NCBI GenBank assembly: GCA_016748015.1
Contig: JAAOMT010000128.1
Location: 2,131,426 to 2,195,425 of the forward strand
From: Geosiphon pyriformis
Taxonomy: Eukaryota > Glomeromycota > Glomeromycetes > Archaeosporales > Geosiphonaceae
Length of the DNA stretch: 64,000 bases
Direction: 5' to 3'
Shown: positions 1-64,000 of the stretch, in pieces
How positions within the stretch are numbered: the first letter of the stretch is position 1
Layout of the letters: each line of letters begins with the position of its first letter
Position numbers and translations under genes: made by a program
The notes under the pieces: model-generated
Told to the model about the DNA's origin: nothing
Seen by the model: only the letters and a program-made list of their open reading frames with translations
Databases searched by the model: none

Positions 1-25
1 AAAAAAAAAAAAAAAAAAAAAAAAA
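1..25. repeat. poly(A) run at window edge
   Basis: Twenty-five consecutive A residues at the left edge. It could be a retroelement tail cut by the window or simple low-complexity DNA; nothing decides between them. Confidence 0.7.
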
Positions 26-600
26 GGTTTAAAAATTCAAGATATAAAACAATTCAAAGTAATAATAAATTCAATTAAAAAAAGAAATTGATTTAATAAA
101 AAGTTTCATTCTCTGTTTGGAAAACAGGTAAAAAAAAAACATTAGGAAATCTTTATAAACTTATTTAAAAATTGAAAATGTAAAAAGAATTTTTAATTTT
201 TTGGAATTAATACTGTTTTTTCGATTTCTCTACAAATATTAAAATAACATTTTATTCTTAACATATATCCGAAATCACATGTTGAAAGTATTTCATAGAA
301 AATCCCCTGAATTATAAAGATTTATTTTAAATTTTCATTAAAGCTGAAGTGAGACACCTAGTTTAAATATTTATCTTTATTACATCTAAAATTAATCTAT
401 CGCCAAAATCCCTCGGTATGACTAATCCTAACTGCAAATTTCGGTTTTCCTTTTGAACTAATATTACAAAAAATAAAATTTGTGTCACCCAATTTACTGC
501 CATCGCGTTTCTAATACTCTTCTTTTTTGTACAAGTGGCTGAAAGATATTTTCCGAGCTTCCGTCCAAATTGTCACTTGACCTTACTCTAATGTGTGCAA
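26..600. other. AT-rich non-coding DNA
   Basis: I see no sustained reading frame, RNA gene or repeat here. Confidence 0.5.
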
Positions 601-611
601 TCTTGCGTTAA

Positions 612-918
612 GCCTTTTTCGGATTTAGGCTATCCCATTTTTGCCAAGGAGTTTCATCGTATAATCAAACATATCGGTTACGTTTTGAGATACATTTTCA
701 GATTTTCATTAGATGATGGTAAATTAAAATTATTTTCTACTTATTCTAATAATCTGGATCAAAAAATCAGTTAAAGGGGATTGCTTTGTTTTCGTATCTG
801 AGCCTACAAAAGAAGAAGAAGAAGAAAACGTGAAATTACTTGCAGAACAACACCTTGAAAGAAAAGAAAAACTGATTCCGATTACATCATTGGGAAAAGA
901 AACTCCCTTGAGACCCAA
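612..918 (+). pseudogene. possible decayed coding stretch
   Basis: Two adjacent plus-strand frames look protein-like. The first, about 612-775, reads VKPFSDLGYPIFAKEF and ends ...NNLDQKIS before a stop. The second, overlapping by a few codons and running to TAA at 916-918, contains KGDCFVFVSEPTKEEEEEN and ends KETPLRPN. A one-base shift would join them, so this could be a frameshifted 3' end of a dead gene, or two exons of a gene whose 5' part I cannot find. No family is recognised and there is no ATG. The minus-strand frame here is best read as its antisense shadow. Confidence 0.25.
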
Positions 919-2005
919 TTAAGTTTTAATTCCTTTCATGGCAAACATAAAAAATAAAAAAAGTAAAGCTGTCAAATTTTCCTTAATGAAAAAAAGGTGA
1001 AAATTTTTTTTAATTGCCCAAGAAAAGAGAACAGAAAAAAAATTAAAGTTCAAATGAAAGAAGTCACAATGCAAAATGGCAAAGTTCAATTGTATGATGG
1101 TGTCATTTATTGAAAGACATTTTCTTACTTTTACGAAATTTATTATTGAAAATTCAAAAGAACCACATTGTTACGTAAAAATAGTCATTTAATATATTTT
1201 GTGACGGACGAGGGTTATTTTTTTAATTGTTGTTCTCTGTTTCAGCTTAACAATATGGCCTTTAATGCATTTCCACAAGTTTAAAGCTTTTTTTGAAGTT
1301 TTTTTTTTCTACATATATTTTAACTCGGAGAAATTTTTGATTTAATAAATTAATTTGAGTATTTACATGTTTTAATCTATTATCAACTACTTGTAAGAGT
1401 TTTTCATAAAGAGTTCTCAGTCTACAATGATAAAAATATATTAGCATTCACTCTAAATGAAAAAATATTTCGACTTTATTATGTATTCAAAGAACTCTTT
1501 AACATAAACAAAGATTTAAGTCTCCTTGCTTAACAAACAAAAAAACCCCCCTATTCAAAAAGAATTGCTTAACAATGAACAATGTAAACAAGGGTTTTGT
1601 TTCTCGTAAAAGGTTAGAAATTTTAATTATGACGTTTATTTTTTAATTGAATGGATAGATGGTACAATTTTTAATTGAAATCGATAAATTTTATCAATTT
1701 TAACAATGTGAAAAATTTGAAAGAAAAAACCTTATTCCAAATACATCTTATACAATCATTTCAAAAATTAGAGATTGTTTCCTACTAAGATCAACTTTCA
1801 TGAAAAATAATTTCTAAAGATTTAAAGTTACAATAAAAAAAGACAACATATATAACAATTTTTTATAATTTAATAATAATAATAATAATTACTTTGATTA
1901 ATATCGGTGCAGAAAGTAAAACTTTGAACCTTTTTCCAACAATCAAAAATTATAAAAATTTTCCAACATTGTTCCCTAGTCTTTTTGATAGCTCGAAAAA
2001 ATATC
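919..2005. other. non-coding stretch
   Basis: AT-rich DNA with short frames only. A short (AAT)n tract lies near 1872-1890. Confidence 0.5.
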
Positions 2006-2006
2006 A

Positions 2007-2007
<1 letters not shown>

Positions 2008-2060
<53 letters not shown>
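2008..2060. repeat. (ATT)n microsatellite
   Basis: About 17 uninterrupted ATT units. The poly-isoleucine frame across it is an artefact of the repeat. Confidence 0.9.
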
Positions 2061-2062
<2 letters not shown>

Positions 2063-2279
2063 TATTCTATTATTCCTTTCTCTTTGAAGAAAACGTTCAA
2101 AGTAATCATTTCATCACATCCTAAACCTGACAATTCTTTATTAATGAAGTAATATGAAATCATATGGTTGAAAAATATCTCAAAAATAAGGTTCCCCATA
2201 GATTCAAACATTTTAAAACTAGTATTAACTGAAAAATCTACAAATTTAATAACTCTAATACATTTGACTCGATAAGGTT

Positions 2280-3740
2280 TTCAATAAAATATTACAAAAA
2301 TTCTTTGTAAATTAAATTTAACATATTATTTTTTTTATGTTTAATTATGAATTCTTTAACAAATTTTTTAATTTTGTTTTTAATTAAATTAATTTCAATA
2401 TATATATTAATTTTATCTTTTGTATTGATCAAAAAATAATAATACAATCTCCATGATATAATTTTACTAAATATAATTTTTTCTTTACTAAATTTTTTTG
2501 GATAACATGTAATTATACTAAAAAAATTAAAATATTACTTTTTTAAATATTAAAACTATTATTTTCTTATAAAATACATTTTTTTTAAAAAAAAGATAAT
2601 CTCTTTATTATAAAAATTTTTTTTATAATACTATTTTATATTTTAGTACTTTTTTTTTGCAAAGATTTTAATAAATTCTTTAAAATAAATATAAATTTAT
2701 AAATTTTATTTTAAACTAATTAAATTTTATTTAATAATTTTATTTTTAAATATTTTAAGTTAATATATATTTTAAGTAACGTAAATCATTTGCAATAATT
2801 AATGAAATATTGTGTTAATAATAAATTTTAAAAGTTCCAATTAAAATATAAAATTTATTTTATTAAAAATTAAAAATACATATTATTAATTTATAATTTA
2901 AATATTTAATATTAAATTAAATTAAGTATGTAATAATAAAGAAAAATTTTTATTTTATAAAGTTTTTATAAGTTCAAAATTGATCAAAGCTTAATAAATT
3001 AATAATTGAACTTATTAAGTAATAAAAAATAATTAAAATAATTAAAAACTGGTTAAAACAATAATAATTATACAATAATTATACAAATCAAATTTAAAAA
3101 GCTGTTTTTTGTAATATTCATTTTTTTTTACCTATAAATTAGTTTGTATTTATATTTACTTTACATAATAAATTATTATTAATTTTAATATTATTAATAT
3201 TTTAACAATAATAAAAATTATGAAATTATAAATTTAAGTAAAATATATTACTAATTTTAAAAACTATATAACCAAAAAAATATTAATTAATTTAGTTTAA
3301 AAATGTTTTTTAAAACATTATTTTATTTGTATATAAAATTAATTTTAATTTTAAATTAAATTTTAAACTGGTATTATTTTTTTAATATATTAATTATTAC
3401 ATTAAAAAAGATGATAAATAACAAAACAAATAAATTAAAAAAAAGTAAGATTTGCAGTATTTACATAACAAAATAAAAGTTTACAAAAAATTTTTGTAAA
3501 AAAATTAAATATACACATTCAATTATTTTGCAACAATGAAAATTGATTATTTAAACTAAATTAAAATTCTTCAATAACAATTTTAAATATAATAAGAAAA
3601 AATAAATTGACAAGCTCAATTTTAATAACAGTATTTAAAAATATTTGAAATGTAAACTTTACACAAAACAGCATATTGTCTTTAATAACTAATTTGAAAC
3701 CAGCAAAACCAAGCAATAACTAAAACACAGTTAACAATTA
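2280..3740. other. extremely AT-rich degenerate repeat DNA
   Basis: Nearly all A/T with no usable frame. The right end (about 3630-3700) matches 52,770-52,850 base for base over most of about 70 positions. Most differences are A/T against G/C, as expected for copies of a repeat that have lost G and C by transition. The parent element is not recognisable. Confidence 0.5.
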
Positions 3741-3748
3741 ATGATAGG

Positions 3749-4939
3749 TCAGCAACTGACCACATCCAGCTGCAACTGCGAATAGAAGTCCTTTAAAGTA
3801 TTAACGAAATTTCGACGCTTTAAAGGCTTAGCTATGTGCACACGCCTTTTGGCGAGTGGACATAGCCACTTGGCATGATTTTTGTGGACCCAGGTTATCG
3901 ACGACTCTTCACATGTGATCACATTATAGATGCCTTTAATAGAATTTATAATGATCCCCATTACCAAGTCGTCAGAAAATTTGAGCCCACGAGAACTCAA
4001 CTCCTCCACATATTCGTCAAATTTCATTGCCCCTAGCAAGAAATTTTGATAGAAATTGTCTCGGGCTGTTCAACCTCGTATTTAGGAAATTTTCTGAGCA
4101 ATTATTTTTCATGAATCTAAAAAAATCAATACTTTTGGTCAATTAAAGAGAAATATTTTGAAAGTCAAAGGGAAAAACTTACTGCTTTAGTTTTTTTTTT
4201 GGAACTCTACTAGGAAAAATATTCGACATGATCGTCATTTGATCTCGAAGTGGAGTCGAAAGAGTTCGAGAGTAATCACACTTGACCTCCAAATCTTTGG
4301 TATGAATTAGGAGGCCGCACCACGGAAATTCGGTTGGCGATAATTTGACCTCTTCATGATCAAAGTTTACCAATGTTTTTTCAGTGTTTATGAAGCATCC
4401 ATACTCAGGATGATCTACATCAATTCAAATCAAATCTCAAATGTTGGCATTCTGCCTCAAGTTATGATGGAGATATAAAATGACAAACCTTCATTCATGA
4501 CCCTCAAGAAACGTATCGCATGGGCTTTATCCGTGGTGATATAAAGGAAATCATCCAACCATCGAAGCAGAACCTATATCGAAGGGAAAGTAAATCTCGT
4601 AATTATTTAGGAGAAAAATGAATAAAGGATTAAAAATATTAACCCCATCTTTATCAAGAAAATCTAATCTTGTTTTTTCGAGGTCCTCAAAGAAAAAACT
4701 GTTTAATGTAAAATGGAGGTCTTAAATTAACAACGGCGGAATGGAAATAAGAAAAGCAATCTATCAACAAGCACAAACCTGCATAATAAAGATGATATTA
4801 TCGAGTCTTGGATCTTTTTAACTTTATTGTAAACTTCAATCTGGTTTACAGGATCTTTATATAATTGAAACTGTTTTGGAAAAATCACCGAGAGAATATC
4901 TTGAGCATTACATTCGTATCGCTTAGCTTGGGCTAACAC
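3749..4939 (-). pseudogene. TERT: telomerase reverse transcriptase (TERT), 5'-truncated and frameshifted
   Basis: Read on the minus strand, exons give the C-terminal half of TERT. Part one, about 4939-4780, ends SIISSLLC and belongs to motif B'. Part two, about 4705-4640, reads FFFEDLEKTRLDFLDKDG. Part three has the catalytic motif C, LLRWLDDFLYITTDKAHAI (about 4575-4490). Next come HPEYGCFINTEKTLVNF and FPWCGLLIHTKDLEVKCDY (motifs D/E, to 4183), then FLNTRLNS from 4116. A one-base frame break near 4062-4068 precedes YQNFLLGAMKF and the C-terminal extension, with stop at 3749. Intron signals GTAAGT...TTTAG fit at 4182-4117. Defects: no N-terminal, TRBD or motif A sequence upstream, where another frame lies instead; motif B' reads VKKIQDS where GIPQGS is usual; and the C-terminal frameshift. 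I infer a dead partial copy; a functional TERT should exist elsewhere. Confidence 0.8.
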
Positions 4940-5003
4940 ATCTGAATTATTATCATATTAGCGTTGCGTTAATTGATTCACATGTAACGCTGAAACGGTA
5001 AAA

Positions 5004-5682
5004 CTAACCAAACAGTCTTTTTATCACCAGCAGGAATACAAATGGGCCCACGATAAAAAATATACCCCTTTTGAGCATTTCCGCAGTATCAGTTCTTTTA
5101 CTGTAGAGATAGAGGAATGTTGAATTTTATCCAAATCAATAAACAACAGTATTTCGTGAAAATTACCTCGAAAGAGTTTCCAATCGAAAAAGTTTATTGA
5201 AAGGCTCTCGAGGCATCAGGTTCATTCTGAAGTTGAAGATAAACCAATAATGGTTTTGTTGGATAATTTCTTTGACTTAATGTTATCGTTGTCGCTTGAG
5301 GTAAATGAATTAGCATTACTCTCCTTTCCTGATTCTCGTTATCTACTATAATTGGTGAAGTTGTTGTTATAGCGGAAGTTTTGGAACACCTTCAGTGGAT
5401 TAATTGTTTTTTCACTTCAGAAAGAAATAGCTATTATTATGATCGATCATTTAAATTCAAAAAAATACTGATTACAGCTTTTCGATTAAAATTAAAATTA
5501 CCTTAGGGATGTTTCTAATCAGAATTTTTTTTTCTAGCAGGTTCTTGAGAGGATGAACCATCTTGACTCACTTCCCATGACTTCTTTTGAGAACTTTTTA
5601 TAACTAGATTGTCACAGGGGAGACCTGTATTAAATGTGATAATCAATGCAAGATTTACCAGTAGCTTGATAATAGCAATCAT
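5004..5682 (-). CDS. unidentified single-pass membrane protein, possibly frameshifted
   Basis: The minus-strand ATG at 5682 opens a typical signal peptide, MIAIIKLLVNLALIITF, followed by GLPCDNLVIKSSQKKSWE and a good donor (GTGAGT). A second exon holds VMLIHLPQATTITL and LLVYLQLQNEPDASRAF. A third ends with a hydrophobic helix, GIFFIVGPFVFLLVI, then KRLFG and TAG at 5004-5006. The layout is signal peptide, lumenal or extracellular domain, C-terminal membrane anchor and short basic tail. One extra base near 5201-5204 (a T run on the coding strand) must be discounted to keep the second exon open into the third. No family recognised. It sits just upstream of the TERT fragment on the same strand. 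Confidence 0.4.
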
Positions 5683-6011
5683 TATGCAAGTGAATGAAGG
5701 TGGATTTTCATCTTAGCAGATGTGCCATTTCATATCCTCCAATCCTAATATCAACAATAATTTAGTAGTTCTGTCATTAATATGGTTCCAAAAGATACTC
5801 ATGAAATAAGGAAGACCCAAGATTTAATATGTTGACTAACCGATTGAAAAGAATCTGCCAACAGGATGAGTTACGTATTTCGCCCAGAATACTATTAGGG
5901 TAATTATTGATATATCGGAAATTTTACTTCCCTAATAGTTTATATAGAGAAGAACAAAATAATATATATGATTGTTTTATATGTAAGTACTTTCAAATGA
6001 CAAATTTTTTT
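5683..6011. other. short non-coding gap
   Basis: No convincing coding or RNA feature. The plus-strand frame that begins here runs antisense to the minus-strand exons of the next feature. Confidence 0.4.
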
Positions 6012-6475
6012 TTAAGAAGACCATACTTTCCAATAACCTTGCATGAGAACATTAGTTTTATCATAATCGCTGAATGTTTCGGGCTTATGTTTTTCAACGA
6101 GCCATTTGATCACAGTGATCAAGACCTATTTAAAATACAGTTGATGAAAATATATAGGGTTAAAACGCAAAAGAATAAAGTTAAATCTTATACCTTTTGC
6201 AACGTCATCACATATTTCGGTTCAATTGATTGGATTAATGAATCAAAAACCCATAATCTGTATCAGGCTGAACAAATGTATTATTAATAAAAGTTTTATA
6301 TTCTTCCGGATCGTCATACTGTAAAAATGCTTTCGGCCTATAGCTTCTTTTATTGAAGAGATAATCTTTCATCGACATAATTTTGGGATAGATAAGTTTC
6401 AATACTATATTGTGAGTTATCGGTGATGAGGGTATTTTTTGAGGTCGGACAAACTTTCTTAATTGACGAAGACAT
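6012..6475 (-). pseudogene. unidentified two-exon gene with frame breaks
   Basis: ATG at 6475 starts MSSSIKKVCPTSKNTL. After a shift at a CCC-AAAA run, the frame continues SMKDYLFNKRSYRPKAFLQY and DPEEYKTFINNTFVQPDTDY. A TTTTT run then needs one more base to continue DSLIQSIEPKYVMTLQK, which ends at a GTATAAG donor (6193). The second exon starts at 6125 after TTAAATAG with VLITVIKWLVEKHKPETF and ends KVWSS before TAA at 6012. The intron phase is consistent. Amino-acid composition is that of a real cytosolic protein; the family is unknown. Two homopolymer-associated breaks mean it is either a young pseudogene or affected by base-count errors. Confidence 0.4.
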
Positions 6476-6535
6476 CAATTCGATGCTATTTATAGAATAG
6501 GACAAAGGAGGAAAGGCTATGGGGAACCGAATCTT

Positions 6536-6761
6536 CTAACATCGGAAAGTTAATGATCCCAATTTGATGTCAACAAATTGATAAAAAGGGTTCATGAGCT
6601 CAGGGAGATATTGTGATCCCGGAATATCCCCGTGAGTATGTGTAAAGTCGATTATTCGAAAGATAGGATCCCAACGTTGGGGATTAATAGGCATGTATGA
6701 TAAGGAAAATCGCTTCAAAGTGATAAAGCTCCCTTCTTTCAATCCATTATAGGGAGAATTA
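6536..6761 (-). CDS. 3'-terminal exon of an unidentified protein
   Basis: An acceptor (ATCTTCCAG) precedes 6761. The exon reads SPYNGLKEGSFITLKRF, then SLSYMPINPQRWDPIFRIID, HTHGDIPGSQYLPELMN and VDIKLGSLTFRC, and stops at 6536. The sequence is rich in Pro, Trp and His and does not look random. There is no in-frame ATG, so upstream exons must lie at higher coordinates, possibly the 7057-7500 frames. Family not recognised. Confidence 0.4.
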
Positions 6762-7056
6762 CTGGAAGATGAGCAGAAAATACAATGGTAAAAATGTTGA
6801 GTTTATTAAAAATGTGAAAGTTGAACCCGTAAAGGTTTTTTTTTCAACTTTAAGTGAGTTTAATTGTTTCTAAAATTTTGAACTTCGAAAAATAAACTAT
6901 ATTTACCTGTCTAAAAACACCTGTGGGAATACACAGGGAAGGTAATAGCGCGAATCGTGAAGAAACGCGTTAATGGTAACTACCTTTAACCTTGAGTTCG
7001 ATAACTCTTCTCTGGTGGTTACCTTTTATTTTTGGAAACCCAGTTTAATTTAATTT

Positions 7057-7500
7057 TCAGTTGCAAAGGACTTCAAAACAAAAGCTAGCCAAATGCATTA
7101 CTTTGGAAATTTGAGCTTGGAATTCAGAGTTGAATTCTGAAATATTCCCGCGAGTTTCAAGTAAATTCTTAATCCACAATTTGTTAAGCAGTGAATAAGA
7201 AGCGGCCCAGGCAGGCCAATTGTCTTTCTTACGAGGAAACATTTTTCAAAGGTAATTTTTTTTAGACGTGTAGAAGGCCACTTTGTAAAACCCACGCAAA
7301 TTTTCGATCACTCAGTTAGGGACTTAGTTCTATTGAGCCGAAAATAAAATCTATTATTTACGACACCAGAGGAAAGAACATTCATCCAAAGAACTTTTAA
7401 TAACTAATACTAGTTTTCTAGGCACTACCAAAACCAATAGTGTTTCCAGAAGACAGAAAGGATAAAGCACTTCAGTTTTTATCCAATCTTTGAGATCAGA
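7057..7500 (-). pseudogene. unidentified coding fragments
   Basis: Minus-strand frames with protein-like composition: SDLKDWIKTEVLYPFCLLE (about 7500-7440), NLRGFYKVAFYTSKK (about 7290) and, after an in-frame stop, KKDNWPAWAASYSLLNKLW with NISEFNSEFQAQISKVM, ending at 7057. They may be exons or decayed exons of the gene whose last exon is 6536-6761. No domain is identifiable, and stops break the frame, so I treat it as probably dead. Confidence 0.3.
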
Positions 7501-7519
7501 TAATCTGATGAATTAATTG

Positions 7520-8206
7520 GTGTACTGATCTATAAAAAGAAAACTGTTATTTATTGTCAATAAAAACACCAGAAATTAGATAAAATTAATGTTTTATTTT
7601 TTACAAAAGAAAAAATTATTATTTTTAAAAATTTAGCAAAAACAAATTAAAAATAATTAAAATTTATTTATTTATTAATTAATTATATATTGACATAATA
7701 ATTTAATAACTAATTACACAATAATTAACTTAATTAAAAAATTTACAACAGATAATTATAATAAAATATTAATTTACAATAATTTAAAATATTATAAAAT
7801 AGTTAAAAATACAAAAATAGTTAAAAATAATTAAAAATATGTATATATATATAAATAGTTTTAATTAAAAAATTAAGTTAACAATAATTAAAATAATATA
7901 TAATAATAATTTTTATTTTTTAAAATAAATATTTACAATGTAATTTTTTACATACTTTTAATTATTTTAATAAATTAATTAAAATTAAAATAACAATTTT
8001 ATTTACATAAAAAACTATTATTAAATTTAATTATTAATTAAATTTAAAACAAATTATTACTTTAAAATTAATTATTATAAAATATTAATTAAATTTTTAT
8101 ATGTTTAATATTATGTGTTTTTTTATAAATTAATATTAATATTAATTTAATATTTATAGCTAAATTTATATATTAAAACTTTATTTATTAATATAAATAT
8201 ATATAT
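7520..8206. other. AT-rich DNA upstream of the decayed LINE
   Basis: Almost only A and T, with no frame or RNA. It may include the 5' flank of the LINE or an older repeat into which the LINE inserted. Confidence 0.4.
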
Positions 8207-11200
8207 AAAACTTTTTTTTCTTATATTCCAAAATTTTAAAAAAATACAACAATTTTGAAAAAAGTTTTTTCTGTTTTTAATTATTTATTCCTATTCAATT
8301 GAATATTACAAAAATTTTTTTGTTTAAATATAAAACTACTAATTATAATAGTAGTTTAAGTATAAAGAAATTCAAAAAAAATTTGGTATTAATTTTGTAA
8401 CTTTAGATTTATTTGCTAAAAAAAATGTAAAAAAGATGTTTTAAAAAAATCTATAATCAAAATTAGTATAAACAAGTTTTAAGATACATTTGGGTTTGTT
8501 AAAATATTTGGATTAAATACTAAAAGCACTATTAATACAGAAAATATAGACATAAATAAAAAGTTTTTTATAGAAAAAACCAGTTTTTAACTTAAAAATA
8601 ATAATAAATTAGAATACAAAAATATAGATATAACTTTAAAAAAACCAAAAAAAACTATTATGAAACATGTTTTTAGAAGATAAATTAACTTTAATATTAA
8701 TAGTAATAATAAAAATAATATTTTAAATAAAATTTTTTTTTTCTCTTTTTTTTTTAAAACTTTTGGTAAATATTTTGGTCTATAAGTTTTTTGCTTTGAA
8801 TATAAACTCTTTAACAATATTTGAAAAGTCATTTTAGGAAAAATTAAAAACTATTAAGAATTTTTTTTCTGATATAAATAGTAATAAGTTTAATAAATAA
8901 TAAGAATATTATAATAAACACTAATCTTAAATACTCGATAAATAATTAAACAAATTGGACAGTAATAATCAAAAAATTTTTTGTAAAAACATTATTAAAA
9001 ACTGTATAAACTGTATTTGTTAATTTTAATACTATTAAGTTAATCAAAATATAATTAATAAAGTTATAGCAAAAAATAATCATAAAATTAAATAATTAAA
9101 ATTAAGCTGATCTATTAACTTTTAAATAATTTATTTTTATTGGAAAAGATATAATCTGTATAATAAAAATTAATATTAATAAATAATTATAAAATATTAA
9201 AGATAAATTTAAGACTTTATTTTATATATTGTTTATAAAAATAAATACTTATGATTTTTAGAATTTTATTAGTTCAATTAATAAAAAAAACTTGTATAAT
9301 TAATTATAATTTTATTAATTATATTTATCTTAAGTATATTATTATATGTTTTAATTTAAAAAAGAGTTTAATTAAAACAATAACTGTAATTTTTATTATA
9401 AAAATGTTATTATTATTAAAGATTTTTCTATTTTTTTCTTAATATTATTAATGCTGTTTTGTTGTTAATTTTGCTGTTTAATAGAAGTTAGTAAAATTTT
9501 AATAGAAGTTAGTAAAATTTTAATAAGCTAATTTTTTTTTAAAGTATTTTTTTATACTTTAAATTATATATATTGTTAAATTTATAATGAAATAATCAAT
9601 TCTATGTCAATTATTTATATAAATACTTTGCAATAAAAGTTGATTTTTTTACTAGAAAATTTTGTTTGTAAGCTTTTCAAAAATATATGTAGTTATTTTG
9701 CTATAAAAGTTAACTTTTTTACAAGAAATTTCGATTATAGACTACTTAATAATATAAAAAAAATAAAAAAAATAAAAAAAAATTAACTAAAAAAGATATA
9801 AAAAGTATGTTAAGAAAATTATTTTAAATTTAAGCTTAAAAGTTACTAATAATAATAAAAATTAATAATTAATTAATTTCAACTGTTAGTATAAAATGAT
9901 TAATTTTAAACAAAAATAATTAATAATTTTTATGTTTTTTAAAGTGAATTTTATCAAAAAGAAAAGTTTTTTTTATATAATTTATTATAATATTATTTTA
10001 TAATTTAATATTTTTTTTTAATTTTTATCAAACTACAAGTTATTTTTACAAACTATAAATTATTTTAGTAAATTGTTAAACATTTTATTAAATTACTAAA
10101 TATTTTAGCAAATTTGTTTTATTGTTATATAGTTTAGTATATTGTATAATCTAATTATTACAATTGATTATATTTGTATTTTGTACAAATTAAATTATTA
10201 ATTAAATAATAATTAATTAATTAAAATAAATAATATATATGCTAATTAATTATAAAAATTATAAAAATAATTTTATGGTAAATAATATCTTAAATTTTAG
10301 TTAATAATATTGTGCTTTATTAGTTCAGTCTATTTTTAATTGTCTGTTAAGATTGTAATAAACATGATTATAACTCTTTTAGTTGTAATTTAATTAATTT
10401 AAAAAAAAAGAATTCTTTTTTTAATTATAGACCAATATAAATTTGCTTAAATTTATGCTAAAAAGTTTGCTTTTGTCATTTAGCCAATAGCTTTTAAAAA
10501 CAAATTTTGAACATTTATTATTGATAAATCTTTTTTTTAAGTATTTTTTAGTATTTTTTTTAGTTTGATTTTTTGAATAAAGTTAAGTTTTTTTCAATGG
10601 CTGTAAATAAAATAAAATTAAATACAGTTTTGTTAGCCTTAAAAAACAATTAATAAATTGGTTAAAAAATTAAATACACATATATCAACAGTTTTTTAGT
10701 TTAATTTTATATGTTAATTGTTAATAATCTTTTTATTACAAAATTAAATGAATAATATAGTAATAAAAAAAAGTTTAAATATATATATTAATAATAAAAC
10801 TGTAATAAAACTAAATTTTTTAGCATTATTAAATATAACAAAGTTAGAAGTTCAGTTAAATAATTTGTTTAGTTTAGTTATAAATTTGCTAATAAGATTT
10901 AATAATTTGGCTTTAGTTTTAAATATATTTCTTTTTTTATTATTCTAATAATGAATTTTATTTGAAAAATTATTACATATAATATTAAGAATATAAATAT
11001 TTTTGTTAAGCAAGATAATAATATTAAGTAATATAAAAAATTAAAAAATAAAATTTTAATTATTACTAAAACTAAGCTTTGTTTTAATATCAAACAATAG
11101 ATTGCAAATAAATTTGTAAATATAAAAGTGTTTACTTTTGGTTTGAATTTAAGATACATGAATATTAATATTTTGATAATTATAAATAAATATTTAGCTA

Positions 11201-14200
11201 AGTATGTTCAAAAATTTTAAAAATTTTGATAAGTTTATAATAATTTATTTATTGTTTAAAAACAAACATTTAATTTTTAAATTAAAATTATATATATATA
11301 TATTTTTAAAAATGCAGTTAAATTAAGCTTTTATTATCAGTTTTTTTATAATTAGTACATTCAATAAAAGCATTTTTTTATTTTAAAGATAATTTTAATA
11401 AAATAATATTAAATACAATATTAGTTTTAAAAAGTACATTAATTTTGGTTTAGTTAATTCTTTGATTAATAGTTATTTGTTAAAAGTTTTATATAGAATA
11501 ACTTTAAAAAAATTAAAAAAACAATTGATTACATTTTTATGTTACCAAATTTGGTTAATATAGTAACTAACAGAATAGTTTTAAATATAAGAAATTTTTT
11601 TAATATTGATTATTTTATTGTTTCTGTTTTTATTAATTTAGACAATATTTTAGATAAGTATTTAAATTTTTTCACAAGTAAATTAATAAAAATATAACTT
11701 TAAAAAGACTAATATAACTAAATAGACTTAATTTAAAAATATTACATTGGTAAATATTATAATATTTAGTAAAAATATTAGTTATTCAAAAAAAATTCTG
11801 ATTTGAATATTATATAAAATTTTATTTAGAGAATTGTTTGTTTTTTAACCAATAAAATTTTTTTCAAGTTTTAAAGCAAAAATTTTAATGGTTTTTTTAT
11901 CAAAATTTTATTATATTTTTATAAATTAAAGATTTTGGTTTCTAAAATTATTTAAATTTTATGTTTGAACTTTAATTATAAGTTAAATAATCTAATTATT
12001 TGTTAGCTATTATTTAATAAACTATATATATATTATGTTTAAAATTTTTTGGTATTAAATACTAATCTTAACATCATTAAATTTAAGTTAGTTAAAATTA
12101 GAAAAGTTTATTATATATTTAGGCTAGATAAATTTTGGTAAATTAAATTAATGGTATTATTAATAAAAAAATAGAGAATTTTAAAATCAATAAAGATTAT
12201 ATTATCAGAAAAATTTTTAAATATTTTTTTAGAAAAATAGTTTTAAATCATTTAGTAAATAGTAAAAATCTAATGTTAAAGTCTAAAAAAAATTAAATTT
12301 AAAGTAAATTTAATTATAAAAAAATAGACAAAGAAATATAAAGTATTGAAAAATATTTTAGATGTTTAATATTAACAATATTTGTCTTTAATCTATGTAA
12401 TTAATCACATTTTTTTTGGGATTATAAATAAAATTGGCTTTAATAAAATAATGAGTATTATAATAGAGCTGCTAAATAAGAAAATTTTTGGTTTGTTTAA
12501 AATTTTAAATAAATTTTGGAAACATTATAATTCTTTTATTTTGGATTTGTTACTGGATTTTTTTAATGTTTGTTTAATAAGTAAATTAATTTTTTAATTT
12601 TAAAAAAAAATTTTAATGTCAATAATTTTTAAACTATATAAATAAAAAAAGATTTTAATTAACATTGCTTTAATTAAAATTGTTTAAAAAATTTTTTTTA
12701 AAATCTTGTCTAACAAAATTTTTTTTGTTTATAATAAGTTTAATGTTTTTTGTAAAAACAATTTTTCAGTATTAAAAGATATTATTATACAATTTTTTAT
12801 CTTTGTATTGGTTTGGTAATAAAAAATATTTTAAAAAAAAATTGTAAATTTTAATTGGTTTTACAAAATATGTACAAACATATAATTTAATAAATTAAAA
12901 ATACTTAAAAAGCAATTTGGTTGTGTTAAAATATGTGACAAATTTGTTAAGTTTTTTGATAGTATTTATAAAGATAGAATTAATCAAGTTATAACTGATT
13001 TTGGCTTAATAAATAATTATTATATACATAATAGATTAGATCAAAATGAGATGTTTTTTTTTTCTAACATATTTTTTATAACCATTTTTTATATAAAATC
13101 AAAAAATAAAAGAGTGTATATAAGTATAGAATTGATTTTAAGTTTATAATTAAAACAAAATATATTAAAAATTAAACAGATATAATATTTTTTTTTGTTG
13201 CTAATATATTTGTTAATAATACAATTTAAATAAACAATAGTTAATTTGTAATTTAATATATTTTGAATATTGTAAGTAAGTTTTTTTGGATTAATAATAT
13301 TTTAATTATAAAATGACATTTTTTTTTGTTAATTAGTAGTTTGTTAATTTTAATTGCTAAAAAAAGAAAATCTTACAGATATTTAAGTATTTTTCTATTA
13401 ATATAGAGTTTATTAAAGTTTAACTTAGTAAAAATTTATTTAAATATTAAATTTTTTGTTGATAAAGTATTAAAAAAAATTATTTTTAATAAATAGTTTC
13501 TGTATTTAGTTTTAGTAATACTTTACTCAATATTAATTTTAAAATTCAATTTTGTTTTATTTTTAATAATATGTATAATAAATAAAATATTTTAATTCAT
13601 AAGAGCTTAAAATCAAAATTTAATTTGTCTATAAACTTTTCAAATAATGTAATATATTATTTTTTTTTATATAATTTAAAAACTTTTAAACAAGTATAAA
13701 CTAAATACAAGTTAGTTTTGGTGCTAAGTTTTTTTAATGCTTATAGTATTTTAGACTGGTTATTTAATCATAAATCTCTTAACTTATAAGTTTTAAATTA
13801 GTTTTTTTATTATTTTTTGTGTTTTCTAATTTGTATTAAAATTAGTATAATAAACAACTTTTTGATTAATATAGTTTATATATTTTGTAATTATAATTTA
13901 TTAATAATTAATTTTCTATACTTAGTATTTTGATTTTAAAATAAAACTTTTATGTTTGTAGTATTGTGTAACTTAGTTTTTTTCGAAATATTCTGCTTAC
14001 TTAAACAGTTTAAAATTGTTTTTGTTGAACAATTGCATAATAAAAAAACAATATTTTTGACTAAAAAATATTTAGATACTAAAAAAAATAAAATTTTTAA
14101 GACTCTGTTTCTAATTAATTTATATTAATTGTTTGGTTTTTAAATAATATAACTTCTTATTCTTGTAATTTGTTTTTAATTATTAGTTTTCAGTCTTTAA

Positions 14201-15640
14201 ATGTTTTTAATTTATGTAATTTTGGTTTGGTTTGTAAATGTTTAATTAATATTGATATAGTTTGTTTTTCTATCTATACTAATAGTTTTTTAAGCAATCT
14301 AAATATTATTAATATAAAAACTAATATTACAGTTTTTTTGAAGATTTAAGTTTGGGCTTAAGTATTAAAATATTTGAATTAAAGTTTTTTATAATAGCTA
14401 AGCTACAAATTATTATACTGGTTTTAGAATGTGTTTTTTTTTTGTGTAATTAAAATATTTTTTAACAGTTAGATTGCTTTAAATACATATTGCTTAGAAT
14501 TAGTTTTAATTTTATTGAATTTTTATAATTATTATAGGATTAAATAATAACATATTATAAACATTATCAAAAAAAAATTTAAGTATTAACTAATATAAAA
14601 TTAAAAGTTATTTTAAAGTTTTAAATAATAAGAGAATTAATATTTTAGCTAATATTGTTTTATTTTTAAATATAGTGCTTTTAATTTATATGCAAAACTA
14701 ATTTATTAAGACTGATAATAAAATTGTTTATAAAAATACAAGATATTTTATTTGTAAAGTTTTTTAGATAATTTATTATATCTATTAAGAAATTAAATTT
14801 GATATTAAAGTTTTAAATAATAATTTGTTTAAGAACATAGATTAAATCTAATTATTATTGGTTTAATATTCTAATTTTCTCATAAAAACTAAGTTTATAA
14901 GCAAATTATGATTAAAACACACTTTTATTTTATAAAAACTTTGTATTATAAACTGTTAATAACTGTCTATAAATATTTATATAATAAGTATTATTATAGT
15001 ATTTGTGTCTGTATTATAAAAAAATTGAATTTTAGATCATATTTTTTTTGTAATATAAATATTAGAGTTTACAACAAAGCATTATCTAGTCTATACAGAT
15101 TATTAGCTTATATATTTTAATTACTTTTTTTATGTTTTTTTAATATTGCTATGTATTTTGTTTTGTGTAAAATATTTGTTTTTAAAAAATAATTTTATAA
15201 GTCTTTTTTAATTTTTAAAAATAGTAAAATTGTTAATTATAAAATTATAGATTTTATATGTAGTTTTAATTTAGTTTATAAGAATAATATTTGGTTTGTT
15301 TGTTCTAAGTATTGAGTTTTCATAAAAAAAAGTAGTCTAATTTTATGTAATAGAACTATATTGATAATTATTATTAATCTATTATTTGTATTATCTAATG
15401 ATATCATTAAACTATTTGAAATTTCTAAGGCTTTTGAAATTAGTTTTAGTATACACAAATTGTATTTATTCTTTTTAGATATTAGAAATATAATTTCTGT
15501 GTATATAAACATATAGTGTTGTTTTAATTGGCCTGAATGGCTGGTTATATATAGTAAAATACATAATTTATATTCAGTTTAAATTATTTAGTTTGATGTA
15601 TTATATTAGATAGTATTTGGATTTTACTTATTAAATATAA
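8207..15640 (+). mobile_element. LINE, extremely C>T/G>A-mutated copy (copy 1)
   Basis: This stretch aligns along its length with the better preserved LINE at 53.8-60.6 kb. Anchors: the 5' inverted repeat (8207-8220 with 8257-8271) matches 53,825-53,900; 8,680-8,720 matches 54,294; the ORF1 end at 10,748-10,945 matches 55,570-55,765 in frame; 12,382-12,597 (KLWKHCDG becomes KFWKHYNS) matches 57,232-57,447; 14,908-15,120 matches 59,800-60,005; and the 3' end, 15,537-15,640, matches 60,465-60,567. Differences are dominated by C to T and G to A, giving changes such as His to Tyr, Val to Ile and Asp to Asn. Copy 1 is about 0.8 kb longer between about 8.8 and 10.4 kb, perhaps from an insertion. 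No protein is encoded; the frames still open are chance survivors. Confidence 0.8.
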
Positions 15641-17484
15641 TAATGCTTGTTTGTTTAAAAAATTAATATAATAAAAAAATTTTAATTTTAATTTGTTAAT
15701 AGTTATAATTAAAAGTTATTAATTTAAGATATTAATAAATAAATAAATGTAAATTGTATTAATTTTTAGATTGGGTAATAATGTATATATATTAATTTTT
15801 TTGTTGTTTTTGTTGTTTTTTTTTGCTTATTTTTATTTGATTAAACTTATCTTACAATTATATTTAAAAATAAATAATTTTTTAATAGAAAGATTACAAA
15901 TTACAAATTAATTAATTAGTAATAATAATAATAATTAAAATTTTTATAAAACAATATTATATTTTAAAATTATTTATTAAATTAATATTTAATTAAAAAC
16001 TAATTAAAACAAAATAGTAAAAGTAGAATTTTTTAAAGTTTGAATCAATTATTAAATAAAATTTTTTTAAACCAACATTTTTAGTTTTTTAATAGGTATC
16101 ATATGTTTTGTTTGACAATATTTCATATATATTTAATGATCAATATTTTAATTATTATTTATGATAAATAATAAAAATTTGCAATAATCAAATTAATAAT
16201 TTGGTAATAACTAAATTGAAAATTTGCCCATGAAAAATAGAGTAAATATTATAAAGTAATTTTAAAAAAATATTAAAAATATGTTAAATAAAAATCTTGC
16301 TGTCAAATATTTAATTTAATTTTAATCAAATAATTCAAAGAAATCGCGGAATTTCTAATACTGTATATTATGTTTTGGGATTATCCTTTGTTTGTGATAC
16401 TTTGATCAATTTTAAGAATGAATTTATCTATCAAAAAAACATAACCCTCTATCTGAAAAACAAGAAATTTGGAATTCGTTGAAACTAATCAGCACTGTTA
16501 AAGCTTTTTGGATTACTACAAAAGTTTGTGACTTAAAAATTTAATTGTAATAGTATTTTAATTCTTGGAACGTGGCATTCTGATTTTTTTTTGTCAATAA
16601 TTCTGAAAGAATATATACACATATATACAACAAAAATATCATTTGTTGGCTGGTGATTCGATTTTAAGCAAAAAATTTCTAAATTCAATGCTTCAAAAGT
16701 TATCTTTGTAATCTTACTAGTTGTAACTTAGCAAACAATATTAAGAAATTTGATAAATTTTTCGCTTATTTTAGAAGGTTTTCTTGGTGTAAATTTAATT
16801 TTGATTTCTTTTCCAGGAAATTCCGATTTCGCAAAACTCAATTCCCTGAAAATCTCAATTATCCAACTATCACAAGTTTTACAGACAAAGATATGTCAAT
16901 CTTTATGACATTATTGGAATTCTTATTTAATCATGTATCACATATTCTGGTTTCAATCGGAAATTTCTAGAGTTTTTAAGAGTGTTAAACAAAGTTGTGG
17001 ACTATTAAGTGTCATACAGTTAATTGTTAAATTAAAAAATATCCTTTAGTTTTTTTTATCATATCGTAATACCTCGCTTCTCTGTAGATATTAGGTTGAA
17101 ACACAACGGTCAAAAATTATGGAAAAACTTTTCGCATGTATTTTTTTAAAATAAGGACTCCGTTTATACTACCTCTTCGAAAGAGATTTCACACTCGCGA
17201 ATTGGTAACACAATGGTTGAACATTCATATCAAAAACTAGGGCTAAGAAAATATTTATACAAAGCTCAAAAATAATGTTTTTGCATTAAACATTTAATTT
17301 TTCTTTTCTTTTTTCCAAAAGAAACAGAATTTCTTGTAAAATAAAATTTATTTTTATCAATTTTTGAGTAAATAACTTGGTTTTCTTGTTTCAATCAACT
17401 CTGCCGAGCTCTGAATAAAATTCAAAATAATATTCAATAACTTTTAGAAAAAAAAAAACTATTTTCAAAAAACGAATCAGGGAT
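15641..17484. other. non-coding DNA
   Basis: Very AT-rich to about 16,330, then closer to normal intergenic composition. I see no gene. The last 100 bases are the upstream region of the next gene. Confidence 0.5.
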
Positions 17485-17979
17485 ATGATTATTAAAATGA
17501 AAGACATTCTAGCAAAACGACAAAAAATCCAAATAATTAATGATAAATCAACACCTGGAATACAGTCAGGGATAAATGTATCATCAAAGATTGTCAATAC
17601 AAATGAGTTTGCTAGCTTTACAATTGTTTCAAAAACAACTCAGCAGGCAACACAGTCGGGAAGGGCAAGTTTATCTCAATCAGTAAAAATTGAAACCAAT
17701 TCCACCCATCAATCAAACACACAAAAACCAACGGCTACTACACGGCCAGAATCTAATACTTCTAATACTTCTAGCCAAACATCAAATGAAGTTTCCACGA
17801 CGAAAGATCAATTTATTGTCACTACTGAAGCATCAACTACAGATTTACCTGACACAAATATGAACTTTTCAAATGAGAACAAAAGTAATCAAATATTTAA
17901 AAATCAAAATAATAATAATCAGAACAACAACAACAACAACAACAACGATACTAACAAAAAAAACAACAACAACAACAAC

Positions 17980-18036
<57 letters not shown>

Positions 18037-18735
18037 CCTGACTACTCAAATTCGACAACTTCATCCAATTTAACAAAAATTCTACTTCCAATTATGTTAT
18101 TTTTTGTAATAATCTTAATCGGGTACTCATTTATATTATATCGTAGACGAAGTCAACGACCAAAAAAGAAAATAGGTGGTCAAACCTCATCTTTAGAAAT
18201 TGAAATAATGACCCCAGCCACGGTAAAGTTAGAAACAGGAACAATGATTGATGGAAGGCGAGTTAAATCGTTAGTCACCCCGTTAGTAAAAAGTCGAAGT
18301 ATGTCCCATGTTCGTGGTCAAGCTCGAAAGTTCTCAAAAGGATGGAGAAGTCGGAGTTTGTCGAGAATTTATCATCCTACGAGATCAGATGATTTAAAAA
18401 TTTTAATGAATTCTACCTCAACGGCTTCTGGGCAGAGTGAAAAAGACTCGTACTCGGAGGGATTTGAATCACGAGAATTGTCTATAAGTGATAAGAATCA
18501 ATCTGTGATAGTTGATGATAATTCCACTCCGGACCTAAATAATGGTGTTCAGTTGAAGGAACAAGTTATTAATTCAACTTTTGATCAGGAGGGCAGCTCT
18601 ATAAATGTTGATGAGGAAAATCATATTTCGATAAAGCACAAAGAACGTACAGTTAGGTTTTCAGAAGTTGAGTTTGAACTAAATCAAAAACATGGAACAA
18701 TTGGTCGATTCTTGAATGTTCGTCGCTTTGTGTAA
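17485..18735 (+). CDS. Ser/Thr- and Asn-rich single-pass membrane protein
   Basis: An uninterrupted frame of 416 residues. Residues 1-130 are Ser/Thr-rich with many N-x-S/T sites, as in a mucin-like ectodomain. About 131-182 is an asparagine tract broken by a few Asp, Lys and Tyr. About 198-218 is one transmembrane helix (LLPIMLFFVIILIGYSFILY) followed by a basic stop-transfer RRR. The 195-residue tail is basic near the membrane (SRSMSHVRGQARKFSKGWRS) and acidic later, ending NVRRFV. The plan recalls fungal wall sensors of the Mid2/Wsc type, but there is no WSC Cys domain, so this is only an analogy. No signal peptide follows the ATG at 17,485; either a 5' exon is missing or the single helix acts as signal-anchor. 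Terminates at TAA 18,733-18,735. Confidence 0.75.
17926..18036 (+). repeat. adjacent (AAC)n and (AAT)n trinucleotide tracts in coding sequence
   Basis: About 17,926-17,978 is mostly AAC with a few AAA and GAT units. About 17,981-18,036 is almost pure AAT. Both encode asparagine in the same frame. Confidence 0.85.
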
Positions 18736-20950
18736 AATATTAATCATTTGGGGTCAGAATGAAACGAATAATTAACAAAAAAAAAAACATAAAAAACGCG
18801 AAAATTTTCAGAGTTTAACTTTACTATTGCGTAGACCGCAATATATTCTGTAAATTAATTTCAAATAAAAAATGTTAATTCCCACCCAAAAGAAGTTAGA
18901 AATTAAAGTGATATCGTCAATTTTTAAAATCGCAACGATCCCGTGTTTCACTTGTGAGATCCTCGGAAATTTTGTGACATTTGATTAGATAATTTGAAAT
19001 TCCGATTTGAAATTCCGGTTGGTTGCTCAGAATTTATCAATGCTAAACAAGCATTATCTATAAGATTACAACCAAAAAATGAAACAATCTTTTGTTCCAG
19101 AAATATTGTGCATATGAGCAAAAAGTGAATGTTTATCTGTAAAAAGGAACTCAAATATTTGAAAAACTATTCATCGCAAACTTCAATAAGGAATTCCAAT
19201 TTTTCTGGGAACTGGTTTCGACTGAAGTATCAAAGTTATATTGGGCACATTGATGTTTTATGTAAAGTTAAATTACTCTCCAACAGCCAAAAAAAATAAA
19301 TTAAATATAATCATATCTCAATCCTCTCACAAAGTTTCCCACTAATTTCATATCAACTTTTTTAAAAAACAATAAATAGCTGGACATCCTTTTTAAAAAA
19401 TATTATCTGATCAAGATTTTAAAAGGTTTTACCTTTAAGATTCAATGAGAATTCTTGTTATCTTTAGACAACTATTCAAAAGATTGGAACTTTTTTTTCG
19501 ATACAAAAAATTGAATTAATACTGTAAATTATATAATACTTCTTAATTCAAAAAGTGGCTTTGGACAATTTTCCAAGTTGTCAAAAGTTCAAAATAAGTC
19601 TTCGACGTAGCAAAACCAGGTGTTAGAAATAAATTTTATATAAAAATAGGCCTTGTCTTTTACGTTTAAAAAGAAAAAAATATTTGGCATTTTGAAAATA
19701 ATTAAACTTTTACAAATTTGTTAATTTTGCAAACAATCAGCAAATATAATAGGTATTTGTATCAAGTAAGCCTAGATACATTTGAACGCAAAAAATCAAG
19801 ATTCCCGAGAAAGAAATTACTCACAAAACCCCCAATAGGCATAACTCGAAACAATTATTAATTTCCCATTTCCCTCAAAAATCACGCCATCCCGTTGCGG
19901 ATATACGAATTTCTTCAACTATTATCAATCTTGGTTTCATCCAAACTAATCTTGATGTCCAAGCATTACCGTAAAACCAGAGTATTGATGATCAAGCTCG
20001 ACCAGAATAAGAAGAAAAACTAAATAACGATGCAAAAAAAAGACATTGAATTCTATTATAAATATGCCAATTAAATAGATTGATTTTGGAAAAGCTATCT
20101 TAAAATCGTCTCGACTCTCATAGGTTGTCCGATGAACGGGTATTTATAAATAACGAGCGATGTCTCTTCCTTTGAAAAAATTTTAAAGCATTCAAGAGCC
20201 AGTTGCAAATTCAGATTAGAGTAACCTAATCAATCAGTACTTTGTCTTTATGAGACATACTCATTTAACTGCCCAAAAATTTTTAATTAAATCGGAGTAA
20301 TGAAATTTGAACTGAAGATTTAATTATTAATCTCGAATCTTCTTCGATTGTGCTGGCTTGATTTTGCAATTTCTAAAATATTTGTTATATAACTATTTTG
20401 GTAGCCATTTGAATTAGGATAAGAGAAAACCATTTACTATTAATTTTACAACTTTTTGCAAAGAACCACGATCTATCTTATTTGAGAAAAACGCCCAAGA
20501 AAGCACTGTTGAAATCTTTAATTAAAAATTTAATAAAACATTCATGATGCTTGGGTTGAAAATAAAACATATATTCTCATTTGAGTTTTTATTGATTTAA
20601 TTTCGAAAATGAAAATAAAAAAATAGTTCCTGAAAGATTTTGACCATTGACATTTTCTGGAGAATAATAGGAACTAAGAAAACTTAGTAAAGTATATTTG
20701 AAAAATGTTCCTCTTTCTTAACCCATTTATGGCATTAACATAGGATTTCATTTATTCCTGAAAAGGATTCTTTATGCTGGCTCACTTAGCCCTGTGATGT
20801 TACCTCGCATTTGGTGCTCCCAATTTTTCCAAAGGCTATATAAATAAACTATGCTTTTTCCTATTTTTCCCAAACAGTAGATTGGTAGAAGTGATATACA
20901 TAATATTTAGGACTCTGAAGAAAACCTTTCATACATTTTTAGTTCTGTAT
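18736..20950. other. intergenic DNA, no gene seen
   Basis: Only short frames. A minus-strand stretch near 19,980-19,880 (WMKPRLIIVEEIRISATGW) has some protein-like character but is isolated and short, so I do not call it. Confidence 0.5.
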
Positions 20951-23568
20951 ATGGCGGAGCCTTGGGGTGGTCTACATAATGGAATTTTGCTTATTAAGAA
21001 TATAAGTTGGTGAGATGAATTTTCGGTCATGACTCTAAATGTAATTGATTAATTGTTTCTATAAAGGGATGATGTTTACTTTAGCCTACTTTTTTGAATT
21101 TCTAGCTCGATTCGCCCACTTGAAAAAATCCCAAGGTTTTTTCCACTATTGGGCAAAAGTAAAGAAGGGTCTTTGGTATTGGAATTTCACTACGGCAAAA
21201 GTGAAAAGGAGACCACAGCAGCAAAAATGTAAATATGTGTGACTTCAAATTTTTATTAAAGGGAAATTTAAGAAGTCAATTTGCTTTTGAAACGAAAACA
21301 TCACAAAAATTTGAATAATCAAATAATAAATCACTGGTGGTTTATCCTGTGGTTGAGATTTATTCAAAAATACAAAATGTGGAAAAAGCTAAAATGTATC
21401 GTTTTTATATAAATTTTTATCTTTCTTAAAATTAGAAAAGAATATAAAGGAGATAACAGCCAAGCAACTTGGCGACAACATTTGACATTCAACTTAACTT
21501 CGGTTGACGAACCAGAATTAAGAGTTCGCGCCTTCAACAAAAATGGAACGGGAGCCGATGCGTTAGTCGGCGATACAAAAATCCAGCTGGCAGAGTTCCG
21601 AGATGAATCAAATCAAGTGATCACGGAATTAATCAAACACGGTAATAAGGCGGGTCAAATCCAATTTGATATGTCTTATCTTTCTGTAAGAATACATTTC
21701 AAATTTTGGCGAGTATTGCGGCTAGTAATCAATTTTTACTTATCTAGATTACATGAATATTTTTAATTTCCGTTAGAGCCCACCTATTTGCGTCGATGAA
21801 CAATCAATTAACAAACTTCTCTCAGAACAAAAGCTAATACTTCTGTTGAATAACATTACATGGTTATTAAATTTTTTCTTAAAAGTATTACGATGAAAAT
21901 GGTATTTGATTTTTACGCGTACGATTTTACGATTTTATTTTTATAAACAGTAAAGGGGTACCAAAAGCAAATGCCGACGTCAGATTTACGCTTAATAAGC
22001 TTCAAGTGCACTCAACAGGAACCTATTGGACAGCCTCGCCTCACCAATGTCCATACCCCATCTCGATGGAAGTCTTTGCAGCCGTAAAAAAGGGTTATAG
22101 TTTACCCTTGGTTATTCATTGTCAATATGGCCCTACAGAATTTTCAAAGACCCAGCTTGATATTGGGTCAGAATGGTTCTGGGAAAAATTAATAAAAGGG
22201 GGAGAAGTTGATAGTAGGTTTGATTTTTATAATATAATCCGAATATACGTTATTTGTTCACCAGTAACGTAGTAAACATAAAAATCATGGTAAAATTAAT
22301 ATAGCAGGTGAACTAAACTTCTTGGAGAGAGCATTTGATGCTGGATCAATCCGATTTAAGGTTTCTTTACATGAATTGGTAAATTTCGTCGAGGTGATGA
22401 GTAAACAAAATGGGTTTAAGACGGCATCTATTAGCAACACGAGGCCTTTATCAAGTCAATCCTCTAACAGCTCCATTATGACTGGATTTACGGGTATATA
22501 TCTTCGATGCAAAAGTATATATCTTGCATTATACGTTTTTGAATTATTCTGAACTTTATTTTTGCACAGTTCCGGAACAGAAAATTGCATGTTCGAAATA
22601 CATGCTCATCCATAGGATCGATTCTCAACCTGACTCGTCAAGCAACCTAACCACCAATGGCAAAATATACAAAGGTCAACATATAACCACTGGGAATCCG
22701 GTTATCATAAAGATCTTTTCACGTGAAATGGACTAGTATTTATTCCAATCTCTGCTTTATCTTTCCAGTTGCTGCAAATTTCTTTTATCTTAGTGGACGA
22801 TTGTTAATCATTCCCTTGCTTTCAATCCAGTGACAACGAAATTTTCTATCTAAGATTACTCTCGAAGAGTAACTATATAGTCAGATGGGAAGATAAAGAA
22901 GTGAACCAATCACTCGGGGGCTATGTTTTAGTAACAAGCTTCCATGGAAATACTTTGGCCACGGAAGCTGGCCAAATACAAGATCCTTTAACCAGAAAGG
23001 AAATCCTTTTAAATATTGCAAAAGCAGTACAATTCTGCCATTCACAGGGTGTTGTGGTAAATTTTATCACTTTTTGTACTCTGGCAAGAAATGGAAATTT
23101 TCTTTGAGTATTTCCCTAATACTTTTATTTATTTGCTAATAGTTAAATGCGCTTCAGCCCGAAAACATAATTTGTGAAACAAATGCAATTCGTCTAGACA
23201 ACTTTCACTCAGCTCGAGGAGTCGACGATTACCTTAAAACTGTGCCTGAAGATAGTAGTAACCAAATGACTTCTATGTGTACGTGCGGGTTCTCGGCCCC
23301 CGAGATTGTATTAGGAAATGAATACCGGGCAAAATATGAGGCTGACATTTTCTCCTTGGGGTGCGTGTTTTATTTTACATTAACGCGCATGAAAATCTAT
23401 GACAGTTTTGAAGATTTGCGGGCTTGCAGGTCTTTTAATAGTGATATAAACACAAATATCAATGAGGAAAGGGCTCAGAGCCTCTTGATGAGAATGTTAT
23501 CTTGGAATTCAGCAGACCGGCCAAAAATTAATGAAGTTGTTGAATCAGAATTCTTCGTTGATAGCTGA
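20951..23568 (+). CDS. C2-like domain plus protein pseudokinase
   Basis: Nine exons: 20951-21009, 21106-21228, 21436-21685, 21777-21862, 21951-22213, 22308-22493, 22570-22735, 22831-23056, 23143-23568. All introns are GT-AG and the phases close exactly, giving 594 residues from MAEPWGGLHNGILLIKNIS. Residues about 10-145 fold-pattern like a C2 domain (LTFNLTSVDEPELRVRAF, GDTKIQLAEF), without the usual DPY calcium site. About 150-320 has no assignment. About 325-590 is a kinase domain: VIIK lysine 369, PEN at 459-461, APE at 505-507 and DIFSLGCVFYF in the C-lobe. The catalytic loop reads LNALQPEN, so the HRD Asp is Ala456 and the following Lys is Gln458. The DFG position reads NFH (473-475). 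The glycine loop is not recognisable. It should therefore be a scaffold or allosteric partner, not an active kinase. The C-lobe recalls IRE1-type kinases, but no RNase domain follows. Confidence 0.85.
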
Positions 23569-24629
23569 ATAAAGATTTTGGTTTAGTTAATATTAAAATC
23601 TTGTATCTATTTGTATAGTAATATTTTTAAGTTAATAAAAATACTGTGAATCGAAAAGCTTTATATAAGGTCCTTATGGCAAAGGAAAAATTGCGAGCTC
23701 AAAAATTATGTTAAAACCTAAAGCATAATACCAAAGAACGGATGGGTTCCAAATTTTGGGTAATAACTCAGCAGTAAGACCTACTTTCCAATTTTGCTAC
23801 TCCCGTATTAACATTTTATCGCATGGTTTTAATTTCTAAAATATTCTTTTTTGGACATGTAACCCCTTTTTTTTTTTGTACCTCAGCGTTCATAATTTCT
23901 AATTCTCAGGGTCATTGAATTTCGAAAATTTTCCTTCCAAGTCCAACAATGTTCACACCGTAATTCATTTCCAACGTAAACCACTAGCCATTGGTCTGTT
24001 CCCAGATTCCCATTTTTGCCTGAAAATAGAATCTCAAACGTGCCTTGCAAATATTACTATTTCATGACCATATCTCGTGATTGTACGGATTTCGAAAAAG
24101 GAAAAAAGTTTAATTTTTCTATATTTAAGTTGTGAAACGGCCGCTCAAGTTTTCGCTTGAATAATCTAATTCATTCCGAGAACACAGCTTTTGTTGACAA
24201 AGATGGAAATCAAAGAATTTCGGACATGGTTTATCAATTTTTACTGATAGGAAAAGGAATATAATGTAGTGGGTTACTTTTTTCTTTGATTTTCTTTGCC
24301 AACAATTTCACCTTATTGCAAGCTACTGCTGTTTTTGCTAGATTGCGTTGCATCGACTTTAGAAGTATAGTATCCTTAAAGTGGATATATACTTTTGTAA
24401 ACTAATAATTATTCCCTCAAAGGGAATGTGAAAGTAGATCAACTGAAGATTTTCAGGCTTGCTTTGAAAGCTTTACCTGCTGGCTGTACCCATTAAGAAC
24501 TCTTGTAGTTGACAACTTATTATTTTATTCTATAATCGGAAAGAATAAACCAAAAATTAATATAATTTATTAAAACAGAGGATTCATACTGTAAATATTC
24601 CTTGGCTCAGAAAGACAATTTTGCTAAGA
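23569..24629. other. intergenic DNA
   Basis: No gene seen. The last 50 bases upstream of 24,630 remain open in frame and follow an AAAACAG, so a further 5' exon of the next gene is possible. Confidence 0.45.
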
Positions 24630-26582
24630 ATGGATGTTAGAAATATAGGACCATTAAATCAAGTCTTAAACCCAGAGAAAAATAATATTCTTAAAAAGAG
24701 TAATCCTAACACCGCATTAGATGAGACTTCGAACCTAGCAGAAACATGGAGAATAATAGTATATTGCACTCTTGCTTTAATTTCATTTTCTTACCTCACA
24801 TCAACAATGATTCTTTTTTACACACGACGAAAACTAATTTCTGACATAAAATATCGACCGCTTCGACTCAACATTTTAAATATAATTGCAACGATTATTT
24901 TATGCGTAATGTTTTGTCTTCGTACCGCATTTTGGCCAGATCAGTATCCATGTTTTTTAATTCACTGGCCTGCCTATATTGGATTTTTTCTTTGGTGTAC
25001 AACTTTGGTGTGCCGAATTTTATCTTTTGCTTGGGTGGCAAGATTCAATTTGGCGAAATTGAGAATGAGCAAAGTTTATTACGATAATAATTATAGTAGT
25101 ACTTCTTTGGCATTGCCTAATACTCCAAAATCCCCTCGATCTCAACAGAATAGTATGGAAAAAGGCCTTCGAAATCAAAGGGGAACTGGAGCAGCAGCGT
25201 TGTTAAATCAATTTCGAAGACTAGAGCGTTGTGCGACTGATAAATGGCTTTCAAGAATGATTTTGTATCCTATAATGGGTTTGGCTTTTGCGCTAGCTCT
25301 GATATTGCAGTTTGTGGCTCCATCTCTTTCTATTAATCCTTTGAAAAAGACTTGTCCTTTGGGATATGAGTAAGTCTTTATTCTTTTGTCAATTTAATTA
25401 AAACAATTGATGAAATTATTAAGAATTTTAATAAATTTTTGATTCTGTAACCCTTTTTTAGGTCGTTGCCTTTGTTGGTCTTTCTCGGCATTTTTCTTAC
25501 CGTAATCTGCCCAATATTAGTATTTCTTCTTTATGACATTAATGATGCATATGGTGTTAAAAACGAATTAATGGTAACCTTAATAAGCGGAGGACTTTCC
25601 TACATTGGATTTTTTATCATTGAGAAAGTCATTCCTGAAATCGGAAAATATTTTGGAAGCTACATGTTTGCCTGGGTTTCCTTCACGATTTGTCATACGC
25701 TTTCGATTACATTCCCAGTATTGAACTCATTTGCAGGAAATAAAAAGGCTCATGTAAATTCCAAAATATCAAGAGTGAGTAGTTTCGGAAGCGCATCAGA
25801 CAGCAATTCTAAAAAGTATGCTAATTTCATGGATGTTTTGGGAAATTCTGAGCAGTTTTCCAGATATAAAGGTGAGCCCTGACAATTTTATATACTTTAG
25901 ATTTTTTTGGGGGAGTCTTTCCTTAAATTTCCGAAGATTCACATCAATTTCTCTCACCCCTCAATTTTTAGAATTCTCTGCCGCTTGTTTTTGTACTGAA
26001 CTCATTTTATTCCTTGAAGAGTATCAGTTTTTAAAAATACGTGTGGCTCAATGTTGTGATCCTCAACTGAGCCAAAAAAAAGAAGTTGAAGTCCAAGAAC
26101 CTGATCCGCTATATATTCAAGACATGAAGAATCATCTCCTATTTTCTGATATGGCACATATTTTTCGATCAGCTCCTATATCCCCATCTCTAATTTCAAC
26201 TCCATGTACCATTTCAATAGGTTAGTTTGATATTAAAAACTATTTTCCCTAGAAACACTAATAAAACTTTTATTTACTTCTATAATATTCAAAATTTCAA
26301 GCTGAAACAATTTCAGCAGCACGATGGATTCCTTTTCCAACACATGAACTTCAAAGTGACTACCTAATGTTTTACGGCATGTTTTTTGATCAAACCTCCG
26401 ATCTAGCAATTAACCTTCGAGGCAGCACTTTATCGACCGTTAAAGCAATGATTGATAAAGATATGTTTGAAATTACAATGTTTGAGACGGCACGGCAAGA
26501 AGTATTGGCTTTGCTATATCAAAATACCTTTGATAGATTTTTAAAGATTTATGGCGTTTCATTTGGTGAGAGAAAAGTGTGA
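24630..26582 (+). CDS. seven-transmembrane receptor-like RGS protein
   Basis: Four exons, 24630-25369, 25462-25871, 25972-26220 and 26302-26582, with GT-AG junctions and consistent phase; 559 residues. Seven hydrophobic helices can be read in order: IIVYCTLALISFSYLT, NILNIIATIILCVMFCL, YIGFFLWCTTLVCRILSF, a long loop after helix 3, MILYPIMGLAFALALIL, LLVFLGIFLTVICPILVFL, MVTLISGGLSYIGFFII and MFAWVSFTICHTLSI. The C-terminal third is an RGS domain starting near residue 367 (FMDVLGNSEQFSRYKEF, ELILFLEEYQFL) and ending MFETARQEVLALLYQNTF DRFLK. About 80 residues are inserted mid-domain. The architecture matches plant AtRGS1 and fungal GprK/RgsC-type proteins, which pair a membrane sensor with GTPase-accelerating activity on G-alpha. 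The chosen start is the first ATG; the frame stays open upstream. Confidence 0.85.
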
Positions 26583-27767
26583 GTTCAAAACAAGGGGGTG
26601 TAAGTTAATTTCTTGTTCACTGGAAACTCAGCTACTCTTTTTAAATAATATTCGAACAAAATGACCTCTCCTTACCTCTTTTCACTTTTGTAATATATAA
26701 CCATATTTACAGCCCTATAATTGTGAAATTTTTGTAAAGCTTAAATGTATTTTATTAAAAGAATAACAATTTTAAATATGAATTTCGTATTTCCTCATTT
26801 CTTGAAAGTCAATAAATAAATCTACAATATGGTTGAAACTTGAGATTTTATGAAGGTCAGATAAGACCCACTAACCGAGTTAAATCCCCCCACAGCTACC
26901 TCAATTGTACTACCACTCTCTGAAAAATTTCGTACTATTATTCATTGTGAGAGTTCAAGTAAAAGAAACTGCGGTGATATTATGCAGGCATTTGATTTCA
27001 CGGTTTCACCGTTTGAAAAATGAAAGTGATAGAGATACAAATAATTTTATAAATAGAATAAGAAAACAAATAAATTACCTCTCATCCCATTTGCAACACA
27101 CAAGACTCATCATATTCTTGACTTAACAAAAATCTGTTAGGTGCTTATTGACTGGAAAAGCTACTTTCTTGTAACTTAAAAAGTCAAGAAATATTATTGT
27201 AAAAATTAAATTAAATATTTTGTAAAGAAAAAACCAGCACTAAAATTAATAGTGATTTAATTAAATTGTAATTTTGTTAAATTAAAATAGTTTAATAATA
27301 TTTTATTTTTTAAAAAATTATTTAAAATAACAAAAAAGATTTTTTATAATTATCAAAAAGATAAAATTTAAAAAATGGTTGAAAAATATGAAATGATTGA
27401 TTTCAGATTTGAACAACCAATTTTAATTTCATTTATTATTATTATTGTGAATGACCATTTTGTAAATAATTAAAACTATTTAGTTATCAATTAATAATAA
27501 TTATGTGCAAAATTAAATATATACCTAATTATTTAACCTAAACATAAAAAAGCTGATAAATCAACAAATGATTTAACAATATTTAAAAAAATAACTAATT
27601 AAACAGTTTGTAAGAATGATCAAAAATTTAATTTTGAACTAATTTTGTAATGGATAAAGTTTTAAGCTATAGATTTTTTAATGCTATTTTTAGGATAAAG
27701 TATTTTTGATATATTGATAAAAAACAAAAAGTTTTTATAATTTCTTTATAGTTATTAGTTCAAAGTA
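26583..27767. other. intergenic, partly very AT-rich
   Basis: 27,180-27,760 is strongly AT-rich and repeat-like. Around 26,898-27,031 a plus-strand frame reads SIVLPLSEKFRTIIHCE and DIMQAFDFTVSPFEK after a CCCCACAG. It may be an orphan exon, but nothing supports it further. Confidence 0.4.
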
Positions 27768-27957
27768 TTATTTTCTACCCAAATTTATCCCTTTACCAAA
27801 GCATATAAGGAATTGGATCTTTTTTCTGTAAATGAATTCTTAAAACAAATGAATATAGAATCTAGATACTTGGTTCAACATATATCAGAGCTGAAACCGA
27901 CAGAATTGTACTTCATTGTCAGAAACAATATTGAGAAAAACCCGAGTTTTGCGTAGA
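27768..27957 (+). pseudogene. orphan exon-like fragment, unidentified
   Basis: An open stretch on the plus strand contains FTKAYKELDLFSVNEFLKQM and LVQHISELKPTELYFIV and ends NPSFA before TAG. Composition is that of a folded cytosolic protein. There is no ATG or clear partner exon; the left side is AT-rich repeat-like DNA. I regard it as a gene remnant. Confidence 0.3.
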
Positions 27958-28142
27958 AAGCTCAATAGCAAAACCAACAGAAAAACTGTGAAAGGTTTTT
28001 CAAGCATTGCATGATTGGTCAGTAAAGACGGATTTAGTAGAGAATTTATGGTTTGTGTATATTTTAAAAAAACCGGAAATTAATTTGGAGTACCGTGATC
28101 AATTTTAACATCGATTGCTTCAAAATCTTTTACTCTGAACGA

Positions 28143-28652
28143 TTAATCACTTTCATCATCATCATCATCATCATCATCATTACTCTCTTCGTTGTCACAC
28201 TCCTCAAAATACCCAAAACCAGTTCCCTTTATCACCAGTTCCCTCGCCTTTCTTCTCTCTTCTTCGGCAATCTCAAAAGAAAGTTGTGCTTCTAGTTTTC
28301 TTCTTTCATGTTGCCACTGCCTAATCTCATGTCTTCTTTCTCGTTGTTTTGAATGTTCTCTCAATTCTTCACGACGTTGTAAATGACGGTGCAACCAAGT
28401 AGTTATCAAGACACTGTGCAAAAGATTTTCTTGCTCGCTTAAAATTTTTATCTTGTTATAAGATAGTCCATAAATTTCAAGGAAATTAATTTTTTGTTTT
28501 TGTGAAGGTTGAGATTGTTTTTGAATTTTTAAAAGTTGTTGGTATTGATGAGTTTGAATATGAGCTATTTGTATTTGCGAGTTGTTGGTTGTCGTAGCAG
28601 ACGAAGAGCATGGAGCAGATGTAATTTTTTTTGTTGTCGTAAGTTTTGGCAT
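28143..28652 (-). CDS. small Gln-rich, coiled-coil, acidic-tailed hypothetical protein
   Basis: Intact single-exon frame of 169 residues from ATG at 28,652. Residues 1-55 are Thr/Ser/Gln-rich and probably disordered. About 57-95 (INFLEIYGLSYNKIKIL, LLHSVLITTWLHRHLQ) is mixed hydrophobic. About 95-140 is a charged helix (RREELREHSKQRERRHEIRQ, FEIAEEERRKA), likely coiled coil. The end is a run of Asp (ESNDDDDDDDDESD) encoded by a GAT repeat. It could be a nucleic-acid or chromatin-associated protein, but no family is recognised. No introns. Confidence 0.55.
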   Translation of the reverse strand: MPKLTTTKKITSAPCSSSATTTNNSQIQIAHIQTHQYQQLLKIQKQSQPSQKQKINFLEIYGLSYNKIKILSEQENLLHSVLITTWLHRHLQRREELREHSKQRERRHEIRQWQHERRKLEAQLSFEIAEEERRKARELVIKGTGFGYFEECDNEESNDDDDDDDDESD

Positions 28653-29860
28653 TTTAAGATATCGGGATATAAAGAAGTGAATATAAAAGAAGAAAGAACA
28701 AGCTATAGCCTTTTATCCATTTTGTTTTATATTTTACGTGGTCTTCCTTAAATACTATAGCCCCCATTGTTCTAATTTCATTTGGTTAAAATTTAAGGAT
28801 TGACATGCAAGTTAGATCCCTTGATTCTCCTCTTGTTTTTTAACGTGTGCAGAAAATAAATTTTTATTTATTCTGGGATTTTGGTTTCGGATTTGTTAGA
28901 AATACTTCTGGACCTTCATCATTTGTCTATTTATTTATTTATTTGTTTAAGTTAAAGGTACTATAATATGATCTTCTTTTTAATAGACAGATGTTTCAAG
29001 AAATTTTATGGTACAGATCCTACCGCTACAAACACTCTCACATCTTTGTATTATATTAACATTTATTATGATACAATGAATTATTACTAATCACTGCAAT
29101 AACATCCAAGCTTTTAAAGTTTTAATATTTTTAAATTTGCTTAACTTGAAATGTCGACTTAAAATCTTCTTTAAATAGTTGGTTGAATGTTTATTTTGAG
29201 ACTGAGTATGAAGGAAAAATGAATTAATAATAATAATAATAATAATATATTTCAGCTTTAATACTGTAAAAGTTTATTTATGAAGAAATTAAAATAATAT
29301 TTCAGAGTCAAAAAGTAATATTTGAATATCTATTAATTCAACAAATCTTTTAATAGATAATTTTGGAAGGTAAGAAATTGGCTCAAAGTTTTTTTCGTGA
29401 TCAAAAAATTATTATTTTGAAAATAATAAATGATATCAAGAGTCAATTAAAACGTGGCTTTAAAGCATAACCCCCTGAAAAATCTCATTTTTCAAATCTT
29501 TATTAATTGACAAATCAAATTTTTAGTGAAATAAAACGATATAACATATAAGAATCGATTTACTAAAATTCTAGCTAAATTTTAAAAAGCGATAATCCTT
29601 GTTTACTACAGATCCAATAAGCGAGCCCAATAAATTTAATAAACATTCGTTTATCGAAGAATGTTTGTAAAAATATTCTAAAAGTGTTTCTCGTATGAAT
29701 TTCTTTTAAAATAAGTTTATGAACATTTAAAAATATCAAAATGTAGATAGAGTTCATTGAAGATCTTTCATCCGCGAGAGCCAATATGGCTTCGACACAC
29801 GATAATAGGTCACTTCTTCAATTGGTACTCTTAATGAAAGCTTGGGAATTTTATCCAAAA
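28653..29860. other. intergenic DNA
   Basis: Short simple repeats, TTTA near 28,928 and (TAA)n at about 29,224-29,248. No gene seen. Confidence 0.5.
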
Positions 29861-29864
29861 TAAA

Positions 29865-31045
29865 TTAGTTCAAATAAGTGACTACAAATAAATACCCAAA
29901 AACAGCCGCGGAATCAACCAACTGATAGATAATTTGTTTTCAATTTCCATCTAACGAACCATCATCAATTTGACTAACGTTGTCCATACTTGGGATTCTT
30001 TCCAGGCAAATATCCCGGTGAGCAAGTTTCCCACTGATTCACAAACACAGGAACTGCGAAAAATTTGATATCTCATCATGATTGAATTTGGTTTTCATTT
30101 TTACCGCTAAATTGCAGAAACGGAACCCAAGAACCCAAATGCAAGAGCCGCAGGCATTCCAACATAATCAGAACCAGGAGGGATAGCAACAAGGCCTGCA
30201 ACCGCACCCGAACAGAACCCTATGACAGACAACTTTTTTTTCTAAACGATGATCTAATGCCATCCATGTAAGACTACCGACTGAAGCTGCAATATTTGTA
30301 ACCATTCAAGCCAACACAGCCCAAAGATTTCTGGCTAGGACAGACTCACCATTAAATCCAAACCATAAAAATGTGGTAACAAGAACAACATTGGCAACAT
30401 TTTGCGGGTTGAAATCTTTTGTGCCATGGCCTTCTCAATTTCCAAGGATAATGCAATAAGCTAGAGCCGCAACTCCAGAAAAAATATGTACTGGAGCAAC
30501 CTGCAAAATTGAGGCGTACTTTTGCCGACCAACCAACTCCAACATGTGATCACATTGTAGACTAATGTTTACTAGATAAAAATAAAAATCATTATTGGGA
30601 TAATTTGTCCTCGTTCTGCTGCTGAAATAATTGCTAAAGCTGGTGTAATCGCAACAAACATTCCTTGATAAAATGTAAAGGTGAGATCTGGTATTTTATC
30701 GCTAGCGACGGAAGAATGTTGTGCCAAATTACGAAAGAATACGTGATTAAAATTGCCAATGAATTTTGTCACCTGTTTTGCTAAATGTCAGACTATATCC
30801 CCAAAGCCATCACTTTCAAAGAAAATTAATAAATTAATTGGTGAAAAATTTTAGTAAACTTTATGTGTATATAAATTTTTACCTGAAATGAAACCACAGC
30901 AATCGATAAAATGCATAATATGATCAAGGACAAGGCATTTTTTGACGTGCCATACCGCTATAAAAATATCCAACTCCAGGAATAATAATGCCGTAGAAAT
31001 GAGTAGAAAAGTAACATTCCTGAAGGATAAATATTAGCCATTTCA
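29865..31045 (-). pseudogene. dead ammonium transporter paralog
   Basis: Minus-strand fragments match the intact transporter at 34-35.5 kb in order. They are IIIPGVGYFYSGMAR then LSIAVVSFQ (31,000-30,895, followed by a GTAAAA donor); DKIPDLTF and MFVAITPALAI (about 30,700-30,640); NPQNVANVVLV, WFGFNGES and NIAASVGSLTWMALDHRLEK (30,420-30,250); FCSGAVAGLVAIPPGSDYVG (30,230-30,160); LLTGIFA and SLDGNWKQIIYQLV (about 30,020-29,930). Breaks include a frameshift at an A8 run near 30,235, an in-frame TGA in NLWAVLA-MV, and loss of the segment with the first pore histidine. It is well diverged from the intact copy, so this is an old paralog rather than a recent duplicate. Confidence 0.8.
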
Positions 31046-31580
31046 TGAGAAAGAAATCTTTCTTGGAATTTTCAGTGAAAACATTTTAACCCATATTATA
31101 CATATGGTATTACGTAAAAATTACATCTCTAATCAAATGCCGTACGTGAAAAATACTCGCTCCGAGTATGTGAGAATGCTAAATTCCATTTATTAAAAAC
31201 TCGTTTTAATCAAAATCTAACTACTGTTAGTTTAACTTATTGTTTTAGATATTGAAAATTTTTAAATTCCCGACTGATTATCTTGATTTTATTAGATCAC
31301 ATGAAGAAGTATTGTACGGAAGATTATTTCACCTTTTCAATATATGGATGAACTATTCACCCAATTTCCTTTGGATAACATTAGAACTTTTAACTTGGGA
31401 GGCGGGAGAAATTAAAAAAACAATCGCAATTTTCAAGTGCTAAATTTAGAAATTATGCCTATTTAGTGATCAATCATAATATAAATTACAAAAATGATCC
31501 CACAATTTTCTAATTGAGAGATCTGCCAATAAAATTAATATAAATTAGATGTGTTGCCCCTCCCCCCAAAGTTTTTCTTC
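31046..31580. other. intergenic DNA
   Basis: A plus-strand frame at 31,252-31,443 lacks an ATG and any family match. Nothing else is seen. The last 100 bases would carry the U1 promoter, but I recognise no element. Confidence 0.4.
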
Positions 31581-31746
31581 ATACTTACCTGCCTGGGTTC
31601 GGCCACGATCAATAAGGTGGTTGGACAAGTGATGGTTGCTGGCATTGCACAGCGCTGGCGGCCGTTGCTTCGAACGACCTACGGGTTGTCTCGACAGGAT
31701 AATTTTTGTGTGTTGGGGTCTTCCGTGGTTCGCCGCGGTGACTCCT
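31581..31746 (+). ncRNA. U1 spliceosomal snRNA
   Basis: The RNA would start ATACTTACCTG, the invariant 5' end that pairs with 5' splice sites. Stem-loop I follows with GATCAATAAGGTGGTT (31,608-31,623), the U1-70K site. Stem-loop II has the U1A-type loop ATTGCAC (31,644-31,650). The Sm site ATAATTTTTGTG lies at about 31,699-31,710. A 3' stem-loop has a TTCG tetraloop flanked by CCGTGG and CCGCGG, ending GACTCC by about 31,745. The length of about 165 nt is that of canonical U1. The block is conspicuously GC-rich against its surroundings. The 5' end matches the GTAAGT/GTGAGT donors used by neighbouring genes. Frames called on either strand here are artefacts. Confidence 0.93.
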
Positions 31747-33896
31747 TGCAAATCTCAATTCACAGTGGGGTGTGGGAAAAGGTTAGATAAGAAACTATAA
31801 TATTTCTATGGAAATGTGCGAATAGCAAAAGATTGATCTTAAATATAAAACAATACATGGTTCTTTCGTTTTGCTATTTCATATGTTCGTCAAAAGTTTC
31901 ATATCAATTAAAACAATGTAAACCTAGCATCAAAAACAAACAAGTATTCTCCTCCATGCTTATTCAGAATATATGTTTTTTTCCAGTTATAATTAAGATG
32001 ACATTTGGCCATTGAAAAGTTCAGCATTTGGCACAGTAATTGGTAGATTTTTTGAATTTTAAATTTCTACCAATTGTGCGATACTCTCAGTTATTCATAG
32101 TTAGTGGATAGGTCTCTCTATATCTAGTTTGCAAATACCAGAATTTTTACATATTGGCCTACTTTTCTCGATACATGTGCCATAATCTTTTTGCGACCAC
32201 CATTACTGCCTTTGTGGATAATTGTCCTTGTTTTTTCACAGTTTAGATAGATAGATTAGTGGGTTTACTTAATTTCGAACGTTCACCATCATCCAGAAAT
32301 ATAATAGCTATTGCTTGTTGCGTTTCTTGACACACGGTATATAAATTTGAAGGCTAATTAAAACAACATTACTTTCAATCGTTCATTATGGGCGATACTT
32401 ATCAATTCAAATTTAAAGAAAGCATGACGCTAGTATTGTTGTAAAGCCTTAATTCTTAAAAATCGCTGTAAATCATAACAATAAAATACAACATACATTG
32501 ATAGAAATTTGGCCCTCAGTTTTTGGAAAAATATTTAGTAAGGAACTATATTTGAGTTCGTATCATTATTCGTATAATATATTCAAACATGATTTGTCCA
32601 ACTCAGCAAGTCAAGGAATTAAAAATCGTAACCTATAATATATTAAGATCTGCCTTTCGAACTATTAATAATTGCTTCGTATACCATTTGGCGATTAGAT
32701 TAAATTTCGCACAATCAACCAAATTGCTTAATCTGTACCCCACTTCCTTTTCGAACGTGAAAATGAGAAACACAAATTTCAATTTATTTGATTTGAAATA
32801 TATTCGTTGAGGATAATATAATGTGGTTTTCTTAAACAAATTATTAAGACTTAACGTTTTTTTATTATTGATTTTACCTTCTGGAAATTTACAAATAATC
32901 GAAGGTATATAATGGGATAAAATGTTTTTGGAAAGCAATTAGGTCAACCTATTTAATTGATATTTTTCAAAATGCTTAAATTGGATCAATAATCAACATA
33001 AAACAATCAAAACTATTTGTTTTAAAAATATATATTAAATCTTAAAATGGTAAATAGAATCTAAATAACAAGTTTTAAATTAAAATTGCCTAACGCATTA
33101 GTTTTTATATTTGTAAACAGGAGACGAAAATAGGTAATGATCATAGAAACGAATTGCCTGACCATTTTATAATAACTAAAAAAAAAACACTAACCTAAAT
33201 AGTGGTATTGATTGATGCATAAATTATATATTCGCTAGCATTTAAAAACTTTTTGAACCAATACCTGAACAATCCCAGATCATCATGCTTCACATTAAAG
33301 ATTCTAAGTGAGCATCCGGGGTTCCCAACCTTTGAATTATAGGATATTATCATTGCTATAGGTACCCAACCATAAAAATTTCTTATCAACATTCTTTTAC
33401 GTATCGTTTCCTGAAATGTACATTTTTACCAAATTAGTCTGATCCGAGTTTGTTTCATATACTTCCACGCGATAGATATATTAACCCGGCTCTTAATCTT
33501 CAAACATAATTTTTTAAAAGGTAAAATTATTATTTTATTACTGATAAATCTTAAATGAGTATCTCAATTTTCCGGATAAGTAAATTACACATTTGTGGTA
33601 AGTTTGACAGCAGAATATTATCGAAAAAAGAGAAATATCAAGTTTATAAAAAGGATTTTTCAATTCTTTTACGTTGGCGACACTTTCGACTTTAATAAAC
33701 TTCTTTACCTCCCTTGATTCAATCAAAGTCTACGCCTTTTTTCCTTTTTAAATTATAATTCAGCTTGGTCTGTTTCGTTACGGCAGTAGTTTCTTTTGCT
33801 GGATTAGTCAACACAGATCATACTACGTAAAAACAATCTTGAATAACATTAATTTTCAAAAAAAAGCCAAAAAGTTAATAAAACAAATCTTAAGGG
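31747..33896. other. intergenic DNA
   Basis: A TATA-like TATATAAATTTG at about 32,337 precedes an ATG at 32,387 that opens only 18 codons. Two overlapping opposite frames at 32.6-32.9 kb look like chance. No gene is supported. Confidence 0.45.
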
Positions 33897-33923
33897 TATA
33901 TATAGAGCTTTGCTGATAGGATA
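33897..33923 (+). promoter_or_regulatory. TATA box with tandem GATA motifs upstream of ammonium transporter
   Basis: TATATATAG at 33,897-33,905 is followed by two GATA cores (33,915 and 33,920), about 65 bases before the ATG. GATA factors of the AreA/Nit2 type control nitrogen genes in fungi, so the motifs fit; binding is inferred, and their position downstream of the TATA box is unusual. Confidence 0.4.
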
Positions 33924-33983
33924 AAAAGGAAACCATTATAAACAAAAGTCACTCTAGGTTTTTTTAATCTCCTTTTGGAGAAA

Positions 33984-35512
33984 ATGACAACAAATCCTCC
34001 CCCAAACTATTTGCCGGGAGACATTGGCTATGTATTATTTTCAACAGCCTTAGTTTGGATTATGATACCTGGGATTGGGTTTTTTTATAGTGGCATGGCC
34101 CGAAGTAAGAATGCATTATCTTTGATAATGTTATCTATGTTATCAATTGCGTTGGTTTCCTTTCAGGTATGATATCATTTCTTGGACAAAAATAAAATTT
34201 ATAACCATCTTCATAATTAATCATTTTCGGTTTTGACCTCTATTAACAGTGGTGGGCTATTGGATTCAGCCTGACTTTTAGCAAGACGGCCAATAAATAT
34301 TCTGGAAACTTTAGAAATGTATTCTTTATTAATGTCAAAAATGAACCATCTATTACAAGTCATAAAATTCCAGATCTTGTATTTGCTATCTATCAATCAA
34401 TGTTTGCTGCAATTACCCCAGCATTAGTAATTGGCGCAGCAGCAGAACGTGCTCGTATTTTGCCAACAATTATTTTTATTCTTGTTTGGACAACACTTGT
34501 CTATGATACAATTGCTTGTTGGACTTGGAATCCAAATGGTTGGGCAAATAAAATGGGGACACTTGACTTTGCAGGTGGTACCCCGGTACATATTGCCTCC
34601 GGATCTGCTGCCTTGGCTTATTCCATGATTCTTGGAAAACGACATGGATATCGCACAGACGAATTTAAGCCTCATAATGTCGCTCATGTTGTATTGGGTT
34701 GTGCATTATTGTGGTTTGGTTGGTTTGGCTTTAATGGTGGCTCAGCACTTGGAGCGAATAGTCGTGCCGCTATGGCATTTACTGTAACCAATTTAGCTGC
34801 ATCAGTTGGTGGTCTTACTTGGATGTTCTTGGATTATCGACTTGAACGAAAATTTTCGGCATTAAGTTTTTGTTCAGGTGCTATTGCTGGTCTAGTAACA
34901 ATCACTCCAGGAGCCGGTTTTGTCAGCGCACAATATTCGGTAGTTTTTGGGTTATTGGGGGGATTCTTATGCAATTTTGCCGCTAAGTTGAAAGATATTT
35001 TAGAATTTGACGATGCCTTGGACGTGTTTGCAGTTCATGCTGTTGGTGGTATTGTTGGAAACTTATTGACTGGGGTATTTGCTCAAAGATCAATGGCGAC
35101 GATTGATGGTGATTTGAGCAACGATATTCGGGGTGGCTGGTTAGAAGGGAACTGGCAACAAATTGGTTATCAAGCAGCTAACTCATTTGCTGGCTTCACC
35201 TACTCATTCTGTGCTACCTACATCATTCTTATAATTATCAATCGGATCCCTGGTTTGAAGTTGCGCGTCAACAAGGAGGCAGAATATGTTGGTCTTGACG
35301 AATCCCAATGTGGGGAAGTCGCTCATCAAATGATCGAAAATTTAGTTTTTGTTGACCCAAAAAGGAATTCAGACAGTGATACTCAAGACGAACCGAAAAT
35401 TTTTATGCGAGAAGAAATCCTCACACAAGTTCATCAAATTCATCCTTCTCAAAATGGTGATGCTAATAGTAATGATAGTGTGAAAATTTTTTCTGAACAA
35501 TCCTTTTATTAA
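33984..35512 (+). CDS. ammonium transporter (AMT/MEP family)
   Basis: Two exons, 33984-34166 and 34250-35512, with intron GTATGA...TTAACAG in phase 0; 481 residues, the usual fungal AMT/Mep length. The N-terminus is short and outside (PNYLPGDIGYVLFSTALVW), followed by GFFYSGMARSKNAL. AITPALVIGAAAERAR is a strong family signature. The paired pore histidines appear as TPVHIASGSAAL (His about 174) and AVHAVGGIVG (His about 324). LLWFGWFGFNGGSALGANSR and VTITPGAGFV are also typical. About eleven membrane helices can be counted. The roughly 75-residue cytosolic tail ends EQSFY. It imports ammonium at the plasma membrane; in a mycorrhizal fungus this would serve nitrogen uptake or recapture. Start is the first ATG after a TATA box. 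Confidence 0.95.
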
Positions 35513-36952
35513 ACAGGTAAAATTTGAAAGTTTTATAATGAATGGTATAGTTTCAAATGATGGTAGTTGCCATTCCCCTAATTGTACAATAGCATATGTG
35601 CCGGGATCATAGAAAAAAATGACATAATGGGGTTTTCGTCTTATTTTTTTGATCCCTGGTACTTTTAGACCCATTTGTATTATACAAGTAACATGATATT
35701 CCATCCTAATTCGTTTATTCCCATCTCTTAATTATTTTCGTCGCAAATAAATTTAGAACTTTTGATTGACTTACTTTTTAAGTTCAACATTAAGTTTTGG
35801 AAGAGATAATCACAAGCTTCCGAGTAATTTTCAAAAAAAACTGAACAGCTTCAAATTGCAGCCAAAGGGGATTAAACTTTCCTTCTAGCATCTCAAATTA
35901 AAGGCTGGTTTACTTGAGAACTAATGTCTTAATTTTATTAAAGAGCGATGATCCAATTGATGCTCGATGGTTTTTTTTGGGGGAATATTGCTAAAAAGTA
36001 TGGCATTTCCAGTTGTCTTGAGCCTTTTTGTTCCATATTATTTTTGAATTTGACTTATATTGGCAGTAAGCTTCAAAAAAATTAAAGCCAGTAGATTTTG
36101 AAAGATGAAATTTTTTTCAGGCCAATAGACTTTTGACCAAACAGAAAATTTTTCAAAAGGGCTTTCATCCAAGAATTTATATCTAATGAAAATCTTAATT
36201 CGAAAAGCGATTTCATCTTAAATATTTCAATTGAAGATTTTAAAAGGATTAAATAACAAATCTTGGTCATTCAATTTAACAATTCACAAATATAAAATAA
36301 ATATGAATTTTTCCTGTCAAAAAAATATTCATAATAATAGATGATGTGAACCCAAGACCCTCGGTATTTTCCTCTTCCTAAGATCTTTTTAATATCTTTT
36401 ATCAATGTGACCTTTAATTAAAAGGCAATATAATGGTTTATCCGAAATGAATGTGACATTTCGAAGCCTTCATTTTTTAAATTATAATTATTGCTAATTA
36501 GTTTGATATTTTCAGTTTTATAAATTTTCTCATATATCCGATTTCATTCAGGTAAAAAAGTAACTTTATGCTTATTACTTGCAAGGCACAATTACTACTT
36601 TAGATTTCTTAAGCATTACTATAAAAAATTTAAAGTGATTAAAAAATACTATATTGCTATTTCACACCGAAAGAAGAGATAACCAAAATGATAAACAAAA
36701 GCCAAGAATGCCTTAAAAGGAGACAAGAAACATTTAGAGATTATTCCGGTCAATTTCGACGTATTCTCTGTTAATATCACGAGCTTGGTCGAAAGGGTTG
36801 GTCGCTACACTCGCTTTTGATGTCAAATTATGCAATTTAAAAGCGTTAATGATAATTTTAAACTTCAATTTTTTGTGACACAATTTACTAGAATATTACC
36901 GATGGTTTCGATCAGTGGCTTTAGAATTTAAATAAAAGTGCAGGAGGCAATT
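35513..36952. other. intergenic DNA
   Basis: Downstream region of the transporter and, from the other side, 3' flank of the hemerythrin-like gene. The two genes are convergent. No additional gene seen. Confidence 0.5.
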
Positions 36953-37846
36953 TTATTTAGAGCCAAATAAATAAAGAATTTCAAGACTTAAAATCTTAAT
37001 ATTTACGTTATTAGGAAAACCAGGATGGGGGCTTTTGATTATAAAAGGTTTGCAATAGATTTGAAAAATCGAAAACTGTCTGTCACTTGCAAAAACAAAA
37101 TCTCTTACCGGGTGGGCACTAAAGCCCTGTCCTTTTCCCATTGCCTTGCGAGTTTATTCATTTGCTCGACGCTGAGTGTTTCCTTCAATTTGGGAAGGAT
37201 ATTTACTTCTTCTTGACAGGCGTGCTTATTGAATTTCTGAGAAAATTTTGGAATCATGAATTAATAAAAATTGATATTTAGCTGTTCTAACTTACCCTGA
37301 TGGTATTGTCCAACTTCTCGCCATAATTGGGATCAGTAACTTTCATATTGTCTAACTGGAAAATTTCGTTCTGGATAGCAAAATGTTCTTCACGTGCCTC
37401 ACCGACGATCATTTTGCGATCAGGTATATACTTATCAACACTGCAATAAAGAACTATTTCTTCAGTTACTGAATGAACGGTCACTAAAAAAACGGAAATG
37501 GAAACATCTTAACCTAGCTTCTAATGAAAGAAAAACAAAGTATGTATAAATATCCTTTTCAACACTCACATTCGCGAATAATAGTATTGGCGATTTTTTG
37601 ACGTTGTACTGTGTTGTCTTCATCTCGAAACATGGCATAAAGTGTCTTGATAACCAAGTGGTCTTCAGTAACATTTTGAATGAGGCTTTTGGCCATACCT
37701 ACTGTAATAAGCGGGAAAACACCGCGGTCAACTACCGCTTGATATGGACAGATTGTGCTTGACAAAGGGATGTTGTTGCAACTGAAGGAATGAGTTGCTA
37801 AACAGCTTTTTATGAAGAGTAAAATAGAAGAGAGGTCTTGAAACAT
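36953..37846 (-). CDS. hemerythrin-like HHE cation-binding protein
   Basis: Four exons on the minus strand (37846-37570, 37483-37296, 37236-37109, 37031-36953) with GT-AG borders and consistent phase; 223 residues. The HHE ligand set is complete: His63 (TEDHLVIK), His96 and Glu100 (TVHSVTEE), His126 (REEHFAIQNEI), and His160 with Glu164 (NKHACQEEVNILPKL). A typical ending, ALVPTRPHPGFP, follows. Proteins of this fold bind non-haem di-iron and take part in oxygen, NO or iron handling; the role here is inferred. The first 50 residues precede MAKSLIQNVTEDH. They may be a targeting extension, or the shorter Met at residue 51 may be the real start, as many HHE proteins begin just before the first helix. 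Confidence 0.85.
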
Positions 37847-38119
37847 TTATGGAAAAATTTTCCTTTTTATATTAGGTTAGGAGCTTCATTTTAATCTATA
37901 AAAATAATGATAGAAGCTTTCTGTGAAATCTTGGGGGATTTAGTTCCCCGATACTTGGTTATGTGATGCATATGATCAATTCAAAAAATTTGGCAATTTC
38001 ATTTGTCAGCTCAATTTAGTAATTTGAAATGAAATTAAATTAAACAAAAACACTTTCTAGAATTGACCCAAAGTTACTTTTTTACATATTATATGGGGCG
38101 TGTTGCAACAAAACCAGAA
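37847..38119. other. upstream region of the HHE gene
   Basis: No coding signal seen. Confidence 0.4.
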
Positions 38120-38575
38120 AAAGTGAACATCAAGCAATTGTGGCTTTGGTGAATGAAAAGGCATATCTTTATCTTTTCGCTAGCTTCCTCCTCAGCACTC
38201 AGAATACCATCACTGTTATCCCGGCTGTCATTAAGATAGCTGGAATTAGTCATAAAGAAGATATTCGTCTTGAATTACTTTTACCACTGAGCTAGGCATA
38301 ACGTTGAGGCTGTCAAATGCATCCATCCCCGGTGCCCAGCAAGGAGGATCAATCACACCACAAGAAGAAGAGATGCAAACGTGGAAGTCAAAATTGCTCT
38401 TTCCGGGGCCTCCATCATCCTCTCGTCTGACCAACAACCACTTCCTCCTTTTCACCGCAATGCCAATCCCACAAGGTACAACCTTGCAAAGGAACTCCTT
38501 TCAGTCGTGACACCAGAATTGGTTCCCTGCGATTCCATTCGAGATAAATGAATATTGTAAGGAAGGAGATTTAAT
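38120..38575 (+). pseudogene. GC-richer coding-like relic, unidentified
   Basis: The base composition rises here. Plus-strand frames read EHQAIVALVNEKAYLYLFAS with VIPAVIKIAGISHKEDIRLE at the start. In another frame they read VEVKIALSGASIILSSD and YNLAKELLSVVTPELVPC at the end. The breaks between them suggest a decayed gene or transposon fragment. No family recognised. Opposite and overlapping frames are shadows. Confidence 0.3.
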
Positions 38576-40700
38576 TTTCCTGACTGTTTTATTCCACATG
38601 TTCAATTTGTCTGGTTTTGTTGCAGCACGCCTCATATAGTCTAAGGAGCAAACTTAGCCTAACTCCAATTCCTTTTAATGTGCTGTTTATTTCCACCATA
38701 AACCAGAAATTACGCAGGTTTAAGCCCGACTAAGCGTTGAATATTATTAGGTTAAAAATATATTAACTCAAATTGAAAATTATCGGCGAACCACATTTGA
38801 CTCTATTAGCCACCACTTTAGTAATTTTGATAAGAGTCGAGGTGCCAGAGCGTCTTATGTTCAATCTCTTGTGAAAGAAGTATCAGTTAGAATTATAGAT
38901 CATTTAAAACATCCTCTCGTCAAAGAAAACTGATGTGTGAACTTGAAATGACAGATCAAATTGATCAAGATAAAGATCTTTGGGTTATAATTTTTGAATT
39001 CTTACCTCGTTTCATTATGAATTGTTAAAAGAAATATAACTTTGGAATATTAAACATTTTTCTGACTAATTCTTGCATTCAGATATTGGCTTCAGTTTTA
39101 TTAGAAAAAAACTGACTAACTTTGTGTTTTGAAACGCTTCATTGAAATTTTAAGAGACAAGATTTCTATAATTATATAGATTAACATAGATTTCTCACAT
39201 GTATTAATTTAATTACTAAATATTCTTTAAAGGGTTAAGAAAATCAGTTCAGTACTATCCGAGAATATTTTATAACCAAATAATTAACTACAATATGCTC
39301 GAAAAATTAGGTCATCATTAATGCCATTTTTTTGACTTCTTATATTGGGTTTGTTTAAGTTACAATTTGAATCACTCTAAACAAATATTAGGCTATTTCT
39401 TTTTAAAATAAGTAAAAATATTTACTTTTGAATTTAGAAATTTCTATGGAATAGATTATAAATTGGTGTTTTTGTTTAATTTAAATTTGGAGTTTTTAAA
39501 ATTCCAAAATATTGAACGTTTTAATTATCAGTTTTTCATTTCGAATATAGATCAACTCAGATTTAGTATTTATTTAATAAACATAATGTGACATATATAT
39601 ATATTTTTAAAATTATTTACGTTATTATATATAAATATTTTGATAATTAATTTAACTATGACAGTTTTTATTGTTATTTAATAAAGAAAACTGAATTAAA
39701 GGAATTAGAATTACATTCTACTAGAAAACATAAAATTTTTTAATGTTTGTTTATAATAAAAAAATTGGTTAAACTTAATCTTAAATAACCAAGCCAAAAA
39801 CTGCTAGTTATAACCCTAAAATTTTAATTATAAAATATTTTATATTTGTATAATAAATTCCATTCACTTCAAAAAAAAAATTCATAATCCAATTATTATT
39901 AATATAACAAAATAAACAACAGTTTTTAAAAATCAACAGAATCTTTAGTTTCAAAATAATATTTCTATTGCAAAAATCAAATCAAATTGGAGTTAATTTT
40001 GTTGTTTAAAAAAATACATTTACAAATAAAAAAATTTAACAAAAGAAAAGGTTATTTAAGAATTCGGAAATAATGGAGTCATTCACAAAAAATCTTTGAT
40101 TGAATATAAAAACATAGTTTAAGGTCGTATAGGTTAAAGTTTCTTTAATTGACAACACACTATCTGAAATCATTTTTCTCAAGTGGAAAATTCTCACAGT
40201 CGTGATGATTGGCTTTTTCGTGATGAATTTTATCTCATGCAGATCACAAAAGAGTTACGCCGGTGAAAATTTTCTCCGTATAATTATTTATAACCTCGTG
40301 TACATTTTTTGAAAAATTTTTCAACTCACTTGATTTTAACTTTTCTACACCCACTTGTTCAGGTAACTATTTTCATATGATTGATTAATGAGTTACGAAA
40401 TTGGGAAGCAAAGGACATCATCAAAAATATCACTAGAATATTATAAAGTATTCTCACATATAATAAGTTGAAAAGGGCAACTAAGTCGTTTAAATATATT
40501 TTATTTTAAAATTTTAATACTCTATTTCTTCGTTTCATATTTACTTTATCTAAAGTGCAGATACGATATAATGTTGCTTCATCAACAACTTCCTTTTGGC
40601 TTGATTGATATTGAAAGAAAAATCATTTCCTCGCCACAACATTACCCACTTTAATCAATGGGTTTAAACGTATGTGGCAAGCTGAAATTTTTATGCTTAA
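38576..40700. other. AT-rich intergenic DNA
   Basis: 39,400-40,050 is the most AT-rich part and repeat-like. No gene or RNA recognised. Confidence 0.5.
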
Positions 40701-41460
40701 GGCTTGATGCCTTTTTGTCTTAATTCGGATTCCAAACCATCAGTCTTTATGACTTTCATTCAAAAAAATATTTAGTTGCCGCTGGTCTTCACCAGATGTG
40801 AGCTGATGATGGGGGGTTAGTTTTTCACAAGGCGACCCTGATTTTCACAGATGTTTTATCAAGTCATAGTTAACTCTTGGCCTTGGTATTTCTTATCTTA
40901 AGTCGTCAATGAAGGTTTATTCCTTATTTTGTTGACGTTGGGAAGTCAACGTCCCATCCAACACACTAAACCTTATTGCCATCACACTAGGCCAATGTGA
41001 CTTGCATTCAAAAAACATTTAGTTGTGGGTGCTCCTACAATTATAGTTGATTCATATGTATCCTATAATTTTTTATAGTACCTTAAATGACAAACCATTA
41101 ATTGTAATTTCTCTTTTGTATTTCAAAAATGATAAGTTTTGGTTTAGCTCCCGTGAAGTTTTTATACGTTTTTGAGGCATTTATTGAGGAGATATTTTAT
41201 ATAGTACTAACTCCCTCGCCCACGATCAAAGCATACTCGTAATTTGTGTTCAAAAAATGTTTAGTTGTGGTTTGGCTATTTGTAGCGGGCTTAAGTTCAA
41301 TTTGTTCCTTTTTTTCTCTTATAAATCCCTGGCCAACCATTAAATTCAAAAAAAGCTATCATGATTGTTTTTATTCAAAAAATGGCTGACTACGTTTGGT
41401 TGGGACTTGTTTTTTCTTTCAAGAAACTTGAGTGATAGGTTTTATAGTGCCTTCCTTGAA
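40700..41460. repeat. degenerate direct repeat, unit about 245 bp
   Basis: The phrase TTCAAAAAA-ATTTAGTTG recurs at about 40,758, 41,007 and 41,249, followed by G/C-rich variable DNA. A shorter version (TTCAAAAAATGGCTGACTACG) is at 41,374. A second shared phrase, TTATAGTACCTT/TATAGTACTAAC/TATAGTGCCTTC, precedes or follows at matching distance. Spacing of 249 and 242 bases points to an old tandem array. No coding potential. Confidence 0.5.
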
Positions 41461-41997
41461 TACCGTCGGAAGGGGAGTAGTAATTCATTGATTCGCGTAA
41501 CTTATGGTGTCTGGAAATTCTGATTATCAATCTTTGTAAAATCTGGATAACGTACACTTCAAGCCTACATTAAAATGAAAAGAAATCGTCACTGAAATTA
41601 TCTTTTGAGTTCATATTACCTGATAATAATGTGCAAGGGTGGAAACCTGGACAATTTTTTGCCTGGAAATCAATATTCAAAAATTAAAAATTGATATTTG
41701 GCATTTCAAGCTTGTGAAACAAGACCACCAAAACTAAAAATTTTTATTGAAGGCTTGAAGCGCTAGAAAAGTTATTTCAATTCCTTTAATTCAATTATAA
41801 GAGTTCAAACAGCTTTGGAATTTCTAAACGGAACTCGGATCCATGCAAAAGAAAAACTTTGGAAAGAACCATTTAAAGCTAACCAAATATTTTTAAATAT
41901 ACAAAATTTTGAATATATCAAATCAATTAAATATAATATACATAGAAAATAAGCAGCGAAATTACGAGAATATTCTATTTCTTTTGAAGCTAGTAAC
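41461..41997. other. intergenic DNA
   Basis: 3' flank of the next gene. Nothing recognised. Confidence 0.4.
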
Positions 41998-44900
41998 TTA
42001 ATCTTCACCCCATGTGAACTCGTCATTTATTAATATATAATTATCTTCTCCTGTGATAGCATCATCTTTATAACAATCTACATGTAATTCCGAGGTTTTT
42101 ACACGTAATTGTTCAAGTTTTCCCATCAATCCACTCATAACTTCACGATCCACACCTTCATCAGAATTTGCTTCTTCCCGAATCTCTTGCTCAAGATCAC
42201 CAAGTAATTCACCCAGAACATGAGTTGGAAACATTTGACCATATGTAGCGCCAAAAAAGTGTGATAGCTTCGTGATGCCTTTAACACGATTTTGTTTAGT
42301 CACAGGTGATGGTGGAGGGCGAAGTATGAAGGGCATGTTGCTAGTTAACGGGGTAGCAGGTGCTGAGGATATCAGACGAGGAAATCCGATTATTTCTTTA
42401 TTTAAATTGAAATCATCTGAAGATATGGGTATTCTGTTTATACTAGAATCATCATCACATGCCGTCATATAGTCAATAAGTTCATAAACAACCTTTCTAT
42501 CATTTTCCATTAGGTAGTTAAGAGTTTCCAGACTCTGCCGATGAAAATCTAATCTGGATGTTTGTGATTGTAAAATTGGTGATCCTGAGGCCGCTAATCT
42601 GCTGCTAGCCGTTGACAGAAATAAATTTTGTGGAGGGATTTCCCCAAACATTTTCTCCAATTTAACCGCTCTTTTTAAATGACGCTTTTTGTCTTGAGCT
42701 GATAGTTTACCAGCTTTGCCCAAATTATCACTTATATTAGGTTCATCAATACGATTTGGGGTTTTGTGAATGTATAGCGAATCTGGGCGTCGACTTTTCT
42801 GAAGCTTGTTTTTGATGATTGTGGATGATGATGAAACATTTTCCCAATTATTATCACCTAAAATTATATTCACCGGGACTTTTTCTCCGAGAAATTGATA
42901 AAGCTTCTGTATTTTCTTGCGTCGATATTCTTTCGTGTCTTTATTGATAATAGCCAAAGGAAGTCCTTTCACTGCTTCAGAAATATGTTTATCCCAACTC
43001 TCAGAATTCCGTAATGAATTATTATATTGGTGATTGGATAACCGGATTGAAGGTGATGTCATTGGTGAGAGGCTTTCCCTTACAATTGGGCTACTTGGAG
43101 TTATGACCATTGAATCAGATGCTCTTCGATTCAATTTATTTCGAATATTACTACTAAGTTGATCAGTTATATCAAGCCTATTGTAACCAAATTGATCTTT
43201 ATTTGGGGAATTTTGTATAGTAGGAAGAGTCAGAGTTTTCCGCACTATTTTTTCATCAAAAGTTTCACCAAGCATCACTCTTAATTTTTTGTTTTTTTTT
43301 AATAGTATTCGTCGATCTTTTGCACTCAAATCATTGGCTGTCCTGATGTCTCCCGAATCATTCCTAGAATTAACGGAAAAATCGGAAAATGGCGAGGAAA
43401 TAGAGGAGTTCTTTGTCTCTATATTTCTGTTTGTCATTGGATCTTTTTTGGCCAAAGTAAATGATTCTTTGGAATCATTTAAAGTAGATTTATTTTTGAT
43501 TATGTGTTGTGAGTGAAGTTGTGAATCTCTCAAACCCCTACCAAAGATTGCTTCTAGCTTTTCCACCTTTTTCTTTCGTTGCCAGACATCTTTAGTAGCT
43601 TTCTTATTTGCAGACAATACAGATGATGTCACACTAGTTGAATCATCAATTTCATCCAATAATGTCTTTTGAGCCCCAATCTTGAATTGATCCGACATTT
43701 GTCCTATACTCGCTCCAAAAACCCATCGCAATTTTCGTTCCTTCTTAATTCTTCGCATTCTTTGTGCAGTGGTCATTCGGTTTTCTGAGTTAAAATACCC
43801 CTCGATAGCAGTTGGAGCGAGGATATGGGCATATCGATTTTCTTCCGCTTTCTTTCCTGTTTGGTCCAACTGAATGCTATGAGGAAAGTATTGGGATAAG
43901 GTGGAATGTAATGTCTGTTCTTTGTAAAGATGGGAAATTGGCATTGGTGGAGCATCATTATCAAGTGCCATGGTGACTGCAAGCATTAGGGGCATGTTTG
44001 GTCGAAAATAATGATCCAATGATAAGGTCATTTCATGTAGTTGATATCTCTCTGGATCTAGAGAATTGGTTTAAGTTTTAAAGATATTTAGCTTAAAACA
44101 AGAGTAAAAAGTTTATTTACATCTATTTTTAAGGACAATTTTACTCACCTTCATTTTTGATTCTAAGGCATTCTTTCCATTCTTTACTTTCCTCAAAACG
44201 CATAAAAGTGTGTCCTTTCATCAATTGGTAAACAGCTTCTTGAGCCTCATCAAACATATCCCTTTCGACAATACAATCATCATCTAAAGGCCAAGGAATT
44301 TCGCGTCGTATCTCATCACTGAGATTAACTTGTAGCGGACCATTAGGGCTGATATATGTCAAATAAATGTACTTAGCATGAATAAGAGCAGTCTGTTGCT
44401 CATCAAAATAATTGTCTTCACCATCACAAGAAATTCCGGCAGCAAAAAGTTCCACATCAAGCCAAAATAAGGGATTTTCAGCTGAATACTCATTAATAGT
44501 GAACCGCTGAAAAAAGTTTAACGAAAGTGTGTTTGATAGCAAAGATTGAAATCTAGATTCAGAGGCTTGTATTATAGTTTGAATGTGTTGCAAGGTTGGA
44601 TGTGGTGGTAATGACAAGTCGGAAGGTATTGCCAGCGAAATAAAGGATTTTGAGAGTGAGGGTACAGATAAATCAATTGGGAAGTGAGTGGATTTTACAT
44701 TTGCAAGACTTTGATGCCGATTTGGAATGATTGGCATACTAAAACGACGCTGCTCCTTGAGAGCCTGCGTTGATAAATATATAGGTGATGAAGGAATTTC
44801 TGAAAAACTGTCTTCCAATCCAGGACCACAAGGTGAAACTACATTTAACTTTTTCGAATTTTCATACTCATCAATATCTTGAAGCATATTATAGCCTAAA

Positions 44901-45828
44901 ATATATCAATCAAAATTTCCAAATAAATGTTTAAAAAGTATTCAAAAAAGAGCCACGAAGTTAAAATGCTTCAATACAGACCTTCATAAATATTTAGTAC
45001 ATGAACCACATCACTATGTTCCAAAACATCCCCAACAATATCACGAAATCGCAAAGCCACCATCCCAACATCGTAAAGCAGCCCCACTTCCAGTGGTTCA
45101 TAGGAACCGACTTGCTCAATCCCACCAAATTTGAATGCATATTCAGCTTCAATCTGCCGGGCCAACCTTTCCACACTGAACGTTTTCTCCACCGTGACCG
45201 GGAAAGAAATTGAAGGTGATATGTTCGCATTTATTTGAATAAAGGATGAAATACGCTCTATTGTTCGTGAAAATCGTTTTTTATGTATATGAGAGAAATT
45301 TTGTACAGATCGAATAGAATGAGAAGGAGATGGTGGCGGTGGTTGAGAACGTCCATGAGGTTTTTCTATACTGGGATTTGAAGAATTCACATCCGAAGAC
45401 TTGGTGGTCATATTTGAATACCTGGCAGCAACTGGAAGATGGTTTTGCTCGACAGTCTGTTGCTTGTTTTTATATTCTTCCCCTTTATAATGATATTGTT
45501 GATTAGATGGAGAGGAAATTTTAGTGATTGTTTCGGTTATGTAAATTGCTGTATTTTCATTTTTCAACGATTTAGCGGGATTTTCACTTGGTGTTTTTGA
45601 ATCAGTGTACCTCGATTTATTCGAGCTTGCCGGGCCACTTTCAAGATTGGTTTGAAATAGATCAGGAGATTCCGAAATATGGGTGGATGGTCGCTTATAT
45701 CTTAAGCTGGTTGTACGTACAGGAAGGGGGGTATTACCGCTCGCTGAATTTTTTTTATTGGTTGTTTTAAATTCAGATTCCATTAAAATTGTGATTATTT
45801 TCCAAAGATTGAGTGATACAAGTGGCAA
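41998..45828 (-). CDS. large RGS-domain protein with six KLxxx[FL]G repeats
   Basis: Three minus-strand exons: 45828-44982 (a shorter start, MESEFKTTNKK, at 45783 is equally possible), 44895-44149 and 44057-41998. The donors are GTCTGT and GTGAGT; phases close, giving 1217 residues. About 1-200 is Ser/Pro-rich and probably disordered. About 205-280 (VEKTFSVERLARQIEAEY, MVALRFRDIVGDVLEHSD) resembles a ubiquitin-like or Ras-binding type fold. About 395-528 is an RGS domain (SLNFFQRFTINEYSAENPLF, VYQLMKGHTFMRFEES). The C-terminal 680 residues are largely disordered but carry six short basic-helical motifs at about 640, 698, 789, 916, 997 and 1128: KLRWVFG, KLEAIFG, KLRVMLG, KLYQFLG, KLEKMFG, KLSHFFG. 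The RGS part should accelerate GTP hydrolysis by G-alpha; the motif array may be a multivalent docking region. Confidence 0.85.
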
Positions 45829-46280
45829 GTCGAAAAGAAAAGGAATGATGATTAAATGAATTTTCTGATGTGTAGGTTTATTTTTTGAAATTCTAGCTAC
45901 TAAACATATATATAGATTGTTGTTAAAGTTTTCAATAAAAGAGAAGATGAAGACATATAGGAAAACTTGAAACAGATATTTCAGTTTAGAGCAAATTAAA
46001 GTAATTAAAAACTATATTAAGAAAACAAACGAGAGGGAGCAGGGGAATACCATAGTAAACACGCTTGGACAAAGTGTTTACGAAAATCTTGGTTGAAAGA
46101 GACTGCATGCATAGATGTGACATTATTCGCTGATTTGTAGAATAATAAGATTTCACAAGCATTTGCGAACCACTAGATTTCTGTAGGCTGAATTAAAATT
46201 GTCTTTGTTTAACACAATATGCCAATATGCTAAAAGCAATTGTGATTCTCGTTTGTGTCAAAGCTAATGAATCAATGTTA
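45829..46280. other. 5' flank of the RGS gene
   Basis: No coding feature seen. Confidence 0.4.
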
Positions 46281-46960
46281 AGAATTAAGAACTATTGGAA
46301 GCATCAGAAAAAAAACTTTTACAATCAAACGCTTCCCTAAATAAGAATTACAAAATGAGTAACAGGCGACGCATGTTACAAACATTTCATTTCCATAGAC
46401 CCGAGTCTGTTTCATCTTTGGTTGGCTCCTTCGGGAAAATATCTGAATTAATATTTCATACAATAAAAAGAAATAGAACAAGGTGATTTAGTTGTGGCAT
46501 AACTGCACCACCACAATTATTTGTAGCAAAACCAGATATAGGGAACTTGTGATGTCACGCGTGGTGGCGACTACCAATTTCTTCGCCAAAACTACGCATC
46601 CTGGTTTCATTGCTTTTTTACCCTGCGTATTCAATCCCGAAACCCAGAGTATGAAGCGCGCTTTTACTATGAAGTTTTTCAAGAACGTGGCCTTTGGAAA
46701 ATGGACATCGATCAAAATTGTGGAAAACTATCGCAAACAAATCACCAATCAAAGGAGGGTAAATTTTTAGTTATCATTTAGCTAGATCTCGCTTGTTTGT
46801 CAATGTGGTTAGGTGGCAGTGCATTCGGATCGTAGAAGAAAGAAGAATGATGAGGCGACTCTGTCACAAAAAAATATATAAATATTATTTATAAACAAAA
46901 AGGAGCTTATAACGAGGGAGCTGGGGATGGCGTTCGCAAGCGCGCACCTTCAGACTCTAC
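46281..46960 (+). other. coding-like but unassigned DNA
   Basis: Two plus-strand frames, 46,295-46,483 and 46,492-46,770, have protein-like composition (NRRRMLQTFHFHRPESVSSL; VVATTNFFAKTTHPGFIAFL), and 46,900-46,975 reads KGAYNEGAGDGVRKRAPSD. They do not connect, have no family, and may be fragments of a dead element adjoining the Fanzor-like relic. Not called as a gene. Confidence 0.25.
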
Positions 46961-47335
46961 TGAAACACAGCGTTTTATTTTTAAATTTTTTATTTAGCAT
47001 TGTCATTAAAATATAACAAATATATTAATATATAAATTTGAATTGGATAAAACTTTTTTAAAGATACTATTGTCAAACATTCATTTTTATTATAAATCAA
47101 ATATTTAATTATTAAAATGTTTTTCTCTTTTAATAATAGAAAATGTACATTCAATAAAGCATTCAAAAAAAATTAACAATTAAAAAATATATTTTTATAC
47201 TTCTTATTTTAATGTATTTTTAATTCACAATATTTTTAACATATAACTTAGCATAAATATAATAAGCATTTAAATTTATAATATTAAAAATTGTAATTAA
47301 AAGAAAAAATAAATCCATTTTTATTTCTATGAATT
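46961..47335. other. AT-rich block
   Basis: Nearly pure A/T between the previous stretch and the Fanzor-like relic; no feature. Confidence 0.4.
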
Positions 47336-47339
47336 ATAT

Positions 47340-48700
47340 TATGCCAAAATGGTGTTTATAACACATCAATAATAGGCAATATTAAGCATTGCTATGTCAC
47401 GCGTATTATTTCTTGCATGGTCACTGTAGGACCAAGGCTCATCAAGAAATGCCCAGCGGAAGTCCTCTGATTATTTGGATGTTAAGATTCGTTCTGGTTA
47501 ATAACACGGACCTCTAATTTATCCACCTTGCTGATCAGACGTTGTCGAAAGCGATAATCCCCACAAAGCGTTTTCCTGAAGTTTTTGTGTAATCTTTCTC
47601 GGCTTGCGATTGACCATGTCCGACACGTCAAAAGGAGGAATGACAATAGGCCTGAATTCGCGGGTAAAGAATCCAACTGATTCCCAGTGAATTTCACTTT
47701 GCAGATGTATGACTTTTCGCCGGGATCAATGGAGACTGCATGAACAAAGCCATCTGCTCGGGTTTCACGGAGCTGTTTTTGCGTCTTGTATACCTAGGCA
47801 ACTTCTCTCGTTAATTTTGCGATAGTAGGTGAGCTTGCGATCCGGCATTCTCTTGTGAAGAATGGGCCACCTATCATTATGCCTCTTTTTTTTCGAAATG
47901 AAAGCATGCTTATCATTATCCAGAATGGTGGTAGGCTTATAAAGATGTGGAGTAATTATCGACAGATTATGGAGATGAGTGACATAGAAACGGTTCCATG
48001 TGGATTTCAAAAAATTCTGTGCATAAATTATCATTATCTTTTCGAGCTCAAAATGATAGTGTGCTGATAATCCTTGTCGATTCGTATTATGCCTAATTAC
48101 TTCTTCCCTAACAATCAATGTTTAATCTATTACCTCATCAATAATATTCGCGGGCGCTTCTCCGTGCATAACATTCCGAGACACAAAACATTTCGCGTGA
48201 ATTTTCGCTCGCCCATATTCTAGCTTCTCGAATTTTCTCATCTTCGTGTTCATTAGCGTCTTTTCCTGCCTGAAAATCTGTATAAAACCGAAGTTTATCT
48301 TTGATAGATTGAGGCTTTACCCAGGCCTGTTGTGATTGACTGATATGGGAATGTTTGGTATAAAGCGACGATGTCGACTCCAGTAGACAATAGTATTATA
48401 AGCAAATCTCGTCTAGCTCAATCACCGCTTCAAGAGCTGCATTTGAAGATGGTTCGGATACACCTTGATTAATAGTGTACGGGTGAGAGTATCATCCATC
48501 TTCTGGCGTTTGCGACAAGCTGTTGTCGCTTTCCCTGCGCTTTTCACCTGTTCTGGCACTCTTTTCGACGGTAGACAGGTCTTCTCCTCTGCATTTGACA
48601 GATAAAGACTGTGTTGATTGAAAGAATGTCTTCTGAGAGTTCACGAAGTTTTGCAGAATGAAGGAAAAAGATATATTGGAAGAAGTTGAAGGCAAAAGCA
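47340..48700 (-). mobile_element. TnpB/Fanzor-like transposon relic A
   Basis: Minus-strand fragments in order: a 5' part shared at DNA level with relic C (48,690-48,440), then ending AHYHFELEKIMIIYAQNFL and HLYKPTTILDNDKHAF (48,060-47,900). The RuvC-I strand follows as GFVHAVSIDPGEKSYICKV (about 47,745-47,690) with its Asp intact. An internal deletion then leads to IVIPPFDVSDMVNRKPRKIT, the RuvC-II region (Asp where Glu is expected), and YRFRQRLISKVDKL at about 47,550-47,505. Frameshifts separate these pieces, and no zinc ribbon or RuvC-III is readable. TnpB homologues in eukaryotes (Fanzor) are RNA-guided DNA nucleases carried by transposons; this copy cannot encode one. Confidence 0.7.
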
Positions 48701-48853
48701 TTACTAAGCAATTAATTAGATTAGTATTTTATTGATCGACCATCAGTTCTAATCTTGCTGGCAGTGGTACAACTGACGATTCTGTTCAACGAAATTCTGG
48801 ATAATATTTCAACGATTAATAGAGACTCATATAGTGAGGAAGATCCATTTTTC

Positions 48854-51316
48854 ATGGAAGGAATCCAGTTGGGTGATTGTACTTATGAAGATAGTGACGA
48901 AAATGACGTTGAGGAATCAGAAAACGAAAATATCTATCAAGAGCAAGAGCAAGAGGAAGGGGAAGAGGAAGAGGAATATCACAGATATTGGGAAGATAAT
49001 GATGTTTACGAGAGTAGCGAAGACTGGCAAGATGATTATAGTGATCCTAGTGACTGTCCTGAAAGAGAAATAGAAACTTATATAAAACCAAAATTTGAGA
49101 GTTTTGAAAATGATTCCGAAAAAATTTTTGTTCCATTTGATTCAAATGATTATAATGGCAAGTTATTAATTAAAATTTTACATTGCCCACAAATGCATTT
49201 CAAATATTAATGATACCGAGATTTTAATTTTTAGAATTGAATCGACTTCCAAATGTAAGTTCGTGGCAAGACAGATTTCTACAAAATTCCCATCACGTAA
49301 GGCGTACATGTTATCGCAATGATCTTGGTCATAATTCAGAAGCATCAGATCTGTCAGATATAGAACACAGTGACTCTGAAGGGTCTCGAGACCTTACTGA
49401 GGACACTCACTCCCTTGTTGGAATGCCAAAACAAATTTCAGGCTCTATTAAACGCCTTCGTAGATCAATAATTAACCAACAAGTCAATGCACCTTGGTTT
49501 CAAAAATCTTTTCTGCGTAAGGATAAAGGCCACCCAAGACAAATTGTTCATTCTCCCTCTAGCAGCAACCATTTTCAATGTGCTAATTCATTAGCCGTAT
49601 GTCCTACAGATTTCGGGTTAAATCATGATATTTACACCTATACCTTAAATTTAGTGATCAAAGCTGGTCAACGAAGCAAATTCGATCCAACTTCTAGCAA
49701 CCCATTAGTTGATAAAGATGAGATTAGAGGAAAAAAGTTATTTGAGGAGGCAGAAAGTGATATTGAACATTTTCCAACTCCCTATCTTGATGAAAATGCA
49801 AAAATTTTAATACAACCATTTCGTAAACATTTCAACGCGGCTGACAATTTATCATTCAACCACCTTTCTGAGCACGCCGCTATTGTTTTACAAAAACAAC
49901 CATATTTCATTACTCATAAGTTTGGTTATTTATGTGTGGGAGGAGGGGAAGACGCTATTTCTGTGTATAGCACAATGAATAACCAACCTGATCTCTTACT
50001 CCAAACAAAGATTGACAGTAGTTACCCTATTTTAATCAACAGTGCTGATATATTTCGCTGGGAAATCACAACTACAACTGAGTTAGAAAAGAAGTATTTT
50101 TACCTTCTCATCGTTACTGCCAATCAATATGGAGTATTCTTCTTTGAACTTCCACCATACCGTAATTCAATACCTAACACCAAAGAAACAAAATATTCTT
50201 CACCCAAACTTATTAAACACTCAAGTGTCTTTGAGCCAGGAGATCCGTCAAGGGCGATGGTCAATGACGCACGAATAAGCCCCAATGGAAAATGGGTCGT
50301 TGTGGTGTCTGATTCTTCTAGCAATTGGATCTTTGATGTAGTAAAAAAGGAGAAAAGGAAATCCCGGAAATCCCGGAAAAGGGATTTGCTCGCCAATGTT
50401 CCTTTTGTAATCGGGGAACCCCGGCATTTGAACAATATCCAGGTTCTTAATCGATACATGGCAGGAGAATATAGATCCCAATATGTTTCATGGAACAGCA
50501 ATTCAACAATGTTTGCGCAATCCTCAGACACCCATTGCTTTATTATTGTATGGGGAATGCCAAAAGCCGAGATATTACATGTTATTGACACTGGAGGCCC
50601 CACTTTCGCGATCAAGTTTAATCCTTTAAGGGAACAATTGCTTGCGTTCGCCAATAGGTAATTTTTGAAAACAGGGTTACTACTTTAAATTCTTAAATTC
50701 ATTGGTAGAGACTGCAATTTTCGCTTTTAATATTTTTTAATATTTGTCATTTAGATTTGGGTTTTTCCATCTAGTTGATTTCAGTCAATCAACTGATCCA
50801 AAAATCACTTGGAATACTTCAACCCTTCCCTTTCAAGGTGTACCTCATGAAGAAAAACCTCAACATGAGATCCTTGATACATCCACCTCAGAGTATTTGC
50901 CCCCATCGATCATCCAAAGAGCGAAACATGTCTTTCGCCATGAGATTTATATGATTAGCCGACGAGCTAGAAATCACCCTAAATATCGAATATTCAGCAC
51001 CATTAACGGTATAGAATGGTCATCAGATGGGGAAAATTTATATATTGCTTCAAAGTGTCGGGTTTTGACGTATACAATAATCGAAAGACCCGTGAAGAGT
51101 TTATTTGAAATGTGCGCGTGCATAATTAGGCAATGGGCTGAAGAAAAACGTGATGCTGTAAAACATGGAAGAGAGATTCCAGAGATGTGGAAGGGAATAG
51201 ATCGAAAATGGAATTATGTTAGCATTGGGGTCAAAGAACAAATTTTCCATGGCTTGGGATTTGGCAGTCATTTTGAAGCAGAAACCCAGCTTTTTGATCC
51301 ATATGGGAAACTTTGA
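48854..51316 (+). CDS. WD40-like protein, DUF2415 type (tentative)
   Basis: Three exons, 48854-49157, 49235-50657 and 50755-51316; 762 residues. The first intron must use a GC donor (AATG|GCAAGT...TTTTTAG) to keep frame; the second is GT-AG. Residues 1-105 are very acidic (EEGEEEEEYHRYWEDNDVY). The middle carries strand-rich repeats with WD-like spacing: SFNHLSEHAAIVLQKQPYFI, YLCVGGGEDAISVY, DARISPNGKWVVVVSDSS and YVSWNSNSTMFAQSSDTHCF. The C-terminal exon has FGFFHLVDFS and STINGIEWSSDGENLYIASK. It resembles fungal WD-type proteins with a DUF2415 end; the function is unknown and the assignment is from pattern only. The frame is open upstream of the ATG to at least 48,755, so a 5' exon may exist. 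The gene begins about 150 bases from Fanzor-like relic A. Confidence 0.7.
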
Positions 51317-53820
51317 AAACTATTTGAAGCACCATTGTGGATGCATATTATGAGAATATGGAAATTTTGAAATTTTCATGAAAAAATGACGGTCAAATAA
51401 ACCCAAATCTGGTAAAGAGCTTGTATAATAAAGATTATCAAAATACTGGGACTTAAGATTTGAGATTCCACATTTTCCTGAATATTTCACGCTTTTACTA
51501 ACATTTGATTTTGATCTGCGGATGAATTGTAGATAATCCAAAATAAAACCAATTTTTTTCTTTAATACTTACTTAAAAATAATCATTTATTGAATACGTC
51601 AAAAAAACTTAATATGATAAGAAAAACTTTACCTATTGTAAATATTTCGCATCCACAAAAGAAAACATAATTCTCTTACTGTAACTCAAAAAAAAAATTT
51701 TTGTCAAGCCAAAAAGACTTTTTAGCAAGTCAATTTGGCATAGGAAAATTTACAATACATAACATTTTGAAAGAAAAAGTGAATTTCTCAACAAAAAATT
51801 AAGTCTTCCACTCTTAAACTTAAAAGAAAAAAAACACTAAATTTTTTCACATTGAACAATTCTTAACATTATAGCTTGACCAAGCAAATAATACAAAATT
51901 AGAATTCTTTAAAACTTCAAAAAAATATGAAAAAGTTAATGCAAATAATAGTAAATAAATGTAATTAAATCTTTTATTTAATAATACTATAAATAATTTA
52001 TCAGATTTATTAGAATTTTAAAAAAAAATACCACATATTGTTAATTAAATTGTAAAATAAATTTTATTTTACTATTTATTTAATAAAAAAAATCATTACT
52101 CTTATTAATAATATAAAAATTTAAAATATTGTAAATATTAAATTCATTTTTAAAATTCAACAAAAAAATAATTTAGATTACTGAAAATCTTATATATATT
52201 CAAAAATTTTATTATATAACCAAATTCTGTGATTTAACTTTTAAAAAATCCAATTTAAACTTAAATACTTTATTAAATATAATAATTTTATATATAACAA
52301 ATAAAGCAGTGGCTATAATATAAAAACTAAGTTAACAAACCAATTTAAAAAACTTGAAATGTGACATAAAAATTAAATATAAATTTAAAACAAGTAATTT
52401 AAACTTTAATATTATAATAGAATTAATACTTAAAGCTTTTTTATTAAATACAACTTTTTTAAAATATTAGTCTTGATAAGTACAATATTAAATTTTAAAA
52501 ATATTATATAAAACAATAACTTCTTTTTATTTTAAAAAATCTAAATGCTGTTTTTTATCAAAGTTAATCAATAAAAAAAACAGTTTTAACAAATTTAAAA
52601 AATAACATATTAACAAACTTTAATTTAATAATAAAAACTTTACTAAATACTTTAAAAACATTTTGAATATTATAAAAATAATAGCAGTAAAAACAAAACC
52701 AAAACCACAAATTATAGCAGGCTTTGTAATTTTAAAAATAATAAAAAAAAGATATTTAATAAATTAATTTTAGTACCAGTATTTAAAAATTCTAAAATGT
52801 AAATTTTATACAAAAAATTAATATTCTATTTAATAATTAATTTAATATTAATAAAATCGTGTTAAAATTAAAATACAATTTTAATATAAGCTATTTTAAT
52901 TTTAACAAAAACATCAAAAATTAAAATAAAAACTATTATTTAAAATTTTTTTAATAACTAATATTTTTTTAGAAAAATAGTTTTAATTTTTATATTAGCA
53001 ACTTAATTTTTTAAGCTAAATAATATTTTAATATTAAATAAAGGTATATGTTAAAATATAACTTGTTTTGTTTTTATAATCAGTAATAATTAACCGAAAT
53101 TATCTTTATTAAACAATATAATTAAATATTAATCTAAAACTAATTTAATAAATATGCTGTTATTATTATTTAAAACTAAAAAAAACTATTATTTATAGCC
53201 AAAATAAATTACATATTATAATCAAGATTGGTAGTAAAAACACTGAAAAAACAAAAATTATTAAGAAAAAAATTATTTTTTAAAATTTTAAAAAAATTTG
53301 TTATAATAATAATAACAAAACTAAATTTATTAATATTTATATTAACAAAAAATTAAATAAGTCTTGATATATTATATTAAAAAACTTTAATTAAAAAATA
53401 GTTTTTAATCAAATTAAAAACTATTTTTTTTTAAAAAAAGTATTTTATTATGCTTTATCTAAATGTTTTTACAATTAAAATTTTGTTTCAAGTAATAACA
53501 TTTTCAAAAACTAAAAAATAATGCTTGTTGCTTTTTTTACTTATAATAAAAAAAAAAATTTAATTTTTAATAATAATTATAATAATATTGTTATTTTTTT
53601 TATTACATTTTACGAGTAAAGCCCAAATGCCAAAAATCGAAATATTGTTATCAACAATAATTTTGTTAATTTAATTAATTATTACATACATAAAAATGCT
53701 ATAAATCTAAAATATATTTAATTTAATAAAAACAATTATTATAAAATAATTTATTAAATTAAATAATTTGAAAATTATAATTGATTTTTAAAAAATTTAT
53801 TTATACAATTATATTAAAAT
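51317..53820. other. AT-rich repeat DNA upstream of LINE copy 2
   Basis: From about 51,930 nearly all A/T. 52,770-52,850 matches 3,630-3,700. I read this as an older decayed repeat into which LINE copy 2 inserted. No gene seen. Confidence 0.45.
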
Positions 53821-53824
53821 AAAA

Positions 53825-53900
53825 AAAAAAAACTTCTTTCTCTTATTTATCCTTAAATTCCAAAAAAAAGTTAAATAGTTTTTTGAAAGAAGTTTTTTTT
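53825..53900. repeat. 16-bp perfect inverted repeat at LINE 5' end
   Basis: The left arm, 53,825-53,840, ends CTTCTTTC. The right arm, 53,885-53,900, begins GAAAGAAG, each with eight A or T residues. The loop is 44 bases. The same hairpin is present, mutated, at 8207-8271 in copy 1, so it belongs to the element. Confidence 0.7.
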
Positions 53901-53987
53901 ATTATTCAGTATGATAAATTCAAACTGTTTTTGCTTGATTATGAAGCCACCATTGGTTCTAGTATTGCCATTCTGAATAAGTCTATC

Positions 53988-55769
53988 ATGGAGCCTAGTT
54001 CTAATACTAGTGTTAAATTTACTGAGTCCAAAAAGAAGAGAAGAGGTAATGCTTTAGAAGATAATATTGGTAATAGGAAAATTACTACTAAGATGTCAAG
54101 TGATTGTTCTTGAGGCTTTAAAATTGGTGATACCACCGAATCAGATAGTGTAGACATAGAGAAGGAATTTTTGGTTGAAAAAACCAGCTTTGATTATGGA
54201 GATGGTAGCACTCTTATTAGAAGGGACTTGGAACAAACACCTAAGAATTCAAAAATTCTAACCAAAAAGACACTAAAAAAACCACTAAGGAAAATTAACT
54301 TCTTGGGTGATGATGGTAATAATATTTTGTTGAACACTTCATTGACATTCCTCTTTTTCTTGAAAATTCTGGTCAACATTCCGGTTAGAAAATTGTTTGC
54401 TTTAGATATTGGCTTGAACAAGGTGTATAGAAACTCTTCTCAAGAAAAACTTTCAGTAATCAGAAAATTATTTTTGGGTATTAATAGTTTTAAGAGGGCT
54501 TCTACTCTCTCAAAATTTTCTGAAATCATCTAAGTGACATTCACTTCTGAATTGAATTTAATAAAAGCCACTGAAAAAACTACTGATATAAAGATTTTAG
54601 TAAATACTGATCTCAAAAAATCTACTGGGTGCTCAGATCGGACTGTAGTGTTAAAAAAAATTCCAGTTGGAACATCAGCTGAAACTGTGCATGCTGTACT
54701 ATCTGAATATGATGTGGTGGTGTTAATTAAGATGCAATTAATAAGATTGTAGCAAAAAGCTGTAGTTAAATTTGGTAAAATTGAACAGACTGATTTGGTT
54801 ATAGCTTATTGGTCTATTTTGATTGGTAAAGATGTTATGTGTGTGACCAGGGCTGATAAAGATAAAGAATCATAAAATATAAGGGATCATTATAGAGCAC
54901 TGCTCTATACTCTGCCAATAGAAATAAATGCTCATAACATCTGGGATTTTATTGGCTTAGTGAGTGAAAAAACATGTGTAATCGATTATTATCCTATTAC
55001 ATATGCTCAAACCAGATGTGTTGTTGTTTGTTTTAAATTGGCTAAATTTTTGGATGCTGTCATAGACACTACTTTGGTTTTGAAAGATGTGAATCTGTGT
55101 TGGTCTTGTCTGAGTTTTTCTAAATGTGCTAAGTGTGAGAAAATAGGCCATACATTATTAGACTGTTCTATAAATAGAAATCTCCTCTCTTGAAGGTCTT
55201 CTCATAGAGCACTTTCAGACATAGATAAGAGCAGACTGGCTATCATCTATGCCAAACATTTGGCTTTTATTGCTTATCCTGTCACTTTTGGTGGAATTTC
55301 TTAAGCAAAGATTGCTGGTGGATCTTTGTTTTCTTCTCTCTTTATGCATAATAATTTGGTTAATTCTGGCTCCTCTTTGAAGATAAAGCCTATCTTATTT
55401 GTTACAATTGATATTGAAAAAAAGTTTGCTGTTTTGGAGAGCAGTCTTATCAGTCTCATGGGACAAATTAGTAAGTTGGCTAAGAAATTGGACTTATTTA
55501 TGCCAACAGTTTCCCAGTCTAATCTTAGATGTCAGCTGCCAGTAACCCCCTCATTACAGAATCAAGTGGGTAATGTAGTAATGGGAGAAAGTTCAAGTGC
55601 GACCACAGGTGGTGAGACTACTGCAAATTTGGACTTTTTTGCCTCTCCCAAGATGAAAAGACTAGAAAACATGCTGGAAGGACTTTCTGCTTTGGTTTTA
55701 AGTCTGATAGCAAAATTTAATGGTTCAATTTTGGCTGGTAGTGCATTTTCCAAACTCTCTTCTCAATGA
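53988..55769 (+). pseudogene. LINE ORF1 (zinc-knuckle nucleic-acid-binding protein) with nonsense codons
   Basis: One reading frame runs from ATG 53,988 (MEPSSNTSVKFTESKKKRR) to TGA 55,767-55,769 without any indel. It is interrupted by about six stops: near 54,111 (TGA), 54,531 (TAA), 54,750 (TAG), 54,873 (TAA), 55,191 (TGA) and 55,302 (TAA). Each becomes sense by undoing one C>T or G>A change. A CCHC knuckle is present, CAKCEKIGHTLLDC. The C-terminal part (IEKKFAVLESSLISLMGQIS, KMKRLENMLEGLSALVLSL) is probably coiled coil. In life it would coat the LINE RNA. The end overlaps the ORF2 start codon in ATGA. Confidence 0.8.
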
Positions 55770-58700
55770 CCAGTCTAGTTTAGAAGATTGCCATATGCAA
55801 TATTAAAGGTATGAACAATCTAGCTAAACAAAAAGATATTGTACATTGGCATAAAGACATGAACAATCTGGTTTTAATTTTTACAAAAACAAAGCTGAAA
55901 AAAAAGATCCATCTATGAATTGTTGACAAATTTAGTAATGTTTAAGTGTTTATTTTAGGTTTGAACTCTGGCTACTTGAATTTAAGTATTGCTGTAGTTA
56001 TAGACAATTTTTTGGCAAAACATATATATAAGGTTTTTAAGGTATCTAGTTGGCTTCTTTCTATCAAGTTACTTTTTAAAAATAGACTTTCTGTTTCGAT
56101 TCTGGGGCTCTATGCTGGTACTTTTTTTGTAATTTGATTCTCCCAAGCTGGTAATATCAACTCTCTTATTGTCAAAGCTACAAATGAGTCCTCTTTTATC
56201 ATCCTTGGCAGTAATTTTAATAAAAATGAGTCTTACAAATGTGCAAGTTTTAAAAAATGTTTCAGTTTGGGTTTAGTTAATTCCTTAGTTGGAAGCTTAG
56301 CAGCCAAAATGTCTATGTGGGAAAACTCCAAAGATGTTGCTAAAACAATTGACTATGTTTTTGTTTCTTCAAATTTGGTCAATGCAATTTTATACTGTGA
56401 TGTTCTGAGTATTAGTGAGCATTTTGATACTGATTTTCATGCTGTCTTTGTGTCTGTGAGTTTGGGTGGATTTTTGGATGTGCAGTTAAACTTTTTTCAC
56501 AAACAGACAAACAGAGATTATTGAAAGTTTGACATCAAAAGTGCTAATAAGGTGACATAAGATGAGTTTAATGATGCTATGATAGCTAATACTGCTATGT
56601 TCTCTGATAAGTTTGTTACATCTAAAAAGTATTTGGATCTGGACACTATATAGGACACTGTTTACAAGGTAGTGTCTCTTTCAGCTAATGGTGTTTTCAA
56701 AAAATAATAATTTAAGGACTATAATAAAGTGTTCACCAAAAAATTGTCCAGGTTTTACAAACTAGAAGTTTTGGTTTCAAGATTGGCTAAGGCTTCTTAT
56801 GAAGTGGTGTTTAACAAATTTGTCTCTCTTTTAAAACATTGGGACTCTTTGGATCCTGACAAGACATTTATTATTCAGGTTTTTATTTGCTCTGGTGCAG
56901 ATTTTGATTGTATATATTTTGCTTTCTTTGGTATAAAAAAGTCTTATAATGCGTTCAAGCTGGCTGAGTCTTTATGTGCTGAAGAATTAGGCATTAGATC
57001 TGTTATTAAAAAATAGATAAAGAGTTTTGTAGTTACAAAGACCACACAATCCATAATGTTTTGAAACATTCTTTTTGGAAAGTGGTGCTGAACCACCTGG
57101 TTTCTGATGGTAGTTTAATTGTGAATCCAGTTGATGTTAAAAATAATATTGACAAGATTATAGAAAATTGAACAAGAAAGAGGGTGGTGCTGTATAATAT
57201 TCTTGATTCATAGCAATATCAATACCTGCCATTGGATTATATTGACAATAATGTCTTTTCTAGAGTAATAGATACTATTAACTATAAAGATTTGGTGCAC
57301 ATGGTCAAAGATCTGCCAGATAGCAAAACAGCTGGTTTGTTTGGTATTACAAATAAACTTTGGAAACATTGTGATGGTTCTGTGCTTGGTATGCTGTTAA
57401 ATCTCTTTAATCTCTGTTTGGTTTGTAAATCAGTATTTCAACTCTAAAAAAAAACTTGGGTGTCTATGATTCCTAAGCCTTATAAGTAGAAGAGTATTCT
57501 GACTAATACTAGACTGATAGTTTTGATTGAGACTGCTTGTAAAATTTTCTCTAAGATACTTTCTAATAAGATTTTGTTGGTATGCAGTGTGTTCAATGTT
57601 CTTCATAGTGACAACTTCTCTGTGCTTAAGAGCACTACTACTTAGTCTCTTATTTTTGCCATCAGTTCGGTTGTTAAAGATACTTTAGAAAAAAATTGTG
57701 AGCTTTGGCTTGTTTTACAGAATATGTAGAAGGTCTATGATTCTGTGGGTTGGTACCACTTATAGAATAGTTTGGTTTAGATTAAGATGTATGATTGTTT
57801 TATCAGATTTTTTAAGAGTATTCACAATAATTATGTTAATTGTGTCATGATTGATTTTGGCCTGATTAATGAGTATCAAGTACATAATAGTCTTGACCAG
57901 AGTGAGATGTTTTCTTTTTTGCTGTAAAGGATCTTCTATGATCCCCTTTTATGTGAAGTTAAAAGGCAGAGAAGTTTGTGTAGATATCGTATTGACTCTA
58001 GGTTTGTTGTTAAAACTGACAAGTTAGAAAACCAAGATGGTTTAACTTTGTTTTTGGCAGCTGGTGCTTTTGTTGATAACACAATATGGGTGGAAAGTAG
58101 CCAGGCTGCCACTCAGTACATTTTGAACATTGCTAGTGAGTTTTTTAGTATAAATAATATCTTTATTAATAATAAAAAAACTGTAGCTATTCCTATTAAC
58201 AGAAAGATGAGAGAAGTGTCATTGTCAATAAGTGGTCTGCTGATTTCAATTGCTTGTAGAAAAAAATCTCATAGGTATTTTGAGATATATTTGTCATCTG
58301 AGAGTTTGTCCAAATCCAGTTTGGCAAAAGCTCATTCAGATGTTAGGTTCTTTGTTAATTTGGTTTTGAGGAAGACTATTTTTGACAAACAGTTTCTCTA
58401 TCTGGTGTTAGCTGTGTTACAACCCATTGTTGATTATAGATTTCAATTTAGTTTTTTTTCTAAAAGTGTGTGTATTAAGTAGGATACATTAATTAGAAGA
58501 GATTTGAGACTTAAGACTGGACTACCAAAAGACTTTTCTAATAAGGCTTTTCATCATCTGTCTTTGTATGATCTGAAGTCTTTTAAACAGTTGCAAGCTG
58601 AATGCAAAGTGACTTCTGTATTAAGTTTCTCAAATGCTGGTAGGCTTTTGGGTCACTTATTTATTCATAGATCTCTTGACCTACAGGTTTTAAGTTGGTT

Positions 58701-60397
58701 GCCTGTTCACCCTTTATATTACCTGGTTAGGTTGCATGTTAGTTCAGTTAACAATTTTTTGGCTGGTGTTGTTAAAATTTTTTGAATTGTGATATGTCTC
58801 TTGGGAACTTTTCTCATACAATATTCTATTTTTCTGGTGAAATGCCAATGTCTTTAATTCTGAAAGATTATTTGTTTTATGAAGTTTTATGCTTACTTAA
58901 GAGATTTGGAGTTGCTTTTGTCAAACAGCTATATACCAAAAAGAGTTTAATTTTTGACTGGAAAAGCTTTTATTGTTGGAAGAGACTTGATCCAAGAGGC
59001 CCAGTTTCTTATTGGTTCAATTTGGTATGTGACTTTCTGGCTTACTTCTCTTTTCATAATGATCTACCTGTTGCCAAACTCTAGTCACTGGATTTTGGTA
59101 GTTCAGATGATGTTTTTTAGCTGAAACAATGTTTTTTTGTTTCTAATTTAAATGTTGTTAAGGTTTACACAGATGAATTTTTAATAAATATTGGTATGCA
59201 GAAGATGAAGTATGGTGCAGCTGCTTACTTCTCAGATGTAGATCTAGATATTAGCATTAGGGTTAATGGGTTGATTTCTTCCACTTTGGCTGAATTGCAG
59301 ATGATTGCTTTAACTTTGGAGTGTGTTTTTTCTTGTGATTCTGTTGTGGTTTATTCGGACAATTAGGCTGTCTTAGACACTTGTACTACTAAGTTAGTTT
59401 TGGCTTTTTCAGACTTCTGTAACTATTGCTGGATAAAGTGATATGGTATTGTAAATCTGATTAGAGAAAAAAGGCTTAGTGTTTCTTGGCATAAGGTTAA
59501 AAAACATTCAGGTGTTTTGGATAATGAGCATGCTAACAAATTGGCTAATTCAGTTGCAAATTCAGATTTGGTGCTTTCTGTTTTGATTAAAAAAATGTTC
59601 ATTAAGGCTGGTGGAATGGTGATGTTTGGTAATGTTTAGCATTTTGCTCAGGATGTTTTTAAGGCTGTGGATTATGCTCATTGAGAGGCTGAACCTGATT
59701 CTGCTGTTATTAACAAAGATATAATTAGTAATGTGAATTAGGTTTATATTGCTTCAGTCTGACATCCCGACTTGCACATGGTGGTTGAATTCATCAACAA
59801 GTCTACTGCTGATCTACACTCATATTTTTTGAAGACTCTGCACCACCATCTGCTGGTTGTTGTGCAGAAGCACTTGTATAATAGAGATTATCCAAGTGTT
59901 TTGTGTCTTCATTATGGAGAAATAAAGAGCTCTAATCACTTTTTTGTATGTGCATTTGACTCTGAAGTCCATAAGAATCTGCTTGCTTCCCATTTGGCTA
60001 AGTGACATGCTGTATCTGATTGGGTCTCCTTTTGTCTTGAATCTTGCAAGTGCTTTCTTTGTGTGCTTTTGATGATGTGCTATACACCACTTTGAGCAAA
60101 GGCTTTTTGTTCAAAGATTGATATCTGAAGACTGCATCTGTTTTGGGTAATGTTAAAGTTGCAGAAAGAGTTATTATTAACTTTGTTCAGAGTTTTGGTG
60201 TTGCTTATCATGCTGACATATGGTTGGTTAAGGCCAAATATAGAGCCTTTATAGAGAAAAGTGGTTTAGTTTATCATAATGGTTTTGTGTTTTCTGTGAC
60301 CCAAGGTTTTTTGTCTTTGCTCTCAGCTGGAGTAGTTAAGTTGCTTGGAATTGCTGAGACACTTGGTGTCTGTTTTAGTTTTTGTAAACTCTGCTGA
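55766..60397 (+). pseudogene. LINE ORF2 (endonuclease, reverse transcriptase, RNase H), inactivated
   Basis: ATG at 55,766 overlaps the ORF1 stop. Endonuclease remnants: IILGSNFNKNES (G-D-F-N expected), TIDYVFVSSNLVNA and ISEHFDTDFHAVF. RT remnants: DLPDSKTAGLFGITNKLWKH, SVLKSTTTQSLIFAI, VYDSVGWYH, and the catalytic strand AAGAFVDNTIWV, where the second Asp of FVDD is Asn. RNase H remnants follow: VKVYTDEFL, SSTLAELQMIALTLE and VVVYSDN. Many TAG/TAA codons stand where Gln is expected. Frame shifts lie near 57,010 (A run), 58,777 (T6 run) and about 60,010-60,140. It cannot retrotranspose by itself. Confidence 0.85.
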
Positions 60398-60580
60398 TTT
60401 TTTTCTGGTATTAGTAGCGTGGTATCTGTTATAATAGATTTGTAGTATTGCTTTGATCAGTCTAAATGGCTGGTTATGTATAGAAAATACATAATTTATG
60501 CCTAGTTTAGATTACTTAGTTTAACGTATTGTGTTAGGTAATATTTGGGTCTCACTCATTAAATGTTAAAAAAAAAAAAA

Positions 60581-61365
60581 TTATATTATTATAAGAAAAG
60601 AATTTAATATTAAAAAAATTATTTTTGTACATATTTTACATTAAAAGACTATAAAAAAACATAATTTTATTACTTTTGCTTATAAAGCTAATAACTTTTT
60701 TAAATTAATAAAGATTAATAATTTTAAAAAAATTAAAAATAGCTAATTTATTTAAAAAAGTAATATAATATTAAAAAAATAAAATTACAGTTTTTTTATA
60801 TTTTAACATCACAAAAATTTTTTTATTTATATTTATCATAAACAATTTAATAGTTTGACAAATATAATTTAACTAAAATCTAATTATATACAACTTTATT
60901 ATTAGATAATAAACATTTAAAACAATTAAAACTATTTTAGATTGACAAAAAAACAAATTTTATACTTTTATTTTATTAATATAACAATTAAAATAATTAA
61001 TTTTTTTAATAAATTTAATAAGAAAAAAAATACAACAAATAATTTTTATTTGCAAAAAAATATTTTAAAATTTTATTTGGTAAAGTTAATAATATAAAAA
61101 ATTTAAAAAATTTAAAAAATTAAACTATTGCAAGTATAACAAAAAATAAAATAATTGTTGATTTAAATATTTTATTTACATATATTAAACAAAAGATTGT
61201 GATAAAACAGTTGAAAAAAGAAATACTTAAATTAATTTCTTAATTTTAATAATATTAATTATTATTAATATTTTTTAATTATTTTTTATTGATTTTCATT
61301 ATATAAGAACAATACATTTAATAGCTATAACATTTTTGTCTAATTGTTGATTAATTATTCGTGCA
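60581..61365. other. AT-rich DNA 3' of the LINE
   Basis: Almost pure A/T until about 61,330, where composition changes sharply at the edge of the Fanzor-like relic. No gene. Confidence 0.45.
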
Positions 61366-61369
61366 TGAA

Positions 61370-62860
61370 AACGCTTTAAACCGAATATAAACTTAATCCG
61401 AACTTCCATCAACCTCGGAGTGACCATTGCTGAGGGCTATTTCATATCTGTCCACTACAGCACCGCAATTCCGATAGTTGCACACGTCAGACCATGCAAC
61501 GCTGTTTACATTACCACACCAGTTTCGTTACAAGTTTTGGATGATAAATTGAACTCCTAGGCCTTGGCGATCAGGCGTTGACGGTAAGTCTTTCGCTTAA
61601 TTTTTCTTTCTTACGACTTGTGACCCCTCAAACAGCGGGATGACGATTGTATCAAATTGTGAGTGAAGAACACGATCACTTTTCTGTAAATTTCACTCTG
61701 CAAACCCATAATTCTTCGTTTGATGCGCGAGAATGTTTTGTCGAGTCGCTGGAACTTGGGTTTCTTACGCTTTGAAGTAGAAAAGATGAGTTTGACTTTT
61801 TTTGAAATGAGTTCATCCATATATTTGCACAGGCGAATAATTCGTCCGACATCAGCAGAGCCTATTATGCCACTCTTAGAGGGGGGAATATCAAGTGAAA
61901 GGTGTACAAATGCCAGGATCAATAGAGACTGCATGGATGGAGCGTTTCGCGGACTTTTTTTTTGCATCTCTTTTATTTGTTGTGAATATATAGTTTTGAA
62001 ATGGAAAAAGCTGTGTACGCTTTTATCTAAGAAAAAAGGGTTTAAAATTAAAAATCCAGTTTTTAAAAATTTTTTCAACTAAAATCTTTAGCCTGTGTCC
62101 ATGTACATAGACATGCACTGACGAAGTGTGCAGATGCGAGACATAAAACAAATTTGAGAATGTCGAAATGCGAATTGTAATTGTCTGAGGCAATAATTTA
62201 CGCAACTGGATAGAAAGATGTATGCTGACACATGTTGTTGCTGTGTATAATTTCTCTCGTGATGTCAGAACGTGATCAAAATTTTTATCAGTTATATTGG
62301 TAGGAGCCGAACTTAAGCAACCCCATACTAGAATGCCGAGACGGACGACGCCTTTACAAAACTGTCGCTCGCCACATATAGCTAGAACATCATCAAAAAG
62401 TAGACGCTTCTGTTGAAACTTCATACGCTTCAGCCATTTATTTTCCATGATAAATTTTTGCTTCAACACACCACAACACCTTTGTTCCATCTCACCACAA
62501 TAATCAAACCCATCCCTTAAGGGCTAAGAAAGCATACTCATCGGATGTTTAATCGTTGAAGAGAACCACGAGTTTTGCAGAATGTATCGAAGAAGGTCGA
62601 AGGTAAGCGGCACAGACGACCAAGGTAACCACAACTTTTGAGACCACTCTGCGACTTGCTCTTTCCAATAGGGCCTTAAGTCCGAGTCGTTTGAAGTGAC
62701 GCCTGAGTCAATATCGAGAAGTTCATAGGTTGAAAATCGTGAAAGGAGGAGCTCTTTTTGCTTGGAAACCGTTCTTGGGAGCGAAGGTGTGGCGACGGTG
62801 CCAATGGCTACATTCTGGGGAGTTAGTTCGTGGAAAAAAGGAGGTGATAAAAAAATTCTC
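61370..62860 (-). mobile_element. TnpB/Fanzor-like transposon relic B
   Basis: Minus-strand N-terminal part about 62,840-62,600 (VATPSLPRTVSKQKELLL, SNDSDLRPYWKEQVAEWSQK). RuvC-I, SIHAVSIDPGICTPFT, is at about 61,940-61,890 with its Asp. A frameshift leads to GIIGSADVGRIIRLCKYMDE, then KFQRLDKTFSRIKRRIMGLQ and FDTIVIPLFEGSQVVRK, the RuvC-II strand with its Glu (about 61,650-61,615). A zinc-ribbon end follows, WCGNVNSVAWSDVCNYRNCG, then AVVDRYEIALSN. The catalytic RuvC-III Asp, expected in the second position of D-R-D, is Tyr. With frame breaks and this substitution it is dead. It is the most complete of the three copies. Confidence 0.75.
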
Positions 62861-62939
62861 TGAAATAATGATTATCAATAAAAATACTAATCGGTAACTT
62901 AATGCTTATCAGGTTCAGAATCGCTAAAATAAATACCTA

Positions 62940-64000
62940 CTTCCCACTTTCTTGAGCTAGCTTCTCAAAATGTTAATATCACTACCGCCACTCTGTTACC
63001 AACACAGATTACTTCTACGCCCATGTCTCTGGTGCAAAGCAAAAAGAGGATTTCGAGCGGCAAAAGCAACTCCTCGATTTTCAACCTACTCCAGCGATGT
63101 CGGGCAGGTATCAATTACAAACGATCAGGGCTTAAGACTCTATTGGAATGAACCCACCGTGATAGACTTTTTCCATTTGCCTTCGACTTCTTCAATATAT
63201 CTTTTTCGTTTATTCCGTACAACTCGTGATTCTTTTCGACAATGCGACCTCCGATAAGCATAAACTCTTACAAGACATCTCGCCATTAACACAGTCTTTA
63301 TCTGCCGCGTACAGGGAATGAGAGCTTCTTGTAATCTAAGAGAGTGTCAGAACAGGCGAAAAGCGCAAAGAAAAAACGACAGTAGCTCATCGCAAACGTC
63401 AGAAGATGGAAGATACTCTCAATCGTACACTATTAATCAATGTGTATTTGAACCATCCTCAAGCAGCTCTTGAAGCAGTGGATGGGCTTGACAAGATTTG
63501 CCTACAATATTGTTGTCTAATGGAGTCGATATCGCCGCTTTTATACAAAAATTCTCATTTGGGTAATTAGGCTTGGGTAAAGCCTCAATCCATCAAAGAT
63601 AAACTTAAGCTTTATACAAATATTTGGGGAGGAAAAGACGCTAATGAACACGAAGACAAGAAACTCCAAAAAGCTGCAATATGGGGCGAGCGCAAGTTCA
63701 TGCGAACTGCTGTATGTTTCGTAATATTGCTTCAGGATATGCGAGCAAAGCGCCTGCGAATATAATTGATGAAGCATTGGTTGCTACGGAAGAAGTAGTT
63801 AAGGTAATGTTAATTGGCAAAGTCTATCAGCACACTCTATTTCGATCTCGAAAAGATCTGCGGCAAACAACCACAATTCGTGAACAGAATTTTTCGGACC
63901 ACATAGAATCGTTTCTATGTCACTTTCCGTTGATGCTTAATACACATCTTTATAAACCTACCACCATTCTGGATAATGATAAGCGTGTTTTGTGGCCTCC
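62940..64000 (+). mobile_element. TnpB/Fanzor-like transposon relic C, partial at window edge
   Basis: Plus-strand counterpart of relics A and B. Near the start are SITNDQGLRLYWNEPTVIDF (about 63,110-63,175) and a DNA stretch, 63,180-63,480, that aligns with the 5' part of relic A. At the window end SFLCHFPLMLNTHLYKPTTI leads into LDNDKRVLWPP, matching relic A at 47,900-48,000. The catalytic part would lie past 64,000. Several frame changes are visible, so it is probably also inactive. It points away from relic B. Confidence 0.65.

Follow-up and report, generated by a model that had tools for sequence, protein, structure and literature searches.

Three relics in the Geosiphon pyriformis genome are very probably dead copies of an IS607-type transposon with a Fanzor2 nuclease gene

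Three similar stretches lie in the last 17 kb of a 64,000-nucleotide piece of Geosiphon pyriformis DNA (the whole piece that was analysed, here called the window), and they raise the question of what kind of element they derive from and whether an intact member of its family survives. A sequence-only reading had proposed three relics of TnpB/Fanzor-like nuclease elements, and six-frame reading together with DNA searches establishes that relics A, B and C are real and are copies of one family of ~1.9 kb. They are very probably dead copies of an IS607-type transposon that carried two genes, tnpA and a Fanzor2 tnpB.

The likenesses on which the sequence-only reading was built are all present (Table). 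HAVSIDPG can be read in both A and B, HLYKPTTILDND is common to A (in an ORF at 48121-47765, minus strand) and C, the YRFRQRLI helix of A has a decayed counterpart, YRQRLI, in B, and the Cys-based zinc ribbon of B reads CGN..CNYRNCGAVVDR. A repeat search also finds A and C alike at the DNA level, with matches in inverted orientation over five blocks of 66-117 nt (72-86%). Relic C had been described as a partial copy on the plus strand; the strand is right, but it is the window edge that cuts the copy, which runs on to C370:2196256 (window-equivalent 64831) for a total of 1986 bp. Relic A has three internal deletions, which took the 5' half of tnpA, ~170 nt of RuvC and the zinc ribbon, and its DNA search against other copies shows gaps at query positions ~1000 and ~1250. 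The left and right ends of B are not recognisable.

Table. Features of the three relics, in window positions.
Feature	Position	Strand	Basis
Relic A, IS607/Fanzor2 copy that spans from a left-end remnant to the right end	47349..48744	-	end motifs and gaps against other copies
A, left-end motif GATG..ATCAATAAAATACTAATC..TTGCTTAGTAATGC	48744-48700	-	
A, right-end motif TATTGATGTGTTATAA	near 47349-47371	-	
A, remnant of the 3' half of tnpA (serine recombinase)	48592..48696	-	tblastn with L075 TnpA, weak alone (E 0.04); DNA match to TnpA region of other copies
A, TnpB N-terminal part DTLTRTLLIKVYPNHLQ, corresponding to KIRVYP.. in intact relatives	48365..48499	-	weak individually, collinear
A, RuvC-I motif HAVSIDPG (DPG type), reads FVHAVSIDPGEKS	47719..47742	-	six-frame reading
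A, RuvC-II helix and glutamate region YRFRQRLISKVDKLEVRVINQNE; 47586-47488 reads DYRFRQRLISKVDKLEVRVINQNES	47488..47586	-	tblastn with family zinc-ribbon probe, E 6e-7
A, 3' tail with the right end, the guide-RNA position of Fanzor/TnpB loci (putative RNA)	47349..47440	-	
Relic B, IS607/Fanzor2 copy	~61420-62865	-	RuvC-fragment match C370:2193108, E 1.4e-16
B, tnpA remnant (serine recombinase), frames DIDSGV / FKRLGLKALLERASRRVVSKVVVT	62554..62703	-	DNA match to TnpA part of L003; tblastn with L075 TnpA at 62698-62627 weak (E 0.17)
B, RuvC-I motif IHAVSIDPGICTPFT	61882..61938	-	E 7.8e-22 jointly with RuvC core helices
B, RuvC core helices SADVGRIIRLCKYMDELISKK...IYR	61683..61886	-	L075 TnpB search, E 3e-13
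B, decayed zinc ribbon CGNVNSVAWSDVCNYRNCGAVVDRYE and RuvC-III	61441..61518	-	reading by eye against family alignment
Relic C (L005), IS607/Fanzor2 copy	62846..64000 within window	+	DNA and profile searches
C, tnpA remnant YFYAHVSGAKQKEDFERQKQLL ... AGINYKRSGLKTLLE*THRDRLFPFAFDFF	63010..63277	+	tblastn, E 6e-8 and 6e-14
C, TnpB N-terminal part KRQKMEDTLNRTLLINVYLNHPQ	63394..63480	+	six-frame reading
C, TnpB middle part with HLYKPTTILDND (63945-63980)	63648..63998	+	reading and repeat search

The relics belong to a large family. With relic A DNA as query, a search of the 124.7-Mb assembly (406 contigs) returned about 40 further copies, 69-84% identical over pieces, with a best E of 6.5e-200, and these matches are far above chance level. 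The TnpB/Cas12f zinc ribbon, PF07282, exceeds its cut-off at 68 loci (the best at 2.8e-18), many of them copies already found by DNA search, and a RuvC fragment of copy L022 gives 130 matches, relic B among them. Merging the match lists within 3 kb yields 178 TnpB-like loci, or 236 loci once TnpA fragments and right ends are added, counts that are estimates because they take in first-look candidates and weak matches up to E 1e-3. The family thus reached roughly 180 recognisable loci.

By its sequence, the nuclease gene is a Fanzor2, encoding a RuvC nuclease with a DPG motif, an alternative glutamate and a zinc ribbon. In A, B, C and most other copies RuvC-I reads HAVSIDPG, with DPG instead of D-hydrophobic-G. 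In the family alignment, the canonical RuvC-II place reads IVIPPF and holds no glutamate; an alternative RuvC-II glutamate stands six residues ahead of the zinc ribbon (QNEAYTSKTC in copies, EAYTSKTC in many), and at the family level the PF07282 ribbon lies downstream of the split RuvC. The combination of DPG and alternative glutamate is a molecular fingerprint of Fanzors that is otherwise found in their close bacterial relatives (Yoon et al., PMC10711439). The best PDB match is the mimivirus TnpB-like protein L79 (5.7e-9 and 6.4e-9), and the NCBIfam model guided_TnpB scores 2.4e-17 over the domain, yet stays under its whole-protein cut-off. The proposed TnpB/Fanzor-like nuclease type is therefore supported at the level of the family. 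Pfam scans of the A, B and C fragments themselves gave no PF07282 match, in A because it has lost the zinc ribbon together with about 170 nt of RuvC, and in the C fragment because its ribbon falls outside the window (C370:2195952, E 1.6e-5), so the TnpB assignment of the three relics rests on the family. Other profile matches of single fragments (Resolvase in the RuvC fragment of B, COLFI, LpxI and others) were below cut-off and were taken as chance.

A separate lineage comprises L021, L023 and L024, with GIFLRALLNGCIKFE ends (support for L021 with L023 100/99). Five of its loci were found, all broken, and upstream of its TnpB there is only a doubtful fragment of TnpA. In L021 and L023 an interval of about 88 nt lies between FQTW and YSPT, inside RuvC-I; in L021 its borders read ACCTG/GTAAGT...TTAATAG/GTATTC, and in L023 the donor site is mutated. 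Leaving the interval out restores TWYSP, exactly as in other members, and it is therefore likely a spliceosomal intron, as predicted from these borders and reading frames.

The sequence-only reading had imagined an intact master copy elsewhere in the genome. None was found at any of the ~180 loci, and the whole-genome search for full-length copies that it proposed found no intact tnpA or tnpB in the searchable assembly. All scored matches fall in frames that are short or broken; the longest open one measures 251 aa and has stops within the match. A TnpA frame at C319 stays open for 192 aa but no longer has the RVSS motif with the catalytic serine. DNA identity among 510 compared pairs has a median of 72% and a maximum of 84%, so none of the copies compared stems from a recent burst. 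With no intact gene and no pair above 84%, the family looks long dead, the absence of an intact copy being short of proof in an assembly with gaps. We give only a slim chance to the alternative that some copy is still functional or domesticated, through a conserved guide RNA or a gene that is intact and bears an intron, and that the relics are its dead siblings. Those gaps leave it some room, and a copy of the second lineage at C354:385587-386144, one of those with the 88-nt interval, keeps a frame open over 201 aa and has just one stop in the part that matches. The right-end tail is also as conserved between copies as the zinc-ribbon region, a comparison biased by the selection of copies that have a right end. 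Against this stand the broken frames, the lost serine motif and the identity ceiling. Because no intact copy was found, the family offers no ready nuclease tool.

The dead-transposon reading adds a second gene, and the sequence-only reading, largely right and partly supported, was incomplete in having overlooked this upstream tnpA. An ORF upstream of copy L020 matches the resolvase family at 1.8e-4, slightly under cut-off, and a genome search with PF00239 led to six places, and in at least three cases a TnpB copy follows directly downstream. Side-by-side copies give the TnpA reading YARVSSAKQKEDLERQKQLL..SDVGSGINFKRSGLKTLLE..THRDRLCRFAFDLFQYIF, and the ancestral tnpA motifs are YARVSSAKQKEDLERQ and SDVGSGINFKRSGLKTLLE. 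All significant PDB matches of the TnpA fragment are IS607-like serine recombinases (3lhf, 3lhk, 3ilx, 6dgc and 6dgb; 2e-8 to 6e-3), MJ0014, ISC1904, ISC1926 and IS1535 included. TnpA remnants occur at 74 loci, 39 of which have a TnpB locus no more than 3.5 kb away, where chance predicts ~1%; the other 35 have no TnpB match nearby and are presumably more decayed copies. Many copies, B and C included, carry IS607-type TnpA remains upstream. Within the window these remains are clear in C, weak in B and limited to the 3' part in A; those of A and B are individually weak.

The left end of the element reads GATGAAAAGATTTGC, with CC or CT just before it in the clearest copies, and at the right end, CAATCCATCC, copy alignments stop abruptly and the next base is mostly G. 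A 23-base right-end pattern occurs at 92 sites and its reversed control at none. Both ends are sharply defined, and next to them stands CC(G), which complements the GG core of IS607: CC on one strand is GG on the other, and GG is the known core of these elements. Related short repeats (TTGCTTA-TAATGC-TAT) inside both ends would suit putative TnpA binding sites. Searching the assembly with the joined flanks of 8 copies returned only the flanks themselves and no empty site, and the exact core dinucleotide is therefore still a candidate, as is insertion that leaves the target unduplicated. Six right ends with no TnpB match were inspected and proved to be copies of this same element that had suffered deletions or decayed further; nothing among them pointed to a MITE burst. 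The inferred mobility stands as past mobility only, on the evidence of sharp ends and dispersed copies.

The same ends weigh on the possibility of a Fanzor1, or of a Fanzor2 taken over by a eukaryotic cut-and-paste transposon (Fanzor2*), either of which would bring terminal inverted repeats as well as target-site duplications. Fungal DNA transposons commonly carry Fanzors (PMC3627910; PMC10711439), but here no terminal inverted repeats were recognised between the left and right ends, IS607-type TnpA remains lie directly upstream in the main family, and the element is compact at ~1.9 kb, all of which makes this explanation very unlikely. An IS200/IS605-type element mobilised by an HUH (Y1) transposase can be practically dismissed, since TnpB is common to IS200/IS605 and IS607 but the HUH transposase PF01797 has no match anywhere in the genome (control positive), PF01385 (OrfB_IS605) has none either, a serine recombinase was found instead, and the active site has the DPG/Ealt layout.

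For the IS607-type transposon, the genome directly shows the two genes and the order in which they stand, and likewise how sharp the ends are, how many copies there are and how far they have decayed. The ancestor was an element of ~1.9 kb with a left end, tnpA, tnpB and a ~70-nt non-coding tail at the right end. By analogy with known families, the most likely mechanism is that TnpA would have cut the element out in circular form and joined it into a CC/GG dinucleotide with no target duplication. TnpB, loaded with a right-end RNA whose guide was the flanking DNA, would have cut sites lacking the element, thereby favouring its retention and spread. The family came to occupy roughly 180 recognisable loci before it apparently died out. 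The recombination chemistry, guide RNA and DNA cleavage in this scheme we infer from those families.

The right-end tail is where such an RNA would be expected. In subfamily 1 the TnpB reading closes ..GIFLRALLDGALVLQ-TGA and is followed by about 70 nt of non-coding tail, which is the place of the guide-RNA sequence in Fanzor and TnpB loci (PMC10432273). Folding of the tail gives a hairpin, with single-sequence z-scores of only -1.2 to -2.3, and covariation is almost nil: the consensus fold of one subfamily is a hairpin with a single both-sided change, and that of mixed subfamilies shows no structure. Searches of the tail found no Rfam match and no RAGATH-18. Given this covariation, these z-scores and the Rfam result, a guide (omega/re) RNA at the right end is only putative.

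Entry into the genome was probably horizontal, because intact relatives sit in giant-virus-like contigs. Three of these, the IMG/VR loci L075, L077 and L079, are 48-57% identical to the second lineage over the zinc-ribbon region and collinear over RuvC, and L075 and L079 have the same tnpA-tnpB order, with TnpA upstream and overlapping TnpB; they differ in having intact frames (438-571 aa stop-to-stop), where those here are broken. By sequence, the elements appear closest to giant-virus IS607 elements and mimivirus L79. Poribacteria MAG loci L068-L073 are 42-45% identical and group as a separate clade (100/99) in a small tree, whose deep forks do not resolve the candidate donors. Pro-Fanzors, the bacterial IS607 TnpBs, share the DPG and alternative glutamate (Yoon 2023, PMC10711439).

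Fanzor2 in IS607-type elements has been known since 2013 (Bao & Jurka, PMC3627910), when the fungal Fanzor2s tabulated came from Saccharomycetes only; Saito et al. found Fz2 broadly present in fungi. The main texts of the papers cited here make no mention of such a large family with TnpA in such a genome. The giant-virus and eukaryotic IS607 elements ISvMimi and Acanthamoeba ACa-1/-2 likewise combine a serine recombinase with Fanzor2, with no TIR recognised, a DPG RuvC-I and an EAYTSKTC zinc ribbon, but the family here differs in its roughly 180 loci, its complete decay and a second lineage that carries what looks like a spliceosomal intron. The presumed link from bacterial IS607 TnpB to eukaryotic Fanzor1 is formed by Fanzor2 elements (PMC10711439). 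A two-gene IS607/Fanzor2 element of prokaryotic type may have spread to 180-240 nuclear loci under its own serine recombinase and died, while a sister lineage gained a spliceosomal intron in its nuclease gene, leaving fossils of the transition by which bacterial TnpB became eukaryotic Fanzor; on this wider reading we are evenly divided. A large fossil set with both genes and both ends bears on the extent of spread that an IS607 serine recombinase can achieve for an element inside a nucleus, on whether RNA-guided homing helped, and on how the spread stopped. The Fanzor1s SpuFz1 and PpFz1 have the same RuvC and zinc ribbon, but are larger, sit on eukaryotic TIR transposons and lack an IS607 TnpA.

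Two of the decayed IS607/Fanzor2 copies in the window, relics B and C, lie head to head, with C's left end starting exactly where B's left end is lost. Elsewhere in the window, a copy resembling a non-LTR retrotransposon, almost complete and collinear with a second element, has fallen to 13% GC. In the alignment with that element, T stands at 61% of the C positions and A at 58% of the G positions in this copy, a pattern that looks like RIP-like hypermutation; the nearby IS607 relics retain 40% GC.

Coordinates of the features
Feature	Sequence	Positions
Retrotransposon-like copy	window	8181-15521
Collinear element	window	53801-60450
B/C junction	window	62846-62865
TnpA copy with left flank	G000 C310	449942-450529
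Same, second occurrence	G000 C397	2373-2960
L021	C354	384126-387323
L091	C121	293000-295200

One TnpA copy, together with its left flank, is present on two contigs with equal scores. Probably the contigs overlap at their ends or a duplicate was left uncollapsed, and copy counts may therefore be slightly too high. In L021 and L023, members of the separate, prokaryote-derived tnpB lineage, an 88-nt GT-AG interval lies within RuvC-I, and its donor site is mutated in L023.

The right-end tail, 3' of tnpB, is shorter in a subfamily (L022, L035, L049 and L046), where a hairpin TGATTCTC..GAGATCA replaces TGGTC..GACCA; its one apparent both-sided pair change is too little as proof of an RNA. L091, a derivative of ~0.65 kb, carries an internal deletion but keeps both of its ends recognisable, and is possibly a non-autonomous form.
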